The notes beneath the pieces were generated by a model. That model did no database searches. It was not told the origin of the DNA and worked only from the letters and a program-made list of their open reading frames with translations. Below are positions 1 to 64,000 of a stretch of 64,000 bases of DNA, piece after piece. A program made the translations under genes and the position numbers. The stretch comes from Pseudomonas denitrificans (nom. rej.) (lineage in GTDB: Bacteria > Pseudomonadota > Gammaproteobacteria > Pseudomonadales > Pseudomonadaceae): positions 1,798,001 to 1,862,000 of the forward strand of contig NZ_CP043626.1 in NCBI RefSeq assembly GCF_008807415.1, in the 5' to 3' direction. Each line of letters opens with the position of its first letter. Within the stretch, counting starts at the first letter, position 1.

Positions 1-403
1 GCAGGTCGACGCGGCGGTTGGTCAGCATCAGCTCGAGGTTCACCTGCGGATAGGCCGCGAGGAAGCCGGGCAGCATCTCGTTCAAAGAGGTTTCCGCCAG
101 CGCCACCGGGCACGACAGGCGCACTCGCCCGCGCGGCTCCGCGCTCAATTGCGCCGCGACTTCATCCGCCATCTCGGCTTCCACCAGCATCGCCTGACAG
201 TGCCGGTAATAGCGTTCGCCCAGGTCGGTCAGCGCGAGTTTGCGGGTCGTGCGCTGCAGCAGACGCACATCCAGGCGCGCTTCCAGTTCGGCTACACGCC
301 GCGACAGGCGCGACTTCGGCAGACCCAGCAGGCGCCCGGCGGCCGCGAAGCCGCCGGCTTCCACCACCTTGGCGAAGTAGAAGAGGTCATTGAGGTCCTG
401 CAT
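1..403 (-). CDS. LysR-family transcriptional regulator (C-terminal part outside window)
   Basis: The first 134 codons of a LysR regulator are visible; the rest runs off the left edge. It opens with [18 protein letters not shown], followed by the usual winged-helix segment ([22 protein letters not shown]) that binds DNA, then the start of the inducer-binding domain. The ATG at 403 has an AGGA-type ribosome site about ten bases upstream. It is divergent from the azoreductase gene with a 131-bp shared gap, the common layout for a LysR protein controlling its neighbour. That it controls azoR is inference. Effector unknown. Confidence 0.9.
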
Positions 404-534
404 GGGATTGTCCTGCTGGTGAGACGAATCATTGCATTTTTGCCGACTTATCGAAGATTGGCTACATGCGTAGTCTTGCCTTCAACGACGAATTCCTCCG
501 CCAACCCACTTGGCACCTTTCCTGGAGAACACAC

Positions 535-1143
535 ATGAAACTGCTGCACATCGACTCGAGCATCCTCGGCGACAACTCCACTTCCCGCCAACTGAGCGCC
601 GAACTGGTTGCTGCCTGGGCCGCCGCTGAGCCGGGCGTCGAAGTCACCTACCGTGACCTGGCCGCCGACGCCATCAGCCACCTGTCCTCCGCCAGCCTGG
701 TTGCCGCCGGCACCCCGGCCGAACTGCGCGACGCTGCCCAGAAGCATGAAGCCGCGCTGGGCGAGCAGAGCATCGAGGAATTCCTCGGCGCAGACGCCAT
801 CGTCATCGGTGCACCGATGTACAACTTCTCCATCCCCAGCCAGCTGAAGGCCTGGATCGACCGTATCGCCGTCGCCGGCAAGACCTTCCGCTACACCGAG
901 AACGGCCCGGAAGGCCTGGCAGGCGGCAAGAAAGTGATCATCGTCTCCACCGCAGGCGGCATCCACGCCGGCCAGCCGACTGGCATCGCCCACGAGAGCT
1001 ACCTGGAGCTGGTGCTGAACTTCCTCGGCATTACCGACATCGAGGTCGTTCGTGCTGAGGGCCTTGCCTACGGTGACGAGCCGCGCCGCAACGCCATCGC
1101 AGGCGCCCAGGCGAGCATCGCCAGCCAGTTCGCTGCCGCCTGA
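535..1143 (+). CDS. azoR: FMN-dependent NADH-azoreductase
   Basis: A 202-residue flavodoxin-fold enzyme of the AzoR/AcpD family, which reduces azo bonds and quinones with NAD(P)H through FMN. It begins [20 protein letters not shown], the typical first strand and phosphate-binding loop for FMN, and keeps the [17 protein letters not shown] segment and the TAGGI loop near residue 140 that contact the isoalloxazine ring. Length matches the family (about 200). The start at 535 is chosen because GGAG lies just upstream and homologues begin MKLLH; the longer open frame from 466 adds unrelated residues. Cytoplasmic. Divergent from a LysR gene and closed by a strong terminator. Confidence 0.95.
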
Positions 1144-1159
1144 TCGCTGCCAGCAGAAG

Positions 1160-1188
1160 AAAAAGCCCCGCCGATGCGGGGCTTTTTT
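1160..1188. terminator. Rho-independent terminator after azoR
   Basis: Seven-bp stem GCCCCGC/GCGGGGC with a 4-base loop, flanked by five A on the left and six T on the right. It sits 17 bases after the azoR stop and could work in both directions. Confidence 0.9.
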
Positions 1189-1342
1189 GTGCCCGGTCGG
1201 TACCGCCTGTCTGCGGGCACGGAGCGAGTCCCACTGGCGCGTACTATGCAGAGGTTCCCTCCAGGCGGCGTCCGACGGCCTCTGTACTCACCAGCAAGCC
1301 TCATGGCGCCTGATCCGGAGACAAATCGGAGCGAACTGCACC

Positions 1343-2356
1343 ATGGCGAGGCGCGTGTTCTGGTTCCTGCTGCTCGTTACCTTCAGTACCGCGAGTTGGG
1401 CGGCACAGGGCTGGAACGTGGGTTTTCACCGCCTGCAGGTGAGCGACCCGCTGGACCAGCAGCCGATGAAGGCCATCGCCTTCTACCCCACGCGCGCGCC
1501 CGAACAGCCCCTGCACCTGGGTAATTTCATCCTCGACGTCGCCTACGAGGGGCAGACCGCCAACGGCCGCTTCCCGCTGCTGGTGATGTCCCACGGCAAC
1601 TACGGCACGCCGCTGGCCCACCGCGACCTGATCGTGGCGCTGGTGCGCAAGGGCTTCGTGGTGGTGACCTTGCTGCACCCCGGCGACAACCTGCATGACC
1701 ACAGCCGCCTGGGCGCCAAGAGCAACCTCTACGGGCGGCCGCTGCAGGTGTCGGAAACCCTCAGTGCCGCGCTGATCGACCCCAAGGTCGCGGCCATTGC
1801 CGATCCGCGCAAGGTCGGGGTGATCGGCTATTCCGCGGGCGGTGAAACGGCGCTGATCCTGGCCGGCGCCCAGCCGCGCCTGGAGCGGCTGATCAAGTAT
1901 TGCCAGGAGCGCCCGGACGACGCCGACGCCTGCAGCGAGAAGGGCGAGGTGCGTGCCGATCGCAACGACCTGGTGCCCATGGCCGATCCGCGCATCGGCG
2001 CCTTGCTCCTGCTCGCGCCGCTGAGCCTGATGTATGGCGTCCACGAGCTGGAGGATGTGCAGGTGCCGGTGCTGCTCTACACCGGCAACGATGACCAGAT
2101 CCTCGACTGGAAGAAGAATGCCGGCGCGCTGGCTCGCAAACTGCCGCAGCAGGCGGATCTGCGGGTGCTGGATGGGGCAGGGCACTTCGTCTTCATGTCG
2201 CCCTGTTCGGAGGAGGAGGTGGAAGCTACCCCGGACCTGTGCACCGACACCCAGCACCTGGATCGCAAGGCCATCCACCGTGACCTCGCGGCCTCGGCGG
2301 CGGAGTTCTTCGACGTCAGCCTGGGCAGTGTGACGATGCAGACGTCGGGGCGCTGA
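1343..2356 (+). CDS. secreted alpha/beta hydrolase (dienelactone hydrolase-like)
   Basis: A 337-residue protein with an N-terminal signal peptide (about residues 1-20, ending SWAAQ) and an alpha/beta-hydrolase fold. The nucleophile elbow GYSAG puts the catalytic serine at 164; GAGHFVF near the C-terminus supplies the likely histidine. The segment RFPLLVMSHGNYGT resembles the oxyanion-hole strand of the platelet-activating-factor acetylhydrolase / dienelactone hydrolase group. The ATG at 1343 is chosen because it gives a clean signal peptide; the open frame extends back to 1052 across the azoR end and terminator. Probably periplasmic or exported; substrate unknown. It stands alone between two terminators. 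Confidence 0.85.
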   Translation: MARRVFWFLLLVTFSTASWAAQGWNVGFHRLQVSDPLDQQPMKAIAFYPTRAPEQPLHLGNFILDVAYEGQTANGRFPLLVMSHGNYGTPLAHRDLIVALVRKGFVVVTLLHPGDNLHDHSRLGAKSNLYGRPLQVSETLSAALIDPKVAAIADPRKVGVIGYSAGGETALILAGAQPRLERLIKYCQERPDDADACSEKGEVRADRNDLVPMADPRIGALLLLAPLSLMYGVHELEDVQVPVLLYTGNDDQILDWKKNAGALARKLPQQADLRVLDGAGHFVFMSPCSEEEVEATPDLCTDTQHLDRKAIHRDLAASAAEFFDVSLGSVTMQTSGR

Positions 2357-2420
2357 TCCCCCGCGATACGCCCCCTCCTGCAGGAGCGGCCACGTCCGCG
2401 CCTGCCGAGAAACACCCAAG

Positions 2421-2449
2421 AAAAAGCCCCGCGCTTGGCGGGGCTTTTT
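2421..2449. terminator. bidirectional Rho-independent terminator
   Basis: GC stem (AGCCCCGC/GCGGGGCT-like) flanked by an A run and a T run, placed between convergent genes (the hydrolase on + and the ABC-F gene on -), so it serves both. Confidence 0.9.
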
Positions 2450-2468
2450 CATTGCATCAAGGCAGTGA

Positions 2469-4058
2469 TCAGACGATCACGCCCTGGCTGCGCAGGTAGT
2501 CATCGTAGGTGCCGCTGAAGTCGGTCACGCCGTTTTCCGACAGCTCGATGATGCGGGTGGCCAGGGAGGACACGAACTCGCGGTCATGGCTGACGAAGAT
2601 CAGGGTGCCCGGATAGTTTTCCAGCGCCAGGTTGAGCGACTCGATGGACTCCATGTCCAGGTGGTTGGTCGGCTCGTCCATCACCAGCACGTTGGGGCGC
2701 TTGAGGATCAGCTTGCCGAACAGCATGCGGCCCTGTTCACCACCGGAAATCACCTTCACCGATTTCTTGATGTCGTCGTTGGAGAACAGCATGCGGCCGA
2801 GGGTGCCGCGCACCAGTTGCTCGCCGCCCTGGGTCCACTGGGCCATCCAGTCGAACAGGTTGTAGTCGTCCTCGAAGTCCTCGGCGTGGTCCTGGGCGAA
2901 GTAGCCCACGTCCGCGCTGTCGGTCCACTTCACTTCACCGGCGGTGGGCGCCATCTCGCCGACCAGGGTGCGCAGCAGGGTGGTCTTGCCGATGCCGTTA
3001 GGGCCGATGATCGCGATGCGCTCGCCAGCTTCCACCTGCATGCTCAGGTTCTTGAACAGCGAGCCGCCGTCGAAGCCCTGGCTGACCTTTTCCAGGGTCA
3101 CCGCCTGGCGGTGCAGCTTCTTGTGCTGCTCGAAGCGGATGAACGGGCTGACGCGGCTGGACGGCTTGACCTCTTCCAGCTGGATCTTGTCGATCTGGCG
3201 CGCACGGCTGGTGGCCTGCTTGGCCTTGGAGGCGTTGGCCGAGAAGCGGCTGACGAAGGTCTGCAGCTCGGCGATCTGGGCTTTCTTCTTGGCGTTGTCC
3301 GACAGCAGGCGCTCGCGGGCCTGTTCGGCCGCGGTCATGTACTCGTCGTAGTTGCCCGGGAACAGGCGCAGCTCGCCGTAGTCCAGGTCCGCCATGTGGG
3401 TGCAGACGCTGTTGAGGAAGTGACGGTCGTGGGAAATGATGATCATGGTGCTGTTACGCGCCGTGATGATGTTTTCCAGCCAGCGGATGGTGTTGATGTC
3501 CAGGTGGTTGGTCGGTTCGTCGAGCAGCAGCAGGTCCGGATCGGAGAACAGCGCCTGGGCCAGCAGCACGCGCAGCTTCCAGCCCGGAGCGACGGCGCTC
3601 ATCGGGCCGAAGTGCTGGTCCAGCGGAATGCCCAGGCCCAGCAGCAGCTCGCCAGCGCGGGATTCGGCGGTGTAGCCGTCGAACTCGGCGAACTGGACTT
3701 CCAGTTCGGCCACGGCCATGCCGTCTTCTTCGCTCATCTCCGGCAGGGAGTAGATGCGATCGCGCTCGGCCTTGACCTTCCACAGTTCCTCGTGGCCCAT
3801 GATCACGGTGTCGATCACGCTGAAGTCTTCATAGGCGAACTGGTCCTGGCGCAGCTTGCCCAGGCGTACGCCGTTTTCCAGCATTACCTGGCCGCCCGAA
3901 GGCTCCAGCTCACCGCCGAGGATCTTCATGAAGGTGGACTTGCCACAACCGTTGGCGCCGATCAGGCCGTAGCGGTTGCCGTTGCCGAACTTGACGGAAA
4001 CGTTTTCGAACAGCGGCTTGGCGCCAAACTGCATGGTGATATTGGCGGTGGAAATCAA
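2469..4058 (-). CDS. ybiT: ABC-F family ATPase, YbiT type
   Basis: A 529-residue soluble protein with two ABC ATPase domains and no membrane segments, matching E. coli YbiT in length and order. ABC-F proteins act on the ribosome, in translation or antibiotic protection. Walker A motifs are GANGCGKST and GPNGIGKTT; both halves keep [10 protein letters not shown] or MDEPTNHLD. The first-half signature is the YbiT-type VAPGWKLR and the second is [12 protein letters not shown] at 4058 is taken as start ([12 protein letters not shown]) because homologues begin there and AAGGG lies about nine bases upstream; the open frame continues to 4196 but the added residues are unlike the family. Confidence 0.93.
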
Positions 4059-4305
4059 CTGACTGACCCTTGGCTGGACATGGTGCGCGCCGGGCGCGGA
4101 CGGCGCGGGCGGGCAGGGAAGGCATGCGCTGTCGAAGAAGGCCGACAGGCGCCTGGCAAAGCCGCTCATTATGCCACAGCCGGGCCTGCGCTGCATGCTT
4201 TGCCGCTGCAGCGCCCGTGATGCGGGCGTATGGCGAGATCAGACAGTTGAAACCCTCCATGGTCCTGCATCAGAATTCGGTGTTCAGAATTCTGGTGGGG
4301 GCTGT

Positions 4306-5256
4306 ATGAAAATCCTAAACGTTCAACATTCGCTCAGGCATTACCTGGAGCAGGTCAGCGGCAAGCTGATTACCGTGGTCTCGGCCTCCGCCAGTGAAAC
4401 CGAGTCACTGATCGAAACCCTGGTGGAGAAGGGCAATAGCCTCGATCTGCTGGTGGGCACCATCAACTCGTTCAGCTCGCCGGACTTCATCGACTACTGC
4501 GTCCGCGATGCCGGCGCCAACGTCACCCTGCACGTCGACTTCCGCGCGCAGAACAGCGTGCACTGGAAACTGATCCTGATCGAGCCGGACGTGGTCGTGC
4601 TGGGTAGCGCCAACTTCACCGAAATCGGCCTGAGCCTCACCCGTGACACCTGCACCGTGATCCAGGACGCGGCGCTCTACGCCGAGTACCTGGCGCGCGT
4701 GGCCGAGATCAAGGGCATGGAAGGCGTGGTGCTGGGTGAGGATTCGCCGGCTTTCGACGAGCAGCTGGAGGAATACCGCCAGAGTCACCGCCGCGTGCAG
4801 GCCAGCCTCGCGCGCAGTGCGCAATACCTGGACGGCGAGAGCTGGCTGGGCGACGAGACCAACCAGAGCATCCCGCTGTTCATCTGGTACAGCGACCATT
4901 CCGACGACTCCGAGGAGAAGGCCGAAGCCTTCCTGCATGCCAGCAGCGATGGCGTGGACTGGGACGACGTGCGCGAGTTCTTCACCTATGAGTGCGCCGA
5001 AGGCGTGCTGCCCTACGAAGAGGGCGACATGGTGCTGACCGCACGCTGCAACGGCACGCACATCGGCTTCTACACCTTCGACCGCATCCTCTACCGCGAC
5101 GGCACCTACTACATCTACTCCTACCGCAAGAAGCGCTACACCCAGCCGTTCAAGCTGGAGGACGCCAAGGAGCGCCTGAAGGACGTGATCCCGGAGTGGT
5201 ACGAAGAAATGCGGACTTCGCTCAATCGCCACGACATCAATAGTGTGGTGCGCTAA
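4306..5256 (+). CDS. phospholipase D-like domain protein
   Basis: A 316-residue soluble protein with a single PLD-like motif. The family pattern HxK(x4)D(x6)GSxN is seen as H86, K88, then G100-S101-A-N103, but the usual aspartate is E93. Enzymes with one such motif normally act as dimers. After about residue 130 the sequence is acidic and aromatic and unlike PLD enzymes; it may be a partner or substrate domain. No signal peptide or membrane segment. The upstream region has the direct repeat CAGAATTC at 4271 and 4285. Substrate unknown: phosphodiester or nuclease activity is possible from the family but not shown. Confidence 0.7.
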   Translation: MKILNVQHSLRHYLEQVSGKLITVVSASASETESLIETLVEKGNSLDLLVGTINSFSSPDFIDYCVRDAGANVTLHVDFRAQNSVHWKLILIEPDVVVLGSANFTEIGLSLTRDTCTVIQDAALYAEYLARVAEIKGMEGVVLGEDSPAFDEQLEEYRQSHRRVQASLARSAQYLDGESWLGDETNQSIPLFIWYSDHSDDSEEKAEAFLHASSDGVDWDDVREFFTYECAEGVLPYEEGDMVLTARCNGTHIGFYTFDRILYRDGTYYIYSYRKKRYTQPFKLEDAKERLKDVIPEWYEEMRTSLNRHDINSVVR

Positions 5257-5410
5257 GCAGCCATTCATCGGCGCACAGCCTGCGACCCGACGGTCGCGCG
5301 CTGTGCGACTTGGCATTCTGCACGATGATGGCTAGCATCCTGCCAATATCTCGACGTCGCATGCTGCAGTTGCGTGAGTCCGTCAGAAACCTGTCAGGAG
5401 GCAATGGATC

Positions 5411-5692
5411 ATGCCGCAACTTCCCCCCGATGAAGTCCCCGTCCGCCGCCGCATGCGCTGGCATTGGCGACTGCTGACGCTGAAGATCTACATCCTCTCG
5501 GTGTTCCTGCTGGCCTGCATGCTGGGCGGCAGTGCGATGCTGTTCCTCAACGTGCTCAATGACACGCTCGAGCCGGCCCAGCGCCTGGGCTCCTTCGTGG
5601 CCGGCGCGCTGATCCTGCTGCTGTGCTTCCACATCCTGCGCATGGCGCTGCCGCCGATGCCCTGGCTGCACAGACGCCGCTCTCTGGAGTGA
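5411..5692 (+). CDS. small inner-membrane protein, unknown function
   Basis: A 93-residue protein with a basic N-terminal stretch (RRRMRWHWR) and two clear hydrophobic helices, about residues 25-48 and 60-80, giving a hairpin topology. An AGGAGG-like site (tcaggaggca) precedes it by about ten bases. No family recognised. It lies between the PLD-like gene and a porin terminator and appears to be its own unit. Confidence 0.65.
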   Translation: MPQLPPDEVPVRRRMRWHWRLLTLKIYILSVFLLACMLGGSAMLFLNVLNDTLEPAQRLGSFVAGALILLLCFHILRMALPPMPWLHRRRSLE

Positions 5693-5728
5693 ACCGCCTG
5701 CCTGGAAAGAAAGGCGCCAGAATGAAAA

Positions 5729-5758
5729 ACGCCCCGTGGCAGCGATGCCACGGGGCGT
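5729..5758 (-). terminator. Rho-independent terminator for the porin gene
   Basis: Perfect 13-bp stem (ACGCCCCGTGGCA with its complement) and a GCGA loop. On the minus strand it is followed by a run of T, placing it right after the porin stop at 5783. Confidence 0.88.
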
Positions 5759-5782
5759 CTTCCTTCGAGCCTGATCAGATCA

Positions 5783-7063
5783 TCAGAAGATGTTGACCGG
5801 GTACTCGACGAAGACGCGCACTTCGTTGCCGTCGTCGTTGTAGGAGCGGGCGTCGTTGGACACGCGCAGCCAGGAACCGCGCAGCTTGACCGACAGGTCC
5901 TTGGCCGGGCCGCTCGGCACGACGTACTTCAGCTGGTTGAAGATTTCGCGCTCTTTGCCGTTGCTGGTCTCGGCGGTCTTGATGTTGTCGCCGTAGACGT
6001 AGGCCACGGTGTAGCTCAGGCCCGGTACGCCGTACTCGGAGAAGTCCAGGCTGTAGCTGCCCTGCCAGGAACGCTCGTCTTCACCGTTGAAGTCCGACCA
6101 GTAGGAGTTGGCCAGCCAGATGGTGGTGCCGCCGTCGCCCAGGCCGCCCTGGTTCTGGTACCAGCCGTAGTTGTAGCCGGAATCACCGTTGTTGCGCTGG
6201 TGCGCGATCATGAAGGTGTGGACGCCGATGTTGTAGGCGGCCGACAGGCTCCAGATGGTGTTCTTGGTGCCGTCGATGCCGTTGTCGGAAGCGAAGTCTT
6301 CGTTCACACGGGTGCGGTAGCCGTTGAAGTCCAGGGTCAGGGACTGCTTGTCGGCCACCGGGATGACGTAGTTCAGGTTCATGTACTGCTTGCGAGCGAC
6401 GTCTTCGCTCTCGTAGCCGTACAGCGAGCCGCTGAAGTTGTCGGTGAACTTGTAGCTGCCGCCGAACACGTCGATGCGCTTCAGGCCGCCGCTGTCACGC
6501 CCTTCGGCGCTCTTGCGGGTTTCCGAGGTGAAGCGGCCGACGTTCAGCTCCAGGCCTTCGATCTCCTTGGAGGTGATCAGGGTGCCGGTGAAGCTTTCCG
6601 GCAGCAGGCGGGAGTTGTCGTAGCTGAGGATCGGCAGGGCCGGCATCTGGTCACCGTACTTGATCACGGTGTTGGAGAAGCGAGCCTTCACTGCACCACC
6701 GGCGCGGGCCAGGTCGTTGGCAGCTTCGCCGCTGTCGCCCTGCTTGAAGAAGTCGATGCCGGCAGCGCCGCTCTTGCCCTGGCCACCGTCCAGACGCAGG
6801 GCGTACATGCCGAACGCGTCAACGCCGAAGCCTACGGTGCCCTGGGTGAAGCCGGAGGTGAAGGTCGCGGTGGCGGCCTGGCCCCACTCGGCCTTGTCGT
6901 CACGACCGTGCTTGTAGTCGCGGTTCATGTAGGCGTTGCGGAAGAACAGGTCCAGGTGGCTGTCTTCGGTGAAGCCCTTGGCGGTGGACTGGTCTTCGGC
7001 CATGGCGGCGGTCGACGCGAGGATCCCCAGTGCGAGCAGACTGATCCGGTGGTTCAGCATCAT
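5783..7063 (-). CDS. OprD-family outer-membrane porin
   Basis: A 426-residue precursor with a signal peptide (about residues 1-22, ending TAAMA) and an OprD-type 18-strand barrel. Typical marks are the N-terminal FTEDSHLDLFFRNAYMNRDY, the TSGFTQGTVGFGVDAFGMYALRLD strand pair, and the C-terminal VEYPVNIF ending in phenylalanine, the outer-membrane insertion signal. OprD porins carry amino acids, peptides or aromatic acids; which one cannot be read here. Two adjacent ATG codons (7063 and 7060) follow AAGG; either may start translation. Single gene with its own terminator. Confidence 0.93.
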   Translation of the reverse strand: MMLNHRISLLALGILASTAAMAEDQSTAKGFTEDSHLDLFFRNAYMNRDYKHGRDDKAEWGQAATATFTSGFTQGTVGFGVDAFGMYALRLDGGQGKSGAAGIDFFKQGDSGEAANDLARAGGAVKARFSNTVIKYGDQMPALPILSYDNSRLLPESFTGTLITSKEIEGLELNVGRFTSETRKSAEGRDSGGLKRIDVFGGSYKFTDNFSGSLYGYESEDVARKQYMNLNYVIPVADKQSLTLDFNGYRTRVNEDFASDNGIDGTKNTIWSLSAAYNIGVHTFMIAHQRNNGDSGYNYGWYQNQGGLGDGGTTIWLANSYWSDFNGEDERSWQGSYSLDFSEYGVPGLSYTVAYVYGDNIKTAETSNGKEREIFNQLKYVVPSGPAKDLSVKLRGSWLRVSNDARSYNDDGNEVRVFVEYPVNIF

Positions 7064-7341
7064 GATTTCCTTAATGGTGCAGCGCCAGCGAACAGAAAGA
7101 AAAAAGCTCTCCGCCCCGAAGTGCGTGATCGGGGTAGGTGGAGTCCTGTGCTGGCATATTCTTTTGGTTGTATTCGGGGCGTGGTCGCCCCGGCGCCGCG
7201 GGATGATAGCAGAGGTTCGAACTTTTTCGTCCAGCCTCTGTCATGCTCTCGTCATGATTACCTGATCAGCGGTTTTGGCCGCCGAATCGCGGCGGCTCGC
7301 GGGGGATGGGCGAAGTCGCGGCAGATTGCCGCGTGACTGGC

Positions 7342-8522
7342 TCAGCGAGCAAACGAGCGCTGGAACAGCCAGAGGCTGAGGATCAGTCCGCTGAATGCTG
7401 CGAGTGCGGCGCAGAGGAAGATCGAACCGAAGCCGAAGCCGTTGGCGACGGCACCCATCAGTGGCCCGGTAATACCCAGGGATACATCGATGAACAGCGA
7501 ATAGGCGCCCAGTGCGGCACCCCGGCTTGAAGCGGGCACCAGGCCCACGGCTTCCACGCCAGCGCGGGGAACACCAGGGAGAAACCGAAGCCTGTCAGCG
7601 CTGCGCCGGCGAGTGCGATCCAGGGCGTCGGGGCGCTCCACAGCAGGAGCAGGCCGAGGCTTTCCACCGACAGGCAGGCGATAGCGACACGGAAACCACC
7701 GTGACGATTGATGGCATTGGCGAACAGCAGTCGTGCGCCGATGAAGCAGCCGCCGAAGGCGGTCAGGCAGTAGACCGCATCTTTCCAGCCGAGGCTGGCG
7801 TAATAGAGCGTGATGAAGGTGGCGATGGTGCCGAAGCCGATGCCGCCCAGTGCCAGGCCCATGCCGTGGGGCAATACCCGGCCGAGCACGTGGTGGAAAG
7901 GCATCCGCTCGCCATGCACCAGAGCGGCGGCACGCTTGGGCCAGGCCAGGGCGAAGCCGAGCGCAGCCAGCAGGACCACACTGCCGCCCAGGCTGGCCAG
8001 CCCGAGCTGGCCGACCATCAGCACGCCCAGCGGCGCGCCGATGGCCAGGGCGCCATAGCTGGCGATGCCGTTCCAGGAAATGACTTTTGCCGTGTTCGCC
8101 GCGCCCACGCGGTCGATGCCCCAGGCGATCGAGGCGCTGCCGACCAGACTTTCCGAGGTGCCCAGCACCAGGCGCGCGACCATCAGCAGGCCGAGACTGA
8201 GCAATGGCAGGCCCTGCATCGCCCAGGAGCCGAGCATCAGCGCACCGCTGCCGGCGCAGCCGACCATGCCGTAGAGCACGGCGCGCTTGGGGCCGAGGGT
8301 GTCGATGACTTTGCCGGCGTACGGGCGGGTGAGGAGGGTGGCCAGGTACTGGATGCTGATGACCAGGCCGGCCATCACCGAGCCGAAGCCCAGGTCGCTG
8401 TGCACGTAGCCGGGCAGCACGGCCAGTGGGATGCCGATGGTCAGGTAGGCGATGAAGGTGAAAAGGACGACGGACACCACTTGCAGGGTGGTGGACGAGG
8501 ACGGGCGGGAATCGGCGGACAT
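7342..8522 (-). pseudogene. MFS transporter (YhhS/YfcJ type), apparent -1 frameshift
   Basis: A major-facilitator efflux protein of the YhhS/YfcJ group (would be 393 residues, 12 helices). The N-terminal 320 residues are intact, including the loop [16 protein letters not shown]. The frame then breaks at about 7559-7560: the coding strand reads GCGCTGGCGTGG where GCGCTGGGCGTGG would give the family sequence [18 protein letters not shown], and the rest ([22 protein letters not shown] to the stop at 7342) continues in another frame. One lost G in a GGG run explains everything. Could be a real pseudogene or a base-calling error; codon quality on both sides is good, which favours error or a recent event. 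Confidence 0.85.
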
Positions 8523-8617
8523 CTGCTGCGGTTCGGTACGGCGAGTGGTCCTACATGATGGACCGCGTGTGGCGTGTAGGAAAGCTAGCTAACGAACTAC
8601 CTGAAATATCCTCCGTC

Positions 8618-8696
8618 CGTAGGGCGAATAGTGCGTCCGCGTTATCCGCCGTTGTTTGGGGCGGCGGATAACCTGTTCCAGGTTATCCGCCCTACG
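8618..8696. repeat. REP-type palindrome, GTAGGGCG class
   Basis: Begins CGTAGGGCGAATA and ends CGCCCTACG, with inner GTTATCCGCC/GGCGGATAAC arms; folds into a long imperfect hairpin. Same class as 11586-11663 and 39942-40001. Confidence 0.85.
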
Positions 8697-8721
8697 CAGG
8701 CACCTTCAGTTGCCGACTTAT

Positions 8722-8769
8722 TGTAGGAGCGGGTCATGCCCGCGATCGCGCGCATGGCGCTCTCCTACA
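8722..8769. repeat. REP-type palindrome, TGTAGGAGCGGG class
   Basis: TGTAGGAGCGGGTCATGCCC ... GCTCTCCTACA; outer arms TGTAGGAG/CTCCTACA. The most frequent intergenic repeat in this window. Confidence 0.85.
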
Positions 8770-8782
8770 GGAAACAATGGGG

Positions 8783-9337
8783 TCAGACTCGGCGGAACAG
8801 GGTGGGGTAATCGATCACCAGGCCATCGTCATCCACGCTCAACAGCGCCCTGAAATCGGTGCCTTCGAGGTTCTCGTACAGATAGTGATGGGAATCGACC
8901 CGTGTATAGCCCTGGCGCATCCGTGCCGGCTTGAGCTTCGGAGCCTCCAGGTAGACCACCGCCAGCTCGCGGCGCTCGCCGTCGGCCAGGTGCAGGCGGC
9001 GGATGGGGAAGGTATTGGTGAAGGGCGACGGCCAGATGTCGATGTCCACGCAGCCCTCCAGGTCTTTCAGTGACACGCCCTCAGCGTTCTGCCAGTGGCC
9101 TTCGCCATCGGTCAGCAGGTGCAACTGATGCGTGCCGTGTGCGCTTTCCACGCTGAAAAGCGCTTCCCGCAGACGCCATTGGTCGTCCCAATCCAGCTGG
9201 TAATCGAGCTGATAGGACGGCCCGCCCGCTTCATCGATGGCACGCAACTGGCTCTCGGCGCGCAGCTCGCCCAGTTGCAGCGATTCCCAGCTGGCCGTCG
9301 GCGCGTGCCAGATGCCTTCCCAGTCGAGCGTGCGCAT
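8783..9337 (-). CDS. putative glycolipid-binding domain protein (DUF1089 type)
   Basis: A 184-residue protein of the putative glycolipid-binding family (formerly DUF1089). It opens MRTLDWEGIWHAP and contains the family-like DIDIWPSPFTNTFPIRRL, EAPKLKPARMRQGYTR and LFRRV segments; no signal peptide. The start at 9337 overlaps the stop of the upstream gene (TGATG), so the two are probably translationally coupled. Longer upstream frame is a shadow of that gene. The biochemical role of this family is not established; the name rests on structural similarity to lipid-binding folds. Confidence 0.8.
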   Translation of the reverse strand: MRTLDWEGIWHAPTASWESLQLGELRAESQLRAIDEAGGPSYQLDYQLDWDDQWRLREALFSVESAHGTHQLHLLTDGEGHWQNAEGVSLKDLEGCVDIDIWPSPFTNTFPIRRLHLADGERRELAVVYLEAPKLKPARMRQGYTRVDSHHYLYENLEGTDFRALLSVDDDGLVIDYPTLFRRV

Positions 9338-9699
9338 CAGGAAGTCTCCAGCACGAGGCCCAGGCGTTGGCGCTTGGGCAGGCGGGCGACCACCAGCTGG
9401 TGCGAGCGGATCAGCGCTTCGCGCAATTCGGCGTCGCCCATGGGGTAGGGGCGTTGCATGGAAATCCAGAAGGCTCGCGCCAGATAGGGCGCCGGGCGGA
9501 TGCCGGGACGGTCGACGTAGCCCAGGAACAGCTCCGGGCCGACCTTGAAGGCCAGAGCGCCGTGGCCGCTGTCGAGAAAGTCGAGGATGGCGAACATCTT
9601 GTTGCCGGCCACCGAGAACACGCGGTTGCTGCCCCACTTGATGTCTTCGCGGGCGCCGGGAAGTTCCAGGCAGAAGCGGGCGATCTGTTGCGGCGTCAT
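9337..9699 (-). CDS. MmcQ/YjbR family protein
   Basis: A 120-residue protein of the MmcQ/YjbR family, a small double-wing DNA-binding-like fold of unknown role. Visible marks are the N-terminal LPGAREDIKWGSNRVFSVAGNKMFA and the C-terminal SHQLVVARLPKRQR, with the YL(A/S)RAFWISM strand between. Length fits the family (110-125). It forms a two-gene unit with the glycolipid-binding-like gene through a one-base stop/start overlap. Confidence 0.85.
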   Translation of the reverse strand: MTPQQIARFCLELPGAREDIKWGSNRVFSVAGNKMFAILDFLDSGHGALAFKVGPELFLGYVDRPGIRPAPYLARAFWISMQRPYPMGDAELREALIRSHQLVVARLPKRQRLGLVLETS

Positions 9700-9749
9700 G
9701 GGCGTGCGTTCCTTCGGTCAGGCGCGGCTTCGATCAGTCACGGCCTTGC

Positions 9750-10028
9750 TCAGTCACGGAAATAGACTTCGACCAGATGGTAGCCGAACTGGCTTTTGAC
9801 CGGCCCATGAACCACGCCGACCGGCTTCCTGAAGATCACCTGGTCGATGCTGCGGACCATCTGGCCGGGGCGAACCTCGCCCAGGTCGCCACCGCGCTTG
9901 CCGGAAGCGCAGGTGGAATGCTTGCGCGCCAGGGCGGCAAAGTCCTCGCCCTTGGCCAGGCGCTGCTTGATCTGCTCGGCTTCGGCGGAGGTCTTGACCA
10001 GGATGTGGCGGGCCATGGCGACGGGCAT
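9750..10028 (-). CDS. ppiC: parvulin-type peptidyl-prolyl cis-trans isomerase
   Basis: A 92-residue single-domain parvulin like E. coli PpiC (93 residues), which speeds cis-trans rotation of X-Pro bonds in the cytoplasm. The sequence ARHILVKT, then FAALARKHSTCASGKRGGDLGEVRPGQMV and SQFGYHLVEVYFRD match the active-site and substrate-pocket motifs, including both histidines and the GGDLG turn. The ATG at 10028 (MPVAMARHILV) gives the family length; the open frame to 10109 adds non-family residues. Monocistronic, 185 bases from the divergent PilU-like gene. Confidence 0.93.
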   Translation of the reverse strand: MPVAMARHILVKTSAEAEQIKQRLAKGEDFAALARKHSTCASGKRGGDLGEVRPGQMVRSIDQVIFRKPVGVVHGPVKSQFGYHLVEVYFRD

Positions 10029-10213
10029 TGGTTGGGTCCTTGAATGAAAGCGTCTGGGCGGCATTGTACGGCAGCAGTGACACAGGTCGCATTTCGCGAT
10101 GGGTTGCATTGTCTGGCGCAGGAGCGCTCCATAGAGTCAATAAGCCAATTCTTATTTATAGGACGCTGCTTACAGACGGCGTCCGCCGCCACCTTGCGTA
10201 CGGATGCAGTTCA

Positions 10214-11449
10214 ATGGATATCCAAGCGATGCTCAAGATCCTGGCCACCCAGGATGGTTCGGATCTTTACCTCTCCACCGGTGCTCCGCCTTGCGCCAAG
10301 TTCAATGGGGCGCTCAAGCCCCTGACCAACGAACCGATGAAGGCCGGCGACGTCGCCCGCATCGGCTACGGGCTGATGGACGAGGAGCAGCGCGCGGAGT
10401 TCGACCGTGAGCTGGAGATGAACCTGGCGATTTCCGTCGCCGGCGTCGGACGCTTCCGTATCAACCTGTTCAAGCAGCGCAACGAAGTGTCCATCGTGGC
10501 GCGGAACATCAAGCTGGATATCCCGCTGTTCGCCGACCTGAACCTGCCCGAAGTGCTGCTCAAGGTGGTGATGGAGAAGCGTGGCCTGGTGCTCTTCGTC
10601 GGCGGCACGGGCTCGGGCAAGTCCACCTCCCTGGCGGCGTTGATCGACCACCGCAACCGTAACAGCGGCGGCCACATCATCACCATCGAAGACCCCATCG
10701 AGTACGTGCACCGGCACCGCAAGTCGATCATCAACCAGCGTGAGGTGGGCGTGGACACCCGCAGCTTCCATGCAGCGCTGAAGAACACCCTGCGCCAGGC
10801 GCCGGACGTGATCCTGATCGGCGAGATCCGCGACCGCGAGACCATGGAGCACGCCCTGGCCTTCGCCGACACCGGCCACCTGGCGATCTCCACCCTGCAC
10901 GCGAACAACGCCAACCAGGCGCTGGACCGCATCATCAACTTCTTCCCCGAAGAGCGCCGGCCGCAGCTGCTCAACGACCTGGGCAACAACCTCAAGGCCT
11001 TCGTCTCCCAGCGCCTGGTGCGCACCCAGGACGGCAAGCGTCGCGCGGCGGTGGAGGTGCTGCTGGGCACGGCGACCATCAGCGACATCATCAAGCGCGG
11101 TGATTTCAGCTCGATCAAGGAGATCATGGACAAGTCCCGTGCCCTCGGCATGCAGACCTTCGACCAGGCGTTGTTCGACCTCGCGGTGGAAGGGGCGATT
11201 ACCGAGGAAGAAGCGGTGAAGAACGCCGACTCGGCGAACAACCTGCGTCTGAAGCTCAAGCTCTACAAGGACAACCCGGGCAGCGTCGGCAGCGCTGCCA
11301 CGCCCGCGGCGGCCAAACCCGTTGCGCCAGCACCGGCGCCGGTTGCCGCTCCGGTAGCGGCGCAGCCGGTAGAGGCTTCCAGCTGGGGGCTGGAGCTGGC
11401 TCTGGAGGAGATCGAGGCGGAAGACGCGGAGAAGCCTGCAGGCCAATAA
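10214..11449 (+). CDS. PilT/PilU-family type IV pilus retraction ATPase paralogue
   Basis: A 411-residue hexameric secretion ATPase. PilT/PilU proteins drive pilus retraction at the inner-membrane base. Walker A is GGTGSGKST, the Asp box IITIEDPIEYVH, the Walker B region DVILIGEIRDRETM, and the His box AISTLHANNANQALDRIINFF. The body is closest to PilU (QREVGVDTRSFHAALKNTLRQAPD). The last 65 or so residues form an Ala/Pro-rich linker (AATPAAAKPVAPAPAPVAAP) and an acidic tail not found in ordinary PilU. Start MDIQAML at 10214 matches homologues. It stands alone, without pilT or other pilus genes, so it is likely an accessory paralogue rather than the main pilU. Confidence 0.88.
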   Translation: MDIQAMLKILATQDGSDLYLSTGAPPCAKFNGALKPLTNEPMKAGDVARIGYGLMDEEQRAEFDRELEMNLAISVAGVGRFRINLFKQRNEVSIVARNIKLDIPLFADLNLPEVLLKVVMEKRGLVLFVGGTGSGKSTSLAALIDHRNRNSGGHIITIEDPIEYVHRHRKSIINQREVGVDTRSFHAALKNTLRQAPDVILIGEIRDRETMEHALAFADTGHLAISTLHANNANQALDRIINFFPEERRPQLLNDLGNNLKAFVSQRLVRTQDGKRRAAVEVLLGTATISDIIKRGDFSSIKEIMDKSRALGMQTFDQALFDLAVEGAITEEEAVKNADSANNLRLKLKLYKDNPGSVGSAATPAAAKPVAPAPAPVAAPVAAQPVEASSWGLELALEEIEAEDAEKPAGQ

Positions 11450-11465
11450 GCCGCCAACCGAACGG

Positions 11466-11494
11466 AAAAAGCCCCGGTATGCCGGGGCTTTTTC
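11466..11494. terminator. bidirectional Rho-independent terminator
   Basis: AAAAAGCCCCGGTATGCCGGGGCTTTTT: perfect stem with A and T tails, 17 bases after the PilU-like stop and between convergent genes. Confidence 0.9.
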
Positions 11495-11585
11495 ATGGGC
11501 GATGGATGCTCCTGCAGGGCCGACGTCTGTTCGCGAGTGCCCGATTCAACTTTGGCGCCGGGAGTATCGGCGGGGCTCACCGTTT

Positions 11586-11663
11586 CGTAGGGCGAATAAC
11601 GCGTCAGCGTTATCCGCCGTGAATGGCTCGGCGCATAACCTGTTCCAGGTTATGCGCCCTACG
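11586..11663. repeat. REP-type palindrome, GTAGGGCG class
   Basis: CGTAGGGCGAATAACGCG ... CAGGTTATGCGCCCTACG; near-identical arms to the copies at 8618 and 39942. Confidence 0.85.
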
Positions 11664-11682
11664 GTTGGTGATTGATGGGTAG

Positions 11683-12933
11683 CTACAGCAGCGACAGCGG
11701 ATAACTGATGATCAGCCGGTTCTCGTCGAAGCTGTTGGTGCTGCCCCAGTCGCGGCGCATGGTGGAGTTGCGCCACTTGATGTTCAGCGTCCTGAAGGTG
11801 CCGCTCTGCACGGTGTACGCCAGCTCGCTCTCGCGACCCCATTCACTGCCGTCGTCGGTGCTGGCGTTGTGTACGTTGCGGCCCTGGATGTAGCGGTTCA
11901 TCAGGGTCAGGCCGGGAACGCCGAAAGCGGCAAAGTCATAGTCATGGCGCAACTGCCAGGAACGCTCCTTCGCGCTCTCGTAGCTGGCGTTGAAGCTGTC
12001 GTTGGCCAGGGTGCCGCCGCTGGTGCCGTTGACGCGGAACCACTCGTCCTCGCCCATGACCTTCTGCAGGCCGAGATAGAAAGTGCTCGCACCGTACCTG
12101 GCCGAGAACAGCCCGGAGAAGGTGCGGTTGTCCAGGTCGCCGGCACGGGCGCTGCCGTCCTCCTTGCCCCAGAAGTAGCCGATATTCGCACCGAGCACCC
12201 AGTCGCCCAGTGGCTGGCTGTGCTGCAGTTGCAGGTGCTGCTGCTGGTAGATGTCCTTCAGCTGGGCATTCCACAGGCCGATCAGCGTGCGGTCGCCGTT
12301 GAAGCGGTATTCGCCGCCGGCAAAGTTGAAGCGGTCGGAGGTGAAGGCGGGGCGGTTGAACAGCGACAGGTCTTCCATGCTCGCGTCATTGCGCGGGCTG
12401 TTCTGGCGGAACTGGCCGCCATAGAGGGTCAGGCCGTCGATTTCCTTCGAGGTGACCTGCGCGCCCTGGAAGGTCTGCGGCAGCGAGCGCCCGTCGTCCG
12501 AGCGCAGGATCGGCAGCACCACCATCCATTCACCGGCCTTGAATTCGGTCTTCGATACCTTGGCCTTGCCGGCGACCGCCAGGCGCCCGAAGTCGTCGGC
12601 GGGGCGGCCGTCGTCGTGGGTCGGCAAAAGCTGGGTGCCGGCCGTGCCCTTGCCGCCGTCGAGCTTCAGGCTGTACAGCCCGAGCACGTCCAGGCCGAAT
12701 CCGACGGTGCCCTGGGTGTAGCCGGAGCGGGCATCGAGGATGAAGCTCTGGGTCCATTCCTCTGCCTTGTCCTGCCGGGCATCACCGACGTAGTTGCGGT
12801 TCATGTAGAAGTTGCGCAGCAGCAGGCTGGTCTTGGCGTCCTCGAGAAAACCGCCGTCCTCGGCATGGGCCAGGACGGGCAGGGCGGGTAGCAGGCAGGC
12901 GCTGATGGTGAGGTGGGGCAGGTGGCGGAGCAT
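11683..12933 (-). CDS. OprD-family outer-membrane porin
   Basis: A 416-residue precursor: signal peptide about 1-24 (ending LAHAEDG), then an OprD-type barrel. Marks are SLLLRNFYMNRNY, SGYTQGTVGFGLDVLGLYSLKLDGGKG, the ERSWQLRHDYDFAAFGVPGL segment and the terminal RLIISYPLSLL. The last residue is leucine rather than the common phenylalanine, still a hydrophobic C-terminal signal. Substrate not readable; OprD homologues in Pseudomonas take up amino acids and carboxylates. Upstream gap of about 530 bases to a divergent exporter gene contains two short palindromes that may be operators. Confidence 0.92.
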   Translation of the reverse strand: MLRHLPHLTISACLLPALPVLAHAEDGGFLEDAKTSLLLRNFYMNRNYVGDARQDKAEEWTQSFILDARSGYTQGTVGFGLDVLGLYSLKLDGGKGTAGTQLLPTHDDGRPADDFGRLAVAGKAKVSKTEFKAGEWMVVLPILRSDDGRSLPQTFQGAQVTSKEIDGLTLYGGQFRQNSPRNDASMEDLSLFNRPAFTSDRFNFAGGEYRFNGDRTLIGLWNAQLKDIYQQQHLQLQHSQPLGDWVLGANIGYFWGKEDGSARAGDLDNRTFSGLFSARYGASTFYLGLQKVMGEDEWFRVNGTSGGTLANDSFNASYESAKERSWQLRHDYDFAAFGVPGLTLMNRYIQGRNVHNASTDDGSEWGRESELAYTVQSGTFRTLNIKWRNSTMRRDWGSTNSFDENRLIISYPLSLL

Positions 12934-13248
12934 GGGTGTTCCCTCGGCATTCTTGTCGTTGTTCAGGGCGAACGGAGTCCTCCGCGCGGCTCTGTCGGGA
13001 GCGGCGGATGGAGGTTCAAGGCGGTCAGCGAGCGCGGATCAGGCGATCAGCCAGGCGCGACGGAAATGCGAGGGTGAGGGTGCAGACAATGAGCGAAGGC
13101 GATACACGCGCGCAGGCGTGCCAGGGAGAGCGTGAGCATGTGAACGGACCTTTCTTATAGTTGTTGGCGCCGCATCGGGGCGGCGGCTGGGGCCATAGTG
13201 GTGGGCCGCGGCGGCTCGCCGCAATTCGCCCGAGGCGTATCTGTTCGC

Positions 13249-13282
13249 TGTTCGAACACGAATTAACCAAATGGAACATTTG
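13249..13282. promoter_or_regulatory. two adjacent short palindromes in the porin/DMT intergenic gap
   Basis: Between 12934 and 13461 no gene is seen. Inside it, TGTTCGAACA (13249-13258) is a perfect 10-bp palindrome, and CAAATG-gaa-CATTTG (13268-13282) is a perfect 6-bp inverted repeat. The AT-rich segment between and around them stands out from the GC-rich flanks and is a likely promoter/operator zone. Regulator unknown. Confidence 0.4.
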
Positions 13283-13461
13283 TGTAGGGCGATTCCGCGT
13301 AGCATGGCCGGAATAACGCCGCGCGGGACTGTCATCGCCCGGCCTTGCAGCGGACCCGCGAGGTCCGCGCGCCGGCGTGGGGTGGGTTCTTTCCCCGGTG
13401 CAACTTGCTAGGCTGTCGAGTCGCGTACGCCAACCTTTCTGCCCAGTGATTCCGTGAGTCG

Positions 13462-14346
13462 ATGAGTACCAGCCAATCGCCGTTGTCCGGCGTCCACCAG
13501 CCCTTCAAGGGCATCCTGCTCATCGTCCTGGCGACCTTCCTGTTCTCCAGCCACGACGCGCTGTCCAAGTACCTGGCGAGCATCTATCCCATCGTCATGG
13601 TGGTGTGGGCGCGCTATGTGGTGCACACGCTGCTGATGGCGGGCATCTTCCTGCCGCGCGCCGGCCTCGCCGTGCTGCGCACCCGCCACCCGTTCCTGCA
13701 GACGGCCCGCGCGCTGTGCCTGCTGGGTACCAGCTTCCTGTTCACCACCGGCTTGCAGTACATCCCGCTGGCCGAGGCGACCTCGGTGAACTTCCTCGCG
13801 CCGTTGCTGGTGACTGCGTTGTCGGTGCCGCTGCTGGGCGAGCGGGTGACTTTCGGGCAATGGTCGGCGGTGATAGTCGGCTTCATCGGCGTGCTGATCA
13901 TCGTCCACCCCGGTGGCGACCTGTTCACCCCGGCGGTGCTGCTGCCGTTCGGCTCGGCGCTGTGCTTCAGCTTCTACCAGTTGCTGACGCGCAAGCTCAG
14001 CCAGGTGGACAGCCCGACCACCAGCAACTTCTTCGCCGGTCTGTGCAACACCCTGATCGTCAGCGCGCTGGTGCCGTTCTTCTGGCAATGGCCGGGGTTG
14101 GTGCATGGCCTGATGATGCTGGCCCTGGGCACCTGCGGGATGACTGCGCACCTGTTCCTGACCCAGGCCTTCAAGCATGCCGCGCCGGCGCTGCTGGCAC
14201 CGTTCAGCTATTGCCAGATTGTCTTCGCCGGGCTGCTGGGCTTGGTGATCTTCGGCCATACGCCGGAGCCGTCGGCGTTGCTGGGTATCGCGGTGATCTG
14301 CGGCAGCGGGCTGGCGGCGGCGTGGTTGCAGAGTCGCAAGCGGTAG
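13462..14346 (+). CDS. DMT-family (EamA) transporter
   Basis: A 294-residue inner-membrane protein with ten hydrophobic helices in two EamA repeats (about residues 15-145 and 155-290). The first repeat has LATFLFSSHDALSKYLA and the usual GTSFLFTTGLQYIPLAEATSVNFLAPLLV, the signature of drug/metabolite exporters. The family exports amino acids, metabolites or drugs; the substrate is not readable. Start MSTSQSPLS at 13462; no strong ribosome site but the preceding tgagtcg is compatible. Single gene. Confidence 0.88.
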   Translation: MSTSQSPLSGVHQPFKGILLIVLATFLFSSHDALSKYLASIYPIVMVVWARYVVHTLLMAGIFLPRAGLAVLRTRHPFLQTARALCLLGTSFLFTTGLQYIPLAEATSVNFLAPLLVTALSVPLLGERVTFGQWSAVIVGFIGVLIIVHPGGDLFTPAVLLPFGSALCFSFYQLLTRKLSQVDSPTTSNFFAGLCNTLIVSALVPFFWQWPGLVHGLMMLALGTCGMTAHLFLTQAFKHAAPALLAPFSYCQIVFAGLLGLVIFGHTPEPSALLGIAVICGSGLAAAWLQSRKR

Positions 14347-14360
14347 ACGCGGACTTTTTC

Positions 14361-14389
14361 CGCGATCGCGGGCATGGACCGCTCCTACA
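14361..14389. repeat. partial REP palindrome, TGTAGGAGCGGG class
   Basis: One half-arm only: CGCGATCGCGGGCATG then GACCGCTCCTACA, the right half of the common class; the left half is absent. Confidence 0.65.
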
Positions 14390-14398
14390 CGGGCCTCA

Positions 14399-15217
14399 TC
14401 ATTCGATTTCGAACAGGCCGTGGCGAATCGGCCCGACCTGCAGGCGCTGGCGTACGTCATCGTCGATGCGCGGATCGTCCGGCTGGTACAGCTTTACCTG
14501 GCGATAGGCGCTGATGCGGTTGATCTCCGGGCCCAGGTATTCCCAGACCACGCGGGTGCACGCCGGAGTTCGGCGGTCGCCGCTGGAGACGCCGGTCTTC
14601 AGGCCATTCAGGCGAGTGATGCGGCTCTTGAAGCTGGGAATGAGGATGGTCTGGCTCATCTCGTTGACGGTGAGCGACTCGTAGTCCATCAGGAACAGCC
14701 GGTCCTGTAGCTGGAAGGCCGCGCCCAGGTAGCGGCAGCGCACCCAGTCCTCGGCCTGCACGTCGGTGCTGCTGGAACGCTCCTGGCGCTCCTGGCGCTC
14801 GAAGAGGAAGTTGCCGTCCTGCTCGTACAGGTGCACCAGTGACAGCAGGATCGAGCCGGGCACCGACATGCAGTTGGAATACTCGAAGTAATAGCCGCAG
14901 TAGCGCGACAGGTTGCCCGCGTGGTCGCGCAGCGGACGGAGCATCTCCAGCAGCGGGTCGTCGCGCTGCACGTTGGCCGGTGAAGTGCCGCGCGCACCGA
15001 TCAGGCGGGCGAACTGCTCCGGCGGCAATTGCAGCTCGTAATCCTCGACGCCGAAGAAGTCACCGATGCGCTTGAGGTTGTACGCCGTGGGCTGGCTCTG
15101 CCCGCCGAGGTACTTGTTGAACTGCGCGCGGTTGATTGCGAGCTTGCGGCAAACCTCCGAGATAGAGCGGTAGTGAGCGCAAAGCAGCTTGAGGTTGGGG
15201 CCGAGGTTTTCGGACAT
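14399..15217 (-). CDS. XRE-type helix-turn-helix transcriptional regulator
   Basis: A 272-residue protein with an N-terminal Cro/CI-type HTH (ISEVCRKLAINRAQFNKYLGGQSQPTAYNLKRIGDFFGV, about residues 18-56) and a long C-terminal domain of unknown fold. The start at 15217 (MSENLGPN) is preferred over the TTG at 15250, because a TATAAT -10 element at about 15250-15255 would place the transcript start just downstream of the TTG. It is divergent from the alanine symporter gene (168-bp gap) and may control it; this is inference from layout. Confidence 0.8.
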   Translation of the reverse strand: MSENLGPNLKLLCAHYRSISEVCRKLAINRAQFNKYLGGQSQPTAYNLKRIGDFFGVEDYELQLPPEQFARLIGARGTSPANVQRDDPLLEMLRPLRDHAGNLSRYCGYYFEYSNCMSVPGSILLSLVHLYEQDGNFLFERQERQERSSSTDVQAEDWVRCRYLGAAFQLQDRLFLMDYESLTVNEMSQTILIPSFKSRITRLNGLKTGVSSGDRRTPACTRVVWEYLGPEINRISAYRQVKLYQPDDPRIDDDVRQRLQVGPIRHGLFEIE

Positions 15218-15385
15218 TCGTGCCAGGTCCAGGTGATGCGACTGGCGCAATTATAGCGCCAGGTAGCATCAATTCGTAGCAAGCCGCGAAATTGTTTCGG
15301 GAGGCTTCGGGCGCAACCATGCGCCCCCAGTGAGCGGGCCAGCCCCAGGCCCGTGCTCCCACAATAACAATCGAGGCCCCAGCAC

Positions 15386-16828
15386 ATGCTCGACGCGATC
15401 AACGATTTCCTCTCCGGGAAAGTCCTCATCGTCCTCATCGTAGGACTCGGTGCGTACTTCACCATCCGCTCCCGCTTCGTCCAGTTCCGCCACTTCGGCC
15501 ATATGTTCGGCGTGTTCAAGGAGTCGATCCGCGGCCAGTCCGGGCAACTGAGCTCGTTCCAGGCCCTGATGCTGAGCCTCGCCGGTCGCGTCGGCGCCGG
15601 TAACATCGCCGGTGTCGGTATCGCCGTGACCCTGGGTGGCCCCGGCGCCGTGTTCTGGATGTGGGTCACCGCGCTGGTGGGCATGTCCAGCAGCTTCTTC
15701 GAGTGCACCCTGGCCCAGGTCTACAAGCGCAGCGACGGCAACGGCCTGTACCGCGGCGGCCCGGCCTACTACATCCAGCACGGCCTGAAGCTGCGCTGGA
15801 TGGCCATGACCTTCGCGGTCCTGCTGCTGGTTACCTACGGCTTCGCCTTCAACGGCCTGCAGGCCTTCACCGTGACCCACTCGCTGCAGAATGCCTTCGA
15901 CATCCCGGTGCTGTACTCGGGCATCGCCCTGGCCGTGCTGCTGGCCGTGGTGTTCTTCGGCGGCATCCAGCGCATCGCTGCGGTCTCCGACCTGCTGGTG
16001 CCGGTCAAGACCCTGGCCTACATCGCCGTGACCCTGTACGTGATCGTCACCCAGATCGAACTGGTGCCGGGCATGCTGACCACCATCGTCAAGAGTGCCT
16101 TCGGCCTGGAACCGGCGTTCGCCGGCCTGCTGGGTGCGGCCATCGTGATGGGCGTCAAGCGTGGCGTGTTCGCCAACGAAGCGGGCCTGGGCAGTGCGCC
16201 GAACGTGGCCGCCGTCGCAGCCGTGCGTCACCCGGCCTCTCAGGGCGTGGTTCAGGCGTTCAGCGTGTTCCTCGATACCTTCGTCATCTGCACCTGTACC
16301 GCGCTGCTGATCCTGCTCTCAGGCTTCTACACCCCGGGCTTCGAAGGCGACGGCATCACCCTGACCCAGAACTCGCTGGCCGCCGTGGTCGGTGACTGGG
16401 GCCGTATCTTCGTCAGCGTCGCGCTGTCGCTGTTCGTGTTCACCTGCATAACCTACAACTACTACCTCGGCGAAAACGCCCTGCAGTTCATCGTCGGCCG
16501 CAGCCGTTCGGCGCTGATCGCCTTCCGTGTACTGGTGCTGGGCCTGATCCTCTGGGGCTCGATGCAGAACCTGGGCACCGTGTTCGCCTTCGCCGACATC
16601 ACCATGACCTGCCTGGCCTTCGTCAACCTGGTGGCCCTGGCGATGCTGATCAAGACCGGCCTGCGCGTGATGCGCGACTACGACGAGCAGCGCGCCGCCG
16701 GCGTCGAGCGCCCGGTGTTCGACGCCAGCAAGTTCGCCGACCTGGACATCGACCACGATGCCTGGCGCGATGCCCACAAGATCAACTCGACCGCTCCGGC
16801 CCACGGCAGCCTGCCGGCCCAGGGCTGA
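15386..16828 (+). CDS. AGCS-family sodium/alanine symporter
   Basis: A 480-residue inner-membrane amino-acid:sodium symporter (DagA/AlsT family) with about eleven helices. Family marks are FQALMLSLAGRVGAGNIAGVGIAVTLGGPGAVFWMWVTALVGMSSSFFE near the N-terminus (normally S(L/V)A(G/A)TVGTGNIAG; here GRVGAGN), GVKRGVFANEAGLGSAPN, and ITYNYYLGE. It takes up alanine, serine or glycine with Na+. The XRE regulator is divergent; asparaginase follows 89 bases downstream on the same strand with an imperfect terminator between. Confidence 0.93.
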   Translation: MLDAINDFLSGKVLIVLIVGLGAYFTIRSRFVQFRHFGHMFGVFKESIRGQSGQLSSFQALMLSLAGRVGAGNIAGVGIAVTLGGPGAVFWMWVTALVGMSSSFFECTLAQVYKRSDGNGLYRGGPAYYIQHGLKLRWMAMTFAVLLLVTYGFAFNGLQAFTVTHSLQNAFDIPVLYSGIALAVLLAVVFFGGIQRIAAVSDLLVPVKTLAYIAVTLYVIVTQIELVPGMLTTIVKSAFGLEPAFAGLLGAAIVMGVKRGVFANEAGLGSAPNVAAVAAVRHPASQGVVQAFSVFLDTFVICTCTALLILLSGFYTPGFEGDGITLTQNSLAAVVGDWGRIFVSVALSLFVFTCITYNYYLGENALQFIVGRSRSALIAFRVLVLGLILWGSMQNLGTVFAFADITMTCLAFVNLVALAMLIKTGLRVMRDYDEQRAAGVERPVFDASKFADLDIDHDAWRDAHKINSTAPAHGSLPAQG

Positions 16829-16852
16829 TCCCTCTCGGACCAAGGTCTGACA

Positions 16853-16882
16853 CGCGAGGCCGGGACTTCTCCCGGCCTCGCG
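16853..16882 (+). terminator. GC-rich hairpin between symporter and asparaginase genes
   Basis: Twelve-bp stem CGCGAGGCCGGG/CCCGGCCTCGCG with a 6-base loop, followed by GTTTATCC. The T tail is poor, so termination may be partial and read-through into ansA is possible. Confidence 0.55.
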
Positions 16883-16917
16883 GTTTATCCTGTGAACTTT
16901 CCTACAAGAGCACTGGC

Positions 16918-17907
16918 ATGCGTCGAGTGAAGAACCTCTTCGTCCTCTATACCGGCGGCACCATCGGCATGCTGCAGACTGCCGAAGGCCTGGCGCCGGC
17001 TGGCGGATTCGAAGCTCGCATGCGCGAACAGCTGCAAGGCTACACCGAGATTCGCCTCGACTGGTCCTTCGCGGAGCTGCAACCGCTGCTCGATAGCGCC
17101 AACATGACCCAGGCCAACTGGCTGGCGATGCGCGACGCCATCGTCAACGCGGTGGAGCAGGGCGGCCATGACGGCGTTCTCGTGCTGCACGGCACCGACA
17201 CCCTGGCCTACAGCGCCGCGGCATTGTCGTTCCTGCTGCTGGGGCTGGATGTCCCGGTGATCCTGACTGGCTCCATGCAGCCCATGGGCGCGCCGGGCAG
17301 CGATGCACCGGGCAACCTGGTGGGCGCACTGAAGGCGCTGGAAACCGGCGTCGAGCCGGGTGTATGGCTGTATTTCAACGGCGAGCTGATGCATGGCGCC
17401 CGCGTCACCAAGCTGCGCAGCGACGCCTTCGATGCTTTCGCCGTGCTGCCGCGCGAGCGCAAGGGTGCGCATGCAGAGTCGCTGCCCGGCGAGCTGAGCT
17501 ATCGCCAGCCGCGCCAGCCGGTGAATCTCGCGGTGTTGCCGCTGTTCCCCGGCCTGCGCGCCGAGCACCTGCGTGCGCTGCTGGGCAGTGGCGTTCAGGC
17601 ACTGCTGCTGGAGTGTTTCGGCAGCGGCACCGGCCCTTCGGACAACGAAGACCTGCTGGCTGCGCTGCGCGAAGCCCACGCCCGCGGCGTGGTGCTGGCG
17701 GCGATCAGCCAGTGCCCGCAGGGGTATGTGGCATTCGACGTGTATGCCGCTGGCAGTCGCCTGCGTGATGCCGGGTTGGTGTCTGGTGGCGGCATGACCC
17801 GCGAAGCGGCGCTCGGCAAGCTGTTCAGCCTGCTGGGTTGCGGCCTGCCGGCTACGGAAGTGGAACGGCTGTTCGCCCTCGATCTGTGCGGCGAGCGCGT
17901 CGACTGA
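16918..17907 (+). CDS. ansA: asparaginase (type I, cytoplasmic)
   Basis: A 329-residue L-asparaginase (Asn to Asp plus ammonia). Both catalytic threonine motifs are present: YTGGTIG (T15 in the GGT motif) and LHGTDT (T93, D94). Later NEDLLAALREAHARGV and SQCPQGYVAFDVYAAGSRLRDAG match the C-terminal domain of type I enzymes, and there is no signal peptide, so it is cytoplasmic like E. coli AnsA rather than periplasmic AnsB. The reading frame follows the alanine symporter by 89 bases; a shared role in amino-acid use is plausible. Confidence 0.9.
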   Translation: MRRVKNLFVLYTGGTIGMLQTAEGLAPAGGFEARMREQLQGYTEIRLDWSFAELQPLLDSANMTQANWLAMRDAIVNAVEQGGHDGVLVLHGTDTLAYSAAALSFLLLGLDVPVILTGSMQPMGAPGSDAPGNLVGALKALETGVEPGVWLYFNGELMHGARVTKLRSDAFDAFAVLPRERKGAHAESLPGELSYRQPRQPVNLAVLPLFPGLRAEHLRALLGSGVQALLLECFGSGTGPSDNEDLLAALREAHARGVVLAAISQCPQGYVAFDVYAAGSRLRDAGLVSGGGMTREAALGKLFSLLGCGLPATEVERLFALDLCGERVD

Positions 17908-17930
17908 TCGACTGATTGATCGAAACGGAA

Positions 17931-17951
17931 CGCGCCCCGCTCAGGGGCGCG
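17931..17951. terminator. hairpin at convergent gene ends
   Basis: CGCGCCCC-gctca-GGGGCGCG, an 8-bp perfect stem between the ansA stop and the stop of the response-regulator gene, which it overlaps. No strong T run. Confidence 0.5.
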
Positions 17952-18567
17952 ATTCTTCCAGCGGCACGTTGAGCACCTCGCGCACCAGCATGGCGATGCT
18001 GCTCACGCCCATCTTTTCCTTGATCTTGGTGCGGTGCACATCGACCGTCTTGACGCTGATGTTCAGCTCGCGGGCGATGACCTTGCTGGCCTTGCCGTCC
18101 ACCACCATCATCAGGATTTCCCGCTCCCGCCCGGTGAGCAGGTCGAGCTTGTGCTGCAGGTTCTGCTTCTGCTCCTGGCCCGCGTGCACCTGCACTGCGC
18201 TTTTCAGCGCCGCCTGGATGCGGTCCAGCATCTGCTGCGGGTTGTAGGGCTTCTCGACGAAATCCAGCGCGCCGTTCTTCATCGCCTTCACCGACATCGG
18301 GATATCGCCGTGGGCGGTGACGAAGATGGTCGGCAGGTTGATGCCCTTGTCGTTGAGCATCTCCTGCAGCTGGAAGCCGCTGGTCTCGGGCATGCGCACG
18401 TCGAGCACCAGGCAGGCGGGGAGTCTGGGGTCGTATTCGCGCAGGAACTCCTCGGCGCCGCCAAAGCAAAGCGATTCGATGCTGACCGATTCGAGCAGCC
18501 AGGCGAGGGAGGTGCGCAGGTCCTTGTCGTCGTCGACGATGTAGACCACGGGTTTTCTAGCTTCCAT
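17941..18567 (-). CDS. FixJ/NarL-family response regulator (orphan)
   Basis: A 208-residue two-domain response regulator. The receiver (about residues 5-120) has D12-D14 acidic pocket residues, phospho-acceptor D56 in CLVLDVRMP, and K106 in DFVEKPY. The C-terminal LuxR-type HTH (about 143-200) has LTGREREILMMVVDGKASKVIARELNISVKTVDVHR. The FTAHGDIP...KNGALDFVEKP pattern is typical of the FixJ group. No histidine kinase lies nearby, so its partner is elsewhere. It is divergent from the flavin reductase-catA pair across 281 bases and could regulate it; that is inference. Confidence 0.9.
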   Translation of the reverse strand: MEARKPVVYIVDDDKDLRTSLAWLLESVSIESLCFGGAEEFLREYDPRLPACLVLDVRMPETSGFQLQEMLNDKGINLPTIFVTAHGDIPMSVKAMKNGALDFVEKPYNPQQMLDRIQAALKSAVQVHAGQEQKQNLQHKLDLLTGREREILMMVVDGKASKVIARELNISVKTVDVHRTKIKEKMGVSSIAMLVREVLNVPLEESRP

Positions 18568-18848
18568 CAGGCGTTGCCACTTTCTTTCTTATCGTTGTGA
18601 AGCTGCACGTAGGCCGCGTACGCCGGGCTTTTGCCGCGGTCGTCGGAATGGCATGACCCGGAGCATACCCATAGTCGCCGGTGCTGACGATAAAGAAACC
18701 ACCTAGATGACTAGCGGCCCGCCCCCCAAGCGTGGTGATCGTCTGAATATGGCGCGCCGCCGCGCTGCCCTACGCTGGCCCCATACAAGAAAGGCCGGGC
18801 GTGCCGGCCACTCCAGCACATGCCACTCCGGCAAATAGGAGCGAATAA

Positions 18849-19370
18849 ATGGCCAACACCCTCAGCCAGACCCAGATCGACTTCCGCAACGCCATGGCGC
18901 AGCTGCCGGCGGCGGTGAACATCATCACCACCAATGGCCCGGAAGGCCGCTGCGGCATCACCGCCAGCGCGGTCTGCTCGGTCACCGACTCGCCGCCCAC
19001 CGTGCTGGTCTGCGTCAATCGCGGCAGCGCTACCCACGATGTGTTCCGCAGCAACGGCCACCTGTGCGTCAACGTGCTGTGCGGCGAGCAGGAAGAGCTG
19101 GCCAAGCACTTCGCGGGGATGACCAAGGTTTCCATGGAAGAGCGCTTCACCTGGGACCTCTGGGACGACGGCTATGCCGGCCTGCCGGTGCTGCGCCAGG
19201 CGCTGGTCAGCCTGGAAGGGCGGATCAGCGACTGCAAGGAAGTCGGCTCGCACACCGTGATGTTCGTCGAGCTGGAAAAGGTCGCGGTGCGCGAGCGCCA
19301 GGACAGCCTGGTGTACTTCAACCGCGTGTTCCACCGCGTTGACCGCGAGGCCGTGCGCTGCGCCAGTTGA
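18849..19370 (+). CDS. flavin reductase, HpaC-like
   Basis: A 173-residue NAD(P)H:flavin oxidoreductase of the HpaC/HpaC-like group, which supplies reduced flavin to a separate monooxygenase. Close to E. coli HpaC in length and in the segments FRNAMAQLPAAVNIITTNGPEGRCGITASAVCSVTD and NVLCGEQEELAKHFAGMT. GGAGCG precedes the ATG. It is followed after 33 bases by catA on the same strand, so they are probably co-transcribed. No matching oxygenase gene is in the window; symbol not assigned because its oxygenase partner is unknown. Confidence 0.88.
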   Translation: MANTLSQTQIDFRNAMAQLPAAVNIITTNGPEGRCGITASAVCSVTDSPPTVLVCVNRGSATHDVFRSNGHLCVNVLCGEQEELAKHFAGMTKVSMEERFTWDLWDDGYAGLPVLRQALVSLEGRISDCKEVGSHTVMFVELEKVAVRERQDSLVYFNRVFHRVDREAVRCAS

Positions 19371-19403
19371 TCCTTATCTAACAACAAGAACGAGGTAATC
19401 ACC

Positions 19404-20336
19404 GTGACCCTGAAGATTTCCCAGACTGCCGACATCCAGAAGTTCTTCGAAGAGGCCAGCGGCGCCCTGAATGACCAGGGCAACCCGCGCGTGAAGAACC
19501 TCGTCCTGCGCATCCTGCAGGACACCGCGAAACTCATCGAAGACATGAACGTCACCCCCGACGAATTCTGGAAGGCGGTGGACTACCTCAACCGTCTCGG
19601 CTCCCGCCAGGAAGCCGGCCTGGTCGTCGCCGGCCTCGGCGTCGAGCACTACCTCGACCTGCTGCTGGACGCCCAGGACGCGGCTGCCGGTATCGGCGGC
19701 GGTACCCCGCGCACCATCGAAGGCCCGCTGTATGTGGCCGGCGCGCCGCTGTCCGAAGGCGAAGCGCGGATGGACGACGGCAAGGACGCAGGCACCGTGA
19801 TGTTCCTTTCCGGCCGCGTGTTCGACCCGCAGGGCAAGCCGCTGGCCGGCGCCGTGGTCGACCTCTGGCACGCCAACACCCAGGGCACCTACTCGTACTT
19901 CGACAGCACCCAGTCCGAGTTCAACCTGCGCCGGCGCATCGTCACCGATGCCGAAGGCCGCTACAAGGCCCGCAGCATCGTGCCCAGCGGCTACGGCTGC
20001 CCGCCGGACGGCCCGACCCAGGAACTGCTCGATCAGCTTGGCCGCCACGGCCAGCGCCCGGCGCACATCCACTTCTTCATCTCCGCACCGGGGCATCGCC
20101 ACCTGACCACGCAGATCAACCTCGCCGGCGACCAATACCTGTGGGACGACTTCGCCTATGCCACCCGTGACGGACTGATCGGCGAGGTGCGTTTTGTCGA
20201 GGACGCGGCTGCCGCCAAGGCGCGTGGTGTGGAAGGGCGCTTCGCCGAGATCGAGTTCGACTTCCAGTTGCAGCAGGCGGTTTCCGCCGATGCCGAGGAT
20301 CGCAGCAACCGTCCCCGCGCCTTGCAGGAAGCCTGA
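19404..20336 (+). CDS. catA: catechol 1,2-dioxygenase
   Basis: A 310-residue intradiol dioxygenase that opens catechol to cis,cis-muconate in the beta-ketoadipate pathway. It aligns end to end with P. putida CatA. The four iron ligands are visible: Y163 (GTYSYFD), Y197 (PSGYGCP), H221 and H223 (RPAHIHFF). The N-terminal helical linker that binds lipid and makes the dimer is present. Downstream catB, catC and catR are absent here, so this is either a second catA copy or a split cat locus. Pairing with a flavin reductase hints at a two-component hydroxylase making catechol. Confidence 0.95.
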   Translation: MTLKISQTADIQKFFEEASGALNDQGNPRVKNLVLRILQDTAKLIEDMNVTPDEFWKAVDYLNRLGSRQEAGLVVAGLGVEHYLDLLLDAQDAAAGIGGGTPRTIEGPLYVAGAPLSEGEARMDDGKDAGTVMFLSGRVFDPQGKPLAGAVVDLWHANTQGTYSYFDSTQSEFNLRRRIVTDAEGRYKARSIVPSGYGCPPDGPTQELLDQLGRHGQRPAHIHFFISAPGHRHLTTQINLAGDQYLWDDFAYATRDGLIGEVRFVEDAAAAKARGVEGRFAEIEFDFQLQQAVSADAEDRSNRPRALQEA

Positions 20337-20372
20337 TTCCCGCCAACGCTCCGACTTTGCCGGTACCCCCGA

Positions 20373-20446
20373 CGTAGGGTGGAGCGATACCCATGGCTGT
20401 CAGCGCACGGATTGATGGGTATCGCTGCGCTCCACACCATCCTACG
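20373..20446. repeat. REP-type palindrome, GTAGGGTGGAGCG class
   Basis: CGTAGGGTGGAGCGATACCC ... GGGTATCGCTGCGCTCCACACCATCCTACG (arms complementary). Same class as 33444-33528. Confidence 0.8.
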
Positions 20447-20503
20447 TTGAGCGCTCTGTAGCTCCGCAGTTGGGCTGTCTACAGACCAACGCTGTGCCAA
20501 CAC

Positions 20504-20545
20504 TGTAGGAGCGGGCCATGCCCGCGACCCGCGGACAACGTCCGC
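20504..20545. repeat. REP-type element, TGTAGGAGCGGG class
   Basis: TAGGAGCGGGCCATGCCCGC followed by GACCCGCGGACAACGTCCGC, a variant with a second short hairpin. Confidence 0.8.
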
Positions 20546-20565
20546 TGTATTAGGAAGCGTTCAGT

Positions 20566-22574
20566 TCAGCCCCGCCGCTCCCTATGCATCAGCCAGAGGA
20601 AGTACGGGCAACCGATGAACGCCGCCAGCAATCCTGCCGACACCGGCCACGGATAGGCGATGTTCCGCCCCAGCCAGTCCGCCACCACCATGATCAGCGC
20701 TCCGGCTACCGCGCTCAGCAGCACTTGCGGTGCCGCGCGGCGCACGCCGAGGTGGCGGGCGATATGCGGACCGATCAGACCGACAAAGCTCAGCGGGCCG
20801 ACGATGATGGTCGCGGTGGCGGTAAGCACCGCGGCCGTCAGCAGAATCATCAGGTGGCTCAGGCGCAGCCTCAGTCCCAGGGCAGTCGCCGTGCCGTTGC
20901 CCAGCGTCAGCAGGTCCAGCGGGCGAGCCAGCAACAGGCTGACGCCAATCATCAGTGTGCCGACCACCAGCCCGGTGCTCGCCGACATCACGTCCACCTG
21001 ATAGGTCGAGCCGGTCATCCAGCTCATCATCGCCGTCATGCGCGGGTCGCCGCTGGCCAGCAGCAGGGTGCTCAGCGAGTGCAGCAGGGTCGTCAGGCAC
21101 ACGCCGGTGAGCAGCAGGCGCTCGGCATTGAAGGTCTTGCGCCAGGCGAACCACAGCAGCAGGCCGAGGGTGAGCAGTGCGCCGATGCTGGCTGCCGGGA
21201 CCATGTAGACCTGCGGCTGCGGCATCACCAGAAACAGCACCAGCACGGCAATCGCCGAACCGGAAGTGGCGCCCAGCACTTCCGGGCTGGCCATGGGATT
21301 TCCGGTCAGGCGCTGCACCAGCAGGCCGGCGACGGCGAGCATGGCGCCGGCTGCCAGTGAACCGAGCACGCGCGGCAGGCGCCATTGCGCGATGGCGTCG
21401 CTCAGGCCGGCATCGCCCCAGTGCCAGCCGTTGGCATCCACTGCGAAGTAGATGGCCGGCAAGGTCAGCAGGCCGAGCAGGACCGCCGCGCCGATGATCA
21501 GCCGCCACGGGTGCTCGCGCTGTGGCTTGGCCGGCGCCGGGCGCGGCACGATACCACCGCTGCGCTGGCGGCTGAGCAGCCACAGCAGCAGCGGCACGCT
21601 GAAGATGCCGGTGAGGATGCCCGCGGGAATTTCCCCGGCGAAGCGCGACAGTTCGCGGGCGATCTGGTCCACCACACAAAGCAGCGCGGCCCCCAGCAGT
21701 GGCGCCCAGACCAAGCGTTGCTTGAGCGTGCGCGCACCGCACAACCGCGCAATGGCCGGTGCGGCAAGGCCGACGAAAGCCAGCATGCCCACGGCGCTGG
21801 TGACGAACGCACTCAGCGCTACAGCCACGGCCAGGCCCATTACGCGGGTACGCAACAGGTTCACGCCCACCGCGGCGGCACCTTCATCCTCCAGCCCCAG
21901 CACGGCCAGCGGGCGCACCATCAGCAGCGCGATGACCATCGCCACGGCCAGGCGCGGGCAAGGTAGAGGGCGCCGTCCCAGCCACTCTGGTTCAGCGAAC
22001 CGGCCTGCCAGAGCAGCAGGTCGATCAGGTAATCGTGGTTGAACAGCACCAGCAGCGCGTTGAGCGACACGCAGTACAGGCTGATGACCATGCCGGCGAG
22101 GATGAAGCGCATCGGCGACAGGGTGCGGCCCCAGGCGAAGGCAAACAGCAGGCAGGCCGCCAGTGCCGCGCCGGTCAGGGTGACGGCTTCCAGGCCGTGC
22201 ACCAGCAGGGTCGGGGCGAAGATGGTGGCCGCCGACAGGGCAAGGTTGGCGCCGGCGGAGACGCCGAGGGTCACCGGTTCCGCCAGCGGGTTGCGCAGGA
22301 TCTGCTGGAACAGCGTGCCGGCCAGGGCCAGCGCGGCGCCGGCCATCAGGCTCACCGCCAGGCGCGGGAAGAAGCTGAAGTGCAGCAGCACCTGGCGCAC
22401 GTCGTCCAGGTCCGGCGACCACAGTGCCTGCCACCAGAGGTCGCGGGGCAGGGCGCCTTGCAGACCATGGAACACCAGCAGGCCAGCGAGGGTCGCCAGC
22501 ACCAGCGTGCAGATCGCCGGGCCAAGCGGCAGACCGCTACGCGGGGCGGCGAGGCCGAGAGTCGATTCAGACAT
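20566..22574 (-). pseudogene. fhuB: ferric-hydroxamate permease FhuB (fused double permease), apparent -1 frameshift
   Basis: Inner-membrane permease of the FhuBCD importer, built from two fused FecCD-type halves (E. coli 660 residues; here 669 if repaired). The N-terminal 207 residues (LAGTLFQQILRNPLAEPVTLGVSAGANLAL) are in one frame; from about 21956 the rest (RLAVAMVIALLMVRPLAVLGL to HRERRG) is in another. Reading GCCCCG in place of GCCCG on the coding strand restores the protein (...YLAPRLAVAM...). So one C is missing from a short C run. It overlaps fhuD by 8 bases (ATGTCTGA). Both halves otherwise look functional, so an assembly error or very recent mutation is likely. Confidence 0.88.
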
Positions 22575-23472
22575 GGGCGACCTCCGTGGCGCTGTCCAGG
22601 TAGGCGGCGATGCGTTCGGCGAGGTCGAGCACCGAAGCGGCGCCGGCGTAGGGGTAGAAGCGCTGCAGCGTCAGGGTGTGGCCCTGGCGCACGGCGGGGA
22701 GGTTGGCCCACAGGTCGTTGGGCTGCCGCAGGCTTTGCAGGCGTGCCGAGGTGGTGGGGATGTCGACGTAGACCAGGTGTGCGTCCGGGCGCTCGGCCAG
22801 GCGCTCGATGCTGACCATCGCCAGCCCTACCGGGCCGACGGGTCCTTGCCAGGCATTCTCGACGCCCAGGCGGTCGAGCACGTCCTGCACCATGCTGCTC
22901 CTGCCATAGACAGCCGCGTGGCGACCATCCTGGTTGAGCACGGCCACGCACACCGGCGGCAGTGAGCGGCTCGCCAGTTTCGCCCGCAGCTCGGCCAGGC
23001 GCTGCTCGCCCGCGGCGATGTAATCGGCGGCGACCTGTTCGACGCCGAGGCGCCGCGCCAGGTCGTTCATGAACCCGGTGGTGGCGCGCCAGGCGCCGTC
23101 AGCGGCCGGGTAGATGGCCACGCGTTCGGTCGGCGCGATGCCGTTGAGGCGGCGCTCCAGGGTCGGGGTCATCGGGTCGCTGAGGATCAATTGCGGTTGC
23201 AGCTGCTGGATCAGTTCGAGGTTCGGTTCCCAGTAGGGACCCACGTCACGCACGCTCTCGGGCAGCGGCTGAGTCGGCATGCGCACCCGGTAGTAGCGGT
23301 CGTCGGAGATCGCCAGGGGCGGCACGCCCAGGGTCAGCAGCGTCTCGGCGGCCACCCAGTTGAGCGCGATGATCCGCGTCAGGCGCTCGCCAGCGAACAC
23401 CGGCAGGCCGGAAGCGCAGGCCAGCCCGCCGATGGCGAGGCCCTGCAGCAGGTGGCGACGGGTGAGGGACAT
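22567..23472 (-). CDS. fhuD: ferric-hydroxamate binding protein FhuD
   Basis: A 301-residue periplasmic binding protein of the FhuD/BtuF fold. It starts with a Tat-like signal (MSLTRRHLLQGLAIGGLACASGLPVFA). The body follows E. coli FhuD: RIIALNWVAAETLLTLGVPPLAI, a VRDVGPYWEPNLELIQQLQPQLIL strand, VYGRSSMVQDVLDRLGVENAWQG, and VSIERLAERPDAHL. It delivers ferric hydroxamates to FhuB. The stop overlaps the fhuB start by 8 bases, which means tight coupling. The signalling TonB receptor gene lies 125 bases upstream on the same strand and probably heads the operon. Confidence 0.92.
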   Translation of the reverse strand: MSLTRRHLLQGLAIGGLACASGLPVFAGERLTRIIALNWVAAETLLTLGVPPLAISDDRYYRVRMPTQPLPESVRDVGPYWEPNLELIQQLQPQLILSDPMTPTLERRLNGIAPTERVAIYPAADGAWRATTGFMNDLARRLGVEQVAADYIAAGEQRLAELRAKLASRSLPPVCVAVLNQDGRHAAVYGRSSMVQDVLDRLGVENAWQGPVGPVGLAMVSIERLAERPDAHLVYVDIPTTSARLQSLRQPNDLWANLPAVRQGHTLTLQRFYPYAGAASVLDLAERIAAYLDSATEVAHV

Positions 23473-23597
23473 GCACTACTCCTCGCGTGAAACAGGCTCT
23501 TGAAACAACAAACGCTTGAAACAACAAAGGGCCCCCTGCGAACAGGGAGCCCGGAAACAGCAGGCGGAAGCAGCGCGCGGCCGCTTCCGCCAGTGCC

Positions 23598-25988
23598 TTA
23601 CCAGCTGTACTTCACGCTGGTCATGACGGTGCGACGCAGGCCCGGGTAGCAGGAGATCGGGCTGTCGCAGGTCGCGGCATACTCCTCGTCCAGCAGGTTC
23701 TGGGCGTTCACCGAGAGGGTCACGTTCTTGTTCAGCGGGTAGCTCACGCCGGCGTCGAACAAGGTGTAGTTGTCGACGTGGTAGGTGTTGGCGTTGTTGC
23801 CGTAGAGCGAGCCGGTATAGCGCACGCCGCCGCCGATGGAGAGACCGTCGACCGCACCTTCGTGGAAGGTGTAATTCAGCCAGCCGTTGGCCATGTGCTC
23901 GGGCACGTTGGCCGGGCGGTTGCCTTCGTTGGCGTCGTTGCTCTTGGTGATCTTGGCCTTGGTGTAGGTGTACGAGGCCAGCAGGTCCCAGTTCTGGTCC
24001 AGCTTGGCCTTCAGCTCGGCCTCGATGCCGCGCGAGCGCTGCTCGCCGGTGGCCTCGCTGAAGCCGGTCGGCACGCCGTTGGCGTTCAGCTGGTTGGTGA
24101 GGATGTTTTGCTTGGTCAGCTCGTAAGCGGCCAGGGTGATCAGCAGGGTTTCGTCCGGCTGGAACTTCACGCCCGCTTCGTACTGGTGCGCTTCGCTGGC
24201 CTTGAAGGCGCTGCCGTCGGAGCTGATGCCGGTGTTGGGCACGAAGGACTCGGAGTAGCTGACGTAGGGCGCCAGACCGAAGTCGGTCAGGTAGGTCAGG
24301 CCGACACGACCGGTGAAGGCGTTGTCCTTCTGCATGCTGTGGGCGCCGACGTGGTTGTCCAGGTCATTGCGCACGTAGTCGTAGCGGCCGCCGGCGGTGA
24401 GAATCCAGTGGTCGTCGAACTTGACCTGGTCCTGCAGGTAGGCGCCGATCTGCTCGATGTTCTGGTCGTAGTCGATGGACTGGATGCTGTTGCCCTTGTT
24501 CGGACGCGGAACACTCTGGCCGTACACCGGGTTATCCAGGTTCAGCGACGGGCCGAGGGTGCGCCAGCGCGCGACATTGGCGTCCTGCCAGCTGTAGTCC
24601 GTGCCCATCAGCAGCGTGTGCTTGATAGAGCCGGTGTCGAAGTTGGCCTGCAGCTGGTTGTCCAGGTTGAAGGTGTCCATGTGCTGATCGAAGCGATCCG
24701 CGGTGCGGATGATGTTCCGCCCCACCTGCAGTTGCGGCAGCAGGTTGTTGAAGATCAGGTCGACCTGGCCGTAGCGCGCGTTCTGGCGGAATTCCCAGGT
24801 GTCGTTGAAGCGATGGCGAAACTCGTAGCCCAGGGTGTACTGGTCCTGGTCGAAGTGGTTGTAGTTGTGGTCGCCGAGCAGGGTGCCGGTGGGGTGGCCG
24901 TTGACGCTGTAGTCGAAGATCGAGCCGGAGTTGCGGTCACGCAGGAAGTCGGTGAGCACGGTCAGGCTGGTGTCTTCGTCCGGCGCCCAGGTGAAGGACG
25001 GGGCGATGTAATAGCGGTCGTCCTCGACCTCGTGGCCGTCGTCGTACTCGGCCTGGGTGTTGGCGTCGCGGGCCAGGCCCACCACGCGGTAGAGGAACTG
25101 GTTCTGGTCGTCCAGCGCGCCGCCGAGGTCGAACTGGCCCTGCTTGCGGTCATGGTTGCCGCCAGTCAGCTCGACTTCGTTGATGTGGTTGGCAGTGGGC
25201 TTCTTGCTCACACGGTTGACGATACCGCCGGCGTCACCCATGCCGAACAGGCTGGAGGACGGGCCACGGACCACGTCGATGCGCTCGAAGGCATAGGGCT
25301 CGCTGCGAAAGAAGGCGTAGCTGTTGTTCTGCTGGCGCAGGCCGTTGAGGTAGTCGCTGGTGGCCTGGGCGTTGAAGCCGCGGATGTACATCCAGTCGAA
25401 GCCTTTCGGGTCCAGGCCATAGGCTTCCACCTTGACGCCGGGCACGTAGCGCAGTGCTTCGGTCACGGTCTGCGCGCCCTGGGCGTCCATCTGCTTGCGG
25501 GTGATCACCGAGATCGACTGGGGGATTTCCAGCAGCGGGGTGTCGGTCTTGCTGCCGCTGTTGGAGGTGCGCGGCACGTAGCTGTCTTCACCTTCGACGG
25601 TACCGGTGATGACCTGGGCGGACATGTTCAGGGTGTCGCCGCTGGCGGAGTCGGCGCCCAGCAGGGTCACGCGGCTGCCTTCGACCTGGTACTTGATGCC
25701 GGTGCCCTGCAGTAGGCGTTCCAGCGCCTGGGCCGGCTCCATCTCGCCGCGCACGCCGGGGGCGCGCAGGTTCTGCACCTGGCTCTGGTTGAAGACGATC
25801 TGCAGGTTCGACTGCGCGCCCAGGCTGGTGAGCGCGGAAGCCAGGGACTGGGCCGGGATGTCGATGCGGACCGGGGCGGCCTCGACGGCGGAAGCCGCCA
25901 ATACCATCCCCAGGGCGGTGGCGCGGACCAGGCGGGCCAGAGGCTTCACCTTGTGCTGGGATTGCAGCGCGTAGCGGTTGCGACTCAC
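23598..25988 (-). CDS. TonB-dependent ferric-siderophore receptor with signalling (STN) domain
   Basis: A 796-residue outer-membrane receptor of the FpvA/FoxA/FiuA type. Order: signal peptide (about 1-38), STN signalling domain (about 39-110, IDIPAQSLASALTSLGAQSNLQIVFNQSQV), plug with IPQSISVITRKQMD and RGPSSSLFGMGDAGG, then a 22-strand barrel ending VKYSW. The STN domain binds a FecR-type anti-sigma factor in the periplasm, fitting the fecR and fecI genes 2-3 kb away. Start is GTG at 25988 with AAAGGAG eight bases before. A Fur-like box lies 45-63 bases upstream. Neighbouring fhuDB suggests a hydroxamate ligand (ferrioxamine- or ferrichrome-like, or the locally made siderophore). Confidence 0.93.
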   Translation of the reverse strand: MSRNRYALQSQHKVKPLARLVRATALGMVLAASAVEAAPVRIDIPAQSLASALTSLGAQSNLQIVFNQSQVQNLRAPGVRGEMEPAQALERLLQGTGIKYQVEGSRVTLLGADSASGDTLNMSAQVITGTVEGEDSYVPRTSNSGSKTDTPLLEIPQSISVITRKQMDAQGAQTVTEALRYVPGVKVEAYGLDPKGFDWMYIRGFNAQATSDYLNGLRQQNNSYAFFRSEPYAFERIDVVRGPSSSLFGMGDAGGIVNRVSKKPTANHINEVELTGGNHDRKQGQFDLGGALDDQNQFLYRVVGLARDANTQAEYDDGHEVEDDRYYIAPSFTWAPDEDTSLTVLTDFLRDRNSGSIFDYSVNGHPTGTLLGDHNYNHFDQDQYTLGYEFRHRFNDTWEFRQNARYGQVDLIFNNLLPQLQVGRNIIRTADRFDQHMDTFNLDNQLQANFDTGSIKHTLLMGTDYSWQDANVARWRTLGPSLNLDNPVYGQSVPRPNKGNSIQSIDYDQNIEQIGAYLQDQVKFDDHWILTAGGRYDYVRNDLDNHVGAHSMQKDNAFTGRVGLTYLTDFGLAPYVSYSESFVPNTGISSDGSAFKASEAHQYEAGVKFQPDETLLITLAAYELTKQNILTNQLNANGVPTGFSEATGEQRSRGIEAELKAKLDQNWDLLASYTYTKAKITKSNDANEGNRPANVPEHMANGWLNYTFHEGAVDGLSIGGGVRYTGSLYGNNANTYHVDNYTLFDAGVSYPLNKNVTLSVNAQNLLDEEYAATCDSPISCYPGLRRTVMTSVKYSW

Positions 25989-26032
25989 TTGTTTAGCTCC
26001 TTTAACCTTGAAGGCATGATCTTGTAATGCAA

Positions 26033-26051
26033 TTTCTAATAAGAATGATTC
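26033..26051 (-). promoter_or_regulatory. Fur-box-like site before the receptor gene
   Basis: On the coding strand the site reads GAATCATTCTTATTAGAAA; it resembles the AT-rich Fur consensus of GATAAT-type hexamers (AGAAT/ATTCT core) and is placed at promoter distance from the GTG start. Confidence 0.6.
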
Positions 26052-26159
26052 AGCTTTATGTGACGCGCCGGCTGGAAAAAACCGGAAAAATCCTTTCGAT
26101 CTTTTTTTGTTGCTGAGTGACGGCGGCAGGAAAGGGCGGCCGTCCAGGCCGCCGGGCCG

Positions 26160-27848
26160 TCAGTGCATGGCCATGCCGGAACCGCCTGGTGGCGCTGTAG
26201 CGCGGTGCTCCTCGATCTCCACGATCTGCCCGGCGCTCATGCGCAGCAGGCGATCCGCGACGTCGAAATAGCGGTCGTCGTGGGAGATCACGATCAGTGT
26301 CTTGCCCTGGGCACGCAGCTCGGGCAGCAGCTCGGTGTAGAAAATCCGGCGGAATTCTGGGTCCTGGTCCGCTGCCCACTCGTCGAACACCAGCACCGGG
26401 CGTTTCTCCAGCCAGGCCTGCACCAGTGCCAGGCGCTTGCGCTGGCCGGTGGACAGATCGGTCGTCGAAAATTCCTGGCCCTGCAGGCTGACCTTGTGGG
26501 CGATTTCCAGGCGCTCCAGGTAGCGGCCGGCTTCTGCCGGAATGTCCTGGCTGCCCTTGAGCAGGTCTTCGAAGAGGAAGTAGTCGGCGAAGATGGTGGT
26601 GAACAGCTGGCGGTAGTCGTCGCGGACGGTGTCGGTCACCGGTTCGTCATTGAGCAGCAGCTCGCCGCCACGAGGGGCATAGAGGCCGAGCAGCAGCTTG
26701 ATCATGGTCGTCTTGCCACAGCCGTTCTCGCCAGCAATGAAAAGGATTTCGCCACGACTGACCTTGAGGTTCAGCGGACCGACGCCAAAGCCACGGGAGC
26801 CGTCGTCGGTGGGGTAGTGGTAGGCCAGGTCGCGCAGCTCGATGGACTGGAAGTCCAGCGGCTTGCGACCGTCATCGGCCAGCAGCAGGTTCGGCTCCGG
26901 CGAGGAGAAGCGCACCGACAGCTCGGCAATGCGGCGGAACGCGACCTGGGCGCGGGTCACCACTGGCAGCTGGCCGATCAGGCCTTCCAGCGGCCCCTTC
27001 ATGTACAGCAGCACCAGGATGAAACCGGACAGGGTGGCCTGGTCGGTGCTCGGCCACAGCGACTGGTAGGCCAGCGCCACGCCGATGACGATGAAGAACA
27101 GCGTCGAGCCGAAGCCCTTGGCGACGTTGAACAGGTTGATCGAGCGCAGCTGGATGTCACAGATTTCGTCGGCGGTACCCTGCAGGCGTTCGCTGTAGTG
27201 CTGGAAGCGGCGCGGACGGCTGATGCGCAGCTCCTTCGCGCCCTCGGCGATGGCGCGGTAGTGCTTCTGCAGTTCGTCTTCCTTGTCCCGTGCCTCGAAG
27301 AAGCCCTTGATGCCCTTGGCCCGCGCGACGTACTGCACGGCGCTGCCGACGACGATGGCGATGGCGGTAGCGAGGAACATCGGCGGCGACAACCAGGCCA
27401 GGTAACCCAGGCAGCCAAGCGTGGTGGTCAGGGCGACCGCCAGCGGCGCGAAGGCGAAGGCGAAATCGCTGATGGTGTCGATGTCGTGGGTCAGCACCGG
27501 GATCAGGCGGTGGCTGCGGTAGCGCTCGATCTGCTCGATGGGCGCGGAAATGATCTTGCTGCCCAGGTCCTTGCGCAGCCTCGCGATCACATGCTGGCCG
27601 ACATAGTTGGTGCCCATGTCGGAAATGATCGAACCTATCAGGGCGATGGCGCAAAGGCCGGCGAACCCCAGCAGCAGGCCGGCCGGCATGCCGCCTGGCG
27701 AATGCAGGCTGTAGTTGATGGTGGCGAGCAGCGCGGTGATAGCAGAGCCACCGAGAATCCCCAGCAGGGTCGCAGCGGTCAGCGGCAGCCAGTGCGGCCG
27801 CAGCAGTTTGAGCATCTCGGGGAAGGCGCTTGGAGCGGGTGTTTGCAT
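26160..27848 (-). CDS. cyclic-peptide/siderophore export ABC transporter, PvdE-like
   Basis: A 562-residue half-transporter: six membrane helices (about residues 1-310) fused to an ABC ATPase. Walker A AGENGCGKTT, signature LSTGQRKRLALVQAW, Walker B VLVFDEWAADQDP and switch VISHDDRYF are all present. The SyrD/PvdE family moves non-ribosomal peptides or their precursors into the periplasm. It lies 171 bases upstream of the receptor gene on the same strand. Placement in the siderophore island makes a siderophore or precursor the likely cargo. Called PvdE-like, not pvdE, because no pyoverdine synthetase is here. Confidence 0.87.
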   Translation of the reverse strand: MQTPAPSAFPEMLKLLRPHWLPLTAATLLGILGGSAITALLATINYSLHSPGGMPAGLLLGFAGLCAIALIGSIISDMGTNYVGQHVIARLRKDLGSKIISAPIEQIERYRSHRLIPVLTHDIDTISDFAFAFAPLAVALTTTLGCLGYLAWLSPPMFLATAIAIVVGSAVQYVARAKGIKGFFEARDKEDELQKHYRAIAEGAKELRISRPRRFQHYSERLQGTADEICDIQLRSINLFNVAKGFGSTLFFIVIGVALAYQSLWPSTDQATLSGFILVLLYMKGPLEGLIGQLPVVTRAQVAFRRIAELSVRFSSPEPNLLLADDGRKPLDFQSIELRDLAYHYPTDDGSRGFGVGPLNLKVSRGEILFIAGENGCGKTTMIKLLLGLYAPRGGELLLNDEPVTDTVRDDYRQLFTTIFADYFLFEDLLKGSQDIPAEAGRYLERLEIAHKVSLQGQEFSTTDLSTGQRKRLALVQAWLEKRPVLVFDEWAADQDPEFRRIFYTELLPELRAQGKTLIVISHDDRYFDVADRLLRMSAGQIVEIEEHRATAPPGGSGMAMH

Positions 27849-28060
27849 CGTCTTTTCCTGGACCCGGCCTGCCAGTGGGTAGGCCGCACAACGGGGCGAG
27901 ACGGCGCGCGAATCAGGAAATCATCGGCAAATCCGAATCGTTCCTATCAAGACGAATGAGCCGGAAGAAAACTGAAGAGAATTTGCGAATTTGTCGCAAT
28001 TAAGAAGACGCAGGAGATCGTGGCGGAACCGTCCGCCGTGTAGCGCCGTGATGGAGACCC

Positions 28061-28099
28061 TGTAGGAGCGGGCCATGCCCGCGATCGCGCGCTCCTACA
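28061..28099. repeat. REP-type palindrome, TGTAGGAGCGGG class
   Basis: Compact perfect form: TAGGAGCGGGCCATGCCCGC then GATCGCGCGCTCCTACA, located between the exporter and fecR genes. Confidence 0.85.
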
Positions 28100-28109
28100 A
28101 TGGTTGGGC

Positions 28110-29138
28110 CTAAAGCTGCGCGTAACGGCTGGCGAGAACGGTGCGCCCCTGGTTGTCCTTGCGCAGCTCCAGCGGCAGCACCTTGGGCAGCGAATCCACC
28201 AGCGCCTGCAGGTCGTCGGTGCGGTAGATGCCGCCGATGCGCATGGCAGCAACGGTGGCATCGTCGAGGAACACCGGCTGCTTGAGGTAGCGATTGATCA
28301 GCGGGATGGCCGACTGCAGCGTCAGGTCATCGATCACCAGCTTGCCTTCGATCCAGGCAATGGCGCCGGCCGGCGCGACCTGGGCGAGTTCGATGCGCTG
28401 GCTGCCCTGGCTGTAGCGCGCCTGCATGCCCGGCGTGAGTTGGGCGCTGTTGCCGTCGACGCTGTCGGGCGGGCTGACCACCACCGAGCCTTCGAGCAGG
28501 GTGACCAGCATCTGGTTCGGGTCGGTCCAGACGTTGAAGCGCGTGCCGGTGACCCGCACGCTGCCGTTGTCGGTATAGACCGAGAAGGGCTGCAAGGTGT
28601 CGTGTGTAACGCGGAAATACGCCTCGCCACCGCTTTTCAGCCAGGCGCTGCGGCGGTCGCGGAAGTCGGCGAAGAACAGCTGCGAGTTGCTGTTGAGCTC
28701 GACTTTCGAGCCGTCGGCCAGCTCCACGTCGCGTGCGCCAGGTTGTGCGGCGTAATAGCCGACCTTCGAAGGCAGCCAGCCGGCTGACCAGCCTGCCGAC
28801 CACACGGCGCCGATGGCCGCCAGCAAGCCAGCGGCCACGGCGGCGATGCGCTTGCCGCTGCGCGGGCGGCGAGCGCTGCTGCGGGGACGGCGGCCGTTCA
28901 AGGGGGTAGGTGCTATCGGGGCGGGTGCGACCTGCGAAGTCGGCGGCAGCAGCTCCGAGAGCTGCCAGATGTCCAGCATTGCCTGGTATTCGACCTCGTG
29001 CCGCGAGTCGAGCGCGAGCCATTGCGCAAACTCGGCGCGCTCGGCATCGCTGCACTCTTCGTCGTGCAGACGCGCGCACCAGTGCGCAGCTTCGGCGCTG
29101 ATGCGGTCATCGTCGAACGGGGAGGGGGAGCTGGTCAT
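28110..29138 (-). CDS. FecR-family anti-sigma factor / signal transducer
   Basis: A 342-residue inner-membrane regulator. The N-terminal cytoplasmic part (about 1-95) has the DUF4880/FecR pattern EAAHWCARLHDEECSDAERAEFAQWLALDSRHEVEYQAMLDIW; a single membrane helix follows (about 98-118, RIAAVAAGLLAAIGAVW); the periplasmic FecR domain (about 130-240) has VELADGSKVELNSNSQLFF and VRVTGTRFNVW. It would hold an ECF sigma factor inactive until the STN receptor binds ferric siderophore. Oddly, it is divergent from the fecI gene rather than downstream of it. Confidence 0.92.
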   Translation of the reverse strand: MTSSPSPFDDDRISAEAAHWCARLHDEECSDAERAEFAQWLALDSRHEVEYQAMLDIWQLSELLPPTSQVAPAPIAPTPLNGRRPRSSARRPRSGKRIAAVAAGLLAAIGAVWSAGWSAGWLPSKVGYYAAQPGARDVELADGSKVELNSNSQLFFADFRDRRSAWLKSGGEAYFRVTHDTLQPFSVYTDNGSVRVTGTRFNVWTDPNQMLVTLLEGSVVVSPPDSVDGNSAQLTPGMQARYSQGSQRIELAQVAPAGAIAWIEGKLVIDDLTLQSAIPLINRYLKQPVFLDDATVAAMRIGGIYRTDDLQALVDSLPKVLPLELRKDNQGRTVLASRYAQL

Positions 29139-29264
29139 CGGGAATCTCGGTAAGGCCGTTTGCGGCCGATATCACACTTTCTTTTCGCGTTGATGCGAGT
29201 GATTATAAATAAGCCTGACTCGGACTGTCAGCAGGCGCCTACAGCCTCGACTGTTTTTCATAGG

Positions 29265-29771
29265 ATGCCCGACGGGGTGGAAAGCGCGTTCATCCGGTAT
29301 TACAAGGAACTGGTCCTGTACCTCAATCGCAGCCTTGGCGACCGCCAGGCGGCCGCCGATGTGACACAGGAAGCCTTCCTGCGCCTGCTCGACCGCAAGG
29401 GTGACGAGCATATCGAACAACCCCGCGCATTTCTCTATCGCACGGCGGTCAACCTCAGCATCGACCTGCATCGGCGCGGCCGCGTGCGCCGCACCGAAGA
29501 GCTGGAAACCCTCGATCGCGAAGGTTGTCTCGACGAGCGCTGCCCGCAGGAAGCAGCCAGCCAGCAGCAGCAACTGCAATTGCTCCAGCGCGCCCTTGGC
29601 GAATTGCCCGAGGCTTGTCGCCGCGCCTTCGTGCTGCGCAAGGTCGAGGGCTGCAGCCATGTCGAGATCGCGCAAGCCCTGGGCATCTCCCGCGACATGG
29701 TGGAGAAACACATCGTCAACGCGATGAAGCATTGCCGGCTGCGCCTCAAGGCCTGGGATGGTCAGGACTGA
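29265..29771 (+). CDS. FecI-type ECF sigma factor
   Basis: A 168-residue extracytoplasmic-function sigma factor. Region 2 (about 5-75) has YYKELVLYLNRSLGDRQAAADVTQEAFLRLL and FLYRTAVNLSIDLHRR; region 4 (about 110-160) has LPEACRRAFVLRKVEGCSHVEIAQALGISRDMVEKHI. The ATG at 29265 with upstream TAGG gives the normal family length; the open frame begins at 29160 but the added residues lack family features. It faces away from fecR across 126 bases that include an AT-rich, weakly Fur-like stretch (GATTATAAATAAG). Likely targets are the receptor operon and possibly pvdA. Confidence 0.9.
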   Translation: MPDGVESAFIRYYKELVLYLNRSLGDRQAAADVTQEAFLRLLDRKGDEHIEQPRAFLYRTAVNLSIDLHRRGRVRRTEELETLDREGCLDERCPQEAASQQQQLQLLQRALGELPEACRRAFVLRKVEGCSHVEIAQALGISRDMVEKHIVNAMKHCRLRLKAWDGQD

Positions 29772-29787
29772 GGCTGGTCACACACCC

Positions 29788-29835
29788 TGCAGGAGCGGGC
29801 CATGCCCGCGATCGCGCGCATGGCCCGCTCCTACA
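29788..29835. repeat. REP-type palindrome, TG(T/C)AGGAGCGGG class
   Basis: TGCAGGAGCGGGCCATGCCC ... GCGCATGGCCCGCTCCTACA; nearly perfect long palindrome just after fecI. Confidence 0.85.
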
Positions 29836-29946
29836 AAGGACAGACGTGCCGATCTCGCCTGGATTTAGTCCCACGCGGCCCGCGCGGGTTTTCTGGGAAA
29901 GATTCCGCCCTCGATCACTGCTCTTCATTCTGAAATTTTCATGACT

Positions 29947-29966
29947 TAGTGAGAATCATTCTAAAT
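29947..29966 (+). promoter_or_regulatory. Fur-box-like site before pvdA
   Basis: TAGTGAGAATCATTCTAAAT has the AGAAT-C-ATTCT core of a Fur box. It ends inside the putative -35 element at 29962, so bound Fur would block the promoter. Confidence 0.65.
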
Positions 29967-29985
29967 TTCCCCAGGCCTGTCTCGT
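29962..29985 (+). promoter_or_regulatory. iron-starvation sigma promoter (TAAAT-N16-CGT) before pvdA
   Basis: CTAAAT at 29961-29966, exactly 16 bases, then CGT at 29983-29985. This matches the PvdS-type iron-starvation box known from Pseudomonas pyoverdine genes. The pvdA ATG is 157 bases downstream, leaving a long leader with no gene in it. Confidence 0.6.
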
Positions 29986-30141
29986 CTCTCCAGATAACGC
30001 GCTATCGACAGCGCAAATCATGGGCGACACGCAGGAGCGAGCGCCAACCGCCGGCTGGCGGAGCGCTCCAGGCAGAGCAGTAAGCCGCCGACTCCTGCGT
30101 GGTCATGCCCCACGGCCATCGCGATACAGGACATTGGCACC

Positions 30142-31476
30142 ATGACCCAGATGATCACCCCGACCTACGACGTGCTCGGCATCGGTTTCGGCCCCTCCAA
30201 CCTGGCGCTGGCGATCGCCCTGCAGGAGCAGGCGCGACGCGAGGGTCGCCATTACCACGCGCTGTTCCTCGACAAGCAGGCCGACTACCGCTGGCACGGC
30301 AACACCCTGGTGGCGCAGAGCGAGCTGCAGATCTCCTTCCTCAAGGACCTGGTGACCCTGCGCAATCCCACCAGCCCGTACAGCTTCGTCAACTACCTGC
30401 ATGCGATGGGCCGGCTGATCGACTTCACCAACCTGGGCACCTTCTATCCGTGCCGCATGGAGTACAACGACTACCTGCGCTGGGTCAGCGAGCAGTTCGC
30501 CGAGCAGCGCGTCTGCGGCGAGACTGTCAGCCGTGTCGAGCCGGTGCAGGGCCCGGACGGCATCGAGCTGGTCAAGGTGCTGTCCACCGACGCCCGTGGC
30601 CACGAACGCTTCCGCCTGGCCCGCAGCGTGGTGGTGAGCACCGGGGGCACGCCGCGCTTCCCGTCGGCCTTCAGTCACCTGCGTGACGACCCGCGCGTGT
30701 TCCACCACGCCCGTTACCTGGAATGCATGGCCAGGCAGCGCTGCAACCAGAACGAGCCGATGCGCATCGCGGTGATCGGCGGCGGCCAGAGCGCGGCCGA
30801 AGCCTTCATCGACCTGAACGACAGCTTCCCCTCGGTGAAGGTCGACATGGTCCTGCGCGCGGCGGTGCTCAAGCCGGCCGACGACAGCCCCTTCGTCAAC
30901 GAAATCTTCGCCCCGCGCTACACCGACCTGGTGTTCAACGAGCCCAAGGCCGAGCGCGAGAAGCTGATCCAGGAATTCCACAACACCAACTATTCGGTGG
31001 TGGACCTGGACCTGATCGAGCGCATCTACGGCATCTTCTACCGGCAGAAAGTGGCCGGCGTGGATCGCCATGCCTTCCTCTGCCGCCGCAATGTGGAGGC
31101 GGCCAAGGCTGACGCCGACGGTATCGAGCTGACCCTGCGCGACAGCGCCACCGGTGCGGTGGAAACCCATCGCTACGATGCGGTGATCCTCGCCACCGGC
31201 TACGAGCGCAAGTCGCACCGCGAACTGCTCGCGCCGCTGCAGGAGTACCTGGGTGACTTCGAAGTGGGCCGCGACTACCGCGTGCTGGCTGACAAGCGCC
31301 TGCATGCCGGCATCTACCTGCAGGGCTTCACCCAGGACAGCCACGGCCTGAGCGATACGCTGCTGTCGGTGCTGCCGATGCGCGCGCAGGAAATCGCCGC
31401 GTCGATGTTCGAGCACCTGCCGCCGCATGAGACCGCGCACAAGCCGACGCGCCCGCTGACTGCGGAAAGCGCCTGA
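30142..31476 (+). CDS. pvdA: L-ornithine N5-monooxygenase (PvdA-type)
   Basis: A 444-residue FAD/NADPH hydroxylase that makes N5-hydroxyornithine, the first step to hydroxamate siderophores. FAD loop GIGFGPSNLALAIAL near the N-terminus, then FLDKQADYRWHGNTLVAQSELQISFLKDLVTLRNPTSPYSFVNYL, NADPH loop AVIGGGQSAAEAF, and the C-terminal ATGYER/ SDTLLSVLP motifs match P. aeruginosa PvdA end to end. The symbol is given for the enzyme type; the product siderophore is not necessarily pyoverdine. Preceded by an iron-starvation promoter and Fur-like box; followed by the acyltransferase gene. Confidence 0.92.
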   Translation: MTQMITPTYDVLGIGFGPSNLALAIALQEQARREGRHYHALFLDKQADYRWHGNTLVAQSELQISFLKDLVTLRNPTSPYSFVNYLHAMGRLIDFTNLGTFYPCRMEYNDYLRWVSEQFAEQRVCGETVSRVEPVQGPDGIELVKVLSTDARGHERFRLARSVVVSTGGTPRFPSAFSHLRDDPRVFHHARYLECMARQRCNQNEPMRIAVIGGGQSAAEAFIDLNDSFPSVKVDMVLRAAVLKPADDSPFVNEIFAPRYTDLVFNEPKAEREKLIQEFHNTNYSVVDLDLIERIYGIFYRQKVAGVDRHAFLCRRNVEAAKADADGIELTLRDSATGAVETHRYDAVILATGYERKSHRELLAPLQEYLGDFEVGRDYRVLADKRLHAGIYLQGFTQDSHGLSDTLLSVLPMRAQEIAASMFEHLPPHETAHKPTRPLTAESA

Positions 31477-31509
31477 CCCGCAAGGCCCGGAATCGATGTC
31501 CGGGTCGAG

Positions 31510-31533
31510 TAAATTTCTGCCGACCCTGCTCGT
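31510..31533 (+). promoter_or_regulatory. second iron-starvation-type promoter (TAAAT-N16-CGT)
   Basis: TAAAT at 31510-31514, exactly 16 bases, then CGT at 31531-31533, 42 bases before the acyltransferase start. It shares TAAATTTC and CTCGTC with the pvdA element. The -10 part also lies in a 13-bp hairpin (31521-31549), which could instead be a pvdA attenuator or terminator. Confidence 0.45.
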
Positions 31534-31574
31534 CATACGAGCGGGGTCGTTGCATTCACGAAAGGGAACCCACC

Positions 31575-32560
31575 ATGACGCCCAGTTTTTCCCTGCCGCT
31601 GCCCGATGGCCGCAAGCTCTCCGCCGATCTCGGAACCCATGGCCTGACCCTGCTGCTGGACGGCCAGCCGTTGTTGAGCGCGCAACGCGAAGGTGAGTGC
31701 TGGCAGCTGAGTTCAGCGCCAACCACGGAGGCGCTGTGGATGCTGGCCTACTGGACCTTCGCTGGCGATGCACAGAGCGATCGCGTGCAATTCGCTGCCG
31801 CCAATGTCCCGGTCGAAGCTCTCGAGCAAGGCCTGGTGAGCCTCGACCACGTTGGCGGGCGCCTGCAAATCGAGCGTTCCGCGTTCTGGCAACTGCCCGC
31901 CGCCTGGCACAGGGGCTTGGCCAGCGCCAACTATCCGCAGGTCTATCGCATGAGCGGCGGCCGCCGCCATCCGCTGCGCGCACCCAAGCCGCAGGGGAGG
32001 TCTATCGCCGCTTCGACGCCAAGCTGGGCCAGTGGATTTCCCTGCGCACCCTCGACATCGAACTGGACCTGGAACGCTTCAATCGCTGGCAGAACAGCCC
32101 GCGCGTGCTGGAGTTCTGGCAGGAGGGCGGCACCCTGGAGCAGCACCGCGCCTACCTGGAAAAAGCCGCCGCCGACCCGCACACCACCACCCTCATCGGC
32201 TGCATCGACGACGAACCGTTCGCCTACTACGAAGCCTACTGGGCCAAGGAAGACCGCATCGCGCCGTTCTACGACGTGGGCGACTATGACCGCGGCATCC
32301 ATATGCTGGTGGGCGAGGAAAGCCACCGTGGTCCGCACAAGGTGGAAAGCTGGATGACTGCGCTGGTGCACTACCTGTTGCTGGACGACCCGCGCACCCA
32401 GCGCATCGTCGCCGAGCCGCGCGCCGACAACGCGAAGATGATCGGCCACATGCAGCGCCTGGGCTTCTGGCGCGAGAAGGAATTCAACTTCCCGCACAAG
32501 CGCGCCGCGCTGATGGTGCAGAGCCGGGAAACCTTCTTCGAGCGCTGCGGCCTGTGCTGA
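31575..32560 (+). pseudogene. siderophore hydroxylamine acyltransferase (IucB-like GNAT), apparent -1 frameshift
   Basis: A GNAT-type acyltransferase of the IucB/AlcB siderophore group, 328 residues if repaired. Residues up to YRMSGGRRHPLRAPKPQG are in one frame; the catalytic part (EVYRRFDAKLGQWISLRTLDIELDLERF ... RVLEFW ... GIHMLVGEESHRGPHKVESW ... ADNAKMIGHMQRLGFW) is in the next. The break is in GGGG at 31994-31997; five G would give KPQGEVYRRF. It would acylate the N5-hydroxyl group formed by PvdA. Given intact catalytic motifs, a base-calling error is the simplest reading. Followed by fhuF after 31 bases. Confidence 0.85.
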
Positions 32561-32591
32561 CAGCGATTCGCTGCGTGCCTGAGGGCTGCCG

Positions 32592-33347
32592 GTGATCGCA
32601 GCCCTCGCTCCCCTGTATTTCGGTGAGTTCGCCAGCTATCGCGAGGTGCTGGTGACTCGCGACGATCCCCGGCCATCGATCCCGGCGCGTGCCTTGCTGG
32701 AACGGGAGATGCTCGACAGCGTGCTGCGTCGCTTCGACCCGCCCCATGCCGATGGCGACCGACGCGCGCTGGCTTCGCAGTGGTCCAAGTGGTACCTGGT
32801 GCGCCTCATTCCACCTGTGGTGGCTGCCGCGTTGGTGCTCGGTCGCACACTGCCGCTGGCGTTCGATGAGGTGGACGTGGTGCTGGATGCCCAGGGCATT
32901 CCCGAGGCGTTCAAGTTGCCGGGCGAGGGCGGGCCTTTCGCCGCGCCGCCGGGTGATCCGTTCCAGCGCTTTGCCCATCTGCTGGAAGGACACCTGCAGC
33001 CTTTCATCCAGGTTCTCGCCGCCGAGGCGCGCCTGTCGCCGAAGGTGCTCTGGAGCAATGCCGGCAACTACCTCGAATGGTTCCTCGGCGAGATGGCCAG
33101 GCTGCCGCCCCTGGCCCCGATGCTCGGCCACGGCCGCGAACTGCTGGAGACCGAGCGCCGCCCGGACGGCACGCGCAACCCGCTGTTCAAGCCGATCCAG
33201 TATGTCGAGGTGTCCTGCGAGCAGCGGGCCAACGGGCTATGGCGGCAACGGCGGACCTGCTGCATTCGCTATCGGCTGGGCACCATCGGCCATTGCGACA
33301 ACTGCCCGCTGATCGACGAGCCGCCGCCGGAAGCGAGCGACCTGTAA
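32592..33347 (+). CDS. fhuF: siderophore-iron reductase FhuF
   Basis: A 251-residue [2Fe-2S] ferric-siderophore reductase that releases iron from hydroxamates in the cytoplasm. The diagnostic C-terminal cysteine pattern C-C-x10-C-x2-C is complete: C223, C224, C235, C238 in RTCCIRYRLGTIGHCDNC. Internal SQWSKWYLVRLIPPVVAAAL and LWSNAGNYLEWFLGEM align with E. coli FhuF. Start is GTG at 32592 with GAGGG upstream. Same strand and close spacing to the acyltransferase suggest one transcript. Its presence supports a hydroxamate as the iron carrier. Confidence 0.92.
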   Translation: MIAALAPLYFGEFASYREVLVTRDDPRPSIPARALLEREMLDSVLRRFDPPHADGDRRALASQWSKWYLVRLIPPVVAAALVLGRTLPLAFDEVDVVLDAQGIPEAFKLPGEGGPFAAPPGDPFQRFAHLLEGHLQPFIQVLAAEARLSPKVLWSNAGNYLEWFLGEMARLPPLAPMLGHGRELLETERRPDGTRNPLFKPIQYVEVSCEQRANGLWRQRRTCCIRYRLGTIGHCDNCPLIDEPPPEASDL

Positions 33348-33379
33348 CGTACCCTGCGTCGGCGTGGCACAGGTCTACC

Positions 33380-33409
33380 TGTAGGAGCGGGCCATGCCCG
33401 CGACCGGCG
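33380..33409. repeat. REP-type element, TGTAGGAGCGGG class
   Basis: TAGGAGCGGGCCATGCCCGC followed by GACCGG; no matching right arm. Confidence 0.75.
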
Positions 33410-33443
33410 CTTCCGCTCACAGGGGATCACGGTGGCGTACGGA

Positions 33444-33528
33444 CGTAGGATGGTGTGGAGCGCAGCGATACCCATCGAATTTCGCGCACCCGCAGCAGCA
33501 TGGGAATCGCAAGCTCCACCCATCCTGC
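33444..33528. repeat. REP-type palindrome, GTAGGATGGTGTGGAGCG class
   Basis: Starts CGTAGGATGGTGTGGAGCGC and ends GCTCCACCCATCCTGC, with GATACCCAT / ATGGGAATCG inside; same class as 20373-20446. Confidence 0.75.
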
Positions 33529-33572
33529 AAATGTGCTTGCCGGGGAGGGCGGCGGTTTGCCCCTATAGCGGC

Positions 33573-34340
33573 TCAGCGCAGGTAGCTGATCGGCGACCCA
33601 TCCACCGGATTGCTCAGCACACCCATGGGAATCCCGTAGATGTCTTCCAGCGTCTCCCCGTGCATCAGTTCCGCCGGGGTGCCCTGGGCCAGCAGGCGGC
33701 CGCCGTGCAGGGCGATCAGGTGGTCGCAGTAGCGCGCCGCCATGTTGATGTCATGCAGCACCACCAGCACGCCCAGGCCCAGCTCGCGGCTGAGTTCATG
33801 GACGCGGGACAGCACCTCGACCTGGTGGGCAATGTCCAGCGCCGAAGTCGGCTCGTCCAGCAGCAGGTAGCGGCTGTTCTGCGCCAGCAGCATGGCCAGC
33901 CAGACGCGCTGGCGTTCGCCGCCGGAGAGCAGGTCCACCGGGCGATCGGCGAAGGCGAGGGTGTCGGTGAGGTCCAGCGCGCGGTCGATCTGCTTGCGGT
34001 CCTCGCCGGTGACGCGACCCAGCGCGCCGTGCCACGGATAGCGGCCGAAGGCGACCAGTTCGCGCACGGTCAGGCCGTCGGTCTGCGGCAACTGCTGCGG
34101 CAGGTACGCCACCTGGCGCGCGAAATCGCGGTTACCCCAGTCCTGCAGCGGCTTGCCATCGAGGCGGATGCTGCCGCCGCTGGCCTGTTGCTGGCGAGCC
34201 AGCAGCTTGAGCAGGGTGGACTTGCCCGAACCGTTGTGACCGATCAGGCCGATCATGTTGCCGTCGGCCAGCTGCAGGCTCAGCGGTTGCAGAAGCGTGC
34301 GACCGGGGACGCTGAAACTGACATTTTCCAGTTCGAACAT
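33573..34340 (-). CDS. fhuC: ferric-hydroxamate importer ATPase FhuC
   Basis: A 255-residue ABC ATPase closely following E. coli FhuC: VPGRTLLQPLSLQL, Walker A GHNGSGKST, RQVAYLPQQLPQTDGLTVRELVAFGRYPWHGALGR, signature LLSGGERQRVWLAML, Walker B LLLDEPTSALDIAHQVEVL, switch VLHDINMAARYCD, and the end GETLEDIYGIPMGVL. It powers FhuBD. It sits about 10 kb from fhuBD with biosynthetic genes between, under its own Fur-like site 57-75 bases upstream; an importer operon split in this way is uncommon. Convergent with fhuF. Confidence 0.95.
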   Translation of the reverse strand: MFELENVSFSVPGRTLLQPLSLQLADGNMIGLIGHNGSGKSTLLKLLARQQQASGGSIRLDGKPLQDWGNRDFARQVAYLPQQLPQTDGLTVRELVAFGRYPWHGALGRVTGEDRKQIDRALDLTDTLAFADRPVDLLSGGERQRVWLAMLLAQNSRYLLLDEPTSALDIAHQVEVLSRVHELSRELGLGVLVVLHDINMAARYCDHLIALHGGRLLAQGTPAELMHGETLEDIYGIPMGVLSNPVDGSPISYLR

Positions 34341-34396
34341 GGGGTCATCCGTAGTGGGGCGTGGCCGGAAAAAGCGGGATCCCGACTCTAATCCAA

Positions 34397-34415
34397 TTGC
34401 TAATGGTTATCAATT
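34397..34415 (-). promoter_or_regulatory. Fur-box-like site before fhuC
   Basis: Coding-strand reading AATTGATAACCATTAGCAA has the GATAA-x-CATTA pattern of a Fur box, 57-75 bases before the fhuC ATG. Confidence 0.6.
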
Positions 34416-34505
34416 TTCCAGGGCGCTGCGGAACCGCCGGATTGATTGCCTGTCACTGTCGCAAACCGCTTATGATTCAACGCTGTAACTGATCTGGTAG
34501 GACCC

Positions 34506-36482
34506 ATGGAGTCTGCTGTCGAACGCTACAAGCGGCTGGTTGCCGAAGCCCTTGCGCGTTATTTCCCCCGTACCACCGAATACCTGCGCGCCGAGCGCGA
34601 GGCGGCGCAGCCCAATGCCGGCGCGCGCGGCAAGGCAAAGGGCAAGGCGAAAGCAGCGGGCAAGGCACCCGCCAAGCGCGGCGCCAAGGCCCGGAAGGAC
34701 GGCGACGCGCCTGCGCCCAAGCGCCCGCGCACGCCGACCGTTGCCGGCATCTACGGCACCGCCAGTGCGGCGGATGAGCAGTGCGCCCTCGACATGCGCC
34801 AGCGCGTGGCCCAGGCGGCTGCCCACGGGATAGTCAGCCTGCCCTCGGACGAACAGTGGGCGATGATCCTCGCGCCCGAGCCGCTGACGCGCATCTTCGC
34901 CGGCGCCGGGTCCGGCAAGTCCACCACCCTGGTGCTGCGGGTGGTCTACATGCTCTGCCACCTGGGGGTAGATGCCGAGAAGGTGACGGTGATTTCCTTC
35001 ACCAACGCTTCCTGCGCACAGCTGCGCGAGCAACTGGTGAAGGTGCTTGGCTACTGGGGACATCCGTTCGATGCGGCGCAGGCGCGGCAGTGTGTGCGTA
35101 CCTTCCACTCGGCCATGGGGACCCTGGCGAAAGTCGCGCTGAAGAACCCGCGCTGGTTCGAGCAACTGGACGAACGCGACCCCGCCAGCGAACTGGACAA
35201 CCCCTTGCTCGCCGGCCGCCTGCGCCCGGCGCAGCAGCGCCTGCTCAAACAGGTCTACCAGCAGTGCTACGCCGAGCAGCCGGCGTTCCGCACGCTGGTG
35301 CACCAGTTGCTGGAGCTGCCGCCACCGCCGGAAGCGGGCGAAGACGGCAAGCCGCCACGCATCGGCAAGGCGCCGCTGGATGCCTTCAAGCTGCCGGGCG
35401 AATTCACCGCGCTGCCGCTGTTCGAGGCGTTCTACGCCCAGTCCGGCTTCATCGAGAGCATCGGCCTGCGCATTGACCAGTTACAGCCGCAGAAACTCGC
35501 CTGTCCACCCCGCGAGCGGCAGTTCGTCGAGGCCCTGCAGCTGTTCTGGGCGGCCTTCGATGCGGCCTTGCAGGAGCAGGGCCTGCTGACCTTCAACCTG
35601 GCGTTCCAGCGCCTGACCGACCTGCTCGGCGACGGCAAGCTGCCGGCCGAAGCGCTTGCGCCGTTCCAGCACCTGCTGATCGATGAGTTCCAGGACGTCT
35701 CGCCGCAGATCGTGCAATGGCTGCAGGCGCTGCACCGCGACCTCGCCAAGCGCGGCGAAGCGGTCAGTCTGATGGCCATCGGTGATGACTGGCAGTCCAT
35801 CTACGCCTGGCGCGGCAGCTCGCCGGAGTTATTCATGGACTTCGACCGGCACTTCCCCAGCAAGGGCCGGCGCAAGAGCCGCGTGCTGCTGCTGGAGACC
35901 AACTACCGCAGCATCGACCCGGTGATCCGCGACGGCGAGCGGGTACTGGTTGGCGTGGCCAACAAGCAGGCCAAGACCTGCCGGGCGTTCAAGACAGCAG
36001 AGGCGGGCGGCCACGGGGTGAAACTGGTGCAGCGCTTCGACGCGCGCAACAGCCTGCCACTCCTGCTGGAGGAGATCCGCAAACAGTGCGAACACGTCGC
36101 TGCGCGCGGCTCGCGGGAGAAAACCGCCGTGCTGCTGCTCAGCCGGCGCAATGAAACGTTGCAGACCATCCTCGGCGAGCTGGACCGCAAGCTGCCGGTG
36201 AAGGGTATGACCATCCACCGCGCCAAGGGGCTGCAGGCGGAAGTGGCGATCATCGTCGACGACTGCGCGCCGCCGGAGAAACACCCGCTGCGCGGCGCCC
36301 TGTACGTGGCCTGCGGCTTCTTCGCCAGCAGCTACGAGCAGGCCCAGCAGGACGAGCAGCTGTGCCTGGCCTATGTGGCGATCACCCGTGGCGTGAGCCG
36401 GGTCTTCTGGTTCACCCGCAAGGCCCAGGGGCCCACGGCGATCCTGGCGCTGCGGCGCAACGTGGAAACCGCGCCGGCCTGA
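34506..36482 (+). CDS. UvrD/Rep-family DNA helicase with basic N-terminal extension
   Basis: A 658-residue superfamily 1A helicase. Walker A GAGSGKST is at 133-140; motif II is LLIDEFQDVSPQ, followed by IGDDWQSIYAWRGSSPELFMDF, LLLETNYRSIDPVIRDGERVL and the late IHRAKGLQAEVAIIV and YVAITRG motifs. An unusual feature is residues 37-77, a low-complexity Lys/Ala/Arg/Pro stretch (RGKAKGKAKAAGKAPAKRGA) that may bind nucleic acid. Shorter than UvrD (about 720) and Rep (about 670), with a shortened 1B/2B region. Cytoplasmic. Role in repair or elsewhere unknown; no partner nuclease gene adjacent. Confidence 0.85.
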   Translation: MESAVERYKRLVAEALARYFPRTTEYLRAEREAAQPNAGARGKAKGKAKAAGKAPAKRGAKARKDGDAPAPKRPRTPTVAGIYGTASAADEQCALDMRQRVAQAAAHGIVSLPSDEQWAMILAPEPLTRIFAGAGSGKSTTLVLRVVYMLCHLGVDAEKVTVISFTNASCAQLREQLVKVLGYWGHPFDAAQARQCVRTFHSAMGTLAKVALKNPRWFEQLDERDPASELDNPLLAGRLRPAQQRLLKQVYQQCYAEQPAFRTLVHQLLELPPPPEAGEDGKPPRIGKAPLDAFKLPGEFTALPLFEAFYAQSGFIESIGLRIDQLQPQKLACPPRERQFVEALQLFWAAFDAALQEQGLLTFNLAFQRLTDLLGDGKLPAEALAPFQHLLIDEFQDVSPQIVQWLQALHRDLAKRGEAVSLMAIGDDWQSIYAWRGSSPELFMDFDRHFPSKGRRKSRVLLLETNYRSIDPVIRDGERVLVGVANKQAKTCRAFKTAEAGGHGVKLVQRFDARNSLPLLLEEIRKQCEHVAARGSREKTAVLLLSRRNETLQTILGELDRKLPVKGMTIHRAKGLQAEVAIIVDDCAPPEKHPLRGALYVACGFFASSYEQAQQDEQLCLAYVAITRGVSRVFWFTRKAQGPTAILALRRNVETAPA

Positions 36483-36497
36483 GCCCGAAGCGGGCGA

Positions 36498-36839
36498 TCA
36501 GTCGTCGCGGGTGAGGACTTCCAGCAGCTCGATCTCGAACAGCAGGTTGGAGTTGGGCTGGATGTGCGCGCCGACCTGGCGCTCGCCGTAGGCCAGGTGC
36601 GCGGGCACGAAGAGCTTGCGCTTGCCGCCGACCTTCATGCCCATCAGGCCCTGGTCCCAGCCCTTGATTACCCGGCCGGTGCCGATCACGCACTGGAACG
36701 GGCGGCCCTTGTCCCAGGACGAGTCGAAGACGGTGCCGTCCTCCAGGGTGCCCCTGTACTGGGTGGTGATCAGGGCGCCCTTGACCACGGCCTTGCCGTC
36801 GCCGACGACGATATCTTCGATCTGCAGTTCGCTGCTCAT
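36498..36839 (-). CDS. FKBP-type peptidyl-prolyl cis-trans isomerase
   Basis: A 113-residue single FKBP domain (prolyl isomerase). It contains KGALITTQYRGTLEDGTVFDSSWDKGRPFQCVIGTGRVIKGWDQGLMGMKVGGKRKLFVPAHLAYGERQVG, the complete active-site strip (Y, F, D, W and the AYG loop), and ends LLFEIELLEVL. No signal peptide, so cytoplasmic. Convergent with the helicase gene, with only 15 bases between stops. Confidence 0.95.
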   Translation of the reverse strand: MSSELQIEDIVVGDGKAVVKGALITTQYRGTLEDGTVFDSSWDKGRPFQCVIGTGRVIKGWDQGLMGMKVGGKRKLFVPAHLAYGERQVGAHIQPNSNLLFEIELLEVLTRDD

Positions 36840-36926
36840 GGCGTTCTCCGGTGCTGCGGGTGCGGCACGAGCGCCGCGAGGGCGTGCGTTTTCGCAGGAT
36901 TCGTCGGCAATGGCAAGCCATGCGAC

Positions 36927-37943
36927 TCAGGTGGCGAGGTTGCGCAGCTGGCCCGTCGCCACGCCGATCAGCGTGCGCAGGCCCATGCCGAGGATGACGA
37001 CCGTCGCGGCGGCGAGCAGGAACAGCGCCACGCCATTGGTGAAAGGCCCGGGCGCATGACCCGCGTAGCGCAGCGTGCAGCCGGCTGCGGCGGCCAGCGG
37101 GAAACCGACCGACCACCAGGCCAGGCGGAACGGGCAGTTGCGCGCCAGATGGCGCAGGCGCCCGGCGAGCACCGCCAGCATGAACAGGGTGAGCATGTAC
37201 AGGGCGCTGGCGAAGCGGTCGATCTCGCCGACGATGCTGACATAGGCGGAGAAGCCCACCGCAAAGGGCGCCAGAAGGATCAGCAGGGAAGGCTGCAGGC
37301 CAACGCCAAGCGGCTCTTCGAACAGCAACCGCGAGAGGATCAGGGTGAACAGCGGCACGGCAAAGAACAGCGCCACCGCGAGGGAAAAGAAGGCGACGTC
37401 GGCGGCGCCCGGCCAATGCAGCAGCGGCACTGCCAGCGGGATATCCGCCAGGCCCACCACCGGGACAATCCAGGCCGGTGTGGCGTGGGCCGCTTGCTGG
37501 CGTTGACCGAGCCAGCGGGAAATGATCAGCCAGGCGAACGGCAGCATGCCGGCCGTGCCGATCAGCCAGCAGGCGCGGGCCAGGAACAGGCTGTAGTCGA
37601 CCAGGGGAATGGGCAGCAGCAACAGGCTGATGAACAGTGTGCCGAACAGGTTGCCAGCGATAGGGTGGAGGAATTCCGCCTTCACTGAATGGGGGCCGGT
37701 GACGGCCTTGATTGCGTAGCCGATGCCAACGGCGAAGAACGCCAGCAGCGCCAGCAGGCCGATGGCTTGCGACACCCACGGTGGTGCGCCGTAGATCAGC
37801 GTGGCCAGCTTCCAGGCCGACGACAGGCCCGCGAGCCCCATCACCGAGCCGAACAGGGCGACCGGCAGGTAGCCGAGCCGGCCTTCGCGGGCGGTTTCCT
37901 TGGGAGCGCCAAAGGCAGCAGCAGTATCGATGTTTTCTGTCAT
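36927..37943 (-). CDS. SLAC1/TehA-family anion channel or transporter
   Basis: A 338-residue inner-membrane protein with about ten helices, of the tellurite-resistance/dicarboxylate transporter (TehA, SLAC1) family. LPVALFGSVMGLAGLSSAWKLA is the typical first helix and GTLFISLLLLPIPL, MLPFAW, WIVPVVGLADIPLAVP and YAGHAPGPFTNGVALFLLAAATVVI follow. The ATG at 37943 (MTENIDTAAAFG) is preferred over the frame opening at 38003. These proteins pass anions or weak acids; the substrate is not known. 117 bases from a LysR gene on the same strand. Confidence 0.88.
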   Translation of the reverse strand: MTENIDTAAAFGAPKETAREGRLGYLPVALFGSVMGLAGLSSAWKLATLIYGAPPWVSQAIGLLALLAFFAVGIGYAIKAVTGPHSVKAEFLHPIAGNLFGTLFISLLLLPIPLVDYSLFLARACWLIGTAGMLPFAWLIISRWLGQRQQAAHATPAWIVPVVGLADIPLAVPLLHWPGAADVAFFSLAVALFFAVPLFTLILSRLLFEEPLGVGLQPSLLILLAPFAVGFSAYVSIVGEIDRFASALYMLTLFMLAVLAGRLRHLARNCPFRLAWWSVGFPLAAAAGCTLRYAGHAPGPFTNGVALFLLAAATVVILGMGLRTLIGVATGQLRNLAT

Positions 37944-38060
37944 AGGCGAATCTTCCCTATCGGTACGCTGAGCAATCCGAGTCCGTTGACTCCGTCGTCG
38001 CACAGCGTAGACGGGAAAGATCCTTCGGCAATACCTCCGTGGGTGAATGGCGCGGCGGGC

Positions 38061-38972
38061 CTACACCGCCATTTCCCCAAGAATCCATTCGCGGAAGGCC
38101 TTGACGCGCGGCTCGTCCGCGCTGGCCTGCGGATAGACCAGGTTGTAGGCGTAGTCCTCGGCGACCCGCACGCCCAATTCGAACGGTTGCACCAGCAGGC
38201 CCTGTTCAAGCTCGCGGGCGACCATGGCGTGGTCGGCCAGGCCGACCGCGCCGCCCTCGAGCACCGCCTGCACCACGTGGCTGGTGTCCTCGAAGGTGAC
38301 GCAGCCGCTGGCGTCGAAGTCCTCCACGCCGGCCGCCGCCATCCAGCGCGACCAGTCGGGCCATGGCGCGCCCTCGGTTTCACACACCACATGGCACAGC
38401 GTGTGGGCCTGCAGGTCGCGCGGCTCGCGCAAGGGCGGGCCGTCTTCCAGCAGGCTCGGGCAGCACACCGGGACGATCTGCGTGTCGAACAGGCGCTCGG
38501 CCAGCAGACCGGGATAGCGCCCGCTGCCGAAGCGGATGGCCAGGTCGATGTCGTCGACGGCGAAGTCACGCAGCTCGTCGCTGACGTCGAAGCTGAGCTT
38601 CAGCCCCGGATGCAGCGCGCGGAACTTGGGCAGGCGCGGCAGCAGCCAGTGGGTGGCGAAGCGCGCGGTGAGCGAGACCCGCAATTGCTCCGAAGTGCGT
38701 GCCAGCCGTCGCGCCCGCACGGTGGCGCGGTGCAGCAGGCCGAGTGACTCTGCCGCCGCTTCCAGCAGCAGCGCGCCTGCCGGGGTCAGCTGGATACTGC
38801 GGCTGGTGCGCACGAACAGGCCGAGGCCGAGCTGGTCTTCCAGCTCCTTGATCTGGTGGCTGACCGCCGCCGGCGTGAGGCCGACTTCTTCCGCGGCGCG
38901 GGTGAAGTTCAGGTGGCGGCCGGCGGCCTCGAAGGTGCGCAGCGAACGGATGCCGGGGAAGGGACGGCTCAT
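38061..38972 (-). CDS. LysR-family regulator, GcvA-like
   Basis: A 303-residue LysR regulator. HTH at residues 5-65 (LRTFEAAGRHLNFTRAAEEVGLTPAAVSHQIKELEDQLGLGLFVRTSR); effector domain has the GcvA-type LRVSLTARFATHWLLPRLPKFRALHPGL and DIDLAIRFGSGRYPGL. It is divergent from the class IV aminotransferase-like gene with a 139-base gap and probably controls it. The SLAC1-type channel downstream on the same strand might be co-transcribed with it. Confidence 0.93.
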   Translation of the reverse strand: MSRPFPGIRSLRTFEAAGRHLNFTRAAEEVGLTPAAVSHQIKELEDQLGLGLFVRTSRSIQLTPAGALLLEAAAESLGLLHRATVRARRLARTSEQLRVSLTARFATHWLLPRLPKFRALHPGLKLSFDVSDELRDFAVDDIDLAIRFGSGRYPGLLAERLFDTQIVPVCCPSLLEDGPPLREPRDLQAHTLCHVVCETEGAPWPDWSRWMAAAGVEDFDASGCVTFEDTSHVVQAVLEGGAVGLADHAMVARELEQGLLVQPFELGVRVAEDYAYNLVYPQASADEPRVKAFREWILGEMAV

Positions 38973-39111
38973 CGATCTTCAAATCCTGCTTGATGATCTG
39001 TCGAGAAATACTCGTTTCTCCTGGCTTCGTCAAAGGCCGATAGTGATTCCACTTGATGCTGGGCATGCAGATGTCCAGGCAGTGAAACACCGAGCAGAGG
39101 AAGCCAAAGCC

Positions 39112-39927
39112 ATGTCAGCCGCCATCCATCCCTATATCACCCAACGCAACGCCCAGCCCGCCAGCGCCGACGACCTCGCGCCCTTGGCCTTCGCCGGCTA
39201 CGCCCATTTCACCGCCATGCAAGTTCGCGGCGGTGGCATCCGCGGTCTGGACCTGCACCTGGAGCGTCTGCGCAATGCCTCGCTGCGGCTGTTCGGCCAG
39301 AGCCACGCCGACGCGGAAATCCGCGCGGCATTGCGCGCCGCGCTGGAGCAGGCGCCGGACGATACTTCGCTGATGGCGACGGTGTACTCGCCCGCCGGGG
39401 AGTTCACTGTCGCGGGTCCTGAACACCGTCCCGAGCTGCTGGTGCGCACTGCGCCGCCGTCGGATGGTCCACAGGGACCGCTGTCGCTGGCCATTGCCGG
39501 GCACGAGCGGGTGTTGCCGGAGATCAAGCACGTCGGCGAGATCGCCAAGACCTGGTACCTGCGCGAAGCGGTGGCCGCCGGTTTCGATGATGCGGTATTC
39601 ACCGACCATCGCGGCCGCTTCAGCGAGGCGACCATCTGGAACCTGGCCTTCTGGGACGGTGAATCGGTGATCTGGCCGCGGGCGAAGATGCTCACCGGCA
39701 CCACCATGGGCATCCTCCAGCGCCAGTTGGACAGACTCGGCGCGCGCCAGTCATCGCTGAGCATCGATCAGCAGGACCTGCCGCGCCTGGCCGGCGCCGT
39801 GGTGATGAACTCCTGGACGCCAGCCGTACCGGTAAGCCGCATCGGCGACGCGGAGATTCCGCCGGCGCCGGAGTTTGTCGAACTGCTGCGCCGCGCCTTT
39901 GAGGCGGAGCCGCGGGTTAAGCCCTGA
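39112..39927 (+). CDS. class IV aminotransferase-family PLP enzyme
   Basis: A 271-residue fold-type IV PLP protein (branched-chain or D-amino-acid aminotransferase / aminodeoxychorismate lyase group). Seen are the YAHFTAMQVRGGGIRGLDLHLERLRNASLRLFG N-terminal domain, the likely PLP lysine in GEIAKTWYLREAVAAGFDDAVF, the FSEATIWNLAFW strand (normally SEGSGSNLF; here ATIW) and the TGTTMG phosphate-binding turn. The start at 39112 follows GAGGAAG; a much longer upstream frame overlaps the LysR gene and is rejected. Exact reaction unknown. A divergent LysR regulator faces it. Confidence 0.88.
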   Translation: MSAAIHPYITQRNAQPASADDLAPLAFAGYAHFTAMQVRGGGIRGLDLHLERLRNASLRLFGQSHADAEIRAALRAALEQAPDDTSLMATVYSPAGEFTVAGPEHRPELLVRTAPPSDGPQGPLSLAIAGHERVLPEIKHVGEIAKTWYLREAVAAGFDDAVFTDHRGRFSEATIWNLAFWDGESVIWPRAKMLTGTTMGILQRQLDRLGARQSSLSIDQQDLPRLAGAVVMNSWTPAVPVSRIGDAEIPPAPEFVELLRRAFEAEPRVKP

Positions 39928-39941
39928 AGGTACGCAGAAAG

Positions 39942-40001
39942 GTAGGGCGGATAACCTGGAACAGGTTATGGCGGATAACGCTGTCGCGTTATGCGCCCTA
40001 C
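39942..40001. repeat. REP-type palindrome, GTAGGGCG class
   Basis: GTAGGGCGGATAACCTGGAA ... GTTATGCGCCCTAC, between two convergent genes. Confidence 0.85.
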
Positions 40002-40028
40002 TGCGGGTTCTTGCACGCGAACAGCGGC

Positions 40029-40805
40029 TCACTCCAGATGCGCGGCAAACCCACTGGCCTGCGGCTCGATCTGCTCGCGCAGGGTCAGCGCAGGAATGTC
40101 GTAATCACCGCCGTTCTGCCGGCGGAAGGGGATGGGCGCGGTGGTCTGCAGGTTGTCCAGGCGCGCCCCCAGCTCCAGCTCGATCTGCGCGTAGCGCTGC
40201 GCATCCACCCGGCTGGTGCGATACACCAGGTAAGGCGGCAGCACGTCGAAGCCGGGGTAGTGCAGCACGCCATGGTGGATCGGGAACAGCAGGTCCTCGA
40301 TCGGTCCGTTGATGCCACGCGTGCTGTAGTGCGACTCCCAGCCGCCGGTGGTGACCACGAGCATGGCGCGCTTGCCAGCCAGGTTGCCTTCGCCGTAGCG
40401 GTCGCCCCAGCGGGCATCGGAGTGCTCACCGACGCCATAGGCGAAGCCGTAGGCATAGACCCGTTCGAACCAGCCCTTGAGGATCGCCGGCATGGTGAAC
40501 CACCAGAGCGGGAACTGCAGGATCACCGTGTCGGCCCAGCGCAGTTTTTCCTGCTCGGCGGCAATGTCGCTGCTCTGCCGGCCAGCAGCGTAGGCGCGTT
40601 TGGAATCCTGGGACGGATCGAAGCGCGCCTCGGGATCGCGATCGAGGCTGTCGGAGGCATCCAGCGTGGCTTTCCAGTTCATCGCGTAGAGGTCCGAGAC
40701 CTGTACCTCATGGCCGGCGGCCTGCAGGCGGCGCACGGCGAAATCCTTCAGCGAACCATTGAGCGAGCGCGGTTCGGGGTGGGCGTAGACAATCAGTACA
40801 TTCAT
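40029..40805 (-). CDS. NAD(P)H quinone oxidoreductase (flavodoxin-fold, KefF/MdaB-like)
   Basis: A 258-residue flavoenzyme that reduces quinones with NAD(P)H. It starts MNVLIVYAHPEPRSLNGSLKDFAV (flavin phosphate loop) and contains RWADTVILQFPLWWFTMPAILKGWFERVYAYGFAY, LVVTTGGWESHYSTRGINGPIEDLLFPIHHGVLHYPGF, the usual NQO-type segments. The ATG at 40805 is chosen by homologous start; the open frame to 41201 runs into the divergent LysR gene. It shares a 91-base gap with that regulator, which likely controls it. Confidence 0.92.
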   Translation of the reverse strand: MNVLIVYAHPEPRSLNGSLKDFAVRRLQAAGHEVQVSDLYAMNWKATLDASDSLDRDPEARFDPSQDSKRAYAAGRQSSDIAAEQEKLRWADTVILQFPLWWFTMPAILKGWFERVYAYGFAYGVGEHSDARWGDRYGEGNLAGKRAMLVVTTGGWESHYSTRGINGPIEDLLFPIHHGVLHYPGFDVLPPYLVYRTSRVDAQRYAQIELELGARLDNLQTTAPIPFRRQNGGDYDIPALTLREQIEPQASGFAAHLE

Positions 40806-40896
40806 GGCGGCTGCTTCCGTTGAGAAGGGGTGTGCGCGCAGGATGCGATTGCCGCAGGTATAGTGGAAATGAATATCCGGTATCCCAGGTATATGA

Positions 40897-41790
40897 ATGA
40901 ATAATCTGCGCAGGCTCGACCTCAACCTGCTGGTGACCCTGGACGTGCTGCTCTCCGAGCACAACGTGACCCGCGCGGCCCAGCGACTGAACTTCTCGCA
41001 GCCCTCGGTGAGCGTGCACCTGGCGAAGCTGCGCGACATCTTCGACGACCCGTTGCTGCTGCCCGGCCCGCGCGGCATGCGCCCGACGGCGCGGGCCGAG
41101 TCCCTGCGCGAACCCTTGCGCATCGCCCTGGAAGCGCTGGAGCAGGCGGTGGTGCCCTCAGCGCCTTTCGACCCGGCCCAGGCGGACAACACCTGGCGCA
41201 TCGCGGCGACGGACTACGGCGAATCCACCATCCTGCTGCCGGCCCTGAGCGCCATTCGCGGCAGCGCGCCGGGCACCCGTCTGGCCCTGCTGGAGCTGTC
41301 GCCGCCGCGCATCGCCCGGCAGGCGGAGCAGGGCGATATCGACCTGGCCTTCCACACCACCGAAGGCAGCCCGCCAGGCATGCGCCGCCGTACGCTGTTC
41401 AGCGAACGCTATGTGCTGGCCGGCCGCGCCGGGCACCCGAAGCTCAAGCGCAAGCCGAGCCTGGCGCAGTTCTGCCAGCTGGAGCATGTGATGGTGTCGC
41501 CCGACGGCGGCGGCTTCAGCGGCGTGACCGACGAGACGCTGGCGGAGGTTGGCCTGAGCCGGCGAGTGGCGCTGTCGGTGCCGCATTTCCTGTTCGTCAT
41601 CTCGGCGCTGGCCAGCAGCGACCTGGTGGCCATGGTGCCGGCGCGGCTGGTGCGGGATAACCCGGCGTTGCGGGTGGTGGAAGCGCCGGTGGCGGTGCCG
41701 GGCTATGAGATGTCGATGCTCTGGGATGAGCGCTCGCACCGCGACCCGGCGCATCGGTGGTTGCGCGAGCGGATTGCCGCATCGGTCTAA
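40897..41790 (+). CDS. LysR-family transcriptional regulator
   Basis: A 297-residue LysR protein of the NodD/SyrM-like subgroup. HTH about residues 5-65: LRRLDLNLLVTLDVLLSEHNVTRAAQRLNFSQPSVSVHLAKLRDIFDDPLLLPGPRGMRPT. Effector domain has WRIAATDYGESTILLPALSAI and the hinge QGDIDLAFHTTEGSP. Divergent from the quinone oxidoreductase gene; an AT-rich ATACCTGGGATACCGGATATT-like stretch between them (40860-40890) is a probable operator/promoter. Inducer unknown, perhaps quinones. Confidence 0.92.
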   Translation: MNNLRRLDLNLLVTLDVLLSEHNVTRAAQRLNFSQPSVSVHLAKLRDIFDDPLLLPGPRGMRPTARAESLREPLRIALEALEQAVVPSAPFDPAQADNTWRIAATDYGESTILLPALSAIRGSAPGTRLALLELSPPRIARQAEQGDIDLAFHTTEGSPPGMRRRTLFSERYVLAGRAGHPKLKRKPSLAQFCQLEHVMVSPDGGGFSGVTDETLAEVGLSRRVALSVPHFLFVISALASSDLVAMVPARLVRDNPALRVVEAPVAVPGYEMSMLWDERSHRDPAHRWLRERIAASV

Positions 41791-41804
41791 GGACGGAGCA
41801 CACC

Positions 41805-41851
41805 TGTAGGAGCGGGCCATGCCCGCGATCGCGTGCATGGAGCGCTCCTAC
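41805..41851. repeat. REP-type palindrome, TGTAGGAGCGGG class
   Basis: TAGGAGCGGGCCATGCCCGC ... GCGTGCATGGAGCGCTCCTAC, after the LysR stop. Confidence 0.85.
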
Positions 41852-41915
41852 CAGAGGCTTCGGCGTTCTGGGTGGGTTCGTGAGCAAGTACGCAGGACAA
41901 GTGCGTCCTGGCGTA

Positions 41916-42824
<909 letters not shown>

Positions 42825-45058
42825 TCAGAACGACGCGGTGAGGCTGGTGTACAGCGTGCGGCCCGGTTCGTTGTAGGTGGCGGCACCGGCACCTTCAATG
42901 CCATTTACGCCCTGGGCGTTACCCTCGCGGAACAGGCGCTTATCGAAGACGTTGTCCACCCCGGCGGTGAAGCTCAGGTTCTTGGTGAACACGTAGGTGC
43001 CGCTCAGCCCGGCGATGGCGTAGGGCGAGAGCTGGTTGTTGGCGCTGCCGGTGACGCGGTCGCCGTGGTAGTCGTACTTCTTCGGCGTCTGCTTGCCGTA
43101 CCAGGCAACGCTGGTCTGCAGCGACAGCGCGTCGGTGGCCTGCCAGTCGAGCATGGAGTTCAGGGTGTACTTCGGCGTTACCGAGAGCACGTCGCCGGTT
43201 TCCTTGTTCTTCGATTGCAGCATGTAGGTGAAGTTGTTGCTCCACTTCAGCTGCTCCATCAGCGGGATGGTCAGGGTGCCTTCCAGGCCCTCGACCAGCG
43301 CCTTGGGCACGTTCTCCCACTGGTAGATCGCCGCGTTGGCGTAGCTGCCGGTGCCGCCGCTGGCCTGATCGATGGGCGACAGGCCCGACTCGATCTTGTT
43401 CTTGTAGTCATTGCGGAAGTAGGTCAGGCCGGCGATCAGGCCGTCCTTCTGGAACTCGATGCCCAGCTCCTTGTTGACGCTGGTTTCCGCCTTGAGGTCC
43501 TCGTTGCCCTGCAGGTAGCAGCTGGTGCTCTGGCCGTAGCAGCCCTGGCCACGGCTGTAGAGCAGGTAGTCGGGGTTGAGCTGGTAGAGGTTCGGCGCCT
43601 TGTAGGCGCGGGCGATGCCGGCCTTCAGGGTGACGGTATCGGTCAGCGCGTGGGACAGGTTCAGCGACGGGCTGAAGTTGTCGCCGACGATGCTGTGGTG
43701 GTCCCAGCGCAGGCCGGGAGTGAGCATGGTGCCGGGCATCAGCTCGATGTTGTCTTCGGCGAACAGCGAGAAGATCTGCGCCTGCGAGGTGGTGTCACGG
43801 TTGCTGCTGGTCAACCCCGGCACCGAACCGCCTTCGCTGGTGGTCTGGGTGTTGGCGCTGGGGTCGTCGAGCTTCTGCTGCACCCATTCGCTGCCCAGGG
43901 TCAGGGTCTGGTCGCGCCAGGCGTGCAGCGGCAGGTTCACTTCGCCGTGGGCGGTCAGGTCGCGCAGGGTGGCGGTGTAGAAATCGGTGTTGCTGAAGAT
44001 GCCCTCGGTGCCGCCGGCCAGGCCTTCATTGATGCGGCTGTTGCGGGTCTTCTCGTACTGCAGGTAGGCCATGGAGCTGCCGAAGTCCCACTCGCCGCGA
44101 TGGGTGATCGAGTAGTTCTCGCGGTACATGCGGTTGGTCTCGTGGCCGAGCATGGACTTCACGTTGGCGTTGCTGTTGGTGTTCTGCGTATCGCCGGTGT
44201 AGATGTTGCCCTGGCGGCTGAAGCCGGCCTCGAAGTCCAGCGTCTGCTCGGGCGTCAGGTGCCAGCTGAGCAGGCCGTTGACGTCCTTGTTGCGCACGCC
44301 TTCGCGGCCGGCGGGGAGGGTGCCGGCCTGGTTGCCGGTGCGGTTGGATTCGTGGCCGGCGTTGATGTCCCAGTCGTCCGAGTCGGTCTTGGCGACGTTG
44401 CCGTACACGCGGTAGCTCAGGGTGTCGGTCAGCGGGCCGTTGAGGCCGAAGGTCATGCGCTGGGTGGCGCCTTCGTCACTGTGCTGCGGGAAGTTGCTGT
44501 AGACGGTGACGTCGCCGTGGGTTTCCTTGCCGGCCTGCTTGGTGATGATGTTCACCACGCCACCCGCCGCGCCGTTACCGTAGCGCGCCGCCGCCGGCCA
44601 CGGAGGACTTCGATGCGCTCCACCTGGTCGGCCGGCACCCAGTTGGTGTCGCCACGCGAATCACGCTCGCCGCGCCAGCCGTAGCGCACCGCGTTGCGGC
44701 TGGAGACCGGCTTGCCGTCGACCAGGATCATGGTGTTTTCCGGGCCCATGCCGCGGATGTCGATCTGGCGGTTGTTGCCGCGCTGGCCGCTGGTGGAGTT
44801 ACCGGTCAGGTTCACGCCCGGCATGGTGCGGATGATCTGCGACAGGTCGCTCGCCGGCGGGCGCTTCTTGATGTCCTCGGCGGTGATGATCGACACGCCC
44901 GGCATCTGCTTGGCTTCCTCGGCGGCGGTGGCGACGATGGTCTCGCTGTCGAACTCGACGACATCGGAATCGGCGCTGGCGGCCTGCACGGCGAAGGACA
45001 GCAGGCAGCTGGACAGCAGCAGGAAGGGCGGAAGGAACTGCATCGGACGGGACGACAT
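42825..45058 (-). pseudogene. pfeA: ferric enterobactin receptor PfeA, apparent -1 frameshift
   Basis: TonB-dependent catecholate receptor aligning throughout with P. aeruginosa PfeA (746 residues; here 744 if repaired): signal peptide, plug with KQMPGVSIITAEDIKKRPP, GQRGNNRQIDIRGMGPENTMILVDGKPV and RYGWRGERDSRGDTNWVPADQVERIEV, then a barrel ending LYTSLTASF. The frame breaks after RIEVLRG: the coding strand has GGCCGGCGG where GGCCCGGCGG would give RGPAAARYGNGAAGGVVNIITKQAG. One C is missing at about 44596-44597, in the most conserved plug motif. Everything downstream is intact, favouring a read error. A Fur-like box precedes the ATG. Confidence 0.92.
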
Positions 45059-45087
45059 CGGTGATCTCCGGCAACTGAAAGATCGCC

Positions 45088-45107
45088 AAATGATAATGAC
45101 TGCTATT
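45088..45107 (-). promoter_or_regulatory. Fur-box-like site before pfeA
   Basis: Plus-strand AAATGATAATGACTGCTATT contains AATGATAATGA, half of a strong Fur consensus, 30-49 bases before the pfeA start and after the pfeS stop. It marks pfeA as a separate iron-controlled unit. Confidence 0.65.
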
Positions 45108-45130
45108 TGCTAGTAAAGCGCATTAACTTT

Positions 45131-46525
45131 CTAAACACTTGCGGCGCTTTGTTGGCCCAGTTTGCTCGTTGGCGGGAGTGCGGCGGGCAGCAGCAGGTGC
45201 AGGCAAAGCCCCGACTTGCCATGGGCAGTGCCGTTTTCCGCCCAGAGCCGCCCATCCGCCAGCTCGACGCCGCGCCGGGCGATAGCCAGGCCGAGGCCGA
45301 ATCCGCTGGACTCCGACGGCTGCAGCCGCTGGTAGGGCTGGAAGATGCGTTCGAGGTCTGCTTCGGCCACACCGGGGCCGTCGTCGCTGACGCACAGGTG
45401 CCAGAACGCGCCCTCGCGCCAGCCGTCCAGGCGCACGCTGCCACCGCGCGGGGAATGGCGGATGCCGTTGCGCAGCAGGTTTTCGATGGCCTGGGCGAAG
45501 CTGTCCAGGTGCACCTGCACCACGCACTCGGTGCCCAGCGAGCAGGGCAGCCGCTCGGGCTCCCAGCCGCTTTCGAAGCAGGCGTCCTCGCGCAGCGCTT
45601 CCCAGACCGACAACACCAGCACCGGCTCGCGCTCGAGCTGCGGACGCTCGGTGTCCATCCAGGCGAGGTCGAGGGTGTCTTCCAGCAGGCGCTGCATGTC
45701 CTGGATCTCGCGGTCCAGGCGTTGCCGCAGCTGGTCCGCCGGCAGGTCACTGTCATGGGCGATGCGCAGGCGCGCCAGCGGCGTGCGCAGCTCGTGGGAT
45801 AGCGTGCGCAGCAGCAGGCGTTGCTGCGCCAGGCTGTGCCGCAGGCGGTCGGCCATGTGATCGAAGGCCAGCGCCAGTTCGCCCAGCTCATCGCGGCGAT
45901 GGGCCAGTGGTGTGCCGGGGCCCTCGCTGTCCAGGTCGTCGGCGCGCAGGGCATCGGCGCGGGCGCGCAGGCGATTGAGCGGCAACACCAGGTGGCGATA
46001 GATCAGCAGGCCGAGGAGGGCGGCCAGCAGGGTCGGCACTACGCCGTGGCTGAACAGGTGCGTCCAGGGTGTCAGGCCGCCCGGCAGCAGGCGCTCGGGC
46101 AACTGCATGACCAGCCGGCCGCGCTCGGGATGCCGGGGGAATTCGATGCTGACATAGGGCAGCTCGTCCTGCAGGCGCCGGCTCATCGGCCAGTGCAGCA
46201 TGCGCATGAAGGTCAGGTGGCTGGATTCCTCCGCCGTCAGCGGCGTGGTGCCCAGGCTCTGCAAGTGCTCGCCGATCACCGCAACCCAGGTGTCCTCGGC
46301 AGCGGAAAGCTCTCGGCGGAATTGCTCCACGCCCTCGGCGCCCTGCTGCTCCCAGACCCTTTCGGCCTGCTCGGCATAGCGTGCCAGGTAGTCGCGATCC
46401 TCGGTGCCGAGGAAGTAGGTGCTGCGCTCCAGCGACAGGCCCCAGGTCCAGATCAGCCAGGTCAGCAGCAGGCAGAAACCGACCTGCAGCGCGGCGATCT
46501 TCCACAGCAGCGGGTGACGACGCAT
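45131..46525 (-). CDS. pfeS: sensor histidine kinase PfeS
   Basis: A 464-residue membrane kinase: helix 1 (about 8-30), periplasmic sensor (31-155), helix 2 (about 157-178), HAMP with PLNRLRARADALRADDL, phospho-acceptor H244 in RTLSHELRTPLARLR, and an ATPase with N box ENLLRNGIRHS, DDGPGV and GFGLGLAIARRGVELADG. It follows the pfeR stop by a one-base overlap (TGATG) and precedes pfeA. By synteny with P. aeruginosa it senses ferric enterobactin in the periplasm. Confidence 0.92.
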   Translation of the reverse strand: MRRHPLLWKIAALQVGFCLLLTWLIWTWGLSLERSTYFLGTEDRDYLARYAEQAERVWEQQGAEGVEQFRRELSAAEDTWVAVIGEHLQSLGTTPLTAEESSHLTFMRMLHWPMSRRLQDELPYVSIEFPRHPERGRLVMQLPERLLPGGLTPWTHLFSHGVVPTLLAALLGLLIYRHLVLPLNRLRARADALRADDLDSEGPGTPLAHRRDELGELALAFDHMADRLRHSLAQQRLLLRTLSHELRTPLARLRIAHDSDLPADQLRQRLDREIQDMQRLLEDTLDLAWMDTERPQLEREPVLVLSVWEALREDACFESGWEPERLPCSLGTECVVQVHLDSFAQAIENLLRNGIRHSPRGGSVRLDGWREGAFWHLCVSDDGPGVAEADLERIFQPYQRLQPSESSGFGLGLAIARRGVELADGRLWAENGTAHGKSGLCLHLLLPAALPPTSKLGQQSAASV

Positions 46526-47217
46526 CAGTGACGTTCCGCGTCTACCAGGATGTACCCCTGGCCGCGCACGGCCTGGATCTGCACCTCCTGCGCACCGATG
46601 ACCGCCAGCTTGCGGCGCAGGTTGCAGACATGCACGTCCAGACCCCGGTCGAGCCGCGTGTAGGCACGGTGCAGCACGCTCTGGTAGAGGAAGCTCTTGC
46701 TCAGCGCTTCGCCGGCATGCGCGTTCAGCGTCACCAGCAGGCGGTACTCGGAATGTGTAAGACCCGCGTGTTCACCGTTGCGGGAAACGTCCTGCAGTTC
46801 ATCGTCGAACTGCACTGAGCCCTGCGGGCGTGGCACTTCGCGGGAGCGATCCAGATTGACCCGGCGCAGCAGCGCATCGATGCGCGCATCCAGTTCCGCC
46901 AGGCTGAAGGGTTTGGGCAGGTAGTCATCGGCACCGCGGGTGAAGCCGGTGATGCGATCCTGTTCCGCGCCCAGGGCGGACATCAGCATCACCGGCGTGG
47001 TGCGCGCGCTGCGCAGCGTATCCAGCAGGGACAGGCCATCGACGCCGGGCAACATGATGTCCAGCAGGACCAGGTCGAAGTCGTTCTGGTGGACGGCCAC
47101 CAGCCCCTGATCACCGTTCGCGCAAGTAGTGACGGCAAAGCCGCGCTGACAGAAATGACGTTCGAGGTCCAGGCGAAGACGGGAATCGTCTTCCACCAGC
47201 AAGAGCGAAGGGGACAC
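46525..47217 (-). CDS. pfeR: response regulator PfeR
   Basis: A 230-residue OmpR-type regulator: receiver with D10-D11, phospho-acceptor D53 (LVLLDIMLPG) and K102 (YLPKPFS); winged-helix output with LTHSEYRLLVTLNAHAGEALSKSFLYQSV and LDVHVCNLRRKL ending RGQGYILV. Start is GTG at 47217. It activates pfeA in response to PfeS in P. aeruginosa; the arrangement pfeR-pfeS-pfeA-pfeE is the same here. An AT-rich palindromic stretch lies just upstream. Confidence 0.93.
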   Translation of the reverse strand: MSPSLLLVEDDSRLRLDLERHFCQRGFAVTTCANGDQGLVAVHQNDFDLVLLDIMLPGVDGLSLLDTLRSARTTPVMLMSALGAEQDRITGFTRGADDYLPKPFSLAELDARIDALLRRVNLDRSREVPRPQGSVQFDDELQDVSRNGEHAGLTHSEYRLLVTLNAHAGEALSKSFLYQSVLHRAYTRLDRGLDVHVCNLRRKLAVIGAQEVQIQAVRGQGYILVDAERH

Positions 47218-47230
47218 AGTAGGCCTTGAT

Positions 47231-47256
47231 GCGAATATTTACCATTTGCAAATATC
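47231..47256 (-). promoter_or_regulatory. AT-rich inverted repeat upstream of pfeR
   Basis: Contains the perfect 10-bp palindrome ATTTGCAAAT (47244-47253) and a wider ATATTT...AAATAT repeat (47235-47255), 14-40 bases before the pfeR GTG. Likely a Fur- or PfeR-binding promoter site. Confidence 0.45.
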
Positions 47257-47313
47257 TCACCCCTTTCTGTCAGAAGGCAATGGCGATTTGCCTGGCATCT
47301 GTCAGAAACGGCC

Positions 47314-47763
47314 TCAGATCCAACGCCGCACCCGGCTGCAGAAAGCCTCGAACTCCGCACCGAACAGTTCGCGCAGCGCCCGCTCTTCCGGCCGAATCTG
47401 AAAGCGCCCGATGTACAGCACGAAGACCGCGACACCGAGCACCGCCAGCGCCGAACCGAGGAACACGCACCAGCCCAGCAGGACGATGGCGAAGCCCAGG
47501 TACATGGGATTGCGCGTATGCCGGTAGATACCGGCGACCACCAGCGAAGAGGCGGACTCCGGCTTCAACGGGTTGACCGTGGTGCGCGCGCGGCGAAACG
47601 ACGCAACGCCCGCCAGGCAGACTGCGATCCCGGCCAGCGCCACCAGCAGGGCCAGCCACAGCCGGTTGCCCAGCGGATCGATCGGGCGCACCGCCAGCCA
47701 CATCAGCACGGCAGTGATGATTGCCACCAGGGGTGGGGGAATACGGTGTTCCAGCCAATCCAT
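47314..47763 (-). CDS. isoprenylcysteine carboxyl methyltransferase-like membrane protein
   Basis: A 149-residue membrane protein with about four helices and the ICMT/phospholipid-methyltransferase signature GIYRHTRNPMYLGFAIVLLGWCVF followed by RFQIRPEERALRELFGAEFEAFCSRVRRW. Bacterial members of this family (NnrU/PEMT-like) methylate lipids or unknown targets; the substrate is not known. The ATG at 47763 has GGAG eight bases upstream; a longer frame starts at 47808. It lies upstream of pfeR on the same strand, 96 bases away, without evident link. Confidence 0.85.
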   Translation of the reverse strand: MDWLEHRIPPPLVAIITAVLMWLAVRPIDPLGNRLWLALLVALAGIAVCLAGVASFRRARTTVNPLKPESASSLVVAGIYRHTRNPMYLGFAIVLLGWCVFLGSALAVLGVAVFVLYIGRFQIRPEERALRELFGAEFEAFCSRVRRWI

Positions 47764-47828
47764 GCTCGGTCTCCGGGCCGGTGCGGCCATCTCCAGTGAG
47801 GTGCCCACACTAGCCCAGATCGATGCCC

Positions 47829-48479
47829 TTAGCGCGGCCGGCGTACTGCGCGGACCTTGCCGCTGTTGCCGCCACCGCAGTAGAAACGCTCGCCGCCATC
47901 GGCCTCAAGGCCGGAAACATGCACGCCTTCGGGCATGTCCAGCTGCTCCAGAACAGCGCCGGACTGCGGGTCGATGCGGCGTAGCTCGCTGTAGGTAGAT
48001 TCCGGCTCCCAGGTGCCATGCCAGAGTTGGCCCTCGACCCAAGTCACCCCGGTGACGAAACGATTTGAATCAATCGTACGGAGGACTTCGCCGGTTTCCG
48101 GGTCGATCTGATGAATCTTCCGTGCGCGGTACTCGCCGACCCAGAGCGAACCTTCCGCCCAGGCCATGCCGGAATCGCCGCCGTTGCCCGGCGCGGGAAT
48201 GGTCGAGAGGACCTTGCCGCTGGCCGGGTCGATCTTCTGGATGCGGTTTTCGGCGATCTGGTAGAGGTGCGTGCCGTCGAACGCGGTGCCGGCGTGGGCG
48301 GGCACTTCGATGGCACGTTCCAGGTGGCCGTCTTTCGGATCGAGGCTTTGCAGGCGCTCGCCGACAGCGAACCAGACCCGCTGGCCGTCGAAGGTCAGAC
48401 CGTGGACGGTGCTGACGCCGGGGAAGGGACCGTACTCCTGCAGTACCTGCGCCGGAGATTGCTTGTAGTGGGTGGTCAT
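47829..48479 (-). CDS. beta-propeller protein (SMP-30/glutaminyl-cyclase-like repeats)
   Basis: A 216-residue protein without signal peptide built of repeats of the propeller type: STVHGLTFDGQRVWFAVGERLQSLDPKDG, GTAFDGTHLYQIAENRIQKIDPASGKVLSTIP, SGMAWAEGSLWVGEYRARKIHQIDPETGEVLRTI, VTGVTWVEGQLWHGTW. Each ends in an IDP-x-SG-type turn. Catalytic residues of glutaminyl cyclase or SMP-30 lactonases are not clearly seen. The start at 48479 (MTTHYKQ) is preferred. It follows the HTH gene by 41 bases, so the two are likely an operon. Confidence 0.78.
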   Translation of the reverse strand: MTTHYKQSPAQVLQEYGPFPGVSTVHGLTFDGQRVWFAVGERLQSLDPKDGHLERAIEVPAHAGTAFDGTHLYQIAENRIQKIDPASGKVLSTIPAPGNGGDSGMAWAEGSLWVGEYRARKIHQIDPETGEVLRTIDSNRFVTGVTWVEGQLWHGTWEPESTYSELRRIDPQSGAVLEQLDMPEGVHVSGLEADGGERFYCGGGNSGKVRAVRRPR

Positions 48480-48520
48480 GGTGTAGCCCTGCACGTTGTG
48501 GGTGGGAGCCTTCAGCCTAT

Positions 48521-49717
48521 TCAGACACCGAAGGGCGCGGGGAGTAACAAGGTCGTCGCGAATCCCGGCGCTGGCGGCAGCGTCCAGCGACGGGCGCGCC
48601 CTTGCCCGAGCGCCTGTACCCGGCCGGCTTCGGCCAGGGTTTCGAGGGCGCGCTGCACGCTGCGCTGGCTGGTATCCAGCGCCAGGGCCAGCGCCGAGCT
48701 GGACCAGGCCTGGCCGTCACTGAGCAGCGCCAGCACTTCAGCGTTGGCGTCCTCCAGCGGAGGCGCAAGGACCACCGGATTGGCGGCAACCAGCCGATAA
48801 CCGCGAGGAGTCGACTCGATACCGGCCAGGGGTTGCAGCAGGCGCCGCAGGCGGCCGATTTCCACGCGCAGGCGTGCCCGGTGGGTTTCGTCCGGGTGAC
48901 GGGTGCGGAACACCCGCCCGATCAGCTCGGTGCGCGTCACATCGCCCGGCCAGGCTTCGGCCAGCACACGGGCCAGGGCAAACAGCACCGGGCGGCTGCT
49001 CAGCGACAGGTCGCCGATACGGTTGCGGCAGGCGTCCACCACCAGGGCGTCGGAATGCAGCAGGCTTTCCACTTCATCCAGCGACAGCAGGCGGGTGTGC
49101 TGCTTGTCGATCTGCCTGACGGCCGGCGCTGCGAGCGTGCGCGCCGCCTGGTCGATCTCCGCGCGCAGGGCGGGAATACCCGACGCGGCGGCTGCCTCGG
49201 CGGCCCTGCGAAGCGCCGTGCGTGCTTGACCGGCCTGCAGCCGGCGCACAGCGATGCCGGAAGCAATCAGCCAATGCACCGCGCGCAGCGGCGCCGGTAG
49301 TGATTCCGGTTCCAGTTCGGCAAGTGCTGCATGGGCCTGATCAAGCTGGCCGATCAGCAGCGCGCGGCGGATCAGCAGGTAATGGGCGTGGGCAGCGTTG
49401 ATCCTGTCGCCATGGAGCTGCAGCACCCGCGCCGCCTGCTCCAGCGGTACCGTCGGCCAGTTCAGCTCGCGGCTGGCCAGCGCAACTTCCGCCTCGGCCA
49501 CGTAGCAGCGGGCGCGCGCCATCGGCTCATGGGCACCGAAGGTGCGGGCGGCGCGGCGCAGCAGGGTACGTGCGCGAGGGAAATCACCCAGCTGGGCCAT
49601 GGCAATACCGCGCAGGGCCAGCGCCGGCGCGTCTTCGCGCAGCGCCACGCGGTTCAGCGCGCCCAGCGGATCGCCGGCCGCGAGGGCACAGGCTGCCGCC
49701 GTGATCAGCGAGTCCAT
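48521..49717 (-). CDS. transcriptional regulator with TPR-like and winged-helix parts
   Basis: A 398-residue protein. Residues 1-170 are Ala/Leu/Arg-rich helical repeats resembling tetratricopeptides (LGDFPRARTLLRRAARTFG, LIGQLDQAHAALAELEPE). Residues about 230-305 resemble an OmpR/SARP-type winged helix (LSSRPVLFALARVLAEAWPGDVTRTELIGRVFRTRHPDETHRARLRVEIGRLRRLLQPLAGIESTPRGYRLV), and a second HTH-like part follows (WSSSALALALDTSQRSVQRALETLAEAGRV). The ATG at 49717 follows AGGA. It is divergent from the DUF899 gene (95 bases) and upstream of the propeller gene, which it probably regulates. Confidence 0.75.
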   Translation of the reverse strand: MDSLITAAACALAAGDPLGALNRVALREDAPALALRGIAMAQLGDFPRARTLLRRAARTFGAHEPMARARCYVAEAEVALASRELNWPTVPLEQAARVLQLHGDRINAAHAHYLLIRRALLIGQLDQAHAALAELEPESLPAPLRAVHWLIASGIAVRRLQAGQARTALRRAAEAAAASGIPALRAEIDQAARTLAAPAVRQIDKQHTRLLSLDEVESLLHSDALVVDACRNRIGDLSLSSRPVLFALARVLAEAWPGDVTRTELIGRVFRTRHPDETHRARLRVEIGRLRRLLQPLAGIESTPRGYRLVAANPVVLAPPLEDANAEVLALLSDGQAWSSSALALALDTSQRSVQRALETLAEAGRVQALGQGRARRWTLPPAPGFATTLLLPAPFGV

Positions 49718-49812
49718 GGAAATCCTGCCAACTTTGTCACTCCCGTCGAGCACGGCCCGCTGCCTAGTCTAAGCCATGCCCACCGAGCCGCCGCTGGCGG
49801 AGGAGAACTGTC

Positions 49813-50562
49813 ATGACTGCCCATCCCACCGCTACCCGCGAAGAATGGCTGGCCGCACGCCTGGACCTGTTGGCCGAGGAGAAGGCCCTGACCCGGCGCA
49901 GTGACGAACTGGCGCGCAAGCGCCAGGCGCTGCCCTGGGTGCTGGTCGACAAGGACTACCGCTTCGACACCGAGCACGGCCCGGCAAGCCTTGCCGACCT
50001 GTTCGCCGGCCGCTCGCAGTTGCTGGTCTACCACTTCATGTTCGGCCCGGACTACCGCGCCGGCTGCCCGTCCTGTTCGAACATCGCCGATGGCTTCGAT
50101 GGCTACGCCACCCACCTGGCGAACCACGATGTGAGCCTGCTGGCGGTCTCCCGCGCGCCGCTGGAGAAGTTGCTGGCGTACCGCCGGCGCATGGGCTGGA
50201 GCTTCCCCTGGGCGTCATCCCACGGCAGCGGCTTCAACTACGACTTCAACGTGTCGTTCACCGAAGCGCAGCAGCGAGGCGGGGAAGTCGACTACAACTT
50301 CCGCCGTGAAGGCCCCGCCGCGGGTCCGGCGCCGGCGCCCGTGGTGGAAACCGCCGCCTGCTGCGGCACCGACGTGGCGACCTTCACCCGCGATCTGCCG
50401 GGGATGAGCAGCTTCATCCGCGAGGGTGACCGCATCTACCACTGCTACTCCACTTATGCCCGTGGGCTGGACTCACTCTGGGGCCTGTTCCAGTGGCTCG
50501 ACCGTGCGCCGCTGGGGCGTAACGAGCAGGGCGTCTGGTGGCGTCGGCACGACGAGTATTGA
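49813..50562 (+). CDS. DUF899 (thioredoxin-like) family protein
   Basis: A 249-residue DUF899 protein with a thioredoxin-like fold. Marks: EEWLAARLDLLAEEKALTRRSDELARKRQALPWVLVDKDYRF, LVYHFMFGPDYRAGCPSCSNIADGFDGYATHLANHDVSLLAVSRAPLEKLLAYRRRMGWSFPWASSHGSGFNYDF, and the C-terminal ISTYARGLD-like STYARGLDSLWGLFQWLD. GCPSC replaces the CxxC of thioredoxins. AGGAG precedes the ATG. Function not established. It is divergent from the regulator gene described on the minus strand and likely its target. Confidence 0.88.
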   Translation: MTAHPTATREEWLAARLDLLAEEKALTRRSDELARKRQALPWVLVDKDYRFDTEHGPASLADLFAGRSQLLVYHFMFGPDYRAGCPSCSNIADGFDGYATHLANHDVSLLAVSRAPLEKLLAYRRRMGWSFPWASSHGSGFNYDFNVSFTEAQQRGGEVDYNFRREGPAAGPAPAPVVETAACCGTDVATFTRDLPGMSSFIREGDRIYHCYSTYARGLDSLWGLFQWLDRAPLGRNEQGVWWRRHDEY

Positions 50563-50582
50563 GGGTATCGGCGGACTTTCCC

Positions 50583-50690
50583 TATAGGAGCTGGCCATGC
50601 CCGCGAACCGCGGACGGAGTCCGCGCAGCTCCGGTGTGCGTCGGCGCCGTAAGCCCTGCTTACGGGTCGCGAGCATGGCTCGCTCCTACA
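50583..50690. repeat. REP-type composite palindrome
   Basis: TATAGGAGCTGGCCATGCCC ... GAGCATGGCTCGCTCCTACA, with two nested hairpins (CGCGGAC/GTCCGCG and CCGTAAG/CTTACGG). Longer version of the common class. Confidence 0.8.
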
Positions 50691-50712
50691 CCGGCCAGCG
50701 GCGGACTCTCAC

Positions 50713-50756
50713 TGTAGGAGCGGGCCATGCCCGCGAGCGCGGACAAAGTCCGCGTG
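50713..50756. repeat. REP-type element, TGTAGGAGCGGG class
   Basis: TAGGAGCGGGCCATGCCCGC then GAGCGCGGACAAAGTCCGCG; second tandem copy in this gap. Confidence 0.8.
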
Positions 50757-50781
50757 TGCCCGCGTGCATCGGCATCATGGG

Positions 50782-51711
50782 TCAGGGCTTCCAGCGCGCC
50801 GCGCTGATATCCACGGCGCGCGGCAGGATACGCTCGGCGAGGAACAGGTCGGCGGTGCGCTGTTGCGCGGCAATATCCGCATCACCCACGGGTTGAATGG
50901 GCGAGGGCGGACGGTGCCTGAAGGTTTCCTCTATCACCGCCGGCGCCAGCCCGGTCACGCACGCCATGATCGCCACGCTGCCGGCTTCGTCGCTGCGGGT
51001 CAGGGCTTCGGCCTCGTTGAGGGCTTCCAGTACCTGGTGAATGAACGCCGGGTTGGCGCCCGCGTATTCCCGGCTGGACAGGTAGAACGGCCCGCTCAGG
51101 CCAACCGCCGAACCGTCCGCCAGCAAGCGCGCATGGCCGTCCAGCAGCAGCGCCGAATACCACGGGTCCCAGATCGCCCAGGCATCCACCCGGCCGCTCT
51201 CGAACGCGGCGCGGGCATCGGCCGGCGTCAGGTACAGCGGCTGGATGTCTTTCAGGCTCAGGCCTTCCTTCTGCAGCAGGCGCAGCAGCAGGTTGTGCGA
51301 GCTGGAGCCTTTCTGGAATGCCACGCGCTTGCCCTTCAGCTCGGCGACGCTGTGGATCGGGCTGTCCCTGGGCACCACCACGGTTTCAGCCTGCGGCTTG
51401 GGCGGCTCGACGCCGACGTAGAGCAGGTCGGCGCCGGCGGCCTGGGCGAAGATCGGCGGGATGTCGCCAGTGGAGCCGATATCGAGGCTGCCGACGTTCA
51501 GCGCTTCGAGCATCTGCGGCCCGGCGGGGAATTCGATCCACTGGACCTGAGTCTGCGCGAAGCGCTTCTCCAGCAGGCCGTGTTCCTTCGCCAGCACCAG
51601 GCTGACCGAGGCCTTCTGGTAGCCGATGCGCAGCTGCGCCGGGTCCTGCGCCTGGGCGGTGCCAGCCACGAGCAGCAACAATCCGGCGAGCAGTCGATTG
51701 AGCAGTCTCAC
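50782..51711 (-). CDS. ABC transporter substrate-binding protein, aliphatic sulfonate (SsuA-like)
   Basis: A 309-residue periplasmic protein of the SsuA/TauA/NrtA fold with a signal peptide (about 1-23, LLLLVAGTAQAQ). Family marks: LRIGYQKASVSLVLAKEHGLLEKRF, VQWIEFPAGPQMLEALNVGSLDIGSTGDIPPIFAQAAGADLLYVG, KGKRVAFQKGSSSHNLLLRLLQKEGLSLKDI and VDAWAIWDPWYSALLL. Start is GTG at 51711, only four bases after the aldo/keto reductase stop, so they are one transcript. The matching permease and ATPase genes are not in the window; REP elements follow directly. Confidence 0.88.
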   Translation of the reverse strand: MRLLNRLLAGLLLLVAGTAQAQDPAQLRIGYQKASVSLVLAKEHGLLEKRFAQTQVQWIEFPAGPQMLEALNVGSLDIGSTGDIPPIFAQAAGADLLYVGVEPPKPQAETVVVPRDSPIHSVAELKGKRVAFQKGSSSHNLLLRLLQKEGLSLKDIQPLYLTPADARAAFESGRVDAWAIWDPWYSALLLDGHARLLADGSAVGLSGPFYLSSREYAGANPAFIHQVLEALNEAEALTRSDEAGSVAIMACVTGLAPAVIEETFRHRPPSPIQPVGDADIAAQQRTADLFLAERILPRAVDISAARWKP

Positions 51712-51715
51712 AGCC

Positions 51716-52759
51716 TTATTCCTTCCAGTCGTGGGAGGGCTTTTCCCAGAGGTTGATCCCGCCTTCCACGGCGTGATGATCGATCTCCGCGAACTCCTCG
51801 CGACTGAACACGAGGTTATCCAACGCGGCGACGTTCTCGACGATCTGCTCCGGTCGGCTCGCACCAATCAGCGCAGAGGTTACGCGGGCGTCGCGCAGCA
51901 CCCACGCCAGCGCCAGTTGCGCCAGGCTCTGGCCGCGGCGCCGGGCGATTTCGTTCAGCGCGCGGGCGCGGCGCAGGTTGTCCTCGGACAGGTGCTCAGG
52001 GCGCAGCGAGGCGCCGCCCGGCTGGTTGACCCGTGCATCGCCCGGCACGCCGTTCAGGTAGCGGTCGGTGAGTAGCCCCTGGGCCAGCGGAGTGAAGGCG
52101 ATGACGCCCGCGCCCAGCTCGTCGGTGGTGGCCAGCAGGTCTTTCTCCACCCAGCGGTTGAACAGGTTGTAGGCCGGCTGGTGGATCAGCAGCGGTACTT
52201 TCCATTCCTTCAGCAGCGCGGCGAGTTCGGCGGTCTTGCCGGCGGAATAGGACGAGATGCCCACGTACAGCGCCTTGCCTTGCTGCACGGCAGTGGCCAG
52301 GGCTCCGGCGGTTTCCTCCAGCGGCGTGTCCGGGTCGAAGCGGTGCGAGTAGAAGATGTCCACGTAGTCCACACCCAGGCGCTTGAGGCTCTGGTCGAGG
52401 CTGGAGAGCAGGTACTTGCGCGAGCTGCCGCCCTGGCCGTAGGGGCCCGGCCACATGTCCCAGCCGGCCTTGGTGGAGATCACCAGTTCGTCGCGGTAGG
52501 CGGCGAAGTCTTCGCGCAACAGGCGGCCGAAGTTGATCTCGGCGCTGCCGTAGGGCGGGCCGTAGTTGTTGGCCAGGTCGAAGTGGTTGATGCCCAGGTC
52601 GAAGGCGGTGCGCAGCAGGGCGCGCTGGCGGTCCAGCGGCACGCTGTCGCCGAAGTTGTGCCACAGGCCCAGGGAAAGAGCGGGCAGCACCAGGCCGCTG
52701 CGGCCGACACGGCGGTAAGGGACGCGCTGGTAGCGGTCGGGGTGGGCGAGATAGGTCAT
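51716..52759 (-). CDS. aldo/keto reductase, YghZ-like
   Basis: A 347-residue NADPH-dependent aldo/keto reductase of the YghZ (L-glyceraldehyde-3-phosphate reductase) group. The catalytic tetrad residues appear in HFDLANNYGPPYGSAE (D and Y), VISTKAGW (K) and DIFYSHRFD (H). LGRSGLxxxxL-type start (YRRVGRSGLVLPALSLGLWHNFG) fits. Homologues reduce aldehydes such as methylglyoxal. Here, between a flavin monooxygenase and a sulfonate binding protein, it may handle an aldehyde released by desulfonation; this is inference. Confidence 0.88.
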   Translation of the reverse strand: MTYLAHPDRYQRVPYRRVGRSGLVLPALSLGLWHNFGDSVPLDRQRALLRTAFDLGINHFDLANNYGPPYGSAEINFGRLLREDFAAYRDELVISTKAGWDMWPGPYGQGGSSRKYLLSSLDQSLKRLGVDYVDIFYSHRFDPDTPLEETAGALATAVQQGKALYVGISSYSAGKTAELAALLKEWKVPLLIHQPAYNLFNRWVEKDLLATTDELGAGVIAFTPLAQGLLTDRYLNGVPGDARVNQPGGASLRPEHLSEDNLRRARALNEIARRRGQSLAQLALAWVLRDARVTSALIGASRPEQIVENVAALDNLVFSREEFAEIDHHAVEGGINLWEKPSHDWKE

Positions 52760-52775
52760 GGGGACTCCTGTGGGA

Positions 52776-52800
52776 ACGGGCCGCAGCCAGTGCGGCCCGT
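52776..52800. other. perfect hairpin between monooxygenase and reductase genes
   Basis: ACGGGCCGCA-gccag-TGCGGCCCGT, a 10-bp perfect stem in the 47-base gap. No T run; may tune mRNA stability inside the operon rather than terminate. Confidence 0.5.
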
Positions 52801-52806
52801 GGATCG

Positions 52807-54129
52807 TCAGAGGGTGTAGCGGTTGGCCGGGCGCTTGAGCCCGAGATGCTCGCGCAGGGTGCTGCCGCTGTAATCGCGGCGGAACAGCTCGCGTCGTTGC
52901 AGTTCCGGGACGACATGGTTGGCCACGTCTTCCAGCCCGCCGGGCAGGTGCGGCACCAGGACGTTGAAGCCGTCGGCGGCGCCACCTTCGAACCAGGCCT
53001 GGAGCTCGTCGGCGATCTGCGCCGGCGTGCCGATCAGGCTGTAGTGCCCGCGTCCGCCGGCGATGCGCCGGCCCAGCTGGGCAAGGGTGAGGTTCTCGCG
53101 CCCGGCCAGTTCGGTGAGCAGCAGCTGGCGGCTGCGCTGGCCGCTGTCGGTGAGCGGTAGCTCAGGCAGCGGGCCGTCCAGCGGGTAGGCGGAGAGGTCG
53201 AAGTTGCCAAGCATGCGCGACAGCAGCGCGACGCCGACCTGCGGCTCCACCAGCTGCTGGAATGCCTCGAACTTTTCCTGCGCCTCGGCCTGGCTCTGGC
53301 CGACCACCACGAACACGCCGGGCATGATGCGCAGGTCATCCGCGCTACGACCGAAACGTGGCAGGCGACCCTTGAGGTCGTTGTAGAAATCGCGGGCGGC
53401 GGCCAGTGAGGTCTGCGCGGTGAACACCACTTCGGCGGTCTGCGCGGCCAGCTCGCGTCCGGTCTCGGAACTGCCGGCCTGGACGATCACCGGGCGGCCC
53501 TGGGGCGAGCGCGCGACGTTCAGCGGTCCCTGTACGCGGAAGTGTTCGCCCTCGTGGTTCAGCACATGCAGCTTGGCCGGGTCGTAGTACTGGCCGCTGG
53601 TCTTGTCGCGGGTGAAAGCGTCGTCTTCCCAGCTGTCCCACAGGCCGGTGACCACTTCGTGGAATTCCCGCGCGCGGGCATAGCGCTCGGCGTGGCCGAA
53701 GTGTTCCTGGCGGTTGAAGTTCAGCGCCTCGGCGGCCGCGTCGGAGGTCACCAGGTTCCAGCCGGCGCGGCCTTCGGAGAGATGGTCGAGCGAGGCGAAC
53801 TTGCGCGCCACGTGGTACGGCTCGTTGTAGCTGGTGGTCACGGTGCCCACCAGGCCGATGCGCTCGGTCACCGCCGCCAGCGCCGAGAGCAGGGTCAGCG
53901 GCTCGAAGTGATCGGAGCGCGCCATGCGGCTGGCGATGTCGCCAGTGGGCGCGGCCACGCTGTCGGCAACGAAGAGCGCGTCGAATTTCGCCGCTTCGGC
54001 CACCTGCGCCAGGCGCTTGTAGAGGCGGAAGTCGAGGCCGCCGTTGGCCGGCACGTCCGGGTGGCGCCACGCCGAGACGTGGTGACCGGTGGCCATGAGA
54101 AAGGCGCCAAGTGAAAGGGTGCGTGTCAT
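52807..54129 (-). CDS. LLM-class flavin-dependent monooxygenase (NtaA/SnaA/DszA type)
   Basis: A 440-residue bacterial-luciferase-type oxygenase using FMNH2 from a separate reductase. Family marks: LGAFLMATGHHVSAWRHPDV, FDALFVADSVA, TERIGLVGTVTTSYNEPYHVARKFASLDHLSEGRAGWNLVTSDAAAEALNF, and RPVIVQAGSSETGRELAAQTAEVVFTAQ. This NtaA/DszA/SfnG branch cleaves C-N or C-S bonds, or desulfonates. With an SsuA-like protein downstream, an organosulfur substrate is plausible. A flavin reductase partner is not adjacent. Confidence 0.9.
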   Translation of the reverse strand: MTRTLSLGAFLMATGHHVSAWRHPDVPANGGLDFRLYKRLAQVAEAAKFDALFVADSVAAPTGDIASRMARSDHFEPLTLLSALAAVTERIGLVGTVTTSYNEPYHVARKFASLDHLSEGRAGWNLVTSDAAAEALNFNRQEHFGHAERYARAREFHEVVTGLWDSWEDDAFTRDKTSGQYYDPAKLHVLNHEGEHFRVQGPLNVARSPQGRPVIVQAGSSETGRELAAQTAEVVFTAQTSLAAARDFYNDLKGRLPRFGRSADDLRIMPGVFVVVGQSQAEAQEKFEAFQQLVEPQVGVALLSRMLGNFDLSAYPLDGPLPELPLTDSGQRSRQLLLTELAGRENLTLAQLGRRIAGGRGHYSLIGTPAQIADELQAWFEGGAADGFNVLVPHLPGGLEDVANHVVPELQRRELFRRDYSGSTLREHLGLKRPANRYTL

Positions 54130-54189
54130 GTGAGGTTTTCCTGTGTGTCCGTCGGGAGGGACGCAAGGCGGCGTGGGTGTTGTTGTCGA

Positions 54190-54213
54190 CGGCGCCGGGG
54201 CGAGCCGGCGCCG
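54190..54213. other. perfect hairpin between receptor and monooxygenase genes
   Basis: CGGCGCCGG-ggcgag-CCGGCGCCG, a 9-bp stem in the 108-base gap; possible attenuator giving more receptor than enzyme. No T tail. Confidence 0.45.
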
Positions 54214-54237
54214 CGAATTACTCAGTCTGGGGAGCGA

Positions 54238-56502
54238 TCAGAAATCCTTGCGCAACTCGACGCCGAAGTAGCGGCCGTCGTCCCGCGGCACCATGCGGTA
54301 GACGTAGCTGCCGCCCGTGGCCAGCAGGGGCGAATAGGACTTGTCGGTGAGGTTCTTGCCCAGCAGGGCGACGCGCCAGCCGTCGTTGTAGTCGGCCAGG
54401 GCGATGCTGGCGCCCCACAGGCCGTAGGCGCCCTGGATGGTGTCGGGGTTCTGGCTGAGGTCGTACTGCACCTTGTCCTGCCAGCTGTAGTCCGTGCCGA
54501 GCTCCACATCCAGGCCGTTGTCCAGCGGGATGCTGTAGTCGGCGCGCACGTAGCTCTTCCAGTCCGGCGAGAAGGGCAGCGGCTTGCCGTCGACGTTGCA
54601 GGCAGCGGCCGCACCGGCCGGGCAGGCGAAGCTGTCGATGCGCGCCTTGGTGTAGGCAACGGCGCCGGAGACCTTCAGCTGGCGGGTCGCCTGGTAGCTG
54701 AAGTCCAGCTCGGCGCCCTCGGTCTTCACCTTGCCGGCGTTGATCAGGCGGGTCACCACCTGGCCGGCGACGGTGTCGTAGAAGTTCGCCTGGTAGTTGT
54801 CGTAAACGGTGTGGAACACCGCGAGGTTGGCGGTCAGGCGGTTGTCCAGCGCAGTGGCCTTCAGGCCCGCCTCCCAGGAGTTGGAGGTCTCCGGCTTGAG
54901 CGCCTCGGTGTCGCGCGGCTGCATGTTGAAGAACACGTTGTAGGCCGGGCCCTTGTAGCCACGCGAGTAGGTGATGTAGCTGGTCAACTGCTCGCTGAGG
55001 TCATACTGCAGGCCCAGGCGGCCGGACCAGCCGTCTTCATCGGTGGAGCCGGAGCTGGAGGTGGACGGCTGGATGCCGGTCACCGCCGTGGCCGAGGTGG
55101 AGCGGCGGCGATGGTCGTATTCCAGGTCGTCGTGGGTGTAGCGCAGGCCGGCGATGCCGCGGAAGTCATCGGTGAAGTTCAGCGTGCTCTCGCCGAACAC
55201 TGCATAGGTGTCGCTGCGCGTGCTGTAGTCGGCCACGCCAGTGTTCTGCGCGGTGGTAGAGGTCACCACGCGGCGGTAGGTCTCGTCGTCAACGGCGTGC
55301 ATGTAGTAGAGGCCGCCGACGTATTCGAGGAACTCACCCTTGGGAGAGGCGAGGCGCAGTTCCTGGGAATACTGGTCGTAGTTCAGCTCACCCTTGTCGT
55401 GGGAGCTGGGGATGCTCGCGGTGACCTGGGAAAGACGATCGCCATCCTGCCACTGAGTGTTGTCCCAGCCGCGCCAGGCGCTGATGGAGGTCAGGGTGTA
55501 GTCGCCCAGGTTCCAGTCCAGTTGCGCCGACAGGCCCTTGTTGGTGTCGTCGACGTGGGTGCGGTAGTCGCTGTTGATCTTGCGGTTGTCGCTGTCCGCC
55601 GTCACCGGGCGCAGGGCACTGGCGAATGCCGCGCTCGAAGTGCTGGTGATGACGCCGCTGGGGCTGTCATCGTTGCCCTTCATGTAGTCGGCGATCAGGG
55701 TGACCTTGAGGTCGTCGTTCGGGGTGATCTCGAACTTCGTGCGCGCGCCGGCGCGGTTGTAGCCGTTCACCTCGTGGCCGTTGTAGACGTTGTCCACGTT
55801 GCCGTCGTAGCTGCCCAGCAGGGTGGTGACGCTGGCCTTGAGCTTGCCGGGGATCAGCGTGCCGCCGATGCCGAAGCGGGTGCGGTTCTCGTTGCCGCCG
55901 CCAAAATGCGAGTAGTCGATGTAGCCGGTGGTTTCGTCCGGCACCTCGCGGGTGACCACGTTGAGCACGCCGGCCGACGCGTTCTTGCCGAACAGCGTGC
56001 CCTGTGGGCCGCGCAGCACTTCGATGCGCTCGACGTCGAGCAGGTCCAGGGTCGCCTGGCCGGGACGGCCGAGCACCACGCCGTCGATCACCGTCGACAC
56101 GCTCGGCTCGACGCCGGGGGAGGTGGAGATGGTGCCCACGCCGCGGACGAACAGCGAGGTGTCCTTGTTCGAGGCGCCGGTGCGGAAGTTCAGGGTCGGT
56201 ACCTGCTGGACGATGCTCGACACGTTGTTGCGGTTGTCGCGTTCCAGTTGCTCACCATCGATCACCGAGACGGCCACCGGCACCTTCTGCAGCGACTCTT
56301 CGCGGCGGGTGGCGGTGACAGTCACGGCTTTCAATGTCGGCGCCGCATCGGCGGACTGGTTGTCGCCATGGCTGGTTTCGGCTGCCTGCACGCTGCAGGC
56401 CAGAGCGCCGATCACGCTGGCGATGCCCAGCGCCAGTGCGCTGCGCCGGCCAGTGAATTGTGGACGGCCGAGCGTCCCCCGTTGTTGCGATTGCATAGCC
56501 AC
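54238..56502 (-). CDS. TonB-dependent outer-membrane receptor
   Basis: A 754-residue receptor: signal peptide (about 1-41, ending CSVQAAE), plug with VTATRREESLQKVPVAVSVIDGEQLERD and VERIEVLRGPQGTLFGKNASAGVLNVVT, and a barrel ending FGVELRKDF. The plug start and the GPQGTLFGKNASAG box are typical of the large receptor group for non-siderophore or unusual substrates (vitamin, sugar, aryl or sulfur compounds). There is no STN domain. It heads a four-gene minus-strand run (receptor, LLM monooxygenase, aldo/keto reductase, binding protein) behind a LacI-type operator, so regulation seems substrate-, not iron-based. Confidence 0.92.
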   Translation of the reverse strand: MAMQSQQRGTLGRPQFTGRRSALALGIASVIGALACSVQAAETSHGDNQSADAAPTLKAVTVTATRREESLQKVPVAVSVIDGEQLERDNRNNVSSIVQQVPTLNFRTGASNKDTSLFVRGVGTISTSPGVEPSVSTVIDGVVLGRPGQATLDLLDVERIEVLRGPQGTLFGKNASAGVLNVVTREVPDETTGYIDYSHFGGGNENRTRFGIGGTLIPGKLKASVTTLLGSYDGNVDNVYNGHEVNGYNRAGARTKFEITPNDDLKVTLIADYMKGNDDSPSGVITSTSSAAFASALRPVTADSDNRKINSDYRTHVDDTNKGLSAQLDWNLGDYTLTSISAWRGWDNTQWQDGDRLSQVTASIPSSHDKGELNYDQYSQELRLASPKGEFLEYVGGLYYMHAVDDETYRRVVTSTTAQNTGVADYSTRSDTYAVFGESTLNFTDDFRGIAGLRYTHDDLEYDHRRRSTSATAVTGIQPSTSSSGSTDEDGWSGRLGLQYDLSEQLTSYITYSRGYKGPAYNVFFNMQPRDTEALKPETSNSWEAGLKATALDNRLTANLAVFHTVYDNYQANFYDTVAGQVVTRLINAGKVKTEGAELDFSYQATRQLKVSGAVAYTKARIDSFACPAGAAAACNVDGKPLPFSPDWKSYVRADYSIPLDNGLDVELGTDYSWQDKVQYDLSQNPDTIQGAYGLWGASIALADYNDGWRVALLGKNLTDKSYSPLLATGGSYVYRMVPRDDGRYFGVELRKDF

Positions 56503-56615
56503 TCCTTCGTGCCCTGGTCCGCCCTCGGTTCTCTTTGCCGGGGCGCCTTTTTCTGCGGGACTGTCATGAGCGCTCGCTCGTGCGAGTGGCTGGGATCGTT
56601 GCGGACAGTTTGTGT

Positions 56616-56629
56616 TGTTAGCGCTAACA
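56616..56629. promoter_or_regulatory. LacI-family operator (perfect 14-bp palindrome)
   Basis: TGTTAGCGCTAACA is a perfect palindrome with the central CG pair usual for LacI/GalR operators. It lies between the divergent receptor operon (start 56502) and the LacI-type gene (start 56730), and is the probable site for that repressor on both promoters. Confidence 0.8.
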
Positions 56630-56729
56630 TCGGCGAGTATCCTGAATCGCCAGATAGATCGTCAAATAATTAAAAATTACGTTTATATTCCTGAAATATA
56701 AGTTCAGGACCGATAGCAGGAGTGCCGGT

Positions 56730-57770
56730 TTGGCCAGTCAGACACCCCGAAAGCGCCGCGGCGCAGGACGCGTAACGCTGACCGCGGTCGCCGAACGCGC
56801 GGGCGTTTCCGCCATCAGCGTGTCGCGCTATTTCAACCAGCCGGCGCAGCTGTCGGATGACCTGCGCGAGCGGATCGGCGCGGCGGTGGAGGAGTTGGGC
56901 TACGTGCCCAACCAGGTGGCTGGCGGGCTGGCTTCGGCGCGGGGCAGGGTAGTGGGGATGGTGGTGCCGAACATTTCCGGGCCGATCTTCGCCGACACCA
57001 TCCAGGCTTTCAGCGACACCCTGGCCGCCCACGGCTACCAGTTGCTGCTGGCCTCCAGCTACTTCTCCGAGGACAAGGAAGAAAGCGCCGTGCGCGCCTT
57101 CCTCGGCTGGAACCCGGCGGCGCTGGTGCTCACCAGCCACTTCCACAGCGCCGCCACCGAAAAGCTGATCGCGGGCGCGGACATGCCGGTGGTGGAGGTC
57201 TGGGACTACCAGCCCGAGCGCGCGCCGATCCAGGTCGGGTTTTCTCATTATCAGGTCGGGGTGGATGCGGTGCGCCATCTGCACGGCAAGGGTTATCGAC
57301 GCATTACCTTCGTGCAGAACAGCGCGCCCGGTGACTTCAGTGCCCTGGACCGTCGCGACGGCTACGCCGATACCCTGCGCGAACTGGGCGGCGAGCCGTG
57401 GATGTTCGTGCCCACCGAAAGCGCGCCCTTCGAAGCCGGGCGGCAGGCCATGGAAGCGCTGATGGCGCGGGGGGCGCAGCGGCCGGAGGCGATCATCTTC
57501 GCCAACGACAACCTCGCCGCCGGCGGCCTGCTGGCCGGTCAGCGCGCCGGCTTGAAGATTCCCGAGGATTGCGCGGTGCTGGGTTTTGGCGACTACCCCT
57601 TCGCGCCGATGCTGCTGCCTAGCCTGTCCACCATCAAACCGCCGGCCCGCGAGATCGGCGAGATCGCCGCGTTGCGGGTGTTGCAGTCGATTGGCGTGGT
57701 GCCGCTGGAGGGAGCGGTGGAGCGGCTGAACCTGCTCAGTTGCCGGGTACTGGAACGCGAAAGCGCCTGA
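56730..57770 (+). CDS. LacI-family transcriptional regulator
   Basis: A 346-residue LacI/GalR regulator. HTH and hinge: RVTLTAVAERAGVSAISVSRYFNQPAQLSDDLRERIGAAVEELGYVPNQVAGGLASARGRVVGMVVPN (about residues 13-80); the periplasmic-binding-like domain follows, ending with DCAVLGFGDYPFAPMLLPSLSTIKPPAREIGEIAALRVL. A TTG at 56730 is taken as start since AGGAG ends seven bases before it. Most like GntR of gluconate systems in fold, but the neighbours suggest another ligand. It is divergent from the receptor operon with a perfect operator between. Confidence 0.92.
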   Translation: MASQTPRKRRGAGRVTLTAVAERAGVSAISVSRYFNQPAQLSDDLRERIGAAVEELGYVPNQVAGGLASARGRVVGMVVPNISGPIFADTIQAFSDTLAAHGYQLLLASSYFSEDKEESAVRAFLGWNPAALVLTSHFHSAATEKLIAGADMPVVEVWDYQPERAPIQVGFSHYQVGVDAVRHLHGKGYRRITFVQNSAPGDFSALDRRDGYADTLRELGGEPWMFVPTESAPFEAGRQAMEALMARGAQRPEAIIFANDNLAAGGLLAGQRAGLKIPEDCAVLGFGDYPFAPMLLPSLSTIKPPAREIGEIAALRVLQSIGVVPLEGAVERLNLLSCRVLERESA

Positions 57771-57865
57771 GGTGTGCGCCAGCCGTACCTGGACACCGTC
57801 TGCCGCGTTGACGGATCGCGGACGTTGCCCAGCATCGCGGCAATGGTCTGGCCGACGATTGGACC

Positions 57866-57963
57866 TGTAGGAACGGGCCATGCCCGCGAACCGCGGACAA
57901 AGTCCGCGTACTCCTGCATGCATTGAAGCCGTGAGCCCTGCTCACGGATCGCTCGCTCCTACA
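57866..57963. repeat. REP-type composite palindrome
   Basis: TGTAGGAACGGGCCATGCCC ... ATCGCTCGCTCCTACA with inner hairpins CGCGGAC/GTCCGCG and GTGAGC/GCTCAC; similar to 50583-50690. Confidence 0.8.
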
Positions 57964-57972
57964 CGGGGCCCG

Positions 57973-58614
57973 TTACTTGGCCAACAGGTCGATCACTTCC
58001 TGGTCGCTGAGTGGGTGGAAATCGCGGTAATGGTCGCCCACCGCGCGGAACGGCGACGGGGTATCCAGACACACCAGCGCATCCACCTCATCACGCAGCT
58101 TCTGCACGGTTTCCGCCGGGCCGACCGGCACGGCCAGCACCACCTTGTGCGGGTGCTGCGCACGCAGGCACTTGAGCGCGGCGCGCATGCTGCTACCGGT
58201 GGCGAGGCCGTCGTCGACCACGATCAGGTCGCGATCCTCCAGTTGCGCCGGAGCCTTCACGCCGCGGTAGAGCACGCGGCGGCGCTCCAGCTCGCGGATC
58301 TGCTCCAGCACCTGCTGCTCGAACCACTCCGGCGGCGGGTCGAAGCGCTCGATCATCTGCTCGTCCACCACCCAGTTCGGCTCGGGGCCATCGACGATGG
58401 CGCCGAGGGCGAACTCCTCGTTGCCCGGCGCGCCGATCTTGCGCACCAGCAGCACGTCCAGCGGGGCGCCGAGGATGCGGGCGATCTCCTTGGCAACCGG
58501 CACGCCGCCACGGGGCAGGGCGAGGACCAGCGGGGCGACCAGGGGCATGTCGCGCAGGACCATCGCCAGGGCGATTCCGGCGTGGCGGCGGTTGGTGTAG
58601 CGCGGACTGGGCAT
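57973..58614 (-). CDS. phosphoribosyltransferase-domain protein
   Basis: A 213-residue type I phosphoribosyltransferase-fold protein. The PRPP loop is IVVDDGLATGSS (131-142); LVLALPRGGVPVAKEIARILGAPLDVLLVRKIGAPGNEEFALGAI is the other hallmark of this stand-alone bacterial family, whose base substrate is unknown. No fused hydrolase domain, unlike some homologues. Single gene; AGGAGG-like GGAGG upstream of the ATG. Confidence 0.9.
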   Translation of the reverse strand: MPSPRYTNRRHAGIALAMVLRDMPLVAPLVLALPRGGVPVAKEIARILGAPLDVLLVRKIGAPGNEEFALGAIVDGPEPNWVVDEQMIERFDPPPEWFEQQVLEQIRELERRRVLYRGVKAPAQLEDRDLIVVDDGLATGSSMRAALKCLRAQHPHKVVLAVPVGPAETVQKLRDEVDALVCLDTPSPFRAVGDHYRDFHPLSDQEVIDLLAK

Positions 58615-58735
58615 CTGAACCTCCTTTCGCGAGTCACAGCAGCTTGTCCAGGGTGATTGGGCAGCTCGCGGATGCGTTTCCGGTTGGAGGTTAGACGGAC
58701 CTTTCGGCGCCTGCGACCTGCCGGAAAGCGATTGC

Positions 58736-58769
58736 GCCCGCGCCCAGCCCGGACGAGCTGGGCGCGGGC
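58736..58769. other. GC hairpin in the gap upstream of the GGDEF-EAL gene
   Basis: GCCCGCGCCCAG-cccggacgag-CTGGGCGCGGGC, 12-bp stem. The surrounding gap 58615-58916 (302 bases) holds nothing else that I can support; the promoter of the GGDEF-EAL gene must be there. Confidence 0.45.
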
Positions 58770-58916
58770 GGGCCTGCTGTGGGCTGTGAGCTAGAACCCT
58801 ATCGAAGGTTCAGGTATTACGCGCGAACGGTCGCCGACTCCCTGCGCCCGGCGCTCAGGTTGAACATCCGCACGCCCCGTCACTCCTAGTGGTAAGTCCT
58901 CCCAGAAGAGACGCCG

Positions 58917-61466
58917 ATGAATACCCATGTCACCCGGCTTGCCGCGCCACGCGAGATATCCGCCCAGCGCACTGTCACCTGGCATCTGACGCTGTTCATC
59001 CTGATCCTGATCGGGGCGCTGGGGGTGAGCGGGGCGGTAATGGGGCACATCGCAGCGCTGCAGGATGAGATGGCCCGGGAGCAGACACGGTTCTACGCCG
59101 GCAAGGCACTGCAGAACCGCATCGCCGCCTCGGAATCCCTGATCCGCACCTACGCCTTCTGGAATGACGCCTACCGGTACCTCAATCCGCCGCTCAACGC
59201 TGACTGGGCGTACCGCGAGGACAACGTCGGCCCGCTGCTGTACACCGCCAACGAGTACGAGATGGTCTGTGTGCTCAACCAGGCCGGCGAGGAGTACGTG
59301 ATGCGCGACGGCCAGCCGACGCGCAGCCACTGCACCCGCGAGATGCCGGTGAACCTCGACGAGCTGCGCGATGCCGCTACGGTGGCGGCGCGGCGTGACG
59401 CGGTGGTAACGCGTTATGTGACCCTGGGCGATCAACCAGCCATTGCCACCGCCGCACTGGTTCGCCCCACACGAGCCAACCCGCCGCTGGACGGCCCGTT
59501 GATGATCTTCGTCGACCGGCTCACCCCCGCAAAACTGCAGAAGATCGCGCGGGATTTCGGCCTGATCGCGCTGCAGGTGCGCGCTGACGATGTCCGGGTC
59601 AGCGACGGCAGCGCCGTCGACCTGGGTGATTCCGGTTTCGAACTCAGCTGGCGCACCCCCACGCCCGGCAGCGACATGCTGCATCGAATGGCCGGCGTGT
59701 GGGCGGCCGTGGTGCTGCTGGTGTTCATCTTCCTGGTCTGGCTGATCCGCGCTTCGCTGACCAACGCGCGGGTAGTCGATCACTATCAGCGCAGCCTGAA
59801 GAGCACCAATCAGGCGCTGGAAACCAGTGAACAGCGCTTCAAGGCTGTTGCCGAGGCCAGTTCCGACTGGATATGGGAAACCGACGAGAGCTTCCGGCTG
59901 ACCTATCTTTCCGCGCGCTTCGAGACATTGACCGGCTACCGCATCGATGATTGGATCGGGCGGCGGATCGATGACCTGATCACCTGCGACACGACGAGCC
60001 TGGTCGCCTGGCTGGAGAAGATTCCCCAGGAAGGCCACTCCACCACGCTGACCTGCGGGTTTCGCGACGCCCACGGGCTGCGGCGCATCTGCAAGTTCAC
60101 GGCGTCCGGTGCGGGCGGGCTCGGTTATCGCGGCACCAGCGCCGACATCACCCACGAGGTCGAAGCCCACGCGCGTATCCAGCACCTGTCGCTGCACGAC
60201 GCCCTGACCGGGCTGCCCAACCGCGCCAAGCTCGCCAGTTTCATGGATGACCTGCTGGGCAGCGGTCGCGAGGAGCAACTGGCCGTGCTGATGCTCGACC
60301 TGGATCGCTTCAAGCCCATCAACGACACGCTCGGCCACCCGGCCGGCGATGCCGTGCTGCAGATAGTCGCCGAGCGCCTGCGCGATTCGATCCGCGGCGA
60401 GGACCTGGTGGCGCGCCTGGGCGGCGACGAGTTCGTCATCGTCGACAGCCAGTCCCAGGGGCGCGATGACGCCGAGGCTTTCTGCCGACGCCTGGTGACC
60501 ATCATCAATCAGCCCATCGAGTACAACGGCAACCTGCTGCACATCGGCACCAGCATTGGCATCGTGCTCTCGGGCGATGCCCAGGGCGACGCCCAGAACC
60601 TGCTGCGCTGCGCGGACGTGGCGATGTACGAAGCCAAGACCGCCGGACGCAACGCCTGGCGCTTCTATTCCGAGCACATGGACCTGCAACTGAAGGCGCG
60701 CAAGCGCAGCGAGACAGAACTGCGCGAGGCCCTGCGCGAGGGCCAGCTGGAGCTGTACTACCAGCCGCGCTACCGCATCGGTGACCTGGCCATCGTCTCC
60801 GCCGAGGCGCTGCTGCGCTGGAATCACCCCTCGCGCGGGTTGGTGGGGCCGGAGGAGTTCATCAAGCTGGCCGAGGAGAGCGACCTGATCATCGATATCG
60901 GCGAATGGGTGCTCGCGCAGGCTTGCCGCGAGGCGGCCGGTTGGCCGGGTTCGATGCTGGTGTCGGTGAACATCTCGCCCAGCCAGTTCACCCACGCCGA
61001 CATCGTCAGTCAGGTAAAACGGGCGCTGGTGGACTCGGGACTGGCCGCCGAGCGGCTGGAACTGGAGGTCACCGAGAACACCATGCTGGGCGACGTGGAG
61101 TGCGCGCTGCTGACCATGCAGGCGCTCAAGGAACTGGGCGTGAAGCTGAACATGGACGACTTCGGCACCGGCTACTCGTCCCTGGGCTACTTGCGCGCGT
61201 ACCCGTTCGACAGCATCAAGATCGACCGGCGCTTCGTTGCCACCCTCGACACCACCGGCCGCGACCGTTCCATCGTCCAGGCCATCATCGGCCTGGGCAG
61301 GGCGCTGAACCTGGCAGTCACTGCCGAGGGCGTGGAAACCGAAGATCAGCTGCGCATCCTCGAAGACGAGCAATGTGGCGAAGTGCAAGGCTTTCTGTTC
61401 AGCGAAGCGGTGGACCGGAAAAGCCTGGCTCGCCTGTTGGAGAAAGCCCAGGTGGCGGCAGGTTAG
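58917..61466 (+). CDS. membrane CHASE4-PAS-GGDEF-EAL cyclic-di-GMP protein
   Basis: An 849-residue c-di-GMP enzyme. Order: helix 1 (about 22-44), periplasmic CHASE4-like sensor (45-255, RTYAFWNDAYRYLN), helix 2 (260-280), PAS (305-420, FKAVAEASSDWIWETDE), GGDEF (425-585) and EAL (595-845). The cyclase site GGDEF (502-506) and inhibitory RxxD site (RGED, 493-496) are intact. The phosphodiesterase has EAL (630-632), NIS, E720 in EVTEN, DDFGTGYSS (747-755) and AEGVET. Both activities look possible. Start MNTHVTRL at 58917. Controls biofilm/motility by family role; signal unknown. Confidence 0.93.
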   Translation: MNTHVTRLAAPREISAQRTVTWHLTLFILILIGALGVSGAVMGHIAALQDEMAREQTRFYAGKALQNRIAASESLIRTYAFWNDAYRYLNPPLNADWAYREDNVGPLLYTANEYEMVCVLNQAGEEYVMRDGQPTRSHCTREMPVNLDELRDAATVAARRDAVVTRYVTLGDQPAIATAALVRPTRANPPLDGPLMIFVDRLTPAKLQKIARDFGLIALQVRADDVRVSDGSAVDLGDSGFELSWRTPTPGSDMLHRMAGVWAAVVLLVFIFLVWLIRASLTNARVVDHYQRSLKSTNQALETSEQRFKAVAEASSDWIWETDESFRLTYLSARFETLTGYRIDDWIGRRIDDLITCDTTSLVAWLEKIPQEGHSTTLTCGFRDAHGLRRICKFTASGAGGLGYRGTSADITHEVEAHARIQHLSLHDALTGLPNRAKLASFMDDLLGSGREEQLAVLMLDLDRFKPINDTLGHPAGDAVLQIVAERLRDSIRGEDLVARLGGDEFVIVDSQSQGRDDAEAFCRRLVTIINQPIEYNGNLLHIGTSIGIVLSGDAQGDAQNLLRCADVAMYEAKTAGRNAWRFYSEHMDLQLKARKRSETELREALREGQLELYYQPRYRIGDLAIVSAEALLRWNHPSRGLVGPEEFIKLAEESDLIIDIGEWVLAQACREAAGWPGSMLVSVNISPSQFTHADIVSQVKRALVDSGLAAERLELEVTENTMLGDVECALLTMQALKELGVKLNMDDFGTGYSSLGYLRAYPFDSIKIDRRFVATLDTTGRDRSIVQAIIGLGRALNLAVTAEGVETEDQLRILEDEQCGEVQGFLFSEAVDRKSLARLLEKAQVAAG

Positions 61467-61901
61467 GTCAGCCCAGCGCCGAGCCAGCGTGCACCGGCAG
61501 GGCAAAAAGAAGGCCCCGTCGGAAAGGGGCCAGGGGAAAGTCTGGGAAGTGTCCTTACCCTAACAGCCTGGCCTGTCGTGCCAAGCAACTTGTGGCGATA
61601 GGCCGTTTCGGTTGAGGGCATATGCCCCGTCGTGACGAAGCCGGCAGCGACGCCCCTTGTAAGAGCGGGCCATGCCCGCGAATCGCCGTCAGGCAGCGCC
61701 TCGACTTCGAATTCACCCCGCCCCGACCGGGCATTCTGCATCGAACAATCGGCGCATTCGGGCGTTCTGCTACTGGCGCCGTGCGATCACCCGATGTGCA
61801 AACCGCTCTGCGCCGAGCCTCTGGCCGACAGCGCCAAACAGGCGTGGAACTTGCTGCACGAACCTCTCTGAAGCCCTGACTCGAAAAGGAAGAGGCACAA
61901 C
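61467..61901. other. 435-base gap with hairpin and one REP half-element
   Basis: No gene supported. GGCCCC-gtcggaaa-GGGGCC at 61512-61531 may end the GGDEF-EAL transcript (no T run). TAAGAGCGGGCCATGCCCGC at 61660-61679 is a degenerate REP half. The promoter of the receiver-like gene should lie near the right end. Confidence 0.5.
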
Positions 61902-62294
61902 ATGCAGACACACGACAGCAAGATGGTGCTGGTCCTCGAGGAAAGGCCCGAGCAACTCCAGCGCCTGGAAGACCACCTGCTCGGCCAGGGCCACGCGGTA
62001 CTCAGCGCTTTAAGCGAGGAAGAAGCCATCGAGCACCTGGTGTCGTCCTCGGTCATCGACCTGTTCCTGATCGACGAGCAACTCACCGGGCCACTGACGG
62101 GCGCTGCACTGATCGAAGCCTGCCTGCCGCTGCGCCCGCGCATGCGCGTGCTGGTGCTGTCGCCCTGGGCAGAGAAGGGCGAGGAGGGCGCGCCTTACCC
62201 CGTGCTGCCCAAGTCGGCGGACCTCGACGAACTCGAAGGTGCCATTCAGCGCACGCTGCTCAGCCCGCCCGTGCAACCCTGGATGCTGAACTAG
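61902..62294 (+). CDS. single-domain receiver-like protein
   Basis: A 130-residue protein with the CheY-like pattern VLVLEERPEQLQRLEDHLLGQGHAVLSAL ... LFLIDEQLTG ... MRVLVLS ... LPKSADLDELEGAI. The phospho-acceptor would be D58, the Ser/Thr is in LVLSPW and the lysine in LPKS. The usual two acidic residues near residue 13 are E13-E14 rather than D-D, so phosphorylation is plausible but metal binding may be altered. No output domain. AGGAAGAGG precedes the ATG. It follows the GGDEF-EAL gene and may be part of its pathway; not proven. Confidence 0.75.
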   Translation: MQTHDSKMVLVLEERPEQLQRLEDHLLGQGHAVLSALSEEEAIEHLVSSSVIDLFLIDEQLTGPLTGAALIEACLPLRPRMRVLVLSPWAEKGEEGAPYPVLPKSADLDELEGAIQRTLLSPPVQPWMLN

Positions 62295-62359
62295 ACTCCT
62301 GCGCAACAAAGGCCGTCCGATCAGCGGAACGGCCGCCTTCACCGGGGAGGAGAAGCACC

Positions 62360-62533
62360 ATGCATGCATACCTGATCCGCTACAGCCGCAATGGCCAGTC
62401 CATGAGCACCGTGTTGCGACAGGAAAGCCTGAGTCGCGAGCAGGCACAGAAATTCGTCCGCGCACTGCATGGCCCGGTCGGGCGCGATTCGCGCTCGGAT
62501 ATCCAGGTGAGCGAGGTGCTCTGCACCCAGTGA
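62360..62533 (+). CDS. small hypothetical protein (57 residues)
   Basis: Reads MHAYLIRYSRNGQSMSTVLR... and ends VSEVLCTQ. A strong ribosome site GGGGAGGAG lies eight to ten bases upstream and a bidirectional terminator follows directly, so this is likely a real small gene. No family recognised; predicted soluble. Confidence 0.7.
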   Translation: MHAYLIRYSRNGQSMSTVLRQESLSREQAQKFVRALHGPVGRDSRSDIQVSEVLCTQ

Positions 62534-62554
62534 TCGGGAGCCTGACGCTCCATG

Positions 62555-62585
62555 AAAAACGGCGCCGATTCTTCGGCGCCGTTTT
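62555..62585. terminator. bidirectional Rho-independent terminator
   Basis: AAAAACGGCGCCGA-ttct-TCGGCGCCGTTTT; perfect stem with A and T tails between convergent small genes. Confidence 0.9.
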
Positions 62586-62644
62586 CGTACTTGCGCGATG
62601 TGCAACGAGCTGGCGAGCGTGGAAACGCCTCGCCAGCCCGGCGA

Positions 62645-62812
62645 TCAGTGGCCGCTGTGGCTGCGCTGACCTCCCTTGCGGCCCGCGTCGGATGCGCGCG
62701 CCGGATCATTCTTGAAGTTGCCGCCACTGTGCTGGCCGCCTTTCCTGCCGGCTTCGGAAGCACGTTGGGGGTCTTCTGCAAAGTTGCCTTTACCGCCTCT
62801 ATGTTCGGCCAT
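62645..62812 (-). CDS. KGG-motif stress-induced small protein
   Basis: A 55-residue hydrophilic protein with two copies of the general-stress KGG repeat: GGKGNFAEDPQRASEAGRKGG and GGNFKNDPARASDAGRKGG-like units, ending HSGH. It matches the GsiB/YmdF/con-10 group of desiccation- and starvation-induced proteins (the motif GNFxxDPxRAxEAGRKGG). Too short for many gene finders. Shares a bidirectional terminator with the small gene facing it. Confidence 0.9.
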   Translation of the reverse strand: MAEHRGGKGNFAEDPQRASEAGRKGGQHSGGNFKNDPARASDAGRKGGQRSHSGH

Positions 62813-63146
62813 GGGAACTACTCCGTGGGCAATGTATGTGAGAAATGAATAGGCGAATGCCGTGCATTCCCTTCATCCGAAACATATCGCGCAGGGGTGT
62901 TCGACTCTTTTTCAGAACGATCCGTCATGGCGGCGGCGAAAAATCGTTATATGTAAAGTCTTGCCGTCGGTCCGGGCTGGTTTATTGGCGAAGCCGGAAA
63001 ATGGTCGTAGCGCCCGGCTCAAGCCGCTCAAATCGTTGACCTTTGCGCGGTGGCGACGAAATAGGCGAAACGGGTGATGGCCAGTGGCCGCGGTTCCATT
63101 CCCGGCGCAGCGGCGCAGGATAGGCGCAGCAACGCAGGAGAACCCC
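62813..63146. other. 334-base gap, no supported gene
   Basis: Contains the KGG gene promoter (AT-rich near 62880-62960) and the leader of the 74-residue gene. Open frames here are short, lack ribosome sites and look like noise. Confidence 0.5.
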
Positions 63147-63371
63147 ATGAATCCGCCAAGCTGTCACGATGTCGCCGAGCTCCTTCATCGGAGCTATCCG
63201 CTGTTCGACTTCACCTGCGACCGACAGGAAGACGGCCGTTACCTGATCAGCCTGCAGAGCCGCTATACCTCCACACCGCCAACCAATGTGATCGGCATTC
63301 ACGGCAATGAGCTGCGCACCGACCGACAGGTAAGAGACCTTGGCATGGAGCTGATTTGCGGGTTGATGTAG
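63147..63371 (+). CDS. small hypothetical protein (74 residues)
   Basis: Begins MNPPSCHDVAELLHRSYPLF with GCAGGAG six bases upstream. It has a CDRQEDGRYLISLQSRYTSTPPTNVIGI middle and ends LICGLM. Soluble, no cysteine pair pattern, no recognised family. The stop lies six bases before the stop of the next gene on the other strand. Confidence 0.65.
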   Translation: MNPPSCHDVAELLHRSYPLFDFTCDRQEDGRYLISLQSRYTSTPPTNVIGIHGNELRTDRQVRDLGMELICGLM

Positions 63372-63377
63372 GAATTT

Positions 63378-63638
63378 TCAGACGACTCGTTTACGCAGTC
63401 GGGCAATGAGCTTCTGCCGCTGCTCGCTGTCCGCTTCCCAGACCTTGCCGTCCAGTGCATGGCAGATCAGCCAGATTTCCTCGTTGTTGAGCATCACTGC
63501 ACCGCCACCGGACTCCGCCCGGCGCTTGCGATACGCGGCCTGTTTCTCGGCGTTGGTCATGGCGCCTTCCTTGCGGGGGCGGCCCTTGCGCGGCGATTCG
63601 AAGGCGTCGCGAGTGGCTTTGTCCTTGGCGTCTTTCAT
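63378..63638 (-). CDS. small basic protein, possible DNA-binding (86 residues)
   Basis: The N-terminal half is very basic (RDAFESPRKGRPRKEGAMTNAEKQAAYRKRRAE), with a GRPRK element like an AT-hook; the C-terminal half is a helical domain (NNEEIWLICHALDGKVWEADSEQRQKLIARLRKRV). No named family recognised with certainty; GRPRK plus TNAEKQAAYRKRR occurs in small phage- and plasmid-linked proteins by my recollection. Its promoter region has two identical 12-bp palindromes, so autoregulation is a fair guess. Confidence 0.7.
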   Translation of the reverse strand: MKDAKDKATRDAFESPRKGRPRKEGAMTNAEKQAAYRKRRAESGGGAVMLNNEEIWLICHALDGKVWEADSEQRQKLIARLRKRVV

Positions 63639-63658
63639 GCTGGCTCTCTTGAAGATCT

Positions 63659-63704
63659 GGTAACGCGTTACCTAAATATGGTCGATCTTTGGGTAACGCG
63701 TTAC
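63659..63704 (-). promoter_or_regulatory. tandem palindromic operators GTAACGCGTTAC x2
   Basis: GGTAACGCGTTACC (63659-63672) and GTAACGCGTTAC (63693-63704). The 12-bp cores are identical and start exactly 33 bases apart (three DNA turns). They lie 21 to 66 bases upstream of the 86-residue gene, in an unusually AT-rich stretch. Confidence 0.75.
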
Positions 63705-63822
63705 TAATAATAGCTGTAGCGGCAGGCCCCGCCAATCGTCGGCTGGCGGGGTGGGGAAGATAAAACCGGGCTATTCCTGCAATGCACACCCACAGCACGC
63801 ACCGACAAGGAAGGAGGCTGAC

Positions 63823-64000
63823 GTGGAACGACTGCGAAAGGTACTGATGGCCTCGGCTTTCAACGAGACCTGCGTGGTTCAGGTGCTGCGTGAGGCCGCA
63901 CTCAAGGCCGTCACTCCCGATACGGCAACGGCGCTGATGGCGGCCGCGTTGTTGCTGGAGCACGACGCCGAAACCCTGCTTCACGCCGCCCACCGGATTG
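63823..64000 (+). CDS. hypothetical protein, N-terminal part (runs past the window)
   Basis: A GTG start at 63823 follows GGAAGGAGG at ideal distance. The frame stays open to the window end (59 codons): VERLRKVLMASAFNETCVVQ ... TALMAAALLLEHDAETLLHAAHRI. The composition and third-base GC bias look like real coding. No family recognised. Just upstream (63727-63751) is CCCCGCCA/TGGCGGGG, a hairpin without T run. Confidence 0.7.
   Translation, partial: MERLRKVLMASAFNETCVVQVLREAALKAVTPDTATALMAAALLLEHDAETLLHAAHRI

Follow-up and report, generated by a model that had tools for sequence, protein, structure and literature searches.

A LacI-linked TonB receptor operon of Pseudomonas with a probable role in sulfonate scavenging

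A four-gene operon of Pseudomonas denitrificans (nom. rej.), found in a 64,000-nucleotide stretch of DNA that was analysed as a whole (the window), probably serves to scavenge organosulfur in the form of sulfonates, as a variant of the Ssu type known from the ssu2 cluster of Xanthomonas citri; we put the probability of this at about 60%. Gene order and its conservation, the pairing of an operator with its regulator, the orthology and pocket residues of the SsuA-like protein and the presence of ssuEADCB elsewhere in the genome were observed directly. In the usual view, as described for E. coli, sulfonate use is an inner-membrane matter under CysB and Cbl control. Here a conserved outer-membrane receptor gene stands beside a gene for a LacI-type repressor with one operator, in many Pseudomonas including P. 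syringae.

The four genes run in one direction on the minus strand, as the initial annotation had it, and their ORFs are where it placed them. They encode a TonB-dependent outer-membrane receptor (TBDR; 54238-56502, PF00593 and PF07715), an FMN-dependent luciferase-like monooxygenase of the NtaA/DmoA family (LLM; 52807-54129, TIGR03860), an aldo-keto reductase resembling YghZ/AKR14 (AKR; 51716-52759, PRK09912) and an SsuA-like periplasmic sulfonate-binding protein (50782-51711). For the last, both the GTG start and the signal-like N-terminus were assigned by eye, and a longer ORF with a TTG start reaches 51867 and so overlaps the AKR gene. The reported spacing of four bases between the AKR and SsuA genes is correct; the other two gaps, within the run of TBDR, LLM and AKR genes, are of 47 and 108 bases. 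The minus strand yielded no terminator-like site in a simple scan, and the gene after that for SsuA, a DUF899 gene, is on the opposite strand. Divergent from the operon is a GntR-like LacI-family repressor gene (56730-57770, plus strand; PF00356/PF13377), whose product scores 259 bits against NF052440, below the cut-off of 400, and so lies outside the GntR equivalog of the P. aeruginosa type.

Among 298 genomes of the family, the LacI protein is present in 52 and the TBDR in 51; both occur together in 51 genomes and are neighbours in every one of them. The head-to-head arrangement is accordingly seen in 51 of the 52; the remaining genome (G033) has no TBDR match because its LacI gene is 1.4 kb from the contig start. 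The TBDR search scored the 8000 candidates with the most shared words. A GTDB scan for synteny took the best 80 loci by LLM, 21 of them with an LLM at least 76% identical and 59 with one of at most 65%. The 21 close loci (18 from Pseudomonas, the others from Azomonas, a MAG labelled Paucimonas and Xanthomonas arboricola) have LLM in 21, TBDR in 20, LacI in 19, AKR in 18 and SsuA in 17, counting matches that cover at least 50% of the query; AKR is thus absent from three and SsuA from four, and each of the 21 has one or the other. The lack of TBDR and LacI in L035 is uninformative since its contig ends 223 bases upstream of the LLM gene. Among the other 59 of the best 80 there is no TBDR match, and no LacI match apart from a 38% relative in L062. 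Separate occurrence of the genes in relatives had been named beforehand as an outcome that would speak against the system: LacI, TBDR and LLM stay together, and some loci lack the AKR or the SsuA gene.

The perfect operator claimed for the divergent LacI-type gene is there: TGTTAGCGCTAACA at 56616-56629, with 0 mismatches, is the sole site with at most one mismatch in the 6.88 Mb genome. The upstream regions compared numbered 31, of which 30 have LacI (the window, 19 named loci and 10 congeners) and the other is that of X. arboricola (L040); all 30 LacI-bearing loci have the operator with at most two mismatches. Within the genus (25 genomes) one operator site is present in 11 of 11 genomes with LacI and in 0 of 14 without, a match with a probability of 1/C(25,11) = 2.2e-7, uncorrected for relatedness. 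Across the family the operator adjoins LacI in 48 of the 52 LacI-bearing genomes, with G072, G133, G145 and G200 represented by counts for which no places were listed. The operator pattern by itself was rejected as a marker. Beyond the genus it is not specific: among the 246 family genomes without LacI, 85 have a site with at most one mismatch, and a backward control of the pattern also matches in many genomes.

A sigma-70-like promoter of the operon, TTGACG-18-GATACT (56636-56665, minus strand), has 9 of 12 matches, from a scan in which one was found and 0.5 expected from shuffles. It is kept in an alignment of 17 sequences, and a loose pattern, drawn up after the alignment had been viewed, fits 29 of the 30 LacI-type loci (the exception is L023). 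The operator starts 6 bases past the second hexamer and so covers the predicted transcription start. Synteny and operator conservation support the idea of LacI control of one gene unit; the LacI protein is predicted to repress the operon from this single site over the start of transcription, and the substrate or a product would be the effector that releases it. A repressor with a single operator is an easy handle, and its effector would point straight to the natural substrate. In the leader, a conserved inverted repeat, CTCGC-N4-GCGA (56573-56586, minus strand), recurs with a variable loop in 29 of the 30 LacI-type loci and is absent from L030 and from X. arboricola. It was discarded as a regulon signal, GCNACTCGCNNNNGCGA occurring 5 times in the genome and its backward control 6 times. 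An Rfam search of the region gave no family at gathering score.

The sulfonate theme of the initial annotation is supported by the SsuA-like protein, which is orthologous to a proven sulfonate binder, and by tau and ssu genes that lie close to it in some relatives. The protein passes both PRK11553 (501 bits, cut-off 299, scored on the longer ORF) and TIGR01728 (294 bits, cut-off 164). It is 64.1% identical over 290 residues to X. citri SsuA (PDB 3e4r) and keeps five of the five sulfonate-contact residues, Gln36, Gly68, Gly86, Ser141 and Trp185. The X. citri SsuA is reported to bind MES, MOPS, HEPES and CHES, sulfate and sulfate esters not being bound, and a mutant in ssuA fails to grow when its sulfur has to come from HEPES, MOPS or MES (PMC3839906). 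X. citri is the one species for which such a dependence of sulfonate growth is known. Because an ssu1 set is present there as well, the mutant informs on uptake and not on cleavage. Among the 21 close loci of the best 80, tauABCD is near the operon in five, and any tau, ssuC or ssuD relative is near it in nine, the SsuC of X. arboricola included (matches covering at least 60% of the query; both are raw counts with no background control).

The cluster with which comparison is made, ssu2 of X. citri, appears in the available literature as ssuEDACB or ssuDEACB and consists of XAC3198-3200 with the SsuC and SsuB genes that follow. Like the window operon it has an NtaA-type monooxygenase, an oxidoreductase and SsuA in the same order; the order is as given in that literature, and the oxidoreductase is likened by its description. 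Unlike it, the window operon does not continue into SsuC and SsuB, and the whole window is without an SsuC match. To have called the system undescribed was therefore an overstatement: for the same LLM-oxidoreductase-SsuA core, structures of SsuA and the phenotype of a mutant have been published. Only part of the system is undescribed; the TBDR and the LacI/operator module are what is new. X. arboricola has TBDR, LLM, AKR, SsuA, SsuC and SsuB genes in a row, with SsuC above its equivalog cut-off, SsuB at 369 bits, just below 395, and an SsuA 93.4% identical to 3e4r. A TBDR gene thus heads its operon. The SsuA mutant phenotype was published for its close relative X. citri, in a literature whose main text does not contain the term TonB. 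The X. arboricola operon has no such LacI match and no operator, the sole site there with at most two mismatches being 8 kb past the TBDR gene, which counts against the sulfonate reading.

The suggestion that the binding protein, with no ABC permease and ATPase of its own, shares another transporter gains support, by inference, from the X. arboricola SsuC and SsuB and from a full ssu operon elsewhere in the window's own genome. There SsuE, SsuA, SsuD, SsuC and SsuB are encoded in one run about 1.47 Mb from the window operon, each above its NCBIfam cut-off. The SsuA of that run is 48.5% identical to the window SsuA, and its SsuC and SsuB share 74% and 64.5% identity with their counterparts in the Xanthomonas operon. 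This canonical operon probably lends its permease and ATPase to the window system. For the sulfonate reading, the following route is proposed. The TBDR would carry a scarce sulfonate across the outer membrane, and the SsuA-like protein would bind it in the periplasm and pass it to the SsuC and SsuB of the canonical operon. The LLM may then draw on FMNH2 made by SsuE or some other reductase and cut the C-S bond to give sulfite and an aldehyde, which the AKR may turn into an alcohol.

Canonical ssuEADCB of E. coli and P. putida likewise has SsuA and an LLM-type flavin monooxygenase for C-S cleavage. SsuD, however, belongs to another LLM class, and ssuEADCB is not known to include a TonB receptor or an AKR. 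In E. coli, ssu is under CysB and Cbl control. The window LLM passes TIGR03860 (NtaA/DmoA; 588 bits, cut-off 280) and fails the SsuD equivalog TIGR03565 (54 bits, cut-off 518). This led to rejection of a canonical ssu assignment and speaks against the sulfonate reading itself, as do the absence of AKR or SsuA from some close loci and the doubt that the X. citri authors themselves express about SsuD2 (PMC4501297). No report of sulfonate activity for an LLM of the NtaA/DmoA class was found. The AKR passes PRK09912 (YghZ/AKR14; 551 bits, cut-off 448), contains PF00248 and scores 666 bits against PDB 9nz6 and 514 bits against 3n6q. For the TBDR, the best 25 NCBIfam matches listed are all below their cut-offs and so give no substrate class; its solved relatives, receptors for siderophores, heme, pesticin/colicin and metallophores at 27-88 bits, say nothing on substrate.

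A rival reading has the LLM cleave a sulfone or a thioether, such as an S-alkylcysteine-like compound or an aryl sulfide, with the AKR reducing the resulting aldehyde and SsuA carrying a sulfur-bearing acid; it is considered unlikely, even though the solved relatives of the LLM favor it. The top ones are 7e36_B and YtnJ (382-383 bits), followed by nitrilotriacetate monooxygenase (371 bits) and dibenzothiophene desulfurization enzyme A (333 bits), all far above entries named alkanesulfonate monooxygenase or methanesulfonate sulfonatase (24-39 bits); 7e36_A, named SsuD/MER-like, scores 170 bits. Cleavage of thioether or sulfone substrates is the reaction assigned to YtnJ and DszA/BdsA. Among the 8000 candidates with the most shared words, a protein sharing 76% identity with the X. 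arboricola LLM is called N-acetyl-S-(2-succino)cysteine monooxygenase in one source. The intact sulfonate pocket of SsuA and the tau and ssu genes adjoining part of the loci argue against a thioether or sulfone, and the X. citri ortholog, besides refusing sulfate and its esters, reportedly does not bind a number of other sulfur compounds.

It is quite unlikely that the substrate is a sulfosugar resembling sulfoquinovose, with the LLM and AKR as an independently evolved counterpart of the SquD/SquF pair (also named SmoC/SmoB), LacI sensing the sugar and the TBDR importing a sulfoglycoside. LacI regulators are mostly sugar sensors, which favors it, as does a YihQ-clade GH31 protein with an anchor-like N-terminus, present in 15 of the 298 family genomes, 13 of them among the 52 with LacI (hypergeometric 2.8e-9). 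Within the genus the GH31 is in 8 of 11 LacI-bearing genomes and 0 of 14 others (1.5e-4), and outside it the figure is 5 of 7 (0.001); none of these probabilities is corrected for relatedness. This remains a weak lead: Gln replaces Arg301 of YihQ, a contact residue, in the nine copies read out of 13 full-length ones of the type, and in the only GH31 match of the window's own genome, also of the YihQ clade. The sole family genome with Lys262, Glu288 and Arg301 in its hit (G294) lacks LacI, 39 of the 52 LacI-bearing genomes lack such a GH31, and the gene is unlinked to the operon, with the same neighbors in the six loci looked at. Neither LLM nor AKR is close to the structures of the SQ pathway; the AKR has 45 bits to 7bby/7bbz (SmoB).

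Sulfo-ASMO does pair an LLM with an AKR as the window operon does, the LLM desulfonating and the AKR then reducing the aldehyde (PMC9594981), a likeness that counts for the sulfonate reading as well as for a sulfosugar. The AKR of that pathway acts on 6-dehydroglucose. SquD, however, is a close SsuD homolog and the window LLM is not. Assignment to sulfo-ASMO was rejected, the LLM and AKR being from other subfamilies and the sole GH31 match having Gln for Arg301. The X. citri SsuA pocket, described as having at least 12 hydrophobic residues, also argues against a sugar. The sulfonated sugar or aryl substrate of the initial annotation went beyond the direct evidence; X. citri SsuA binds the buffers named above. 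A fuller version, in which the substrate is a glycosylated sulfonate or a sulfonated sugar, is likewise rather improbable: the TBDR would import a plant sulfoglycoside, the Gln301 GH31, periplasmic and membrane-anchored, would trim it where present, SsuA with borrowed SsuCB would move the sulfonate in, and the NtaA-class LLM and AKR14-type reductase would form an oxygenolytic desulfonation pair of separate origin from SquD/SquF. If the sulfoglycoside reading were true, LacI would be reading a sugar, and the cell would treat a source of sulfur as it does a source of carbon.

A LacI-induced carbon pathway free of sulfur (for instance one that oxidizes a ketone, lactone or glycoside from plants) with a recruited SsuA-like binder, for which LacI control, the EDTA and nitrilotriacetate monooxygenases among the solved LLM relatives and the four close loci without SsuA could be cited, is highly improbable given the 64% identity of SsuA to a proven sulfonate binder, the SsuC and SsuB in the X. 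arboricola operon and the tau and ssu neighbors.

Returning to sulfonate scavenging, the Pseudomonas atsACBR-sftR-atsK-sftP cluster shares the use of a TonB receptor and an SsuA-like binder in sulfur scavenging (PMC3596284). It differs in having an arylsulfatase, AtsK and the LysR-type SftR instead of LLM/AKR and LacI, and no LysR-type regulator, sulfatase or AtsK is among the five window genes. Against the sulfonate reading, a LacI-controlled sulfonate system was not found in the available parts of the literature on sulfonate use. Sulfoquinovose reviews, in the parts available, do not contain LacI or, where sought, TonB. Likewise against it, the operon is not named in the accessible portions of a chromate proteome paper and of a PAO1 sulfur-starvation paper, and a DMS paper does not mention TonB, aldo, NtaA or LacI. 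On the far side of LacI, an SsuD relative is located 3.1-10.4 kb away in six of eight genomes of the genus (the window's own, G006, G007, G009, G010, G013, G016 and G019, with G011, G020 and G023 left out), and that of the window's own genome is an equivalog. An acetyltransferase gene adjoins this SsuD relative in four cases.

The operon and its divergent LacI gene are a real, conserved and regulator-bound unit. On the minus strand of the window (contig positions 1,798,001-1,862,000 of a 6.88 Mb genome), genes for a TonB-dependent receptor (TBDR; 54238-56502; PF00593/PF07715), an NtaA/DmoA-type luciferase-like monooxygenase (LLM; 52807-54129; TIGR03860), an aldo-keto reductase (AKR; 51716-52759; PRK09912) and an SsuA-like protein (50782-51711; PRK11553/TIGR01728) follow one another with gaps of 108, 47 and 4 bases, and a simple terminator scan found no terminators on the minus strand of the operon. 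The LacI gene (56730-57770; PF00356/PF13377) is on the plus strand. These are the same five ORFs, in the same relative orientation and with the same four-base interval between the last two operon genes, that the initial annotation had described, and the sequence-based family assignments are firm for all five. A very close relative of AKR already has a structure, as PDB 9nz6, solved as an ‘Oxidoreductase’, scores 666 bits to it. Between the SsuA-like gene and a DUF899 gene, at 50580-50770, are two similar repeats, TAGGAGCKGGCCATGCCCGCG...GCGGAC, REP-like by eye.

A sigma-70-like promoter, TTGACG-18-GATACT, runs from 56665 to 56636 on the minus strand and the operator, TGTTAGCGCTAACA (56616-56629), is 6 bases past its second hexamer, so that bound repressor would cover the presumed transcription start. 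Both elements are kept in an alignment of 17 upstream regions. The earlier pairing of this operator with the adjacent LacI-type gene is well founded: it occurs with 0-2 mismatches in all 30 LacI-bearing loci examined and, at no more than 1 mismatch, is single copy in the whole window genome. A second site, at no more than 2 mismatches, is present in five loci (L037, L039, L041, L042 and L043). The control region of one of them, L037 from Pseudomonas sp. Gutcm_11s, has two perfect operators, and a second TBDR (30%)-LLM (60%) pair is present upstream of its operon (L037:1-2955). Within the genus, 11 of 25 genomes have the LacI gene and those same 11 have exactly one operator, while the other 14 have neither. 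Among 298 sampled family genomes at least one site is present in 52/52 with LacI, seen to adjoin it in 48, but also in 85/246 without it, and so outside the genus the operator pattern alone is weak. Downstream of the operator, the operon leader has an inverted repeat, CTCGC-N4-GCGA (56573-56586), found with a variable loop in 29 of 30 LacI-type loci; it is a candidate second regulator site or a candidate RNA hairpin.

From a GTDB genome scan with LLM as query the best 80 loci were taken, and in 21 of them LLM is at least 76% identical to that of the window (18 in Pseudomonas and one each in Azomonas, a MAG labelled Paucimonas and Xanthomonas arboricola). All of these have the operon, whole or partial, with LLM in 21, TBDR in 20, LacI in 19, AKR in 18 and SsuA in 17. 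The remaining 59 (LLM at most 65%) have no TBDR match and a single LacI match, at 38%. In the family sample LacI is present in 52/298 genomes and TBDR in 51/298; each of the 51 genomes with both has the two genes in head-to-head orientation on one contig, and the sole LacI without TBDR sits at a contig start. Synteny, the check that the initial annotation had proposed for the four operon genes, holds for LacI and TBDR wherever both are present, and is partial for AKR (18/21 loci) and SsuA (17/21). A genome of the same species as the window strain, G017, lacks both LacI and TBDR, which suggests that the operon is accessory even at the species level. One TBDR copy (G076:C1:2175512-2177425) has one in-frame TAG and is perhaps a decaying gene.

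The system had been thought undescribed, but its core is already in print. In the available text of two papers, X. citri Xac3198, 3199 and 3200, encoding SsuA, an oxidoreductase and a nitrilotriacetate monooxygenase, form one operon that also holds SsuC and SsuB (PMC4501297, PMC3839906). The X. arboricola locus L040 has the run TBDR, LLM, AKR, SsuA, SsuC, SsuB, from whose order we infer that Xac3199 is AKR. In contrast to the window, L040 has SsuC and SsuB inside the operon, no match to the window LacI within its 18.7 kb and no operator ahead of its TBDR. Over 290 residues its SsuA shares 93.4% identity with the X. citri SsuA structure 3e4r; that of the window shares 64.1% and retains Gln36, Gly68, Gly86, Ser141 and Trp185. 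According to the accessible part of PMC3839906, X. citri SsuA binds MOPS, MES, HEPES and CHES but not sulfate or sulfate esters, and an ssuA mutant fails to grow when HEPES, MOPS or MES is the sulfur source. A TBDR 97% identical to that of L040 belongs to a 431-sequence cluster named X. arboricola, and the L040 LLM has a 94% identical counterpart in a 454-member cluster named X. axonopodis. Genes common to citrus-canker strains include, in the text available, XAC3198, a nitrilotriacetate monooxygenase and four TonB receptors (PMC2883993). What stands of the novelty is the place of the TBDR in the system and, in Pseudomonas, the LacI/operator control, neither of which was found in the largely open-access literature searched.

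The most likely function is sulfonate scavenging. In the sulfo-ASMO pathway, as the available text of PMC9594981 has it, oxygenolytic sulfite release yields an aldehyde that is then reduced with NAD(P)H via an AKR, and the window LLM and AKR fit the same logic: LLM would release sulfite oxygenolytically to leave an aldehyde, and AKR would reduce it with NAD(P)H. A thioether or sulfone as LLM substrate is a real alternative, as LLM is of the NtaA class and its closest solved relatives are 7e36_B, YtnJ, nitrilotriacetate monooxygenase and dibenzothiophene enzyme A. Sulfosugar use, tied to the single GH31 match of the genome (G000:C1:1087844-1090120, equivalent to L145:6345-8624), which is in the clade of the sulfoquinovosidase YihQ, is a lead and not support. 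Such matches are present in 15/298 family genomes, 13 of them with LacI, yet 39 of the 52 LacI genomes lack one, all 9 copies read of 13 full-length have Gln where YihQ has Arg301, and the G294 match, with Lys262, Glu288 and Arg301, is in a genome without LacI. The gene is also far from the operon, with the same neighbors in all 6 loci examined, gltA (named by eye) being near in 5; its N-terminus in the window genome looks membrane-anchor-like by eye. LacI control suggests an inducer that is substrate-specific, not general sulfur starvation. More LLM genes, 36-58% identical to that of the window, are present elsewhere in its genome near ABC transporter ATPase matches (G000:C1:1070409-1077334 and 2520143-2521312).

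At ~3.32-3.33 Mb the same genome has a run of peroxiredoxin, a second SsuA-family binder with permease and ATPase (the latter two named by similarity only), SsuE, SsuA, SsuD, SsuC and SsuB. This SsuA is 48.5% identical to that of the window, the remaining genomic matches being at most 37% and several partial. Identity to the SsuC and SsuB of the Xanthomonas operon is 74% and 64.5% for the pair encoded with this SsuA, versus 46% and 43% for the permease and ATPase of the second binder, and the natural inference is that the window SsuA shares the canonical SsuCB. SsuE could supply FMNH2 for LLM.

Relatives of tau, ssuC or ssuD are present in 9/21 loci, a raw count that includes the SsuC of L040 itself. 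tauABCD adjoins the operon convergently in L023, L024, L026 and L033, and in the same direction in L032, where genes for an SsuD-like LLM and another SsuA-like protein accompany it. Of 8 genomes of the genus followed far enough past LacI, 6 (the window genome, G006, G007, G013, G016 and G019) have an SsuD relative at a distance of 3.1-10.4 kb, and G009 and G010 have none. That of the window genome, just past the window end (L116:743-1942) and 7.0 kb beyond LacI, scores 613 bits against an equivalog cut-off of 518, with a serine acetyltransferase gene divergent from it (L116:2228-3214). The latter adjoins the SsuD relative in 4 of the 6 genomes, the G006 and G016 stretches ending too early, and is alone in G010. 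Between LLM and AKR, two loci have an alpha/beta hydrolase gene (L032:11324-12661 and L038:11324-12652), the former product with PETase/PAF-AH-like Pfam matches and the latter 85% identical to it, that may free ester-bound substrate.
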